From Planctomycetota bacterium (lineage in GTDB: Bacteria > Planctomycetota > Phycisphaerae > WQYP01), in contig JAJYDU010000003.1 of assembly GCA_021790475.1 (NCBI GenBank), positions 1 through 42,851 of the forward strand: a DNA stretch of 42,851 bases, written 5' to 3'. A model generated the notes under the pieces. The model had not been told where the DNA came from. It saw nothing but the letters and a program-made list of their open reading frames with translations, and did no database searches. Shown one piece after another: positions 1 to 42,851 of the stretch. Position numbers and translations under genes: made by a program. Position 1 is the first letter of the stretch, and every line of letters begins with the position of its first letter.

Positions 1-727
1 CAATCTCGCCATGCCTTAACCGTTTGGCGTAACCGACGCTGTCTTCCTCGCGCCGCAGATCCGCAATGGTTCCCTCCGCAAGATAACGGTCGCTGGCGTG
101 CATGGTAACGACACGGCGTTTGATACGCCGTAGAAGTTCCAGAGGGTCTTCCCCCGCCAGAATGGTATTGCTCGGGTCGTAATTCACGCCGAAATGGGGC
201 GATTCAATGCGCTGGACCAGATCGCAGAAAACATCCATTTTCTGGGCGAATTCAGGAAACTTCCAGTAATTATCCTTGTAGTGATTTTCCAGCGTCAAGG
301 TTACCCCATTCGCCGTCGCGTACTCCAAACACGCTTCGATGCATTCGGCCGCGTAGCGAATGCCATCTTCCCGGCTCACTTCCGGCCGGCGCTGGCCGGA
401 AAGCACGCGACAAAATTGACCGCCCAGAACGGCGGTCATATCGATCCAGCGTTTTTCCTGTTCAATCTGGGCGATGCGGAAGGCGGGATCGGGATGGGTA
501 AAATCCGGGGAACAACATATCATGGGGATGCAAAGTCCATGGTCTTGCGCTATTCTTCCCGCGATCGGCCACTGTCTGCTGTCTTTGAGCTCGCGGAATC
601 CGCTGTAAAACTCCAGCCCCTGAATATCCAGCGTGGCCGCCAACTCAATCCACTGCCGCAGCGACAGCGAGCCATCGATGCACAGGGCATCCAGAAACGC
701 CTTGGGAAATGCCGCCAGTCGTGGCAT
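1..727 (-). CDS. Sugar phosphate isomerase/epimerase (TIM barrel), 3' end truncated by the window edge
   Basis: Minus-strand translation from ATG at 727: MPRLAAFPKAFLDALCIDGSLSLRQWIELAATLDIQGLEFYSGFREL...; contains ...VTLTLENHYKD... and ...HFGVNYDPSNTILAGEDPLELL..., typical of the xylose-isomerase-like TIM-barrel family. Open to the window edge, so absent from the ORF track. Confidence 0.8.
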   Translation of the reverse strand, partial: MPRLAAFPKAFLDALCIDGSLSLRQWIELAATLDIQGLEFYSGFRELKDSRQWPIAGRIAQDHGLCIPMICCSPDFTHPDPAFRIAQIEQEKRWIDMTAVLGGQFCRVLSGQRRPEVSREDGIRYAAECIEACLEYATANGVTLTLENHYKDNYWKFPEFAQKMDVFCDLVQRIESPHFGVNYDPSNTILAGEDPLELLRRIKRRVVTMHASDRYLAEGTIADLRREEDSVGYAKRLRHGEI

Positions 728-1569
728 CAGTTATTCTCCTTCGCCGGATGGCGGCGGAGCACGGGACCGGAAGCATCATAAACGCCCTTGAGCAAGGTGT
801 TCTCCTTTACTGGATTGCGGCCGATCACAGGGTACTGTTCCAGGTCCAGAACCGTCCCGGATAGAGGCCGGCTTTCGTCATTGAGCCAAAACACCGCGGC
901 GGCGGCGATATGTTCGGGAGTGAGAATACGGCCCGAGGGCGCAAATTCCCCCGGTACGCGTTCCGGCCAGTCCGCCGGCAATCCTTCCGACATTTTCAGC
1001 TTGTATTCATTGGGCGTAAGAATCCAGCCCAGGTTGAAATGGTTGACCCGTACCCCCCGGGCGGCCAAGGCGTCGGCCAGATTTCGCGACAACGTCATCA
1101 AGGCGCCTTTGGATATGCTGTAATCCAACTGATTGGTCTCGCCGGTATAGGCGTTGACCGAACCGATGTTGAGCACGCTTCCCTTGCTTCGTTGGAGCTG
1201 TTCCAGGGCCGCCTGGATCAGCAGCAGCGGAGCGCGCACGTTAATCGCCATCACCCGGTCAAACAGGGCGGCGTCCGTCGTATGAATATTGCTTCGCACA
1301 ACCCAGGCGGCGTTGTTGACCAGGCCATCCAGGCGGCCGAAAGCCGCCAGTGCCGCCGCCACGATTCGTTCGGGCGCCTTCGCGTCCGACAGGTCGTCGA
1401 TATGCAGGCAAGCGGCGGAACCCAGCGCGGCGGCGACGCGCTCGCCCACCTGGCGCTTCGAGCCGTGTATAAGCACCTTGGCCCCTTCCGCCGCGCAGCG
1501 GCGGGCGATGGCTTCGCCCACACCGGTCGTACTGCCGGTAACGATGATAACCTTGTCTTTCAAGCGCAC
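727..1569 (-). CDS. SDR family NAD(P)-dependent oxidoreductase
   Basis: RLKDKVIIVTGSTTGVGEAIARRCAAEGAKV (Rossmann TGxxxGxG), NNAAW, YSISKGAL (YxxxK). GTG start inferred at 1569; the longer ORF to 1881 overlaps the upstream gene. Confidence 0.85.
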   Translation of the reverse strand: MRLKDKVIIVTGSTTGVGEAIARRCAAEGAKVLIHGSKRQVGERVAAALGSAACLHIDDLSDAKAPERIVAAALAAFGRLDGLVNNAAWVVRSNIHTTDAALFDRVMAINVRAPLLLIQAALEQLQRSKGSVLNIGSVNAYTGETNQLDYSISKGALMTLSRNLADALAARGVRVNHFNLGWILTPNEYKLKMSEGLPADWPERVPGEFAPSGRILTPEHIAAAAVFWLNDESRPLSGTVLDLEQYPVIGRNPVKENTLLKGVYDASGPVLRRHPAKENN

Positions 1570-2462
1570 GATCGGGCCTCCTCCCAGACTTTGTAAAATC
1601 CTCGCCGCCCCTCTTCGATAACCCGGGCCGGATCCGCCCGCCAGAGGGAATCGGGCAGATCGTGGCTGGAGAAAATCTCCAGACAATAAGCCCCCTTGTA
1701 ACCCGCCCGCTCCAGGGCGCCGAGCAATGTCGGCCAGGGAATGATTCCCTGGCCCGGTAATACGCGGTCGCCCAATCGCCGCGGCTGTTCCCGCGGCCAG
1801 TCGCACACGTGTACGCCCAGGAGCTGTTGGCCCAGACCGGCGATCCGCCGGGCGATGTCCGGTTCGTGCCATACGTGCCATACGTCCAACATCAGGCCGA
1901 AATGGGGATGATCCACGTCTTCAATCAGCCGCAAAGCGTCCCCGAGTGTGCAGATAAACGTATCGGCATTCATCAGAATGGGATTCAACGGTTCAAACAT
2001 GATTCGCACGCCATGATCGGCGGCGTACCTGGCCAGATCCGGGTAAAGTTTGCGGGCCGTCTGCTGTGCCAGACGAAAATTATGCCCCGGCGCATTGCCG
2101 CTGATGGTTACCAGCGGCAAATTCTCCCCCGGAAAACTCTCGGAAAATAGATCGATCGTTTGCCGGTACCGCCGCAACCGTTCCGCGGGATCATCTATAT
2201 TCGGGCACATGGAGTCCTCGAAAAGAGCATGAACCCGCGGCTGAACGCTGGTAACTTTCAGCGGGCCTTCCTTGAGCCGGGCCAATTGCTCCCGCGCTTC
2301 GCCCCGGTCGGTAGAGAGTTTGCGTTCACAGACCTCGATGCCCGCCACGCCGAGCCGGCGATAGAGCGCCACATCCTCCTGGAAGCTCTGATCCCAGGTG
2401 GTGAACTCGCTGACGGAAAAAAACGGTAAAGGATCCATGGGTCTCCCGGTGTCTGGAATCAT
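1560..2462 (-). CDS. Sugar phosphate isomerase/epimerase (TIM barrel), second copy
   Basis: MDPLPFFSVSEFTTWDQSFQEDVALYRRLGVAGIEVCE..., ...MFEPLNP..., ...HFGLMLDVWHVWHEPDI...; AP-endonuclease-2-like TIM barrel. Confidence 0.85.
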   Translation of the reverse strand: MIPDTGRPMDPLPFFSVSEFTTWDQSFQEDVALYRRLGVAGIEVCERKLSTDRGEAREQLARLKEGPLKVTSVQPRVHALFEDSMCPNIDDPAERLRRYRQTIDLFSESFPGENLPLVTISGNAPGHNFRLAQQTARKLYPDLARYAADHGVRIMFEPLNPILMNADTFICTLGDALRLIEDVDHPHFGLMLDVWHVWHEPDIARRIAGLGQQLLGVHVCDWPREQPRRLGDRVLPGQGIIPWPTLLGALERAGYKGAYCLEIFSSHDLPDSLWRADPARVIEEGRRGFYKVWEEARSCA

Positions 2463-3481
2463 GGTTTGAGCAAAGCCTTGACAATCCGCCCGCTGTGCAT
2501 TTTTTCAAAGGCCTCCTGCCATTGGTCCAATGCCCAGACGCCGCCGATGATCGGCGCCACGTCAAGTTGCGCCGAGGCCAGCAGGTCGATCACGCGTTCC
2601 CATATCGGCCAGTTATGGCTGAAACTGCCCTGCAATGTAATGTTCTTTTGTACCAGCGGGTCCAGCGAAAAACCCAGCGGCTGCGGTCCCCAGCCCACCT
2701 TGCTGATCCATCCGTTGGGGCGGACAATCCGCAACGCTTTTTGCAATATCGCCGAAACGCCCGCGGCGTCAATCACGCCGTCCACTCCCAGCCCGTCGCC
2801 TTGTCCGGCCCACTCGTCCAGGCCTTCGATCATCGGAAGGCAGCCGTATTTCCGGACCACTTCCAGACGGGTACGGTCGCGCTCCAGGCCGACAATGGCC
2901 ACCGTTGCTCCGCAGAGCCGGGCCACCGCGGCGCATAGAATGCCGATGGGACCCGGGCCGAAAACCACCACGCGATCGCCGGGTTTGATGGCGGCGTTAT
3001 AAACCACCGCGTGGTAGGCTACGCAGCATGGTTCCGTCAACGCCGCTTTCTCAAATGTCAGATTCGCCGGCAGCCGATGCAGGCACCGGGCGGGAACCCG
3101 CACGAAGCGGGTCATCGCCCCGTTCACGCCATAGCCGAATCCCTGGCGCGTCGGATCTAAATTGTACAGACCCTGGCGGGACATGGGGTTGTTCGGATCG
3201 ATGACCGCCGCCGTCTCGCTTACCACGCGATCGCCCGGCTGCCATCCGACCGCGCGTTCGCCGGCCTCCTGGATCACGCCGGCGAATTCATGACCCAGAA
3301 TCACGGGATAATTCACCGGCCAGCTATGATCGCCCGTCCATTGATGCAAATCGCTGCCGCACACGCCGACCGCCGCAACTTCCAGCAGTACGTCGTCCGG
3401 ACCGATCGGGGGACGCGCTGTCGGGCGGAGTTCCACGCTATATCTGGCCGCTGCGAAATTGACCACCGCCGGATCACTCAT
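2459..3481 (-). CDS. Zinc-dependent alcohol dehydrogenase (sorbitol/threonine dehydrogenase-like MDR)
   Basis: VGVCGSDLHQW, GHEFAGVIQEAGERAVGWQPGDRVV (Zn-ADH signature), Rossmann VVVFGPGPIGILCA. Confidence 0.9.
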   Translation of the reverse strand: MSDPAVVNFAAARYSVELRPTARPPIGPDDVLLEVAAVGVCGSDLHQWTGDHSWPVNYPVILGHEFAGVIQEAGERAVGWQPGDRVVSETAAVIDPNNPMSRQGLYNLDPTRQGFGYGVNGAMTRFVRVPARCLHRLPANLTFEKAALTEPCCVAYHAVVYNAAIKPGDRVVVFGPGPIGILCAAVARLCGATVAIVGLERDRTRLEVVRKYGCLPMIEGLDEWAGQGDGLGVDGVIDAAGVSAILQKALRIVRPNGWISKVGWGPQPLGFSLDPLVQKNITLQGSFSHNWPIWERVIDLLASAQLDVAPIIGGVWALDQWQEAFEKMHSGRIVKALLKP

Positions 3482-4673
3482 TTTTTACTCTCCAGCTTTC
3501 GGAGCGGCTGGTTATTCCGTCGCTCCGGAAAGCATTGTAATCGTCTACGATTTTCCCGACCAACCGCACCCGTTTGATGTCGCCATGGGACGATATCTCG
3601 TCGCTCGCTCCGAGAATCAAGTGCGGCGCAAAGAGGTCAATACATTTTTTTGCGCAGTCGGATAATGTTTGTTCGCTGTAGGTGGGATCGAAAAAAACCG
3701 CCGGTATGCCGTCCAGCAGATACATATCGCCCAGGGCTTTTTTGGTTTCTTCCAACGTTACATCGCCCTGGGGCAGCGGGGTGATCGCTTCAATACCGTC
3801 CAGGCCGGTTTCCCTGGCATAAGGCAGCAACGGCTTGCACAGCCCGTCCCAGTGCGAGCAAACGAACTTGCCGGCGGCATGCAGCCGCCGGCTCCATCGC
3901 TGATACAAGGGCAGAATATGCCTCTCAAAGAGCCTGGGAGACATGGTTCCGGCGTGCAGATTATCTCCAAAATTAACCAGATGAATCGGGCTGGCGTTGA
4001 TCTCTTCGATGAGCCGTTCTTTCCATAGGATCAGGGCCTCAAAATAGCGCTCGCACGTCGCCGGGTAATCCTGCAATGCGTAGGTTGCGGCCTCGATTCC
4101 CATGTCGTTGATATATAAATGCTGGAGCGTGGTGCGGGGCAAATTCATCGTCGGGGCGCCCAATCCGCGCCACCTGGCCGCGACGCCGTCGAACATCCGC
4201 TGATCCCAGGACCAGACCATCCGCTCCGTCCGCCAGGCGGCAACTTTCATTTCCTGTTCGTCGGAAACAGGCCACTTGATCGGCTTGTGCCAGGGACTCT
4301 CCTTGCTGCGGCGATAAATGGCGCGCTGGCTGCCAACCGGCGTGTCCCAACACAGTTCATAGTCGCTCGCATCAAGATCCCTCTTGGAAAACCGCACCGC
4401 CGCATCTTCTTTGCACTTGAAAGCGCTTTCGTATTCATACACCCGGTTGGAACAGCCCAGCGCGCGGTAGATCTGGGGCAGGGACATTCCCGTATAAGGC
4501 GCGGGCAGAGCTTCGCCGGAGAAAATTTTGTCGTCGTACCACGCCAGAATACGCGGCTGCCAGATGATTTTGCCCCCGGCTTTTCCGAAGGCTACGTCAA
4601 GATGCAATTGCGCAAGATCAAGATGGCTATGATCGGTGGGACGAACTGCCGTTCCTGTGGGCGGGGTGCTCAT
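3474..4673 (-). CDS. Uroporphyrinogen decarboxylase (URO-D) family protein
   Basis: NFGDNLHAGTMSPRLFERHILPLYQRWSRRLHAAGKFVCSHWDGLCKPLLPYARETGLDGIEAITPLPQGDVTLEETKKALGD resembles the C-terminal half of URO-D/MtaA-like proteins. Confidence 0.75.
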   Translation of the reverse strand: MSTPPTGTAVRPTDHSHLDLAQLHLDVAFGKAGGKIIWQPRILAWYDDKIFSGEALPAPYTGMSLPQIYRALGCSNRVYEYESAFKCKEDAAVRFSKRDLDASDYELCWDTPVGSQRAIYRRSKESPWHKPIKWPVSDEQEMKVAAWRTERMVWSWDQRMFDGVAARWRGLGAPTMNLPRTTLQHLYINDMGIEAATYALQDYPATCERYFEALILWKERLIEEINASPIHLVNFGDNLHAGTMSPRLFERHILPLYQRWSRRLHAAGKFVCSHWDGLCKPLLPYARETGLDGIEAITPLPQGDVTLEETKKALGDMYLLDGIPAVFFDPTYSEQTLSDCAKKCIDLFAPHLILGASDEISSHGDIKRVRLVGKIVDDYNAFRSDGITSRSESWRVKNE

Positions 4674-5377
4674 GTCTTTGGTTTTTTTTCCTCTCCATAC
4701 GCGTGCACTTTTTGACAGATCAGCCGCAGGGATTCTTCGACATTGCCGCCGGCTCTCTTGAAAGAGTCGGCGTCAATCGTCAGAGGCGCTCCGAGCACAA
4801 CCAGCGGCGCGCCGTATTCGGGCGTGCGCACCGCCTGCTCAATGTTCAGCCCGCCGACCGCCTGTACCGGTACGCGCACCGCGGCGACCACCTCCCGCAG
4901 TTGATCCAGGGGACTCGGCGGGCGTTGTCCCCGCGCCGCAATGCCGCGGCGTTCGTCGTAGCCAATGTGATGGATGACAAAATCGCAGCCCATCTCCTCC
5001 AGGTAGCGGGCGCCCGCCACCATGTCCGGGCAAGCCAAATTGTCGCCCATCACTTTCAGATGGTAATCGCGTCCGGCTTTGACCACGCAGCGGATGGTTT
5101 CTTCCTGCGCCCGCGCCATCACGACTACATGGGTAGCGCCGGCTTGGGCCATTAACTCCGCTTCCAGGTAGCCGCCATCCATGGTCTTCAAGTCCGCCAC
5201 AATCGGTATATCCGGAAATTCCCTTCGCAGCGCCCGCACGCCGTTCATACCTTCCGCGATGATCAGGGGTGTACCGGCCTCCAGCCAATCGACCCCGGCG
5301 CGCAGGGCCATTTTGGCGGTATCGAGAGCCTCCGCAATTTGGATTACATCAAGGGAGATTTGCACGACTGGCCGCAC
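4670..5377 (-). CDS. Orotidine 5'-phosphate decarboxylase superfamily protein, 3-hexulose-6-phosphate synthase-like
   Basis: VQISLDVIQIAEALDTAKMALRAGVDWLEAGTPLI...IPIVADLKTMDGGYLEAELMAQAGATHVVVMA; the DLKTMD motif is the DxKxxD active site of the OMPDC suprafamily in the form seen in HPS. Confidence 0.8.
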   Translation of the reverse strand: MRPVVQISLDVIQIAEALDTAKMALRAGVDWLEAGTPLIIAEGMNGVRALRREFPDIPIVADLKTMDGGYLEAELMAQAGATHVVVMARAQEETIRCVVKAGRDYHLKVMGDNLACPDMVAGARYLEEMGCDFVIHHIGYDERRGIAARGQRPPSPLDQLREVVAAVRVPVQAVGGLNIEQAVRTPEYGAPLVVLGAPLTIDADSFKRAGGNVEESLRLICQKVHAYGEEKKPKT

Positions 5378-5595
5378 GGCTCGGTTCCTTTATGCACAAC
5401 AGTTCCGACCGCTTTCGACAGAAGAAACTTTTCGGGTTATACGTGGTGCATGATGTTTTGGTCAAGCGAGTCTCGCACGCAATGCCAAGAGGGGGCATGA
5501 CCGATTACGCGGCTGCGTTTCAAACGGGGAGCGGGCATCTTGCCCGACTGGAAGGTAATAACTTGGCGGCCTGGAAGGCCGCCCCCCATAGGCCC

Positions 5596-5690
5596 GCGGC
5601 GGCGCCGCCGCTCTACTTTCAACTTTCTACTTTCCTCCCGCGGCGCAGCCGCCGCTCTACTCTCAACTTTCTACTTTCTTCCGCCTGCGC
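5596..5690. repeat. Tandem hairpin + PEP-CTERM-tail repeat (two units)
   Basis: Unit 1 GCGGCGGCGCCGCCGC-TCTACTTTCAACTTTCTACTTTCCTCCC; unit 2 GCGGCGCAGCCGCCGC-TCTACTCTCAACTTTCTACTTTCTTCCGCC. Unit 2 overlaps the last codons of the PEP-CTERM gene. Confidence 0.85.
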
Positions 5691-8218
5691 ATCAGCAACA
5701 CCAGCCCGCCAGCCGCCAGCAGCACCAGCGTGGTTGGTTCGGGCGTGGGGACGGCCGTGACCTGTAAGCCCAGTGTGTCCGCAGTTGGCGTAAAGTCAAA
5801 TGAGTAACCATCGACGTTCAGTGGGCCGGAATTGGTGTTGGTGAACGAGCCGCTGATGCCGCTGGCCATCAGAAAAGTAAACTTATCGCCCACGTTGGCG
5901 GTAAAGCCGCTCTCCAGATTAAGCACAAGCTCACCACCCAGCGTCGCCGAACCGTTGGCGCTTATGGTGTCATACTGGCCGGTCCCCGTTCCCGTCAGGC
6001 CGATGTCCAGGATGCTCGAGGAAGTGAGAATCATGTTGCCGGGCACGTACATCGAGCTGGGATCCAGTACGACCGTGCCGCTGTTGGTGAAATCGCCGGA
6101 GAAGTTGAACGTGGCGCCATTCTCCAATTTGAAGGTACCGCTGTTGCTGGTCAAACCGGAAATTGCGTTAAACGACGTGCCGCTGCCTTTAAGGATAATC
6201 GTGGCGGCATTGGTGGTGATGTTCCCTCCCCCAAGATTCATGGAAGCGTTGGCGTCAACAATCCAGGTGCCGCCGGTGAGCGTGCCATTGGAAACGTTGG
6301 TGACGGTCCCGCCGTCCGCGGTGATGGTATTTCCAGCAGCGGCCTGCACGGTGCCAACATCGGCGTTGGTGAACGTGCCGCTGTTGAAATGCAGGGTACC
6401 ATTGGTGGCGGCGACGGTACCGTTGTTGGTGAGGGTAGAGCTTTGCAGATAGAAATCGCCCCCCGAATCGGTATTGATCACGCCGTTATTGACCATGGGC
6501 GCGGTGATCGAACCGCCCGCACCGCCGGCGATGGTCTGCCCGGCATCCACGGTAACCACAGCGTTGTTGGCCGCGCTGATCGTGCCACTGCCATAATAGT
6601 AGCTGAAGGCCACTTTCCCGCTGCCGGATAAGTCTCCGGAGCTTGCGAAAACAAGCGGCTGGCCGCCATGGGCGAGGAGGATGGTGCCGTTGTTGGTGAT
6701 GGTTCCGTTGGCCGCCAGGGCGCCGCCGTTGGTGGCGAGGGTGCTGCCGGCCGAAATCGTCACGCCATTAAGCGTTGTTGTGTAGCTGTCAACTTGAAGC
6801 TCGCCGCTGCCGCTGCTGGAAAGAGTTCCTCCGTTCACCGTGGTATTGTAGTAGAAGTTCACGATGCCGCCGGCCGCGGAGATCGTACCACCGGTGTTGT
6901 TGACAGTTAGAACCGAGCTTGATGAAAAGTTGGCGTCGTAGCCGAAAGCCAGGTTTCCGCTGGGATTCGTTGCCTCCAGAGTGCCGGTGTTGGTAATAGT
7001 CGTAGTCAGGTCAGAGGGCGTGGTGGTGAAGTTCAGAGTGTTATTTGTATCAGCGTTCATGGTGCCGCTATTTGTGATATTACCGCTGATCTGCCCGAGG
7101 CCGTGAATAGTGGCGTTGTTGGTCAGGCTGGAAGTGCTGTCAGTACTCAGAGTGCTGCCCGCGCTGGCCATGTGAAGGCCGCCGCTGCCGGCAAGCGTGA
7201 CATTCCGGCCGCCGCTGATGGAAATCCCGCCACCATTCTCAATATCCCCGTTGACGGTAATGGTCCCTTGCAGCGCCAGTGTGCTGGAATTGTTCAGGAT
7301 CGAGCTTGGCGTAATGCTCACACCATTCAGGGTGACGGTGCCGCTGGTATTGATGTAATCGCTGTAGGTGCTCTGATTGCCATCCGAACTCAGCGTTCCG
7401 CCGGTGACCGTTACGCCGTTTTCGATATTGATCTGGCTGCCGGTGCTGCCAGCGCTGCCGGTAGCGTTAATTATGCCGCCGGTGTTGTTGAATGTCATGG
7501 CGTTGCCGTCGCCGATTTGCAGTGAATCGCCGCCGGTGGCCTCCATGGTTCCTTTATTGGTATACGCGGTGGTGGTCGTGGTGATGCTGTTGTCGTAGTT
7601 GTAGGCGTTGGTCAACAATACCATGGGGTTGCCGCCATAGCTGGCGTCGATAGTTCCTTTATTAATTAGATCCGCGCTGATGTAGCCGGCGCCGTTGATT
7701 ATCTGGTTGGCGCCCACGGTCAGGGTGGGGGTGGTAGCGTCGGACAGGAGTACCGAGGCGGAGTTTTGCAGGGTCAGAGTTCCGGTGCCCGTGATGCTCG
7801 TGCCACTGCTTGAGAAAATCAGGTCGGAGTAAGCGCCTCCGCCGCCTTCCACGGCTACCGTGCTGTCATTTTCCAGTGTGCCTCCAATGACGAAGAACAC
7901 GTTGTAGCTCCTTATCCCTCCGGAATTGTCGGCATAGACCTGTAGCTTGGCGCCGCTCTGCACGGTGACGTTATTGATATTGACGTACCCACCACTATTC
8001 TCATCGCAGGCAGTGCCTGTCTCAATGATGGCGTCGTCAGTGGCGGCGGGGACTGAGCCGCTGCTCCAGCCCGCGGAATCGGACCACTTTGCGACGCCGT
8101 TCGGACCCACCGGCAGGAGCCACGTGTCCGTCGCGGCCTGTGCGGAGGATGTGGCCCAGGCGGTGGCCAGCGCCAACAGGGCGCACTTACCGATTAAAAC
8201 GCAACGATTCACTTTCAT
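5663..8218 (-). CDS. Large beta-strand-repeat (autotransporter/adhesin-like) exported protein with C-terminal PEP-CTERM sorting signal
   Basis: N-terminal signal peptide MKVNRCVLIGKCALLALATAWATSSAQA; many TNxGTLxATNGxxxFxxGTxT-type repeats; C-terminus VPTPEPTTLVLLAAGGLVLLMRRRKKVES. Confidence 0.9.
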   Translation of the reverse strand: MKVNRCVLIGKCALLALATAWATSSAQAATDTWLLPVGPNGVAKWSDSAGWSSGSVPAATDDAIIETGTACDENSGGYVNINNVTVQSGAKLQVYADNSGGIRSYNVFFVIGGTLENDSTVAVEGGGGAYSDLIFSSSGTSITGTGTLTLQNSASVLLSDATTPTLTVGANQIINGAGYISADLINKGTIDASYGGNPMVLLTNAYNYDNSITTTTTAYTNKGTMEATGGDSLQIGDGNAMTFNNTGGIINATGSAGSTGSQINIENGVTVTGGTLSSDGNQSTYSDYINTSGTVTLNGVSITPSSILNNSSTLALQGTITVNGDIENGGGISISGGRNVTLAGSGGLHMASAGSTLSTDSTSSLTNNATIHGLGQISGNITNSGTMNADTNNTLNFTTTPSDLTTTITNTGTLEATNPSGNLAFGYDANFSSSSVLTVNNTGGTISAAGGIVNFYYNTTVNGGTLSSSGSGELQVDSYTTTLNGVTISAGSTLATNGGALAANGTITNNGTILLAHGGQPLVFASSGDLSGSGKVAFSYYYGSGTISAANNAVVTVDAGQTIAGGAGGSITAPMVNNGVINTDSGGDFYLQSSTLTNNGTVAATNGTLHFNSGTFTNADVGTVQAAAGNTITADGGTVTNVSNGTLTGGTWIVDANASMNLGGGNITTNAATIILKGSGTSFNAISGLTSNSGTFKLENGATFNFSGDFTNSGTVVLDPSSMYVPGNMILTSSSILDIGLTGTGTGQYDTISANGSATLGGELVLNLESGFTANVGDKFTFLMASGISGSFTNTNSGPLNVDGYSFDFTPTADTLGLQVTAVPTPEPTTLVLLAAGGLVLLMRRRKKVES

Positions 8219-8394
8219 GATTGCAACTCCCTGTTCCAAAACACTCCAAAATTCCGGGTTGCACGCGCCGAGACATGATGTGGCTCCACGGTGCGGCGAA
8301 CCACGTAGTACTTTTACTTTGTCAGTTCATAGATGAGATTTTGCCTCTTCCCGCGGCACGATGCAATACGGGAATAGACGTAGGCTCCGCGTCC

Positions 8395-8445
8395 GCGGCG
8401 CAGCCGCTGCTCTCCTTTCAATTTTCTATTTTCTTCCGCCGGCGC
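8395..8445. repeat. Dispersed copy of the hairpin + PEP-CTERM-tail repeat
   Basis: GCGGCG-CAGC-CGCTGC then TCTCCTTTCAATTTTCTATTTTCTTCCGCCGGCGC; the last 35 nt are identical to 9181-9215. Confidence 0.85.
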
Positions 8446-8540
8446 GCCGCTCATGGATAGACCTGACCGCGGCGATAAGAGTGTCCAAGACTTTGCGCGC
8501 GACAAGGTAGAACTCGTTGTGTTACTCATTTTTTTTCCCC

Positions 8541-8576
8541 CATAAAAAGCTAACGCTCCCATAAAAAGCTACCGGT
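8541..8576. repeat. 17-bp direct repeat (19-bp period), possible operator
   Basis: CCCATAAAAAGCTAACG (8541-8557) and CCCATAAAAAGCTACCG (8560-8576), one mismatch; ~320 bp upstream of the PEP-CTERM start. Confidence 0.5.
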
Positions 8577-8880
8577 AGTAAAAACAAACCACTATATTAC
8601 AGTATAAACGGATTTATAGGCAATGGCAAAAAAAGTAAAAATTTTTAGGAAATGAGGCAAGCCAGTCGACCTACGGGCAAGTTTCCGCGCATAGAGCGGA
8701 GCAATTTATGAATGGTGCATTGCACAACACTCGCGCCAAATGCGAATAATGGGAGAATTATAGGACCAAATTTATGGGACGTTTATTTCTTTCATGGCAT
8801 GATTTACACTCCACGCGCCGCGCTCTGTTATGAAATCGTCCGGGCGCGAAGCCGGGCCGCGGCGACGGCCCGCATCGCGA

Positions 8881-9134
8881 ATCAAGATGGCTATGATCGG
8901 TTGGACGACCTGCCGTTTCTGTGGGCGGGGTGCTCATGTCTTTGGTTTTTTTTCCTCTCCATACGCGTGCACTTTTTGACAGATCAGCCGCAGGGATTCT
9001 TCGACATTGCCGCCGGCTCTCTTGAAAGAGTCGGCGTCAATCGTCAGAGGCGCTCCGAGCACAACCAGCGGCGCGCCGTATTCGGGCGTGCGCACCGCCT
9101 GCTCAATGCTCAGCCCGCCGACCGCCTGTACTGG
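8881..9134 (-). pseudogene. Partial duplication of the HPS-like gene 3' end and URO-D gene 5' end (copy of 4617-4870)
   Basis: Constant offset of 4264 bp over 254 bp with about five substitutions by eye; no intact reading frame for the parental proteins. Confidence 0.9.
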
Positions 9135-9164
9135 GCAGGCAAGATGCGTGCGCTACAAGAATTA

Positions 9165-9215
9165 GCGGCGCAACCGCCGCTCTCCTTTCAATTTTCTATT
9201 TTCTTCCGCCGGCGC
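9165..9215. repeat. Dispersed copy of the hairpin + PEP-CTERM-tail repeat
   Basis: GCGGCG-CAAC-CGCCGC then TCTCCTTTCAATTTTCTATTTTCTTCCGCCGGCGC; minus strand encodes ...VRRRKKIEN*, a residual PEP-CTERM tail. Confidence 0.85.
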
Positions 9216-9533
9216 ACCGGTAATCCCAAACCGCTCCCGATAGCCATCGGGACCAGCAACGCCACCGCAGGCCGGTTCGAGCCTGCCTCTTCTGCCCTGC
9301 CGCATGTACTACTACAACGAACCTTCGGATTTAAGTGCAGCAAATATGTTGGGTTATAATCGATCCGTGCGACGAGACTTCCCGCGCTCGCCAATATTAT
9401 CGGAGGTCGTGTCCAGTAATGGTTTTGTGAAGCAAGTGGCGGAGTTTTTTATTGGCACAGGTTCGTTGTAGTAGTACTTAACGATGAACGGGGCGACGCG
9501 GATCCCGGCGGCGCCCAAAACCTGGAGCAGGCG

Positions 9534-10592
9534 TTATCCAATAACTTCGCCAGCCCGCACCATGACCTTGATCCGGGATTCCACGCCGAGGCTCTGGATG
9601 ATGTTTTCGACGTGCTTTTCGACTGTTCGGGGACTTAAGCCCAGGAGGTAACCGATTTCCCGGTCCGTCTTCCCCTGCACCAGCCACGCCACAACCTCGG
9701 CCTGGCGCGGCGTCAGGCCCAGGGCTTGCAGTTGCAGCGCGTGGCCGGCGACGCTGTGCTCGCGGAACAGCAGCGTAAACGCGCCATCGATACGGGTGGC
9801 CAGGCGCACCATCAGCCATCGTCCCGGTCTGTATTCCACCAGGGGCAAACAGGAGATGGTCCCGCCGACCGCATGACCCAGCCAGTCCCCTATCTCGGGC
9901 GGAAGCCGGTTCGAAGGCCGCCGGGGGGCCGGATAGTAGACCGATAAAAGACGCCTCGCTTCCAGCGAGGCCGATAGAATCGAGCCATCCGAACCAACCG
10001 TGATGGAGCCGAGGCCCGCATGTTCGAGAATTTCACCGTCGTGCTTGCGCTCTCGTCGGAGTCTGGCGATCAGCTGCGCCGTGCGATGCGCCTGCCGCAG
10101 ATGCGGCCGCAGCAGATCAAGCATGGCCCGCTCCGTGTCGGAAAAATCCCTGCGGCGCCGATTCAGGGCGATGCCGGCGACCGCGCCTGGCCGGGAGGCT
10201 ACGCCCACGGCCATTTGGTGTTCGACCCCGACGCGCCTGAAAAATTCGTTATACAGCCCCGTGCGGTGAAACTGGTCCTTGGTAAGAAAGTCGGACAGGC
10301 ACAGAGCGCGGCAGCCGGGGTGACGATGCGTGTAACCGATCAGCGGGTGTTCGTGAATGTGGCGCTCAAACGCCAGGAGCTGTTCCCGCGTGTAGGAATC
10401 TCCGAGGAAGGCCGCCCGCAACATTCTCTGCGGCCGGATCGCTATCTCGTTGTATCCGGCGCAGTCCACCGCGAGAAGTTCCACGATCGCCTTCAGGACG
10501 CGTATGGGAAATTCCTCCGGATCGCCGTCCGCATGGATCGATGCGATACAGCAGGAGAGCTTGCGGAATTGATCGGCGTTCAGGCCTCTCAT
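9534..10592 (-). CDS. LuxR/NarL-type (GerE HTH) transcriptional regulator
   Basis: C-terminal LGLTPRQAEVVAWLVQGKTDREIGYLLGLSPRTVEKHVENIIQSLGVESRIKVMVRA matches the LuxR HTH pattern. Confidence 0.9.
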   Translation of the reverse strand: MRGLNADQFRKLSCCIASIHADGDPEEFPIRVLKAIVELLAVDCAGYNEIAIRPQRMLRAAFLGDSYTREQLLAFERHIHEHPLIGYTHRHPGCRALCLSDFLTKDQFHRTGLYNEFFRRVGVEHQMAVGVASRPGAVAGIALNRRRRDFSDTERAMLDLLRPHLRQAHRTAQLIARLRRERKHDGEILEHAGLGSITVGSDGSILSASLEARRLLSVYYPAPRRPSNRLPPEIGDWLGHAVGGTISCLPLVEYRPGRWLMVRLATRIDGAFTLLFREHSVAGHALQLQALGLTPRQAEVVAWLVQGKTDREIGYLLGLSPRTVEKHVENIIQSLGVESRIKVMVRAGEVIG

Positions 10593-10769
10593 CGGTGCTC
10601 CTCTCTATTGCAGGTCCCACCGGATGCTCCCGGATTTGCCACGTTCGCCCGGTTTGCCGACGGATTTTCCTTCCCCGCATCGCCGGCGGTTCGGAAACGC
10701 CCGCTGGCAATTAGTGTATCCTGTTTGCGCCCAAGTATCAACATCAACAAGAGCGTGTTATTAATGGTT

Positions 10770-12794
10770 TCAGCGATTGGCCACAAAATGCTCGCGCGCC
10801 GCCACCGCCTTATAACTAAGCCAGTTGGAAAGAAACCGCATGTAGGTCTGGGTGACAATCTGGCTGCCGGCGTATCGCTGGAGGACCGGTGCGTGAAGCA
10901 TGTTGACCGGAATCGGATGCACCGCGACGAGTTGCATCACGAATACCTCCAGGCGTGATCCAATATTCACGCTTGTGGTTGGTTTTTCGACCGATGGTTT
11001 GGGCGCTCCAGAAATGGCGATTTTCCCGGCCTTCACCCCGGAGGCCGGTGAAGCCGATGCGTCCGTGGCACGAGTTCGGCGGGCATGGTCCTGGGTACGC
11101 TGGTTCCGGAGAGCGAGCTTGAAAGCCGCGCGTGTCAGTTGGCGCAGCCGCCCACGAATGCCGGGAATCTGTGCCGGTGCGATGCGGTAAACAGGCTCGC
11201 CCAGATAATTATACCCCAGCGGGCTTTCCACATCCGGCGCCAGGGCGGTAAACGCCGGCGGCGTAGTCAGGGGCAGACCTTTGGCTCTGGCCAGCGCCGC
11301 CAGAGATATTTTTCCGGCTTGGTCAGCCAGTCTGCGGCCGCGGCGGATGTTCAATTGGTATGCCGCGAGCAATCGGGCATCACGCGCCACGGCCGTGCGG
11401 ACTTGGGCAAGCGATGTCGGATCGTGGGCGGGACTCACGGCGGTTATGCGGTAAATATATTCATTGCCGTGTCGATCCTCGAGCACCGGCCCTTCACGCC
11501 CCGCCTGCAAGTGCAGCAACAGGCCAATGCCTTTGGCGTGGGGATCCAACTCATGAATTTTCAGCGCCAGCGTGCGCAAACCCAGGGGCGTGTTCCATCC
11601 GCTTAGCTTCGTAACCGCCTGGCCGATGCCGCGCAGGCTTGCCAGGCCGGCCGAATCGAGCCAGTGATTCCAGCGGCCTGTTTCCGGTCGGTAATGAAAC
11701 CGGTTTGCCAGCGCCAGGGAAAGGCGATGATATGACAGCCACTTGGATCGTGGCAAGGGCTTATAAAAGCCGCTGATCTCGGGGTTTTTCCACACCTTGG
11801 CCGTCTGGTGCAGCGTCCAATCCGTCATACGGTGAAAAAGAATATCAATGTGGCTATCGAGCTGCCGGCGAATCAGGAGGTTTTTGACTTGTTCGAAAGT
11901 CTTGTATTGAGGGTGGGCCGGCGCGGTGGTGGTTGCTTTTTTTGGTTTAATTATAAACTTGTTCAAATGGGCCTTGTAATACCGGTAAGCCGTCTGTACA
12001 TCCGCCAGGGTTGGTTGCATGGCGGCGCGAACGGCGGCGCGGTCAAATTTCATGAACTCGAGTTTCACTCGATTTGGGTACCGGTAGCCGAAGGGATAAT
12101 GATGGCCGTCGATCTGTGGCGGCTCTCGGGACTGGTTCGGATTCCACGGCAATACCCCGCGGTAAGTCGTGAAAAGATGCGCGCGCATAGCCGCGGATGG
12201 CGCCGGCTGGGAAGCGGCGATATGGGCCGCGGAAAGGCGCACGTAATCAATCCGCACCTTTGAAGAAAGTTCGCTGATGTAATGCAACAACTGCGGTTGG
12301 CTGGGCAGCGCTGCGCCGTAGGCAAAATCAGCCAGTTGATTGATGGCGTCAAGATCCGCCACCGCCTGCACCACATTTTCCCGAACGTAGACCGAGTTTT
12401 CCAGCAATGCCGCCACCTGCCGCAGGACACTTTTGCTCTGCAACTGGTCGCGCACGTCTTGAACATTCGCCAGGAACCCATTGCGCGTTGCTTCGTGTAA
12501 CAGCAGATAAAACTGGAGGCTGGCCCGGGAAAGGCTGCGGCCGCTGAGCCACCCCAGTCGATCCGCAAAATAGGGGATTCTCCGTAGCACATTCACATCT
12601 ATTTGCGCCTGCGTAAGCTGGCCGTTGGTCAACGGGTGGCCGTCGAGCTTGCCCACCACAAAACCCGCGCCGCTGGTCCCCATGCTGGCGGTGTAGGATA
12701 TACCGACAAGAAAGGTGATCATGAGGATCACGCCGAAGAAAGCCATCAGCGGCTTGCTGTACTTGCGCATTAACTTGATCGACATACCGGGCAT
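10770..12794 (-). CDS. Membrane-anchored SurA/PpiD-like periplasmic protein (putative)
   Basis: N-terminal MRKYSKPLMAFFGVILMITFLVGISYTAS single TM anchor as in PpiD; N-domain-like segment with LTNGQLTQAQIDVNVLRR. No confident PPIase domain seen. Confidence 0.5.
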   Translation of the reverse strand: MPGMSIKLMRKYSKPLMAFFGVILMITFLVGISYTASMGTSGAGFVVGKLDGHPLTNGQLTQAQIDVNVLRRIPYFADRLGWLSGRSLSRASLQFYLLLHEATRNGFLANVQDVRDQLQSKSVLRQVAALLENSVYVRENVVQAVADLDAINQLADFAYGAALPSQPQLLHYISELSSKVRIDYVRLSAAHIAASQPAPSAAMRAHLFTTYRGVLPWNPNQSREPPQIDGHHYPFGYRYPNRVKLEFMKFDRAAVRAAMQPTLADVQTAYRYYKAHLNKFIIKPKKATTTAPAHPQYKTFEQVKNLLIRRQLDSHIDILFHRMTDWTLHQTAKVWKNPEISGFYKPLPRSKWLSYHRLSLALANRFHYRPETGRWNHWLDSAGLASLRGIGQAVTKLSGWNTPLGLRTLALKIHELDPHAKGIGLLLHLQAGREGPVLEDRHGNEYIYRITAVSPAHDPTSLAQVRTAVARDARLLAAYQLNIRRGRRLADQAGKISLAALARAKGLPLTTPPAFTALAPDVESPLGYNYLGEPVYRIAPAQIPGIRGRLRQLTRAAFKLALRNQRTQDHARRTRATDASASPASGVKAGKIAISGAPKPSVEKPTTSVNIGSRLEVFVMQLVAVHPIPVNMLHAPVLQRYAGSQIVTQTYMRFLSNWLSYKAVAAREHFVANR

Positions 12795-12894
12795 TTCCCA
12801 TCGCGAACCGGTTTAGCCGGCGTTTCCGCTTACGGCATTTCCGCAAAAACATAAGCATAAACCAATTGCGGAGGATGGTAAATCAAGCTGCATT

Positions 12895-14358
12895 TCACGG
12901 TGGCCGGCGAAGCTGGGCGGCGATGTGCTGGAGTATCTCCGCCATCGCCCGATGGCGCGGCCCGTCCGGGGTGTTCCAGTAGATGACGGCGCCGGCGGCG
13001 ATCTGGGCTTCGATCCGCCGGCAGGCGCCGATCACGGTGGAATGGTTGCGCCCGCCGATGGCGCGGCCGATATCGGGGAAACTCATGTGGGAATGCTGCC
13101 GGGCAAGATACATAGCCACCGCCCGCGCGGTCGCGGTAAGTCGCCGGCGGCTGGCGCCCATCAGCGCGCCGGGTGGAATGGCAAAAAAATCGGCGGCGGT
13201 TTTCACGATGCGGTCGATGGCCACGGGCGCCGGCGGTCGCAGCCGATCGTGAAGTTCACGGATCAGCAGGGTGGAGGAAGACTTGCCGGAAGCGTTGCCG
13301 GTCGCGCGCTCGCCCAGTTCGCTCCGCGCGACCATCTGTACGGCCAGGCCCTCCAGTTCGCGCACGCTGGCCACGGGCGCCTGCGCCAATTGCATCAGAA
13401 CCAGGTCGCTCACGCGCCACTGGCGGTGGTTCAAAAATCGGCGAAGAATTTCCAGGCGTGTGGGTAGATCGGGTGGATCGATCCGGATGACCATGCCGCT
13501 GACGAAACGGCTTCGCAGCGCTTCGCTCAGCGCGGCAATATCGCGGGGCGACGAGTCACATGCGAGAATCACCTGGCGGTTGTTGGCGTCGATCTGGTCG
13601 AAGGTGTGAAGGAATTCCTCCTGCGTGCGGCGTTTGCTGGCGAAAAAGTGCACGTCGTCGATGGCCAGCAAGTCGGCTTGCCGCAGGCGCCGGCGAAAAC
13701 TTTCCATGCGATTGGCCTTGATCGCTTCGAGGAACTCGTTGGTGAACTGTTCCCCGGTCAGATACAGCCAGCGCTTTTCCGGATGCGCCTGGCGCAAGTA
13801 ATGACACACGCCCTGGAGCAGGTGCGTTTTACCCAGACCGCACTGGCCGTGGATGAATAACGGGTTGAACTCTCGGCGCGGATCATCCGCCACGCGCCGG
13901 GCCGCATGATAAGCAAGCTGATTGGTCGGTCCGGCGACAAATTCCTCAAGTCGATAGCGTGGATTCAGGCTGGCGCCGCCGGCCTGCCCGACAGGCCGGC
14001 CCGCCGGGGCGCAATCCGGGCGGGGAGGCGCCGGCGGGGCGGAATCAGATCGGGAATCGCCGGCGGTCGGCGGGACCGCCAGTTCGATCAGAAGCTCCGG
14101 TTCCCCGCCCAATACGGCTTGCGCGACCGCGCGAATATCCTGAAAAAATTTGTTGCGAATCCAATTGGCGGCGAAGGCGTTGCCCACCACCACACGCAGA
14201 TGATGACCTTCGGCGATCCAGCGCGTCTTGCCGTCAAACCATTGCTCAAAGCGGATCGGGCCGATGCGCCGCCGCAGAAGATCGGGTATTCGGGCCGAAT
14301 ATTCCGTGGGGGCGATAAAACCAGCGGTTTGCTCCCTGGCGGGCGCGGCAACGGACAT
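12895..14358 (-). CDS. dnaA: Chromosomal replication initiator protein DnaA
   Basis: NPLFIHGQCGLGKTHLLQGVCHYL (Walker A), LLAIDDVHFFASKRRTQEEFLHTFDQI (Walker B), domain IV RLTATARAVAMYLARQHSHMSFPDIGRAIGGRNHSTVIGACRRIE. Confidence 0.97.
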   Translation of the reverse strand: MSVAAPAREQTAGFIAPTEYSARIPDLLRRRIGPIRFEQWFDGKTRWIAEGHHLRVVVGNAFAANWIRNKFFQDIRAVAQAVLGGEPELLIELAVPPTAGDSRSDSAPPAPPRPDCAPAGRPVGQAGGASLNPRYRLEEFVAGPTNQLAYHAARRVADDPRREFNPLFIHGQCGLGKTHLLQGVCHYLRQAHPEKRWLYLTGEQFTNEFLEAIKANRMESFRRRLRQADLLAIDDVHFFASKRRTQEEFLHTFDQIDANNRQVILACDSSPRDIAALSEALRSRFVSGMVIRIDPPDLPTRLEILRRFLNHRQWRVSDLVLMQLAQAPVASVRELEGLAVQMVARSELGERATGNASGKSSSTLLIRELHDRLRPPAPVAIDRIVKTAADFFAIPPGALMGASRRRLTATARAVAMYLARQHSHMSFPDIGRAIGGRNHSTVIGACRRIEAQIAAGAVIYWNTPDGPRHRAMAEILQHIAAQLRRPP

Positions 14359-14585
14359 GAGCGACTCCTTTCCCGACGTGTATGACGAACCAACCGGCGG
14401 ACACCACCTGCGGTGAAGCCGCCGCCGGGAAACCGTCCTGGTCGTTCAAACGCGTGGGCGATCCGTCGCCTTCCCGATGAAATTTCGCTCCCGCCGCCGC
14501 GGGCGGTTGCTCCCCGCGCCGCCGGCGCTTCTCAGGCGGCGCCGCGGAACCCGCCGGCGGAGGCGCGGTGGAGAGAAGCGGAAGC

Positions 14586-14911
14586 AATATAACTATAATT
14601 ACTATATATCAACAATTCTAAACTTCCATTAAACATGAGGCGCGGCAACTTTCCCGCCCTGAACCAGCGGCGGCCGGTTCCGTCCGGCCGCCGCGTGTTG
14701 CTTTCCCGCGCCCGTGCGGTTGTTTTTTTTCCGCGGCCGCGGGAAGTCGCCTCGGCTGCCATGTATTAGCATTTGGCGAGGGCTGTTCGCAAGTGATATT
14801 TTTCAATTTTCTTATCCACAATATGCCAGTTCCGGGAGAAACCGGAACTTATGAAAATAAAAAATACTTTTGCACCGGTTACGCACAAAGTCCCTGAAAA
14901 ATTGTGCATAA
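14586..14911. other. Candidate chromosomal origin (oriC): AT-rich block plus DnaA-box cluster
   Basis: AT-rich 14586-14635; TTATCCACA at 14812-14820 (+), TTACGCACA at 14879-14887 (+), TTATGCACA at 14903-14911 (-); inverted repeat AGTTCCGG-N6-CCGGAACT at 14828-14849. Directly upstream of dnaA. Confidence 0.55.
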
Positions 14912-14951
14912 ATTGTCGCTCCCGCCGGTTAACCCCGGATGGAACAAGAAG

Positions 14952-15920
14952 TTATGCGTCCCGCGGCGCCGCGCCGCGCACCGCGCCGATCAGTACGCGT
15001 CGTTCGCCGGTAACCCGGTAATGAGCGCGGCGGTACAGCCGCAGCGCCGGCGTATTGGCCTTGTCCACCGCCAGAACACACCACCGGCTGTTTCGCTTTG
15101 CCATGGTATAAAGAACATACTTCATCAGGGCGGTTCCCATGCCGCGGCGCCGGACCTGGGCTTTCACCCCAAGATAGACCACCTCCAACGTTTCGCGCTG
15201 GCTATGCCAGGCCATCAGCAGTGCCCCGAGAGGGCGCCGGTTCTCCATCGCCAGCAGCCACAGCGACGGATCGAACACCGCCGCCGCCTGATATCCGGCG
15301 ATGACATCGTCTATGGAGCGAAGGCCGGTAAGCAGGGGACAGTCCAGGGTATTTTCATAGCTGGCCACAATGGTGCGGGCGAAAAGCTCGTGGTTGGCGG
15401 GGGAGTAAGGCGTCAGGGTTATCCCGGTTGGCAAGGCCGACCGCGGTTCGAACAACGGGCGGGTTCGCTGCATGTAATACAGATTCGCCAAATCCACAAA
15501 ACCGCCGGCATGAAAGGCTGAAATTGAAAAAAAATCTTCGATATCCGCCACTGCCTGCGCCAACACCACGCCCGCGACACGGGCATCGCCGGCGGCGGCG
15601 GCGATACAGGCGCCGGTGGCGTCCCCGGACTCCGGTCGACAATTCCGATTCGTGATGTAAAAAAGGGCGGATCTTCCGGGATGCGGTATCCAGAGGCACG
15701 CGGCAATAACCCGTCCTCCGGCGATCGCCAGAACCTGCCGTGCTGTATTCACGTTATGGCGGAGGCAGTAGGCTTCCAACGACTCGCGCCGGCGCCGGGT
15801 TTGTGAATCGCAGGATTCCGAAACATCTTCCGGCCCCCGCAGAATGCACTGAAGACCACGCCGGGCCAGTTCCGGCGATCCGGGCCGTACCAGGTCGTAA
15901 TATTTTGTCAGCCTGCTCAT
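14952..15920 (-). CDS. GNAT family N-acetyltransferase (probably tandem GNAT)
   Basis: C-terminal LEVVYLGVKAQVRRRGMGTALMKYVLYTMAKRNSRWCVLAVDKANTPALRLYRRAHYRVTGER contains the RRRGMGTAL acetyl-CoA motif. Confidence 0.8.
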   Translation of the reverse strand: MSRLTKYYDLVRPGSPELARRGLQCILRGPEDVSESCDSQTRRRRESLEAYCLRHNVNTARQVLAIAGGRVIAACLWIPHPGRSALFYITNRNCRPESGDATGACIAAAAGDARVAGVVLAQAVADIEDFFSISAFHAGGFVDLANLYYMQRTRPLFEPRSALPTGITLTPYSPANHELFARTIVASYENTLDCPLLTGLRSIDDVIAGYQAAAVFDPSLWLLAMENRRPLGALLMAWHSQRETLEVVYLGVKAQVRRRGMGTALMKYVLYTMAKRNSRWCVLAVDKANTPALRLYRRAHYRVTGERRVLIGAVRGAAPRDA

Positions 15921-15937
15921 GATGCGAATTCCGCCGG

Positions 15938-16918
15938 CTATCGGGACGCCGCCGCCCGCAACACACGATACTGCGGCTTATGGGGCGAGTCTCTTCCCAG
16001 AAGGCGCAGGATTGCAAAAGTCGCCACGGAAATGACGCCAAGAGCCAGAATAACCAGTGCGGCAAGTGGTTGACCATTGGATGCCAATAATACCGAATCA
16101 TAAATGAACAACCAAAACAGGCCGATCTGCATCACGCGTTGGCCTCTTACGCGCGGGGGTATTTTACGATTGAAGAATATTACGCCGGCCCATAGGAAAT
16201 ACGCGGTGAAAGACAGCCCCAGCCCCAGCGCGTCGAGCAGAAAAAGGCGATTGATCTGATGCCAATATACCATGGCCGCCAACATCAGGCCGTTGAGGAA
16301 CAGAAGGCCGGCTGGAATGGCGGCCACATCCTTGAGCTTCAGTCGCGGCCGCTTGGATTCCAGGTAATAAGCCGCCGCGCCGGCCAGGGTGATATGCGTA
16401 AAGAGCAACATGGACAGCAGAAGAAAATGGGAATTTGGTTTGCCGATCAGACAATTAAGCGCGCGGATCAGGCCCAGAGTAAGCAGACCGATGGCGCCCA
16501 GATATTTGGCCGCGGCATTGTAAAACACGATCAGCAGGGCCACTCCCATCGCCAGCAGCAGCGAAATGGGCATAAGGACGTGCCGCTGATAAACGATCAA
16601 CATGGCCGCGGAAAACAGGCTCAGCAGAAGAAAAAGCAGGCTCAAAACGGTGGCCGCGGCCGGTGAAATTCGTCCGCTGGGAATGGGCCGCCACGGCGCA
16701 AAAAGCCGATCGCGGCGCGCATCGAGTAAATCGTTGAGAACCATGCCGAAACTGTACAGGAAAAAGGAAGTTGCCCCGGCCAGGATCAGGGACACAACCG
16801 GGTTGGCCGGCGCCGGACGGCCGGGACCATGGAGGAACATGATGGTCCATGTGTCGGCAACGGCTGTAAAAGCCAGGGCGACTCGCATCAGTTGCAGGGT
16901 GGCTAGAAAACGCGACAT
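15938..16918 (-). CDS. UbiA-family prenyltransferase (membrane)
   Basis: NDLLDARRDRLFAPWRPIPSGRISP matches the NDxxDxxxD motif of UbiA; several hydrophobic helices. Start chosen at MSRFLATLQL. Confidence 0.85.
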   Translation of the reverse strand: MSRFLATLQLMRVALAFTAVADTWTIMFLHGPGRPAPANPVVSLILAGATSFFLYSFGMVLNDLLDARRDRLFAPWRPIPSGRISPAAATVLSLLFLLLSLFSAAMLIVYQRHVLMPISLLLAMGVALLIVFYNAAAKYLGAIGLLTLGLIRALNCLIGKPNSHFLLLSMLLFTHITLAGAAAYYLESKRPRLKLKDVAAIPAGLLFLNGLMLAAMVYWHQINRLFLLDALGLGLSFTAYFLWAGVIFFNRKIPPRVRGQRVMQIGLFWLFIYDSVLLASNGQPLAALVILALGVISVATFAILRLLGRDSPHKPQYRVLRAAASR

Positions 16919-17128
16919 CAGGAAATCCGTCTCCAGGAGTACTTTGCACCGCGGATACATTGTTAAGTGTACCTGTTCGACGGACTTTTTTCGTCCCGCC
17001 GCCTTGCCGTCGGCCGGAGGTCTTGACACGCGATACCGATTCTTGACGCTCCGGCTGCCGGATGTTAGGTTCAGATGATCCGCCGCAAGGAATCTAAAGA
17101 TTCACTTAACGGCGTTAAGGAGATTCCC

Positions 17129-18655
17129 ATGTGCTTCCGTACGGTCCGTTTGGGCAATCGCAACATTTCGCTTTTCACTCTCATCCTGGCGGGCGTGTTC
17201 GCCGCGGTGTTCGGTTTGGCAGGCCCGGTTATTGTGGCTGGTTCCGTCCAGGTTCCGGCTGCGACCACCGCGCCGGCGACAGAGCCGGCGTCAACACCAG
17301 CCTCCCGTTCCGTCAACATACTGATACCCTCGCCAAGCCCCTCGCTTCAGGCAACCACCAGGCCCGGTCGTAAGTACAGCGCCGTCTCCTCCAAGGCTTT
17401 GTCCAGGAAGCCATTTGTCGGCGCGGTGAACGCGACGGATGTCAATGTTCGTAGCGGACCGGGAATGGCCTATTACCCCATGGGACAATTGACGCGGGGC
17501 GATCTGGTCAGAGTAGTCGGGACGGTCAGAAGTTGGTATCGCATTGCCGCCCCGGTCGGAACGCGCTGTTATATAGCCGGTCAATACGTAAAACTCGCGC
17601 CTGCGGGTGCGAGCGGTCGCGTGACGGCGGACTTTGTCAATCTACGCGCCGCCAGCGCCATGGCGCCCGCCAGCCATTATGCGGTAGTAGGACTGGTGCG
17701 CCGGGGCACGCATGTTTCTATCACGGGCCAATCCGGAAAATTCCTCATCATTCGACCACCGCATGGAACCACGTTCTATATTGCCGCCCGATTTATCCGG
17801 CCTGCGGCGGCAGGTAGCGTTTACGTGACCGCCCGGATTAAGATGCCCGCCGGTTTTCATGGGCCAGGTCTTGCCACGCGGTTGGCTTCTTCCGCTGGCA
17901 CAGGCGGTGCGTCCGCCGTGACGACCCAACCAGCCGCCACCACGCAAGCGGTCGTACCACTGCCCTCCCGCGGCGTTTCCACATCATCCGGCGTACCTGC
18001 TCCGACCAGCCGGCCCGCGGTTATTCCCGTTATTCCCGGTCTGGTGGCGCCGGCGCCGCAGGTTTCCTACAATCAGCCCGCCTACACCGCATTCAGCCGC
18101 CTCAATCACAAAATTCAGCTGGAATTCCGCAAGCCGCTGCTGCAAGAGCGGCATCTGGCGTCGCTTTTGAAAGGCTACCAGAACTTGCTTAAACGTCCCC
18201 AATTGCCGCCATCAGTGCGGCGGGGCAGTATCGCGCGCATTAAATTGCTCAAAAAGGAACTCGCTATCCAAAAACTGGTTGAGTCGGCCGCGAAGACGCC
18301 ACCGATTAAGCAGGTGATCGCTCCCTATCAACAGCAATGGAAAAAATCGCAGGAAGAGATTGCCAAGGCATACGAAAATGCGCCCTACCTGGCCAAGGGT
18401 GTTCTCAAAACCAGTCAGGCCATCAAAGATTACGCACTGGTCGATCCGGCAACCGGCCGGGTGATCGCCTACCTTGTGCCGGCCGGGAAAATAGCGATTT
18501 CCAAGCTGCTCGGTTCTTATATCGGTGTTAAAGGCGAAGTGATCAGCAAAACCGGTATGACGGTCAAGGTGATTCAGGTTATCAGTGCCACGCTTTTGCC
18601 GCCACCCCATATCCGGCGTGCGCCCGGCGGCGGAGGTTCCCGGTCCGCACCCTGA
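17129..18655 (+). CDS. SH3-domain-containing exported protein
   Basis: Signal-like N-terminus MCFRTVRLGNRNISLFTLILAGVFAAVFGLAG; two SH3b-like segments (NATDVNVRSGPGMAYYPMGQLTRGDLVRVVG; ADFVNLRAASAMAPASHYAVVGLVRRGTHVSITG). SD-like AAGGAG upstream. Confidence 0.75.
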   Translation: MCFRTVRLGNRNISLFTLILAGVFAAVFGLAGPVIVAGSVQVPAATTAPATEPASTPASRSVNILIPSPSPSLQATTRPGRKYSAVSSKALSRKPFVGAVNATDVNVRSGPGMAYYPMGQLTRGDLVRVVGTVRSWYRIAAPVGTRCYIAGQYVKLAPAGASGRVTADFVNLRAASAMAPASHYAVVGLVRRGTHVSITGQSGKFLIIRPPHGTTFYIAARFIRPAAAGSVYVTARIKMPAGFHGPGLATRLASSAGTGGASAVTTQPAATTQAVVPLPSRGVSTSSGVPAPTSRPAVIPVIPGLVAPAPQVSYNQPAYTAFSRLNHKIQLEFRKPLLQERHLASLLKGYQNLLKRPQLPPSVRRGSIARIKLLKKELAIQKLVESAAKTPPIKQVIAPYQQQWKKSQEEIAKAYENAPYLAKGVLKTSQAIKDYALVDPATGRVIAYLVPAGKIAISKLLGSYIGVKGEVISKTGMTVKVIQVISATLLPPPHIRRAPGGGGSRSAP

Positions 18656-18768
18656 GCCTGAGCCGCGCATCTTAATTTCTTGCTGCTTGCCGCAGACCCG
18701 GTGCGATGGGATTACCTGTTTACCTGCACCATATTCTCCTGGCGCGCGGCGATTGCCCGCGTGCCGGT

Positions 18769-19851
18769 TCAGCCGGCAATGCGAGTCCCCTCCATCTCCG
18801 GGCGAATAGCGGCGCGATGAACGGCGGCGAGTCGGTCCGCGAATTTTTTTTCCTTGCGATTGATGAATCCCTTCCGATGATACGCATATCCCGCGATCAG
18901 CGGGAAAGCCAGTGTGGCTTCTGCGTAGACCATCTGCTCGAAAATTGTGTCCACCTTTCCCCAGCTGCTCGCCTCGCGCAGGGTGGAACTGGAAAGCGCG
19001 CCATCGCGCACGTCGGCGACAGTGATCTGAATGGCGTATTTGTGCATGGGAGCGTCCGCTCCGAGAATTTCCGCCGCCACAACAATGTCCTGGGCGAAAT
19101 TTTTCGGAACGCCGCCGCCAATCATCACAATCCCCGTTTCCCGGTTCATTACCTTGATCTGCGTGATTTCGCGGAAATCCTTGGCGGAATCGATGCTGAC
19201 GTGGCCGGCGGGGCGGTTGATCTGGTGGACCACCAGACCGAAGCCCGCCGAGCAATCGGAAAATGCCGGGCAGAAAATCGGAACGCCTTTTTCATGGGCG
19301 GCCAGCACGATGCTGTCGCGATTCTTGGCGTTATCCACCAGGTAACGCCCCATCTCCTGAATAAATTCCCGGCTGGAACAGGGACCGGCGGGCATGGAAT
19401 CCGCGATGAACCGTATGGTGTCGTCGCAGATGCGCAGCTCGTCTTCGTCAATGTACGTGTCGTAAATACGGTCAATATGCAGGTCGCGCAGAACGGCGTC
19501 GTCGGCATAAGACGACCCGATATAATGTCGAAAACCCAATGCTTCAAAAAAATCCTGATCCACGATGTTGGCCCCGGTGGAAACAATCACGTCCACCATG
19601 TTGTTTCGCACCAGATCGACGATCACCTTCTTAAGTCCGGCGGAAATCAGCGATCCGGCCAGCGTCAAGATCACCGCGCACGGAGTATCCCGCAACATGC
19701 GGTCGTAAATATCCGCCGCCCGGTACAGATCACGCGAAGTAAACGCCATCGACTTCATCGCTTCCACCAGGGGAACAATGCCCGGCTGGGTGACGATATC
19801 GATGTGCTCTATGGTCTGCCGCAGCAGGTCTTTACGGTTGATTGAAGCCAT
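18769..19851 (-). CDS. Deoxyhypusine synthase-like protein (polyamine aminobutyl transferase family)
   Basis: LTLAGSLISAGLKKVIVDLVRNNMVDVIVSTGANIVDQDFFEALGFRHYIGS..., FCPAFSDCSAGFGLVVHQ, REASSWGKVDT containing the conserved catalytic-lysine region. Confidence 0.9.
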   Translation of the reverse strand: MASINRKDLLRQTIEHIDIVTQPGIVPLVEAMKSMAFTSRDLYRAADIYDRMLRDTPCAVILTLAGSLISAGLKKVIVDLVRNNMVDVIVSTGANIVDQDFFEALGFRHYIGSSYADDAVLRDLHIDRIYDTYIDEDELRICDDTIRFIADSMPAGPCSSREFIQEMGRYLVDNAKNRDSIVLAAHEKGVPIFCPAFSDCSAGFGLVVHQINRPAGHVSIDSAKDFREITQIKVMNRETGIVMIGGGVPKNFAQDIVVAAEILGADAPMHKYAIQITVADVRDGALSSSTLREASSWGKVDTIFEQMVYAEATLAFPLIAGYAYHRKGFINRKEKKFADRLAAVHRAAIRPEMEGTRIAG

Positions 19852-19932
19852 GTTCGGTTCCTTTTCAGTTCGCCAATCTTTCGGATGGGCGATTCTCCAA
19901 TAAAATCATCCGCCCGGGCGGGCGGCGCGGCA

Positions 19933-20325
19933 TCAGGCTGAAAAAGCGTTGCGGTGATAGCGCACCACCGGCTTGCCGCCGGGCGGCCAGATCACCGCCG
20001 CCACGTCAAACCGCGGATTCCAATGCTCCAGCCGGCGACTGACGATGAACCAGCGGGCGGAGCGTACCAGGAATTTTCTTTTTTGCGCGCCCAAAGTCAT
20101 TTCCGGCGGGCCGGCGCTTTCATCGCGGCGCGTACGCACCTCAATGAACACCATATCCGAACCGTCCAGCGCGACCAGATCCAGCTCGCCTCCCGGACAG
20201 CGTACATTTCGTGCGAGCAGTTTCATGCCCAGTTCGCGCTGGACATGTCCCGCCACCACGCGCTCGCCCCGAACGCCCAGCGGTTGGAAACGATGGAACT
20301 TTTCCAGCCATCGCTTGTACGGCAT
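19933..20325 (-). CDS. yraN: YraN/UPF0102 family nuclease-like protein
   Basis: GVRGERVVAGHVQRELGMKLLARNVRCPGGELDLVALDGSDMVFIEVRTR, the GExxA...GEiDlia...vfvEVK pattern. Confidence 0.9.
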   Translation of the reverse strand: MPYKRWLEKFHRFQPLGVRGERVVAGHVQRELGMKLLARNVRCPGGELDLVALDGSDMVFIEVRTRRDESAGPPEMTLGAQKRKFLVRSARWFIVSRRLEHWNPRFDVAAVIWPPGGKPVVRYHRNAFSA

Positions 20326-20354
20326 CCCACGCCTCCGCTACGCCGTTTGGCGTA

Positions 20355-21380
20355 TCAGCCCGCCTTCTTGCGGGAATAATAGCCCGGTAACGGACGCCCC
20401 AGTTTTTCCCAGTGGGCGTTGACCGCATCCGCTTTGCCCGCGCTGTTGAGCATGTGCAGCTTTCGCCGCACCATGCCGAGAATCGCCTCGCGGGCGGGAC
20501 CAAGGTAATTTCGCGGATCAAACTCGGCCGGCTTGGTGGCGAACACCTCGCGGATTTTGGCGGTCATTGCCAGCCGCAAGTCGGTGTCAATGTTCACTTT
20601 GCACACGCCATATTTGCGCGCCGCCATGGCGATCTGATCTTCGGGAACTCCCCTGGCGTTGGGCATATTGCCGCCATATTTATTCACCAGGTCGATGAAT
20701 TCCTGCGGCACGCTGCTGCTGCCGTGCATCACCAGCGGCAGACCGGGACAGGTCTTCATGATCTGCTCGATGCGGTTGAACGCCAATTTGGCCTCATGTT
20801 TGAATTTGTACGCGCCGTGGCTGGTACCGATGGCCACCGCCAGGGAATCAATACCGGTTTGTTGCCAGTAGTCCGCCGCCTGTTTCGGATCGGTCAGGAA
20901 TTTCTCCACGTTTTTTTCATACTCGGCGGCATCCATGCCGACGACGTCTTCCTCAATGCCGCCCAGCATCCCCAATTCCGCCTCCACCACCACGCCGGCC
21001 GCGTGCGCTATCCGCACCACCTCTTTCGTGAGTCGCACGTTGGCGTCGTAAGGATGGTGGCTGCCGTCGATCATCACGCTGGTATAACCATCGTTGATGC
21101 AGGTTTTGATCAGATCCACCGTATCGCCGTGATCGCAGTGGATCGATATCGGCAGCTGGGGGTATTCCTCCACCGCCGCATCGATGATGTGCCGGAGATA
21201 GCGGATATTGGCGTATTTTCGGGCGCCCTTGGAAATCTGCAGGATGCACGGGCTTTTTTCCTTGGCGCAGGCTTCCACAATGGCCTGGGCCAGTTCCATG
21301 TTGTTCACATTGAATGCGCCGATGGCGAAGCCGCCGTCATAGGCCAGGTCGAACATTGGTTTGGTGGTCATCAAAGGCAT
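20355..21380 (-). CDS. fba: Class II fructose-bisphosphate aldolase
   Basis: MPLMTTKPMFDLAYDGGFAIGAFNVNNMELAQAIVEACAKEKSPCILQISKGA..., SIHCDHGDTVDLIKTCINDGYTSVMIDGSHHPYDANV, VVVEAELGMLGGIEED. Confidence 0.92.
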   Translation of the reverse strand: MPLMTTKPMFDLAYDGGFAIGAFNVNNMELAQAIVEACAKEKSPCILQISKGARKYANIRYLRHIIDAAVEEYPQLPISIHCDHGDTVDLIKTCINDGYTSVMIDGSHHPYDANVRLTKEVVRIAHAAGVVVEAELGMLGGIEEDVVGMDAAEYEKNVEKFLTDPKQAADYWQQTGIDSLAVAIGTSHGAYKFKHEAKLAFNRIEQIMKTCPGLPLVMHGSSSVPQEFIDLVNKYGGNMPNARGVPEDQIAMAARKYGVCKVNIDTDLRLAMTAKIREVFATKPAEFDPRNYLGPAREAILGMVRRKLHMLNSAGKADAVNAHWEKLGRPLPGYYSRKKAG

Positions 21381-21479
21381 ATACAACCCTTCCGTAAAAC
21401 AAAACAGCCGTGCCGGAACCCCGGCGTTTACCTGGCGCATTCTAGGACAAAGCCCGGAGCCTTGCCAATGATCCGGGCG

Positions 21480-22703
21480 CTACTTCGCTGTGACGTGATT
21501 GCGGCGATTCTGTGCTTCGTTCATTTCGCCGGCGGTGGGGCTTGTGCCGGTGTGCATCATCCGCACGAAGCAATCAAATAAGTAGGTGGCGTCGTGCGGT
21601 CCCGGGCTGGCTTCCGGATGATATTGCACCGCGAAAACCGGCTCGTCCCGCAGACGAAATCCTTCCAGGGTGTGGTCGTTGAGATTGATATGGGTCGGTT
21701 CGCCGCCCTGCTTGCGCAACGACTCAACATCGACGGCAAAACCGTGGTTCTGCGAGGTGATTTCGACTTTACCGGTGGAGATGTTCCGCACCGGCTGGTT
21801 ACCGCCGCGATGGCCGAATTTTAGCTTGAATGTCGACGCGCCCAGCGCCAGGCCGAGCAGTTGATGGCCCAGGCAAATGCCGAAGATGGGCTTTTGTCCA
21901 ATGAGTTCCTTGAGGGTCCGCTGCGTGTGGATGATCGGTTCGGGATCGCCCGGTCCATTGCTGACAAATACGCCGTCGGGCTTGTAATCGAGAATCTCCC
22001 GGGCCGTGGCGGCGGCGGGTACTACGCGCACGCGACAACCGCTTTGCACCAGGTTCCGCAGGATGTTGCGTTTGGCGCCGCAGTCGATGGCGACTACGTG
22101 CGGCGCCTTTTTCTCCGAAACGTCGGATCCATCCGCCTGTTGCGCCCAGCAACCCTTGTCCTGGTCCCACTGGTACGGCTGGGCGGGCGTAACCAGCTTG
22201 ACCAGGTCCAGACCGACCAGGCCTCTCCAGGTCCGGGCGCGGCGGACCAGTTCGGCGTCGTCATGGACAAGCTTCTGGTCCGTGCAGATGACGCCTTTGA
22301 GCGCTCCCTGCGTACGGAGCTTGCGCACCAGAGCGCGGGTGTCAATGCCCGCCAGCCCTGGAATATGATGGCGCCGCAGGTATTCGTGGAGCGATTCGAC
22401 GGCGCGGAAATTGCTCGCAATCGGCGAAAGTTCCTTGATAATGAAACCCTCCACCTGCGGGTGTGCGGATTCCTCATCGACCGAATCGGCGATGCCGTAG
22501 TTGCCGATCTGCGGGTAGGTCATCGTGACGATCTGGCCGCGATAGGACGGATCGGTAAGGATTTCCTGGTAACCGCAAAGCGACGTGTTGAACACCACTT
22601 CGCCGACACTCAGTTCGCCGGCGCCGAAAGCGAAGCCGGTGAACAGAGTTCCATCTTCCAGCGCCAACTTGGCCGGCGTCATTGGTTCCTGCGGCATGGG
22701 CAT
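21480..22703 (-). CDS. carA: Carbamoyl-phosphate synthase small subunit
   Basis: MTPAKLALEDGTLFTGFAFGAGELSVGEVVFNTSLCGYQEILTDPSYRGQIVTMTYPQIGNYG; glutamine amidotransferase motif IFGICLGHQLLGLALG. Confidence 0.97.
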   Translation of the reverse strand: MPMPQEPMTPAKLALEDGTLFTGFAFGAGELSVGEVVFNTSLCGYQEILTDPSYRGQIVTMTYPQIGNYGIADSVDEESAHPQVEGFIIKELSPIASNFRAVESLHEYLRRHHIPGLAGIDTRALVRKLRTQGALKGVICTDQKLVHDDAELVRRARTWRGLVGLDLVKLVTPAQPYQWDQDKGCWAQQADGSDVSEKKAPHVVAIDCGAKRNILRNLVQSGCRVRVVPAAATAREILDYKPDGVFVSNGPGDPEPIIHTQRTLKELIGQKPIFGICLGHQLLGLALGASTFKLKFGHRGGNQPVRNISTGKVEITSQNHGFAVDVESLRKQGGEPTHINLNDHTLEGFRLRDEPVFAVQYHPEASPGPHDATYLFDCFVRMMHTGTSPTAGEMNEAQNRRNHVTAK

Positions 22704-22857
22704 TCCCGGAAAACAAGCTGATGTTCACAATAACCGGTGTGATTATAGCCGCCGCACGGCACAAGACAATGAACCATGCGGGAGAAAATGTCCATCCAGG
22801 CGTAACTTGCCGCGTGCAACCTGAATAATACCGTCGGACGTCGAAACCAGATGGATG

Positions 22858-22993
22858 GGGTGTGGCCGTTTTTATTTGGCAACAAGGCAAAAACCGGCTT
22901 AATTAATACAGTGTTCACCTCTATGAAGAGAAGTCCTTTTTTTGGCTAACGAGGCGGCTGGGGCCAGCTTTGCCAATAAATATGGCCACACCC
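22858..22993. mobile_element. MITE-like non-autonomous element with TIRs and 8-bp flanking duplication
   Basis: Left end GGGTGTGGCCGTTTTTATTTGGCAA (22858-22882); right end reverse complement GGGTGTGGCCATATTTATTGGCAA (22970-22993); perfect 8-bp direct repeat GATGGATG abutting both ends (22850-22857 and 22994-23001). Confidence 0.75.
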
Positions 22994-23203
22994 GATGGAT
23001 GCCGATCACCTGAAAACTGCTTCCACCACCGGTCCCGGCAGGTAGACTTTGACACGAAAGCACAACAGGCGGGGGAGTTCGCATATTTACGCGGATTTAG
23101 ATAGGTTATTGTGAAAGTCGAAAGGCGTTACGCTCGCCGTGTGCTTTCGCCCGCGGCGCGGTCGCGTGGTAGCTCATGGTGTTTGCCGATAGAATGGCCG
23201 GAC

Positions 23204-24658
23204 ATGAAGACCATCGGTTTCCAGAAGTGCATCAATCCCGCCTGCGGCGCCACCTTCGATGTCAGCCAGACGCTTACCGCGTGCCGGCAATGCGGAGAAC
23301 TGCTGGATATCCGCTACGATTGGGACCGGGCGCGGTTACCTGCGTCGTTGCGGATGTTCCAGGAGCGCTGGCAAAATCGGCGGTTTCCACTGGATTATTC
23401 AGGCGTGTGGCGGTTTCGCGAGTTGCTGCCCTTCGCCGTCGACGCCATGGTCTGCACAATCGGCGAAGGGCAGACGTTTTTACAGAACGCTCTCTGCCTG
23501 GGACGCCAGATCGGCGTATGGCCGGGACAATTATGGCTCCAATACGAGGGAATGAATCCTTCGGGCAGTTTCAAGGACAACGGCATGACCGCGGCGTTCA
23601 CGCACGCGCGGCTGGTCGGCGCGCGGCGGGTGTCCTGTGCCAGCACGGGAAATACATCGGCTTCGCTGGCGCTTTACGCGGCCATGAACGGCTTCCAGGG
23701 AATTGTGTTTATCGGATCGGGAAAAATAGCCTTCGGCAAGCTTTCCCAGGCGCTGGACTACGGCGCCCGTACGCTGCAGATCGAAGGCGATTTCGATACC
23801 TGCCTGGCGCGGGTGCGGCAGGTGAGCGGGCAAATCGGGTTATACCTGATGAACAGCGTCAACCCGTTTCGGCTCGAGGGCCAGAAGACGATCATGTACC
23901 GCGTTCTGGAATCGCTTAATTGGGAGCCGCCGGATTGGATTATTGTTCCGGGAGGAAATCTGGGAAATTGTTCCGCGTTCGGCAAAGCGTTCGCCGAGTT
24001 GTTGGAACTGGGATTGATCAAGCGAATTCCGCGTTTAGCGGTGATTAACGCGCAGGGGGCCGACACGCTCTATCAGCTTGTACGTCAGGGTGTGGCCTGG
24101 AACGACGGAAAGGTGGACGACGCGGCGATCCAGGCGTTTTATGCGCGGCAGGATAAGGAAAACATTCATCCGCATACGGTGGCTTCGGCGATTGAAATCG
24201 GAAGACCGGTAAACTTAAAAAAAGCCCTGCGTACGCTGGCCTGGACCCATGGCGTGGTCATCGCGGTTTCCGATCAGGAAATACTCGAAGCCAAGGCGCT
24301 GATCGGCCGGCACGGTTTCGGCTGCGAACCTGCCAGCGCGGCGACGGTGGCGGGATTGCGGCATCTGCTGGAAAAGCAGGTCATTTCGCGGCACGAGCGG
24401 GTGGCGTGTATATTGACCGGCCACGGGTTAAAGGATCCGGATGCGACGGTGTATTACCACACGGGTATCCAAACCAAGCAGGCCAAAACTCCTCCGCCGG
24501 AACCAACCTGGGGGCGGAAAGCCAACCAGCCGGTAAAGGTATCGGATGACTTGCCGGAGATCGTGGCGGCGCTGGGACTCGAAGGCGATACGCTGGAAAA
24601 GAGCCGCCAGACCGGTTACGTGGAAACCAACCTTGATCTGCCGTTTGTGGAGTATTGA
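23204..24658 (+). CDS. thrC: Threonine synthase
   Basis: Zn-ribbon-like CINPACGATFDVSQTLTACRQCGELLDIRYD; PLP site QYEGMNPSGSFKDNGMTAAFTHA; ASTGNTSASLALYAA; VPGGNLGNCSAFGKAFAELLELGLI. Confidence 0.93.
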   Translation: MKTIGFQKCINPACGATFDVSQTLTACRQCGELLDIRYDWDRARLPASLRMFQERWQNRRFPLDYSGVWRFRELLPFAVDAMVCTIGEGQTFLQNALCLGRQIGVWPGQLWLQYEGMNPSGSFKDNGMTAAFTHARLVGARRVSCASTGNTSASLALYAAMNGFQGIVFIGSGKIAFGKLSQALDYGARTLQIEGDFDTCLARVRQVSGQIGLYLMNSVNPFRLEGQKTIMYRVLESLNWEPPDWIIVPGGNLGNCSAFGKAFAELLELGLIKRIPRLAVINAQGADTLYQLVRQGVAWNDGKVDDAAIQAFYARQDKENIHPHTVASAIEIGRPVNLKKALRTLAWTHGVVIAVSDQEILEAKALIGRHGFGCEPASAATVAGLRHLLEKQVISRHERVACILTGHGLKDPDATVYYHTGIQTKQAKTPPPEPTWGRKANQPVKVSDDLPEIVAALGLEGDTLEKSRQTGYVETNLDLPFVEY

Positions 24659-24660
24659 TA

Positions 24661-25824
24661 ATGTCCCGGCCGCGGCATAATGAAAGTACAGTCGCCCAGC
24701 TGGCGGCGCATGTCGGCGGGCGGGTAATCGGCGACGGCAATCGAAGGATTGTACGATGCAATGGCCTGGTTTCGGCGGGACCGGAGGATATCAGTTTTCT
24801 TGCCAACGCCAAATATGCCAGGCATCTGGCCACGACCGGCGCCGGCTGCGTGGTGCTGGGAAAAGATACTGATCCGGCCCAGATTGAACGCGGGAATCGG
24901 CCGCCTCTGACGGTCATTCAGACTGACGATCCCTATTATGGGTTCCGGCAGATCGTGGTGTTGCTGCATGGATTCCGGCCGCACCCGGCGGTGGGCGTTT
25001 CGCCCCTGGCGGCGATCGCCCCGTCGGCGAAACTTGGCGCGGATGTGCAGGTTCATCCATTCGTAAGCATCGGTAAAGATGTTCTGATCGGCGCCCGCTG
25101 CATACTTTATCCGCACGTAACGGTTATGGACGGATGCCGGATCGGCGATGATTGCATTCTGTATCCTGCGGTAACGGTATACGACCAGTGCGTGCTGGGC
25201 GCGCGGGTTGTCTTGCATGCCGGAACCGTGGTGGGGGGCGACGGTTACGGTTTTGCTACGCATCAGGGAGTGCATCACAAGATTCCTCAGATCGGCAATG
25301 TGGTGGTGGAGGATGACGTGGAAATCGGCGCCAACACGGTGCTCGAGCGGGCGGCGATGGAAAGCACCATCATTGGCCGGGGAACCAAGTTGGGCAACTC
25401 GGTGGTGATCGGGCACAACTGCCGGATCGGCGAGCATAATCTGCTGGTAAGCCAGGTGGGAATCGCCGGCAGCACCACCACCGGTCGCCACGTGGTGATG
25501 GCGGGCCAGGCGGGCGTGGCGGGACATTTGAATATCGGCGAGATGGTTCGAGTGGCGGCGCAATCGGGCGTTATAGCGGACGTGCCGGCGGGGCGGGACA
25601 TCGGCGGCAGCCCCTCCCTGGAGATGAGGCAGGCGCGCAAGGTTTATCTGCAGTTCGTGCAGTTGCCGGAATTGGCCAGGCGGGTTCAACAACTCGAAAA
25701 CGCCCTGAAAAAGCTCCAGGCCCAAGGAGAAGACGGTCCCGCCGGTGCGGACGGCAATCCCGCCGCGGGGCACGGGACAGGTCCTGGAAAATCGGGACAA
25801 ATTCCTGGCGGCGCCGGAACTTAG
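24661..25824 (+). CDS. lpxD: UDP-3-O-acylglucosamine N-acyltransferase (LpxD)
   Basis: STVAQLAAHVGGRVIGDGNRRI, left-handed beta-helix hexapeptides, GDGYGFATHQGVHHKIPQIGNVVVEDDVEIGANTVLERAAMESTIIGRGTKLGNSVVIGHNCRIGEHNLLVSQVGIAGSTTTG. Coupled to the thrC stop. Confidence 0.95.
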   Translation: MSRPRHNESTVAQLAAHVGGRVIGDGNRRIVRCNGLVSAGPEDISFLANAKYARHLATTGAGCVVLGKDTDPAQIERGNRPPLTVIQTDDPYYGFRQIVVLLHGFRPHPAVGVSPLAAIAPSAKLGADVQVHPFVSIGKDVLIGARCILYPHVTVMDGCRIGDDCILYPAVTVYDQCVLGARVVLHAGTVVGGDGYGFATHQGVHHKIPQIGNVVVEDDVEIGANTVLERAAMESTIIGRGTKLGNSVVIGHNCRIGEHNLLVSQVGIAGSTTTGRHVVMAGQAGVAGHLNIGEMVRVAAQSGVIADVPAGRDIGGSPSLEMRQARKVYLQFVQLPELARRVQQLENALKKLQAQGEDGPAGADGNPAAGHGTGPGKSGQIPGGAGT

Positions 25825-25920
25825 CCCGGCTTTTTCCGATGATGTGGAGGAAAACCGTGCGAAATGTGATTTTTCCCGGTAATAATTGATTGATTGTGGT
25901 GTTTGGCGACACCCCGCAGA

Positions 25921-25978
25921 GGCGAGCCGGCGGGGTTATCCCGCCGGAATTTCCACGGGATACACCCCGCGTCTCGCC
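25921..25978 (+). promoter_or_regulatory. Nested inverted repeats in the hisC leader (possible structured RNA)
   Basis: Inner perfect stem CCGGCGGG-GTTAT-CCCGCCGG (25927-25947); outer GGCGAG (25921-25926) pairs with CTCGCC (25973-25978). Confidence 0.35.
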
Positions 25979-26096
25979 GCTGGCTGGCGCATTCCGCGGA
26001 CGGATTGCGTGCTCTTTCAATCAATCGGCAAAAGTCGGGCTTGGCCGGCACATTTTATGTGCCCCGCATCGAACCGGAACGAACGGAAAATGTAGC

Positions 26097-27185
26097 ATGG
26101 CATGGGTCCGAGACAATATCGCCGCGATGAAAGGTTACGTACCCGGCGAACAACCTTCGGATGCCGGCATCATCAAGCTCAATACGAACGAAAATCCGTA
26201 TCCGCCTTCGCCGCGGGTGATGGAGGCGATCCGGGCGGTCACGCCGGATCGCTTGCGGCGTTATCCGGATCCGGATGCGAATGTATTCCGGCAAGCGGCG
26301 GCGAAAGTGCACGGCATTTCCCCGGAAATGATCATGGCCACCAATGGCGGCGATGAGCTGCTGGCACTGCTGTTTCGCGCCTGTGTCGGGGAAGGCGACC
26401 GGGTGGCTTTCCTGAATCCGGCTTATTCGCTTTACCCGGTGCTCAGTGCGATGCAGGCGGCGCGGCCGGTGGCTCTGCCGTATGAAATCAACGGCGGCGA
26501 TTGGCGCCTGCCGGAGGATATTTTCAAACTCAACGCCAAACTGCTGTTGATCGTGAACCCCAATGCGCCGTCGGGAACGCTCATTGACCGGGACATGCTC
26601 GCCCGCGTCATCGGCGGTTTTCCCGGCGCGGTGCTCATTGATGAAGCCTACGTCGATTTCGCGCCGACCAGCGCGCTGGAACTGGTCGGGCAATTTGCGA
26701 ACCTGATCCTGCTGCGTTCCCTGTCCAAAGGTTATTCATTGGCGGGGATGCGTTTCGGTTATGGAATTGCCCGGGAAAGTTTCCTGCGCGAGTTGTATAA
26801 AGTGCGCGACAGCTACCCCTGCGACGCGGTGGCGATTGCGGCGGCAAGGGCGGCCATCGAAGACCAGGCTTATGCCAGAGGTACATGGGAAAAAGTGCTT
26901 CAGGAACGCCGGTGTGTGACGGAGCAGCTTCGAAATATGGGCTTTGTGGTTCCCCGGAGCCACGCCAATTTTGTGCTGGCGCAAACGCCGGCGGGAAGCG
27001 ATGCCGAGCGGTTGTACCAGCGGCTCAAGGATAGAAATATCCTGGTGCGATATTTCCCTCAGCCGCGGTTGGCGGATAAACTCCGCATCACCATCGGTAC
27101 GCCTGTGCAGAACGGAGCGCTGCTGGAGGCGATCGGGGAACTGGCGAAGGAAATGCTCTTCCGCCCGCATAAGGATTCCGCCTGA
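26097..27185 (+). CDS. hisC: Histidinol-phosphate aminotransferase
   Basis: IIKLNTNENPYPPSPRVMEAIRAVTPDRLRRYPDPDANVFRQAAAKVHG; RSLSKGYSLAGMRFGYGIA (PLP lysine); C-terminal RYFPQPRLADKLRITIGT. ATG chosen at MAWVRDN. Confidence 0.95.
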   Translation: MAWVRDNIAAMKGYVPGEQPSDAGIIKLNTNENPYPPSPRVMEAIRAVTPDRLRRYPDPDANVFRQAAAKVHGISPEMIMATNGGDELLALLFRACVGEGDRVAFLNPAYSLYPVLSAMQAARPVALPYEINGGDWRLPEDIFKLNAKLLLIVNPNAPSGTLIDRDMLARVIGGFPGAVLIDEAYVDFAPTSALELVGQFANLILLRSLSKGYSLAGMRFGYGIARESFLRELYKVRDSYPCDAVAIAAARAAIEDQAYARGTWEKVLQERRCVTEQLRNMGFVVPRSHANFVLAQTPAGSDAERLYQRLKDRNILVRYFPQPRLADKLRITIGTPVQNGALLEAIGELAKEMLFRPHKDSA

Positions 27186-27259
27186 CGTTGCTGTTGACGC
27201 GCCGCGCTCTTCCGACCGTGTCCAAACCGGAGCGCCCGCACCGCTATGGAGAATTATTG

Positions 27260-27868
27260 ATGAATACGCCATCCACCGGCAAGCCGCGCCAGTCCATGCT
27301 GCAGCGCAAAACTCGTGAAACGGACATCACGCTCTCCTTGAATCTGGATGGGACGGGACAAGCCCAGGCCGACACGGGCGTCGGCTTTTTCGATCACATG
27401 CTGGATCACCTGGCGCGCCACGGCCTTTTTGACGTGAATGTGCGGGCCAGAGGCGATCTGCACGTCGATTCCCACCATACGGTGGAGGATGTGGCGCTGA
27501 CGCTCGGGGCGTCCATTCGCCAGGCGATAGGCGAAAAACGCGGCATTTCCCGTTACGGCTGGGCCGCCGTGCCGATGGAAGACGCCCTGGCCAATGTGGC
27601 GCTGGACCTTTCCGGCCGGCCGGCATTCGTATTCAACGTGCGTTTTCCCACGCCGAAAATCGGCGAGTTTGACGTGGAACTGGTGGGCGAGGCGCTGCGG
27701 TCGCTGGCCAACGGAGCCGGCATGAACCTGCATATAAACGTGCCGTACGGAACCAACAGCCATCACATCGCCGAGGCGATTTTCAAGGCTCTGGCCAGGG
27801 CCCTGCGGCAGGCGGTGACGCTGGACCCGCGCTGTGGCGACATTCCCAGCACCAAGGGAGTGCTCTGA
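27260..27868 (+). CDS. hisB: Imidazoleglycerol-phosphate dehydratase
   Basis: RKTRETDITLSLNLDGTGQAQADTGVGFFDHMLDHLARHGLFDVNVRARGDLHVDSHHTVEDVALTLG; GTNSHHIAEAIFKALARALRQA. Confidence 0.97.
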   Translation: MNTPSTGKPRQSMLQRKTRETDITLSLNLDGTGQAQADTGVGFFDHMLDHLARHGLFDVNVRARGDLHVDSHHTVEDVALTLGASIRQAIGEKRGISRYGWAAVPMEDALANVALDLSGRPAFVFNVRFPTPKIGEFDVELVGEALRSLANGAGMNLHINVPYGTNSHHIAEAIFKALARALRQAVTLDPRCGDIPSTKGVL

Positions 27869-28016
27869 CGGCCGGTCCTTTCCTTGGTCCGCCGGTGGGC
27901 AGGCGAAGCCATAGTTGCGCGGCGGGTCATGCCGCGAATCAAATCCACGATTGTACCGGAACTTGCCAGGCGCTATCATACCGCCGTGAACAGGGCGTAT
28001 GAATAAAAGAGATGAC

Positions 28017-28931
28017 ATGAACGTACTTCTGGAATCCCACATACCCGGTCTGCCGGTGCGCCGCGGGAAAGTCCGCGATGTGTATGACCTGGGCGAAACG
28101 CTCTTGATTGTCGCCAGCGATCGCATCAGCGCGTTTGACGTGATTCTTCCGACCCCCATCCCTGACAAAGGCGCCATTCTCACGGCCTTGAGCAACCATT
28201 GGTTCAACTATTTTAACCGCCAGATTCGCCACCATCTGCTGGCGAGCCGGATCGACGAATTCCCGCCGGAACTCCGGGCTTTTTCCGAACAGCTTGCGGG
28301 TCGGGCCGTACTGGTTCGAAAAACGCAAGTGATTCCGGTGGAATGTGTCGTTCGCGGCTACCTGGCGGGAGGGGGATGGAAAGAGTATAAAAAAACAGGA
28401 GCGGTCAGCGGTGTTCGCCTGCCGGCGGGACTGCGACTTTCCGAAAAGTTGCCCCACCCGATCTTCACTCCCACCACCAAGGCCCAGGTGGGGCATGATC
28501 AGAGTATCACTTTCGAGGGGGCTGGCGCCATGGTGGGCGAAGATCGGATTCGCACGGTCCGCGACCGATCTCTGGAACTCTACGCGAAGGCGGCCGCGGC
28601 GGCATGGGAGCGGGGCATCATCATCGCCGATACCAAGTTTGAATGGGGCGTGTCCAATGGCTCGGATGAGCCGATTCTGGTGGATGAAGTGCTCACCCCG
28701 GACAGCTCGCGTTTTTGGCCCCGGGATCAATACCAGGCGGGCCGGGAGCAGCCCAGCTTCGACAAGCAATACGTTCGCGACTATCTGGAAACATTCAACT
28801 GGAACAAGCAGCCGCCGGGACCGGAATTACCGCCGGCGATTGTGGAAAATACCCGTCGTCGATACGTGGAGGCATACCAGCGGCTGACGGGAAAGGCGTT
28901 TGCAACGGCTTCTATTGAGAACAAGACGTGA
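28017..28931 (+). CDS. purC: Phosphoribosylaminoimidazole-succinocarboxamide synthase
   Basis: PVRRGKVRDVYDLGETLLIVASDRISAFDVILPTPIPDKGAILTALSNHWFNYF; IIIADTKFEWG; VLTPDSSRFWP. Start could also be 27999. Confidence 0.96.
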   Translation: MNVLLESHIPGLPVRRGKVRDVYDLGETLLIVASDRISAFDVILPTPIPDKGAILTALSNHWFNYFNRQIRHHLLASRIDEFPPELRAFSEQLAGRAVLVRKTQVIPVECVVRGYLAGGGWKEYKKTGAVSGVRLPAGLRLSEKLPHPIFTPTTKAQVGHDQSITFEGAGAMVGEDRIRTVRDRSLELYAKAAAAAWERGIIIADTKFEWGVSNGSDEPILVDEVLTPDSSRFWPRDQYQAGREQPSFDKQYVRDYLETFNWNKQPPGPELPPAIVENTRRRYVEAYQRLTGKAFATASIENKT

Positions 28932-28964
28932 GTTCAGGGACAACCACCATACCGGGAAAGAAAT

Positions 28965-29627
28965 TCATTTTGAGTTGCTGCGGGGCCGCTTGAAAAAAGG
29001 CGTGGCCGCCGCAATCACACCGATACCGGCGTAGAGGATCAGCGGTCCGAGCGCCAGTGCCAGGCGGCCATGCGCTGCCTGAAGAATATCCCACCAGGGG
29101 AGCAGGCCCTTCCAGGCAACAGAACCTGGCCCAGGCAGCATATCCGTCCGCAGATATGCGACCAACGGAAGAAAAAGAAACAAAAAGACCGAAAGACCGG
29201 CAAGAATGGCTTGAACCGCAGCGGTCCCGCAGTTGATCCATACGGCCAATCCTACGGCAAAGAGGGCGAAACACAGCTGGCAAAAGATGGTGGAGAGAAT
29301 GACCGGCCACGGCGCCAGGGAAAGCCACGCCGCCAGAACCAGGGGGGCGGTAGAGCCCAGCGCAGCGGCCAGAGAGGCCACCGCGAGTGAATCCACGCGG
29401 ACACCGGTAAATTGGCGCGGAGCCATCATCGCCGGCCAGGCGAGAAACCAGAAAAAGCCCAGGCCGACATTAGTGTAAGGCCAGGCCAGCATCCACCAGG
29501 CCGAACTGAGTGGTTGGGCCGTCCATTGCCAGCCCATCGCCGCGGCGGAAAGTCCGGCCGCGGCCAAGGCGGCGGCCAGTGCGGCGGACCGGAGAGGATT
29601 CGTGGATATCATCTCACACACCCTCAT
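28965..29627 (-). CDS. Hypothetical multi-pass membrane protein
   Basis: 220 aa, several hydrophobic segments (WWMLAWPYTNVGLGFFWFLAWPAMM; VILSTIFCQLCFALFAVGLAVWI; AILAGLSVFLFLFLPLVAYL); last gene of the ftsQ-side transcript. Confidence 0.6.
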   Translation of the reverse strand: MRVCEMISTNPLRSAALAAALAAAGLSAAAMGWQWTAQPLSSAWWMLAWPYTNVGLGFFWFLAWPAMMAPRQFTGVRVDSLAVASLAAALGSTAPLVLAAWLSLAPWPVILSTIFCQLCFALFAVGLAVWINCGTAAVQAILAGLSVFLFLFLPLVAYLRTDMLPGPGSVAWKGLLPWWDILQAAHGRLALALGPLILYAGIGVIAAATPFFKRPRSNSK

Positions 29628-29630
29628 GTA

Positions 29631-29652
29631 AGAGCCTGTCCGTACAGGCTCT
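29631..29652. other. Perfect 9-bp-stem hairpin between the ftsQ-like gene and the downstream membrane gene
   Basis: AGAGCCTGT-CCGT-ACAGGCTCT; no U-tract follows in either orientation. Confidence 0.6.
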
Positions 29653-29663
29653 AAGCTCGGTGT

Positions 29664-30629
29664 TCATGGGAAAACAGGAGTCTTCGGTCCAATGGCCGGC
29701 GACGGTTGCGTTGCGGGGCGGGGAACCAATACCTGATCGTCACGGATGTCCACATAAGCACGGCCCGCATCCACACGATGATACTCTTGATAAATTGCGG
29801 CAAGAGAGGCGATCTTGCGCCTGGCCGGCACTTCATAGAAGCCTTCTTCGCCAGGCGGCAACCCCCAGATTATTTTAGTCCCAAACGTAGTCCAAAGCAC
29901 GATCCAAGGCGCCGTTTTGTCGATGCGACCATGGAGATTGCTCATATCAACCGCACGAATCTGTCCGGCAAATGGTTGAGGATGGATCAAACGGATGATC
30001 CGTAAGGCGATTCGCACGCCGGAAGAATGAAAATGCCTACCCGCCGCCGGCGCCTTGGCCGCGGCGACGCCGACAATTTGAACCAGCCAGCGCAAACTGG
30101 CGACATCGCCGGGGGCGTAGCGGCCGGGAAGACGTACACCGCCGGCACTCACGAGATAATACGCGCCGGAAAGTTTTATCAAGGCTATGGGGGCGCGGTA
30201 CTCGGCGGCTATTTCGATGATCTGCTGATGCGGTAGCCAGACACGGCGGACAAAACGCACGTGTTTGATCCAGGCATTCATGCCCTGCGGTTGATGTGTC
30301 ATGTAATAGTGGGCGAGGCGGACGAGGATTTTACCGTCGAGCGGATTGCGAAGTTCGGCGGCGTAGCGGGGATGTTTTTTATTGTAGCAGGCGTAGTCAA
30401 CGGCCGCGCGGGCCAGCCGGTTAAGAATGGCCGGAGATAACCACGGCGGCGCATGAACCAGCACAAGGCGCTTGAGCGGGCGCTTGGTTCCCGCGTTCTC
30501 TATCGATCCGGCATAGCTTCGCAGACGGCTCAAAGCCTCTACGAAGATCGCCAGCACCACAAGAACAACGCAAGCGCCCAGCAACCCCCGTACCCACGGA
30601 ATGTGCCAGGGACGGTGGTAAGATCGCAT
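29664..30629 (-). CDS. ftsQ: FtsQ-like cell division protein (by position and architecture)
   Basis: Short cytoplasmic N-terminus, single TM (VRGLLGACVVLVVLAIFVEAL), then AWIKHVRFVRRVWLPHQQIIEIAAEYRAPIALIKLSGAYYLVSAGGVRLP and late YVDIRDDQVLV, the FtsQ pattern; immediately downstream of ddl. Confidence 0.65.
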   Translation of the reverse strand: MRSYHRPWHIPWVRGLLGACVVLVVLAIFVEALSRLRSYAGSIENAGTKRPLKRLVLVHAPPWLSPAILNRLARAAVDYACYNKKHPRYAAELRNPLDGKILVRLAHYYMTHQPQGMNAWIKHVRFVRRVWLPHQQIIEIAAEYRAPIALIKLSGAYYLVSAGGVRLPGRYAPGDVASLRWLVQIVGVAAAKAPAAGRHFHSSGVRIALRIIRLIHPQPFAGQIRAVDMSNLHGRIDKTAPWIVLWTTFGTKIIWGLPPGEEGFYEVPARRKIASLAAIYQEYHRVDAGRAYVDIRDDQVLVPRPATQPSPAIGPKTPVFP

Positions 30630-30657
30630 CAAATCTCCAGCAAAGGTGGGGCGGGGG

Positions 30658-31608
30658 TTACACTCGCCCCGGCGCAACGGCATCGCGAACAGCCATGCGT
30701 GCCAGGCGGTCGCAAAGCGAATCAAAATCGATGCCGGCATGGGCGGCGGCCTTGGGAACCAGCGAATGTCCTGTGAAACCGGGCATTGTGTTGATCTCCA
30801 ACACCCAGGGCGCGAGTGTTTGCGCGTCCACCATCACATCCACCCGCGCCAGATGGCGGGCGTCGACGCAATGATACGTCCGCAGCGCCATGCTGGAAAT
30901 CTCCTGCCGCACCGGCGGCGGCAGATTAATATCAAAAAGATACTCGGTATCGTCACGTGAATATTTGGCTTCATAATCGTAAAAATTCGTCTTGGGGCGG
31001 ATTTGAATCAGTGGCAGCGCCTGGCTGTCAAGAATGCCGACGGTCAATTCCGGTCCCGGGACGTACCGCTCCACCAGCATGACGTCGTAAGCGGTAAAAC
31101 AACCCTCCAGATGGGCGCGGGCCTCAACCGGATCGCGGCATATCCGGCAGGCAACGCTGCTGCCTTCGGCCGCCGGCTTGATGATACAGGGAAAACCGAT
31201 GCCCGCGCGCGGAACCCAATGCGGAGTGAACTGATCCGCCGAAACGACCTGCCAGTCCGGCGTGGGAATGCCACGGTCGATCATGGCGATTTTCGCCGCC
31301 GGTTTATCCATGGCCAGACGCGAAGCGGCCGGTCCGGAACCGACGTAGGGAAGATTTCGGCTTTCAATCATTTCCTGTAAGGCGCCGTCCTCGCCGAACA
31401 CTCCATGGAGCGCGGGGAATACCAGATCGCAGGGACGCAGATCGAGTGCGGAGGCGTCCGTCGGGCTGATGTCCATCAGCCGCACGTGATGACCGCATCG
31501 CCGGAGGCTGGCGGCGATCTGGCTTCCGCTGAGTATCGAAACATCACGCTCGGCGGATATGCCGCCGGCCAGGACGGTGATGTGCAGAGGCTGTCTGGAG
31601 TTATCCAT
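30658..31608 (-). CDS. ddl: D-alanine--D-alanine ligase
   Basis: HITVLAGGISAERDVSILSGSQIAASL; LVFPALHGVFGEDGALQEMIE; FPCIIKPAAEGSSVACRI; VLEINTMPGFTGHSLVPKAAAHAGIDF. Confidence 0.97.
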   Translation of the reverse strand: MDNSRQPLHITVLAGGISAERDVSILSGSQIAASLRRCGHHVRLMDISPTDASALDLRPCDLVFPALHGVFGEDGALQEMIESRNLPYVGSGPAASRLAMDKPAAKIAMIDRGIPTPDWQVVSADQFTPHWVPRAGIGFPCIIKPAAEGSSVACRICRDPVEARAHLEGCFTAYDVMLVERYVPGPELTVGILDSQALPLIQIRPKTNFYDYEAKYSRDDTEYLFDINLPPPVRQEISSMALRTYHCVDARHLARVDVMVDAQTLAPWVLEINTMPGFTGHSLVPKAAAHAGIDFDSLCDRLARMAVRDAVAPGRV

Positions 31609-31817
31609 CAGAGACTCCCGTGCGTACGACTATACTTCGCATTGCCCAATTTGATACCACGTCCAGGGGCGGCGCGTCTACCCGGATACACGATCCGGTA
31701 TTACTCGTCGCTTTTCCTGGCATTGGGCCGCTTTGGGGATCGAACGTGGTTCTCGCTATCTATTGAGACAGGCTCCAACAGCATCCACGGTAAGGATCCC
31801 GGCGACGCGGAGTATAT

Positions 31818-32696
31818 TCACCAGATAATCACTTCCGTTTCCAGCAGTACATTGGTCTGCTCCCGGACGCGACGGCGGATCAGGTCAATCAGAGCCAGGA
31901 CGTCCGCGGCGGTGGCGCCGGGCCGGGCCACGATGAAATTCGCGTGCCGGGTCGAAACCTGGGCTCGTCCCACGCTTACCCCTTTTAAACCCGCCTGATC
32001 AATCAGCGCGCCGGCGGAAAAGCCGTTGGCGTTGCGGAAAATACAGCCGGCGCTGCTTTCGGCAAGGGGTTGGGTATTGCGTTTATACATCCAGATTTCC
32101 TTAACACGGGAAACCAGTCGCTGGGGATCGTCGGGTACCAGCTCGAAAGTGGCCTGAATGATGAACTTGGCGTTGATGTTGCTCCGCCGATAGTCAAAAA
32201 CCAGATCGTCACGGGCGATCGTGTATATTCGCCCATGGGTATCCATGACGCGCGCCGCGAGCACGCGGGAACCAATATTGCCGAACACGCCTCCGGCGTT
32301 CATGCGGATTTCTCCGCCGACGGTTCCGGGAATGCCCGCCAGACACTCCAACCCTCCCAGCCCCGCCTTGGCGCATTGCAAAACCAGCCGGGGAACATCG
32401 GCCCCGGCGCCGGCGCGAACGTGCCGTTCGGAAATATCTACGTCTCTAAATTCCGGTTCGTGAAGACTGATGACCGCACCGTCCACGCCCTGGTCGCGGA
32501 TCAGCAGATTGGCCCCGGCGCCCAGCACATACATCGGGATATTGTTGTCGCGCAGCCGGCATACGACGGCGGCGAGTTCGCCGGCGGTGCGCGGCGCGAT
32601 GAAATACTTCGCCGGACCGCCCAGGCCAAACCACGTGCGGGACGCCAGGGGGGCGTCAGTCTTGACGATTGTCTCGAAATCCGCGTACCAAACCAT
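31818..32696 (-). CDS. murB: UDP-N-acetylenolpyruvoylglucosamine reductase
   Basis: TDAPLASRTWFGLGGPAKYFIAPRTAGELAAVV; VLGAGANLLIRDQGVDGAVISL; ECLAGIPGTVGGEIRMNAG; SAGCIFRNANGFSAGALIDQAGLKG. Confidence 0.97.
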   Translation of the reverse strand: MVWYADFETIVKTDAPLASRTWFGLGGPAKYFIAPRTAGELAAVVCRLRDNNIPMYVLGAGANLLIRDQGVDGAVISLHEPEFRDVDISERHVRAGAGADVPRLVLQCAKAGLGGLECLAGIPGTVGGEIRMNAGGVFGNIGSRVLAARVMDTHGRIYTIARDDLVFDYRRSNINAKFIIQATFELVPDDPQRLVSRVKEIWMYKRNTQPLAESSAGCIFRNANGFSAGALIDQAGLKGVSVGRAQVSTRHANFIVARPGATAADVLALIDLIRRRVREQTNVLLETEVIIW

Positions 32697-34125
32697 CCGT
32701 CACTTCCCATACCGGCCCGGCGCCCATGGACACCACCAGATCGCCCGGGCGGGTGCTACCGGCCAGATAAGCCACAATGTCCTCAAAAGAGGCTATATGT
32801 AAAGCCTCGCGTCCGTTTTCCCGCAGTCGCGCCACCAGAGTCCGGGCCGTGACCGCCACCCGGTCCGCCTCGGTATCGCGGACGAAAAATATATCCGGCA
32901 CGATGATTAAATCGGCCTGATTGAAACTGCGGGCGAAATCCGCCAGCAGCAAGCGTGTCCGGCTGTGCTGATGCGGTTGAAATACGCAGATGAGCCTTTG
33001 GGGTTGATAGTGTTCCCGCAAGGCCAGCAGGGTGGCGCGAATTTCCGTCGGGTGGTGGGCGTAGTCGTCCACCACGGTGACTTGCCGGAAGCAACCCAGC
33101 CATTGGCTGCGGCGGTTCACTCCCGCGAACTCGCGCACCGCACGGGCGATGGAATCCCAGGGAACGCCGCAGCGCGTCGCAATAGCCGCGGCCACGAGGG
33201 CATTGCCCACGTTGTGCCGCCCCGGGATGTTCAGCACGAGAGGCCCGACGGGTTGGCGCCGGTACGCAACCGCAAATCGTATGTGACCATCTTGATGAAC
33301 GATATCGGTGGCGGTCCAGTCGGCCCGAACCTCCAGGCCGTAGGTTTCAACCGGCGCCGCCGACTGCGCGGCGGCGCGGCGGCAGGATGAGTCCGCCACG
33401 GGAATGATTAGCAGACCGCCGGGATTCACCTGCGATACGAATTTTCCAAATGCGGCGGTGATTTCATGGATGTCGCGATAATAATCCAGATGGTCTTCCT
33501 CAATATTCAGAACAGCGGCTATATGGGGAAATAAATTGTCAAAGCTGCGGTCATATTCGCATGCTTCCACCACAAAATGGCTTCCTTTGCCGCCATGGGA
33601 CGATCCCGCAAGTTGTGGGCTGGGAGCGCCCACAACAAAGGAAGGGTCCAAACCGGCGGTGGTCAGAACATAGGCCGTCATCGCGGTTGTGGTCGATTTG
33701 CCGTGCGTGCCGGCGATGGCGATACCGCGTTTTCGATTCATCACCTGACCGAGCAATTGGGCGTATTTAAGAATGGTCAGACCGCACCGGCGGGCTTCGG
33801 CCAGGGCGGGGTGTTCATCCCTGACGGCGGCGGAATAAACCACCGTTTGCGTATCGGCCGGCAGGCCGCCGCCATTTTCCAACCGCACCAGCGCTCCAAG
33901 CCGCCGCAGTTTCTCCAGCGTCTGCGATTCCACGAGATCAGTTCCGGTCACCATGGCGCCGGCTTGGCTAAGCATGTGCGCCAGTCCGCACATACCGCTG
34001 CCGCCGATACCGACAAAATGAATGTGCCGGCCGGCGAAGGCTTCCGCCAGAGAATTGGCCGGAGGATTCGTCCGGTTGTCATCATTTGCTTTACGTTGGG
34101 CTGTTGTTGTCGCTGGCAACGTCAT
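32656..34125 (-). CDS. murC: UDP-N-acetylmuramate--L-alanine ligase
   Basis: HIHFVGIGGSGMCGLAHMLSQAGAMVTGTD; IAIAGTHGKSTTTAMTAYVLTTAGLDPSFVVGA; VVDDYAHHPTEIRATLLALRE. Overlaps murB by 41 nt. Confidence 0.97.
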   Translation of the reverse strand: MTLPATTTAQRKANDDNRTNPPANSLAEAFAGRHIHFVGIGGSGMCGLAHMLSQAGAMVTGTDLVESQTLEKLRRLGALVRLENGGGLPADTQTVVYSAAVRDEHPALAEARRCGLTILKYAQLLGQVMNRKRGIAIAGTHGKSTTTAMTAYVLTTAGLDPSFVVGAPSPQLAGSSHGGKGSHFVVEACEYDRSFDNLFPHIAAVLNIEEDHLDYYRDIHEITAAFGKFVSQVNPGGLLIIPVADSSCRRAAAQSAAPVETYGLEVRADWTATDIVHQDGHIRFAVAYRRQPVGPLVLNIPGRHNVGNALVAAAIATRCGVPWDSIARAVREFAGVNRRSQWLGCFRQVTVVDDYAHHPTEIRATLLALREHYQPQRLICVFQPHQHSRTRLLLADFARSFNQADLIIVPDIFFVRDTEADRVAVTARTLVARLRENGREALHIASFEDIVAYLAGSTRPGDLVVSMGAGPVWEVTDGLVRGFRDNRQD

Positions 34126-34147
34126 CCTGTCGCCTCCATGGCGCGCC

Positions 34148-35332
34148 TTATCGGCAAGAACCCATCCGCCCGGCCCGCGCCTGTACAAGAAGCCAATCCG
34201 CTACCTGGGCGGCGGCGCCGGGTTTTCCCATGGATCTGGCCGCCCGAGCCATCGCTCGCCGCCGGGATTCATCTCCCAGCAGATTCAAAATCATATTCTT
34301 CAGTTCGTATGCGTTGCGTTTCGGATCCACCTGGTCTCTTGCCAGCACGGCTGCGCCGCCGGAGCACAATTGCCGGGCATTGGCCCGCTGATGATTGTCT
34401 TTATGGAAGGGATAAGGCAGCAGCACCGCCGGTACGCCGCAGGCGGTTAATTCGGCACAAGTTCCCGCGCCCGCCCGGGCCAGAGCCAGATCGGCAGCCG
34501 CCCACACCGCCCCCATGTCATCGCAATAATCGAGGACAAGCCAGGAAATTGTTTTCAGCTGGTCCGCGGCGGCGCGCATATCCCGGGCCTGTTCCGAACC
34601 CGCCAGGTGAAGAACCTGCCAGCCCGTGGAATCGGCCTGGCGGCCGGCCAGAGCACCGAGGAATTGTTCATCCCGCATCAGCACTTTCATCGCTTCATTG
34701 ATCGTTCGCGCTCCAAGAGAGGCGCCCGTGATCACCAGCGTACGGCGCTTGGGGTCCAGGCCCAGGCGGTCGATGGCTTGCATTCGCGGTACACCGATTA
34801 AGTCCGCGCGAATGGGGCAACCCACAACCGATTCTTTTTCCGATGGTCTTACGGAAAAACCGATGCGCCCGGGCAAAGGCCATTGTGTGAACACACGGCC
34901 GGCGCCGCGCATCAGAAAACGATTGGCCAGGCCGGGACGCGCATCGGGATTTAACAGACCCACGGGAATACTCATCTGTGCCGCGACCCATGCCGCCGGT
35001 CCGGCGGCATAACCACCCAGCGCCAGCACCGCGTGGACGCTATGCGATTGACAGTAACCGCGCCAGAAGGCGCAGGAACGCCGCCAGGCACCGTAGAAAG
35101 CGGGCCAGCGCCAGGGATCACGGTTCAGCGGCAGTACCGGCTGCTCAATATAGTCGGGGCCAAAACCGGAAAGCAGCCGTCGATCTATCGTCCGCCCCGT
35201 AGCCGCCCAGACCAGTTGGAGATTATCTCCAAGCTGCTGGCGAAGTTGCGCCGCAACCGCCAGGCCGGGGTACAAATGGCCTCCCGTACCTCCACCAGCC
35301 ATAATAATCCGGATTGGCGCGTCTGTGCTCAT
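34148..35332 (-). CDS. murG: UDP-N-acetylglucosamine--N-acetylmuramyl-(pentapeptide) pyrophosphoryl-undecaprenol GlcNAc transferase
   Basis: PIRIIMAGGGTGGHLYPGLAVAAQL; LALGGYAAGPAAWVAAQMSIPVGLLNPDARPGLANR; ARAGAGTCAELTACGVPAVLLPYPFHKDNHQRANA. Confidence 0.96.
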   Translation of the reverse strand: MSTDAPIRIIMAGGGTGGHLYPGLAVAAQLRQQLGDNLQLVWAATGRTIDRRLLSGFGPDYIEQPVLPLNRDPWRWPAFYGAWRRSCAFWRGYCQSHSVHAVLALGGYAAGPAAWVAAQMSIPVGLLNPDARPGLANRFLMRGAGRVFTQWPLPGRIGFSVRPSEKESVVGCPIRADLIGVPRMQAIDRLGLDPKRRTLVITGASLGARTINEAMKVLMRDEQFLGALAGRQADSTGWQVLHLAGSEQARDMRAAADQLKTISWLVLDYCDDMGAVWAAADLALARAGAGTCAELTACGVPAVLLPYPFHKDNHQRANARQLCSGGAAVLARDQVDPKRNAYELKNMILNLLGDESRRRAMARAARSMGKPGAAAQVADWLLVQARAGRMGSCR

Positions 35333-35385
35333 GGCGATCCGTATCCCGGAAAAATTTTTGGGAATCGTTATGCCGCCGGCGGCGC

Positions 35386-36735
35386 TCATGCCACGGTCCT
35401 CATCTCCGAATCGTTCACTGCGGCGGCCGGTAACTTTAACAGCCGATCCGCCTGGCCGGAGGCCGCGGGCAGCCGGTGGGTCATCTCCATTCGGGTCGTT
35501 CGTTCGATGCTCATCAGCAGGCCAATCGCCGCCGCCGTGAGAATCCAACTGGTGCCACCCGACGAAATCAGCGGCAGTGCAATGCCTTTGGTGGGCACGC
35601 TGACTGTGGCTACGGCGATGTTCATCGCCGCCTGGAGACTGATCATGGCGGTGCACCCGAAGCCGGCCATTTTTCCAAACAGGTCACGTGTCCGGCAGAC
35701 AACGCGCCAGCCGCAGATGGTCAGTATCAGGTAGAGGCTCACAACCACCATGCATCCAAAGAAGCCGAGCTCCTCGGCAATCAGGCTGAAGATAAAGTCG
35801 GTATTGGCTTCGGGCAGATAACCCAACTTCTGGATGCCATTGCCCAGCCCCCGCCCCCAGAAACCGCCGCTGGAGAAGGAAAGCAGCGACTGGATGGGGT
35901 TATAACCGGCGCCGCGCGGATCCAGGTGTGGATGTAAAAAGATTAACAGCCGCTCGCGGCGGTAGGGGATGTGCCAGACGGCGAAATAACCGAGAACCAG
36001 GACGCCCGGTACGAGGATCGCCAGATGCCACCACCGGCAACCGGCCATCAGCATGAGAATAGCACTGACGCCGGCGATCAGGGCGGCGGTCCCGAAATCC
36101 TCCTTAAGAATCAGGACGCAGGTAATGCCGATGATTGCTGTCAGCGGCAGAAATCCCCGCAGAAAATCGCGAATTTTGTCTTCCCGGTGCATGGCATAGG
36201 CACTGATGAAAAGAACCAACGACCATTTGGCCAGTTCCGATGGTTCAAAGCTGATCGCGTGTGATCCTGTTCGCAGCAGCAGCCAGCGTCTGGCTCCGTT
36301 GATGCTTGTTCCCAGGTGCGTCAGCACCAGCGCCAACAGCAGCAGGGCGGCGATCAACAGAAAGGTGACGGCCGAAAGCGGCAAAGAGCGGCCAATCAGG
36401 CGGCGATAGTCAAACCGCCATACCAGGCACATGGCCAGGACCGCCAGAAGCATGTGGAGCGCTGCACTGCTGATAAAAAAATGGATGAACCAGTGTCGGG
36501 AAAAATCGGAGATGCGCGCATTGGCGCTGTGCACCATGACCAGGCCGATTCCCAACAGGCTCAGACAGACCAGGCCAAGGATCTGGTCGAGCGTCAACGT
36601 CACGGGACGCAATGCAACGGAAAATCCCCCCGGACCGGGACCACACCGTGGTGAAGAAGGAGCCGCGTTCGACCGCGCCGTCAGGGGCCAGTTGATACGA
36701 TTCGGCCAGTGTATATGGTACGTGTTACGAGGCAT
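35386..36735 (-). CDS. ftsW: SEDS-family cell division protein FtsW (lipid II polymerase-type)
   Basis: VMVHSANA, RRWLLLRTGSHAISFEPSELAKWSLVLFISAYAM, LKEDFGTAALIAGVSAILMLMAG, YNPIQSLLSFSSGGFWGRGLGNGIQKLGYLPEANTDFIFSLIAEELG, ISSGGTSWILTAAAIGLLMSIER. Confidence 0.92.
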   Translation of the reverse strand: MPRNTYHIHWPNRINWPLTARSNAAPSSPRCGPGPGGFSVALRPVTLTLDQILGLVCLSLLGIGLVMVHSANARISDFSRHWFIHFFISSAALHMLLAVLAMCLVWRFDYRRLIGRSLPLSAVTFLLIAALLLLALVLTHLGTSINGARRWLLLRTGSHAISFEPSELAKWSLVLFISAYAMHREDKIRDFLRGFLPLTAIIGITCVLILKEDFGTAALIAGVSAILMLMAGCRWWHLAILVPGVLVLGYFAVWHIPYRRERLLIFLHPHLDPRGAGYNPIQSLLSFSSGGFWGRGLGNGIQKLGYLPEANTDFIFSLIAEELGFFGCMVVVSLYLILTICGWRVVCRTRDLFGKMAGFGCTAMISLQAAMNIAVATVSVPTKGIALPLISSGGTSWILTAAAIGLLMSIERTTRMEMTHRLPAASGQADRLLKLPAAAVNDSEMRTVA

Positions 36736-37380
36736 CCGGCACCTGTCGGCAGACTTGGCCATATTTTGCGGCAAGGTTATGCCATGAGTTCGGCAAGCCG
36801 GGTCGTGGTGATGGCGAGCATACCTCTCGGACGATGGCGCTGTGCGTTCCATCGGTCGGGATTGGTTCCGGCTGTTCCATGCCTTTAATTTGATGCACTC
36901 CTTGCACCTATCCCTACGTATGCTCTCGGCTTGCCCTCCCGGAACGATCTGGCTGGTAGGCAAGCAAGACCGATAAACCCAATATAATATATTTTCGTTC
37001 CGCAACTCCAATTACAATCACTTTTTTTAGCATAAATGCCAACTTTTTTGGGATATACTCCGTACCGCCCTCTTTGCCGCATTCCCGGGAACCAACCGCG
37101 TCGCTCCGGGATTTCCGGCCGGCCGGTGGTATCGAACGTAATTGTACGTGGCCGGGCCGCTAAAGGCCAAACGGATATGTTTCCATGACCACGGCGTCTT
37201 CTTTCTTCTTCCAGGGCTGAATTTGGCGCTTGCATTTGAGCTTTGTATGGCATAGATATACAGGATGATAAGGGATTGAGACTTACACGGCCGATATAAT
37301 CATAGGTCGCGTCTTGGTTTTGACGCTTCTTCGACGCTTCCCATGGTGTCGGACATAATTGAATTGCAAGCTGGACCGCT

Positions 37381-38664
37381 ATGTTAAAAGTTTCCGCTAA
37401 AAGTACCGGAGAAACTCTTCTCGGACGTTTGCTTGTCGAGCAGGGGCTGTGCACATCCGATGAGCTTGCCGAATGCCTGGTTGTTCAGTCACAACAGGAC
37501 AAAGAAAGCAATCAGCGCAGTTTGGCCGACATCATGGTCGCCAACGGCTTCATCACGCCGACTCAATTGAATCGGGTCCGCGCTGCGGTGGAAGAACAAA
37601 AGAGCATTCAGCAGATTCCGGGATATCAAATTCTCTCCAAACTGGGATTCGGCGCCATGGCCGTGGTCTTCAAAGCGCGGCAGCTTTCGCTGGATCGCAT
37701 GGTGGCCATCAAGGTGCTACCCAAAAAACTCAGCGAAAACAAGGAATTCGTCGATCGTTTTTACATGGAGGGCAAGGCGGCGGCGAAACTGAATCATCCC
37801 AACATCGTCGCGGCTTACGACGTCGGCGAAGCCAGTGGGTATCACTACTTTGTCATGGAGTATGTGGAAGGTAAAACCGTTTACGATCACCTGGTCGACA
37901 GCGGCAAGCCGTATCCGGAAAATGAGGCGTTGGGCATTATCATCCAGATCTGCCGGGCGCTGGTGCACGCGCACCAGCACGGCTTGATTCACCGCGACGT
38001 TAAGCCCAAGAATATTATGATCACCCCAACTGGAGTAGCCAAACTGGCGGACATGGGGCTGGCGCGCCAGGTGGGCGACCAGGCCGCCGCACTGGCGGAG
38101 GCCGGCAAGGCTTACGGAACGCCCTATTACATCTCGCCGGAGCAGATTCGGGGCGAGATGCACGTCGATTTCCGCGCCGACATCTACTCGCTGGGCGCCA
38201 CTTTCTACCACATGGTAACCGGTCGCGTGCCATTTGAAGCGCCGTCGCCGGCGGCGGTGATGCACAAGCATCTCAAGGAGCCCCTGATTCCACCGGATCA
38301 TATTGTCACCTCGCTTAGCGCCGGAGTGGCCGAGATCATTGAGGTGGCGATGGCCAAGGATCCGGGAAAACGCTACGTCTCCACTCAAGACATGCTCACG
38401 GATCTGGAGGCGGTGGCGCGCGGCGAACCGCCCTTGCTGGCGCGCCGGTCTTACGATTTAACTTCGCTGGCGAATATGGAGTCAACGGCCGGCGCCGCCG
38501 ACTCGCTCGTCTCCGGAGGCGGGGCGGACGTGCATAGCCAGGCGACGATTGACTTCAGCGCGCGGACCTTCGTTCAGAAATTTACCGATCCCCTGGTGCT
38601 CTTTCTGGCCGGCACCCTGTTGCTGGCCGTTATTTTCATCATCGCGCTGCTCCTGTCGCGATAA
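37381..38664 (+). CDS. Serine/threonine protein kinase, N-terminal GspE/MshEN-like segment and C-terminal TM
   Basis: N-terminal LLGRLLVEQGLCTSDELAECLVVQSQQ...RSLADIMVANGFITPTQLNRVRAAVEEQ; kinase GYQILSKLGFGAMAVVFKARQLSLDRMVAIKVL, GLIHRDVKPKNIMIT, ADMGLAR, GTPYYISPEQ; C-terminal LVLFLAGTLLLAVIFIIALLLSR. Confidence 0.93.
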   Translation: MLKVSAKSTGETLLGRLLVEQGLCTSDELAECLVVQSQQDKESNQRSLADIMVANGFITPTQLNRVRAAVEEQKSIQQIPGYQILSKLGFGAMAVVFKARQLSLDRMVAIKVLPKKLSENKEFVDRFYMEGKAAAKLNHPNIVAAYDVGEASGYHYFVMEYVEGKTVYDHLVDSGKPYPENEALGIIIQICRALVHAHQHGLIHRDVKPKNIMITPTGVAKLADMGLARQVGDQAAALAEAGKAYGTPYYISPEQIRGEMHVDFRADIYSLGATFYHMVTGRVPFEAPSPAAVMHKHLKEPLIPPDHIVTSLSAGVAEIIEVAMAKDPGKRYVSTQDMLTDLEAVARGEPPLLARRSYDLTSLANMESTAGAADSLVSGGGADVHSQATIDFSARTFVQKFTDPLVLFLAGTLLLAVIFIIALLLSR

Positions 38665-38668
38665 GGAA

Positions 38669-39685
38669 TCAATCCGCGTCGATGGCTTCCGGCGGCTCCG
38701 GTGGCGTGAATGTCGCGGCCTTGCCCGGCCGCACCGAGAGTTTCTGGGCGTGCTCCATGAGAAATTCCACACGCGGGTAATTTCCCGTTTTGGGTATCGC
38801 TTGCGCCAGCACCTTCGCCGCCCACCGCAGGTAAGTTCGGCGCGATACGTGTGTTATCAGAATCAATTCGTTACGCAGTTGCGGCAGAGCTTCGATCAGA
38901 TCGTCCAGGTGCAGGTGCCGGCCCGCTTCGGCGCGGCGACGGTGTCCGGGTTCAAAAAAAGTGCACTCCGTGATCAGCACCCGTGCCTCGCGCACGCCAT
39001 CCTGCGTGAGCGTTTGGGCCATGTTGGTGTCGCCGGTGTAAGCCGCCAGCGGTACATCCAGCGTGTAAGTGATCTTTTCGCCGCGCTGGCGCATGTCGCG
39101 CAGCACATGACCGGGTAAGTTCAGGGCGGACAGATCGGGTCGGAGTTTTTCCCGCCGGTCCAGGATCAGGTATCCCACCGATGGAACGCTGTGGCGGGTG
39201 GCGAAAGCGCGAACCACCAGCCCCTTGCGCATTTCAAATTCATCGCCGACGTTCAGTGGAATCAGCCGGTGCTCCGGAACTTTTCCCTCCAGCGCCGCCC
39301 AGGCGCGAAAGATGCCGGCCAACCCCTCGGCGATGCCGGCCGGGCACAGCACCGTACCGGGCGCCATGCCCTGAAAGAAACGCTGCGAAAGGTAGTAGAC
39401 AATTCCCGCGCTGTGATCGATGTGTCCGTGCGTGAGCAGGCAGAAGTCGCTGCTGAGAACCGGCCGCGGGCATTTGCCGATGTCAAATACCAGATTGAGC
39501 TCCGGAAGCTGTACCACGCTCTCCTCGCCGGCCACGCTGTAGCCAAGCACGTGAAAGTAAGGCGTTTTAACGATCGCCATGGCCGGTAGCAGCGGCATCT
39601 GACGGGTGGCGCCACCGCCGGTAAGATTGCGCGGCGCGGTCGGTGGAGGATTGAGCGATTCGGGTTTGGATTGAGAATCCGTCAT
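38669..39685 (-). CDS. Metallo-beta-lactamase fold hydrolase, ribonuclease Z-like
   Basis: CLLTHGHIDHSAGIVYYLSQR (HxHxDH), AYTGDTNMAQTL, LITECTFFEPGHRRRAEAGRHLHLDDLIEAL, LILITHVSRRT. Confidence 0.85.
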   Translation of the reverse strand: MTDSQSKPESLNPPPTAPRNLTGGGATRQMPLLPAMAIVKTPYFHVLGYSVAGEESVVQLPELNLVFDIGKCPRPVLSSDFCLLTHGHIDHSAGIVYYLSQRFFQGMAPGTVLCPAGIAEGLAGIFRAWAALEGKVPEHRLIPLNVGDEFEMRKGLVVRAFATRHSVPSVGYLILDRREKLRPDLSALNLPGHVLRDMRQRGEKITYTLDVPLAAYTGDTNMAQTLTQDGVREARVLITECTFFEPGHRRRAEAGRHLHLDDLIEALPQLRNELILITHVSRRTYLRWAAKVLAQAIPKTGNYPRVEFLMEHAQKLSVRPGKAATFTPPEPPEAIDAD

Positions 39686-39862
39686 TTCTGGAATGTATCA
39701 GAAAATCGCCGCCGACGCCTGTTATAGCTTCTGGGGGCATTTTTGCGGCGTGGCGCCCGGCTCTCCGTCTTGGCGGCAACATTTATGTTACCGTTTTCAC
39801 GCGGGCTGATCTGCCGTGCCGCGCACAGAACAGGCGGGCCGAAATAATTGCCGCTCCTGTGG

Positions 39863-40747
39863 TTAAGGCAGCGGTATCACGGGAAAATGAAATCGTATCT
39901 TGCGCTGGCGCTGGTGTATTCTCAGACGCAAAATCAGCGACATGCTCCGGTTCACCGCCGCAATTAACGGAACCAGAATTTTGTAGCGACCGGGGCGGGA
40001 TAGAACCGAGATATATCCGTGGTTAACCGCCCGCCCTTTGCGCAGAACGGCAAGCGAAACAAAACAACCGGCCGGCCCGCTCAAAACCACCGGTAGAAAA
40101 GGCCGGCGGGTGATGATTTTGGATGGGCCTATTCGTATTTTTACGCCCCATTTTTTAAGCTCTGGCGAGTGTGGGCTAATGCCAAACCTGGCCGAAAGAC
40201 CCTTTACCCGGAGCGTGCGTATTTTTCCTCCGTAAAGCACCACGAACGAACCGGAAAGACCGCGGATGGCTGTAGCCTTGGGCGGCGCCGGCGCAAAACG
40301 CAGTACCATGGGGAACCCCAGTTCACCAGCCTGTTTGAGGCTTGTCCGCAACGCCTCGTTCAAGGGCCGTGGCTGGAGGAAAGCATGGTGCAGCGCCCGC
40401 AGGGGCGCGCCGGTATTAAACCCGCCGGAAAAAATACGCAGATGTTGATAATCGCCGGGATGGATGATCCGTTTGTCGATTACCTGCAAAATCACCTGTA
40501 CGCCCACGTGTCGATCCAGCACGCGGGCATAAGGCAATTGATCCGTGGTCAGAACCGCAGCCCGTGCTTGCGCCACCGCCGCCAGTCGCACCACTACCGG
40601 CTCCTTGATTACGATTTTCTTGGCGGGTCCTGGAGCGGCATGGCTCGCCGACCGGTAAACAAGGGCCGCTTGGGACGCCAACAGAATAACCGGCGGAATC
40701 AACCATCCAATGGCCGGGATCGGGAAATGACGCTGCTGTGTCATCAT
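39863..40747 (-). CDS. Hypothetical protein with N-terminal hydrophobic anchor
   Basis: Intact 294-aa ORF, signal/TM segment IPAIGWLIPPVILLASQAALVYRSAS; no family recognised. Confidence 0.5.
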   Translation of the reverse strand: MMTQQRHFPIPAIGWLIPPVILLASQAALVYRSASHAAPGPAKKIVIKEPVVVRLAAVAQARAAVLTTDQLPYARVLDRHVGVQVILQVIDKRIIHPGDYQHLRIFSGGFNTGAPLRALHHAFLQPRPLNEALRTSLKQAGELGFPMVLRFAPAPPKATAIRGLSGSFVVLYGGKIRTLRVKGLSARFGISPHSPELKKWGVKIRIGPSKIITRRPFLPVVLSGPAGCFVSLAVLRKGRAVNHGYISVLSRPGRYKILVPLIAAVNRSMSLILRLRIHQRQRKIRFHFPVIPLP

Positions 40748-40822
40748 GATACCCCTTTGTTGGTTAATCTCTGCCGCTCACTTTCTGGAGATGAAAATAA
40801 CGGATTTTACAGGTGATTACCA

Positions 40823-41086
40823 TCAATAAGCTTGTGGCCGCCCTGGAAAAGGTGGAGCGGGTGGCGAGGGTATAGGCTGATACCGTAATGCGAGATTGGC
40901 CTCCGCTCCCGGAAGCTGCCGGCATGGCGCCGTGCCCTTGACGCGTTTATTGAATGTTTTCACACCCGCCTCCGTATTACCTGAACCAATCGGCCAGCCA
41001 TTATGAGGATAGATGTCATGGTATTTCCGTGGAGCCTGCTGGAGCGATGACTGCGGGAAGCCAAAGTGAAAAAACCCGATAGACAT
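40823..41086 (-). pseudogene. Transposase C-terminal remnant (ISKra4-like)
   Basis: Minus-strand NGWPIGSGNTEAGVKTFNKRVKGTAPCRQLPGAEANLALR resembles the C-terminal PIGSG-TEA block of ISKra4-type transposases; only ~87 codons remain. Confidence 0.65.
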
Positions 41087-41132
41087 GAGGAAAAACTGCG
41101 GTTTACTGAAATCTACAATGGTATTTATCTAA

Positions 41133-41205
41133 AGCCGCCGAGGGGACTCGAACCCTTGACCTACGCTTTACGAAAGCGTCGCTCTACCGACTGAGCTACG
41201 GCGGC
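41133..41205 (-). tRNA. tRNA-Thr (anticodon CGT)
   Basis: Reverse complement GCCGCCGTAGCTCAGTCGGTAGAGCGACGCTTTCGTAAAGCGTAGGTCAAGGGTTCGAGTCCCCTCGGCGGCT folds as a canonical 73-nt cloverleaf; anticodon loop TTCGTAA. Confidence 0.95.
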
Positions 41206-41534
41206 AACCGCAGCGGATTTACCAATAAAATCAGTTTTTCCCGTTGCTTTTATTGGCGATCGTGGATATATTGTAACAATACCCTGCTGGTTATCCACCC
41301 CCGCGTGTTTGACTTTGGACATGCTTGCGGTCATATTTGGGATATGAACCATACGTTTCCGGCAATTCGACCCTGGCCCGCCGGCGAGCATGACCGGTTC
41401 TGGTTCTTTCATTTTACCGGATCAGGTCCGCGGGCTTGAAAGTTTCCAGTTTTATCTTGAGGAATTCAATGGAAGTCCGCCGAATTACGGGCTTAAGTCT
41501 TTATGGTATCGTCCGCTTTTGAGGAGTTCGGATC

Positions 41535-41663
41535 ATGAAAACTTTTCTGCAGGAAAATCTCGATGCGGGCTTGAACCTGGCCGGGAAGGCCCTGCGGCTG
41601 GCCCACGGAATCGAACGCGAGTTGGTCCGCGGTACTAGCGCGGAGCAACGTTGGCGTGACTGA
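41535..41663 (+). CDS. Small ORF (42 aa) upstream of DAHP synthase, function unknown
   Basis: [44 protein letters not shown]-like GAGGAG 8 nt before ATG (41521-41526). Below the ORF-track length cutoff. Confidence 0.4.
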
Positions 41664-41778
41664 TAGAAAAGCTCCGGACGTTTTCCCCTTCGCGGGCGAT
41701 TTCCGCGCGGGTTTGGGGCGGGGGGGGACGACCGCGCGTGATGCGGCAAAACTTCCGATTCTTTTGGAGGAACGGCTT

Positions 41779-42801
41779 ATGATTATCGTGATGGAACAGG
41801 GTGCGACCCGGTCCCAGGTGGATTATGTGGTCAATCTCATTCGAGAAATGGGTTTGCGCGAGCATATTATCGTCGGCGCCGAGCGCACGGTGGTGGGCGT
41901 GATCGGCGACGATCGCCAGAAAGACAAGGACAAACTGGAAAATGTTCCCGGCGTGGAAAAGGTCATACCGGTGCTGGCGCCATACAAAATGGCCTCCCGC
42001 GAAGTGAAAAAAGAGCGGACCATCGTACCGCTGGGCGGACGTCTGGGCGGTTCGGCCGGCGGAAAAAAACTGGCTCTGATCGCCGGGCCGTGCTCGGTGG
42101 AAGATCGTTCCAAGTTGCTGGAAATTGCCCACGCGGTCAAGGAGTCCGGCGCAACGGGTCTGCGGGGCGGCGCATTCAAGCCGCGGACCAGTCCTTATGC
42201 GTTTCAGGGGCTGGGCGAAAAAGGCCTGGAAATTCTCGCTGAGGCGCGGGAGCAAACCGGCTTGGCGGTGGTGACGGAGGTGATGTCGATTGATCAGGTT
42301 CAACTGGTCGCCCGCTACGCCGATGTGCTCCAGGTGGGCGCCCGCAACATGCAGAATTACAACCTGCTCTTGGCGGTGGGGGAGCAATCCAAGCCGGTGC
42401 TGTTGAAGCGCGGCCTCTCGGCCACACTGGAAGAGTTTCTGCTGGCGGCGGAATACGTCATTTCCCGCGGCAACGGCCATGTAATTCTCTGCGAGCGCGG
42501 CATCCGCACATTTGAAACCTACTGCCGCAACACGCTGCCGCTGGCGGTCGTGCCGGAGGCGCATCGGATCAGCCATTTACCGATCATTGTAGACCCCTCC
42601 CAGGGAACGGGCCATGCGCATCTGGTTCCGGACATGTGCCGGGCGGCGGTGGCCTGCGGGGCCGATGGCCTGCTCATCGAATGCCATGCGGATCCCGCGC
42701 ATGCGCTGACCGATGGCGCCCAGTCGATCACGCCGGGGGTTCTCCAATCCCTGACGGGCTCGCTGCGCAGAATCGCCGCAGCCGTGGACCGGGTCATCTA
42801 A
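41779..42801 (+). CDS. aroF: 3-deoxy-7-phosphoheptulonate synthase (DAHP synthase, AroF/KDO8P-like type with N-terminal ferredoxin-like domain)
   Basis: [117 protein letters not shown] at 41766-41770. Confidence 0.96.
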
Positions 42802-42851
42802 GAATCAGCGATAGAAATAAAGTCCGTCGAAAATGTAGCCCGGGGTCATCT

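Follow-up and report, generated by a model that had tools for sequence, protein, structure and literature searches.

The window, i.e. the whole stretch of 42,851 nucleotides that was analysed, belongs to a 2.68-Mb Planctomycetota assembly (hereafter G000; its contigs are denoted by C-numbers, and the copy of the element in the window by C18). It contains the divergently oriented genes carA and thrC, both confirmed by protein family models, and the region between them carries a short mobile-looking element. A sequence-only reading had described an element of 136 bp without an open reading frame, with ~24-bp imperfect terminal inverted repeats (TIRs) and a perfect 8-bp target-site duplication abutting both ends, and had proposed that it is a miniature inverted-repeat transposable element (MITE). 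Direct reading of the sequence and shuffling bear out the structural part of this description. The locus is composed of the following features.

21480–22703, minus strand: carA, carbamoyl-phosphate synthase small subunit (TIGR01368)
22742–22769, minus strand: putative carA promoter and best match for this gene, TTGTCT-16-TATAAT, at a distance of 88 bp from the MITE
22850–22857, plus strand: target-site duplication, left copy, 8 bp, GATGGATG (direct reading)
22858–22993, no strand assigned: MITE copy, 136 bp (direct reading, genome search, duplication and consensus analysis)
22858–22886, plus strand: TIR end B, family consensus GGGTGTGGCCGTTTTTTTTGGCAACAAG, 25/28 identical to the right end of an ISKra4-type IS in the genome G015
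22964–22993, minus strand: TIR end A, family consensus GGGTGTGGCCATATTTTTTGGCAAAGCTGG, 29/30 identical to the left end of the same type of IS in G015
22994–23001, plus strand: target-site duplication, right copy, 8 bp, GATGGATG (direct reading)
23020–23048, plus strand: putative thrC promoter, CTTCCA-17-TAGACT, 7/12 consensus matches, weak, with its −35 box starting 26 bp away from the MITE
23204–24658, plus strand: thrC, threonine synthase (TIGR00260)

The inverted ends of the window copy align with two mismatches and one gap across ~25 columns, an alignment that was matched by none of 2000 shuffles of the element. Compared with the 131-bp consensus of its family, the window copy diverges by 4.6% and has five extra bases, TTAATTAATACA replacing TTAACAC. 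Its fold energy exceeds that of all 200 shuffles, which is expected from the inverted ends. The element has no match in an Rfam search, and neither a terminator-like site nor a promoter-like match was found within it; the earlier suggestion that it may supply promoter signals is thus not borne out for the window copy.

The sequence-only reading had allowed for the case that no other copy of the element exists. A genome-wide search with the window element found about 20 further copies in G000 with 77–95% identity. Eighteen short copies align to the 131-bp consensus with 0.8–12% divergence. Most copies are located near gene starts, and most are abutted by 8- or 9-bp duplications, the sequence of which is different at each copy. 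Duplications abutting the ends were found for 13 copies: 8/8 for C18 (the window), C20, C159, C50a, C51 and C21b; 9/9 for C64, C170 and C207a; and 7/8 for C153, C50b, C129 and C21a. The three longer versions, at C27 (223 bp), C32 (250 bp) and C17 (336 bp), match the short form on one side and contain additional internal DNA; the short form would therefore seem to have arisen by internal deletion. No exact match to the MITE core was found among genome contigs of named organisms.

Several other MITE-like elements of 121 to ~180 bp with ISKra4-type ends, some of them with duplications, are present in G000 (C25:23194–23314, C198:45177–45353, C133 near 3606 on the minus strand, C13:7586 and C173:16381). 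In the genome G010, the end pattern is matched at least 44 times, in part by repeated elements of ~160 bp. In the region G000:C207:5559–8576, the MITE copy at 7059 has a further ISKra4-like end (TCCGAAAAATTGTCACACCC) no more than 130 bp away, which suggests stacked insertions at one promoter region.

The compared relatives are metagenome-assembled genomes (MAGs) of Planctomycetota. Following the proposal to look for empty sites, we matched the joined flanks of MITE copies against G001, a genome of the same genus. At five MITE sites (C170, C64, C207a, C159 and C153) G001 is continuous across the junction and lacks the element, and the site of the sibling element C25 is likewise empty. Single-locus searches found no empty site for C50a (G000:C50:17404–17534, L007; perfect duplication), which lies at a breakpoint of a ~25-kb inversion relative to G001:C79, or for C21b, which is surrounded by diverged DNA. 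The whole element has no copy in G001 or in the other class members searched, where only end matches occur in a few family members. Taken with the empty sites, the lack of a whole copy in G001 indicates that the MITE amplification took place after the split from the G001 species.

The empty site of the window copy itself is unreadable because G001, with about 94% identity in the vicinity of carA and thrC, carries a different block of ~7.6–7.7 kb between these genes (G001:C49:16604–24369), compared with 353 bp (22797–23149) in the window. By eye, the block encodes an AraC-type regulator, an oxidoreductase, a TIM-barrel protein and others. The 353-bp window segment has no counterpart within the stretch compared, G001:C49:12000–28000, and no orthologous carA/thrC region carrying the segment without duplications was found.

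The search for an insertion sequence (IS) sharing the MITE ends identified an ISKra4-type IS. In G015, a genome of the same family, the left IS end GGGTGTGGCCATATTTTTTGGCAAAGCCGG lies just before the transposase start (MDKDVLKKRL...), and the right IS end GGGTGTGGCCATATTTTTTGGCATCAAGCGGCCC directly follows the transposase C-terminus; these are the ends matched by MITE ends A and B at 29/30 and 25/28 positions. IS relatives with these near-identical ends are multi-copy in other genera, and a relic at C97 of G000 combines the same end with an ISKra4 transposase fragment. The transposase fragments found beside this end type at C97, in G009 and in G015 are all matched by the ISKra4 transposase model. 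The IS-end search returned 20 stretches, all from Planctomycetota MAGs.

A full-length IS with sister ends (1589 bp, at C93) matches the model NF033572 (transpos_ISKra4) with E=4.5e-37 and 128 bits, below the curated cut-off of 205; matches to this model were found in 20 of the 28 family genomes, none of them above the cut-off. The two best plasmid relatives are annotated as ISKra4 family transposases. Perfect duplications of 8 bp flank full-length relatives with sister ends at L099, L101 and L114, three sites in all. Inverted ends of 18–39 bp with terminal G/C and a duplication of 8 or 9 bp, as in ISKra4-type elements, were found here. A sequence-based search for a solved structure of the transposase gave no result. 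The parent is probably an ISKra4-type IS (Mutator-like, p-MULT 4), an assignment made with a model score below the curated cut-off. Neither G000 nor any relative yielded an assembled parent IS that is intact and has these ends, as contigs stop about 126 bp into the IS, and for this reason mobilisation in trans is something that we infer. The identification of the window element as a MITE holds, given its multiple copies, their differing duplications, the empty sites elsewhere and the ends common to a transposase-coding IS.

The ISKra4-type transposase is split into orfA and orfB, and each of the six relatives that were compared has the second frame in the +1 register: C93 (L050), L099, L101, L114, L115 and L107. 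The change of frame occurs around a common TTTTTCCCCC motif, and this conserved motif is a candidate site of programmed +1 frameshifting or slippage.

To locate the copies relative to promoters, the flanking DNA was scanned in the outward direction for TTGACA, a spacer of 16–18 nt and TATAAT with a threshold of 8/12, so that the promoters are predicted ones defined by consensus matching. Distances run from the TIR to the position at which the −35 box begins. Sigma70-type promoters facing outward concentrate with the −35 box 25–28 bp, mostly 26–27 bp, from the inverted repeat. In G000 (49 flanks), 15 flanks reach 8/12 at 25–28 bp, compared with 1.7 at other positions scored in the same way (P≤5e-5), and the peak was equalled by none of 20,000 position shuffles. 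The 25–28 bp interval was fixed on this genome and then applied to two independent flank sets from several genera. IS ends of other genomes (24 flanks) gave 7 promoters versus 0.78 expected (P 1e-4), and further related ends (110 flanks) gave 31 versus 3.65 expected (P≤5e-5), with 26 and 27 as the top positions. Within the latter set, which also includes other genomes, the enrichment is seen in each of G002, G009, G010, G016, G017 and G021.

When near-duplicates were removed (192 flanks), column composition alone revealed a TTG-like bias at positions 26–28 and a TATAAT-like bias at positions 49–55; promoters directed into the element form no peak in these non-redundant flanks. The promoter may face either end of the element. 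A promoter at 25–28 bp on at least one side was found for 12 of the 22 elements in G000, against a control rate of 7%, and the remaining 10 have no promoter of at least 8/12 at this distance. The promoter hexamers are still present in the G001 sites of C20, C32, C108 and C170, so these four promoters are independent of the insertion. The relation of element and promoter looks reversed, with the transposition machinery apparently picking sites just upstream of pre-existing promoters. Insertion at a fixed position ~26 bases upstream of promoters would explain the location of the elements in control regions without gene breakage.

The window copy shows a weak match to this arrangement on one side. 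Its thrC-side promoter starts 26 bp from the element end and has P of about 0.03 per window of the scan with a trained matrix; on the carA side, there is no promoter at the distance preferred by the family. The thrC promoter would be the likely, if weakly supported, target of the window insertion, and thrC transcription would then be expected to begin near 23055. Overall, we consider it highly probable (about 0.88) that the element is a MITE with ISKra4-type ends, that the family is inserted 25–28 bp upstream of outward promoters, and that the window copy is one such insertion.

Selection might produce a part of this pattern. A MITE inserting at random and surviving only in intergenic promoter regions would also have most of its copies near gene starts, as selection against insertion into genes is expected. 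However, a peak that is only 2–4 bp wide, is positioned at 26–27 bp in several genomes and involves outward promoters only is unexpected from selection alone, which makes untargeted insertion improbable. Uncertainty of another kind concerns the current mobiliser. Among the intact ISKra4-type transposase frames of the G000 assembly, the longest, of 372 aa, is that of the C93 IS (GGGTGTGCCCGTTTTTGTCGGGAA ends); the first ~16 bp of this IS are similar to the MITE ends, and it could act across end types. Its end identity is about 20/24 by eye, in contrast to 29/30 for the ATATTTTTTGGCA-type IS, and the C97 relic shows that the closer end type was once present, so a role of C93 as the current mobiliser is unlikely, though less so than random insertion.

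Elements of the IS66 and IS1595 types also give 8-bp duplications, and GGG ends would be compatible with the parent of one of these types proposed by the sequence-only reading, which would need to have the ends GGGTGTGGCCATATTTTTTGGCA. This parentage received no support: the MITE ends are of the ISKra4 type and adjoin ISKra4-type transposase genes, and the domain DDE_Tnp_IS1595 (PF12762) is absent from the genome, which excludes an IS1595 parent. An origin from either type is very improbable. The least probable explanation is that the segment is conserved regulatory or structural DNA of carA and thrC, such as a bidirectional terminator or an RNA element, and is not mobile. Its position between two divergent genes and a fold better than all shuffles would agree with this, but the dispersed copies with different duplications, the empty sites, the absence of any copy in the same-genus genome and the lack of Rfam or terminator matches do not, and the alternative raised in the sequence-only reading, conservation of the segment at orthologous loci, fails.

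For the preferred explanation, a promoter-directed MITE with ISKra4-type ends, we propose the following mechanism. The IS transposase would bind the ends common to the MITE and the IS, move the MITE in trans and join it to the target with the strands staggered by 8 bp. The target could be recognised through RNA polymerase or through the shape of promoter DNA. Counted from the transcription start, the joint would lie near −62, just past the polymerase contact zone, so that the core promoter would stay intact and the insertion would be nearly harmless. There is perhaps an even chance of a more general scenario, in which a planctomycete ISKra4-like lineage and its MITEs are guided by RNA polymerase at 26–27 bp, about one helical turn beyond the known Mutator-like register, with the MITEs systematically taking the place of host promoter DNA upstream of approximately −62.

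Bacterial MITEs are usually described as intergenic passengers. In the present case, copies of a single MITE family and of related ISs in several genera indicate the position of a promoter with a precision of a few bases, and such insertions could therefore serve as promoter landmarks in uncultured Planctomycetota. The range of promoter-directed integration known from Mutator-like transposases would be widened to include MITEs, another distance and another transposase arrangement, and the suggestion that transposase and RNA polymerase are in contact becomes testable.

The MITE described here resembles other bacterial MITEs, e.g. MITEAba12 (PMC6382973), in being short, free of ORFs and multi-copy, with IS-type TIRs and a target duplication; in the literature searched, we found no description of a fixed promoter-relative position for any bacterial MITE. 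An independent survey showed that ISKra4 and ISLre2 copies favour distances of 50–250 bp from genes (PMC9208149). The p-MULT 4 clade comprises the ISKra4, ISMich2 and ISAzba1 groups. Insertion upstream of sigmaA promoters, accompanied by duplications of 8 or 9 bp, is reported for p-MULT 3 elements and for part of the ISKra4 group, of which 13 promoter-targeting ISs are named, at a published distance of 13–17 bp and with no mention of a MITE (Guerillot et al. 2014, PMC3942029). Similarity to the ISKra4 family includes a homologous transposase (NF033572, with a score below the curated cut-off), inverted ends of 18–39 bp of the form GGG...CCC, duplications of 8 or 9 bp, occurrence in Planctomycetes and the insertion of some members upstream of sigmaA promoters, which may face either end if the two ends are nearly identical. 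In contrast to this family, the element here is a non-autonomous one of 131 bp. The −35 box is 26–27 bp from its end rather than the 13–17 bp published for the ISKra4 group, and a part of this difference could be a matter of convention, since the reference point of the published HMM may differ from the first −35 base; plasmid ISKra4 elements, considered for calibrating the published distance, yielded only four remote matches. The ISMich2 group has two transposase ORFs joined by a −1 frameshift (PMC3942029), whereas the second transposase frame of the relatives studied here is in the +1 register. TnGBS integrative and conjugative elements and ISLre2 (p-MULT 3, PMC3942029) likewise keep a constant spacing to the sigmaA promoters upstream of which they insert; they have a transposase of another lineage and other hosts, their distance is 15–17 bp, and they are oriented with the right end by the promoter, whereas in the planctomycete elements either end may face it.
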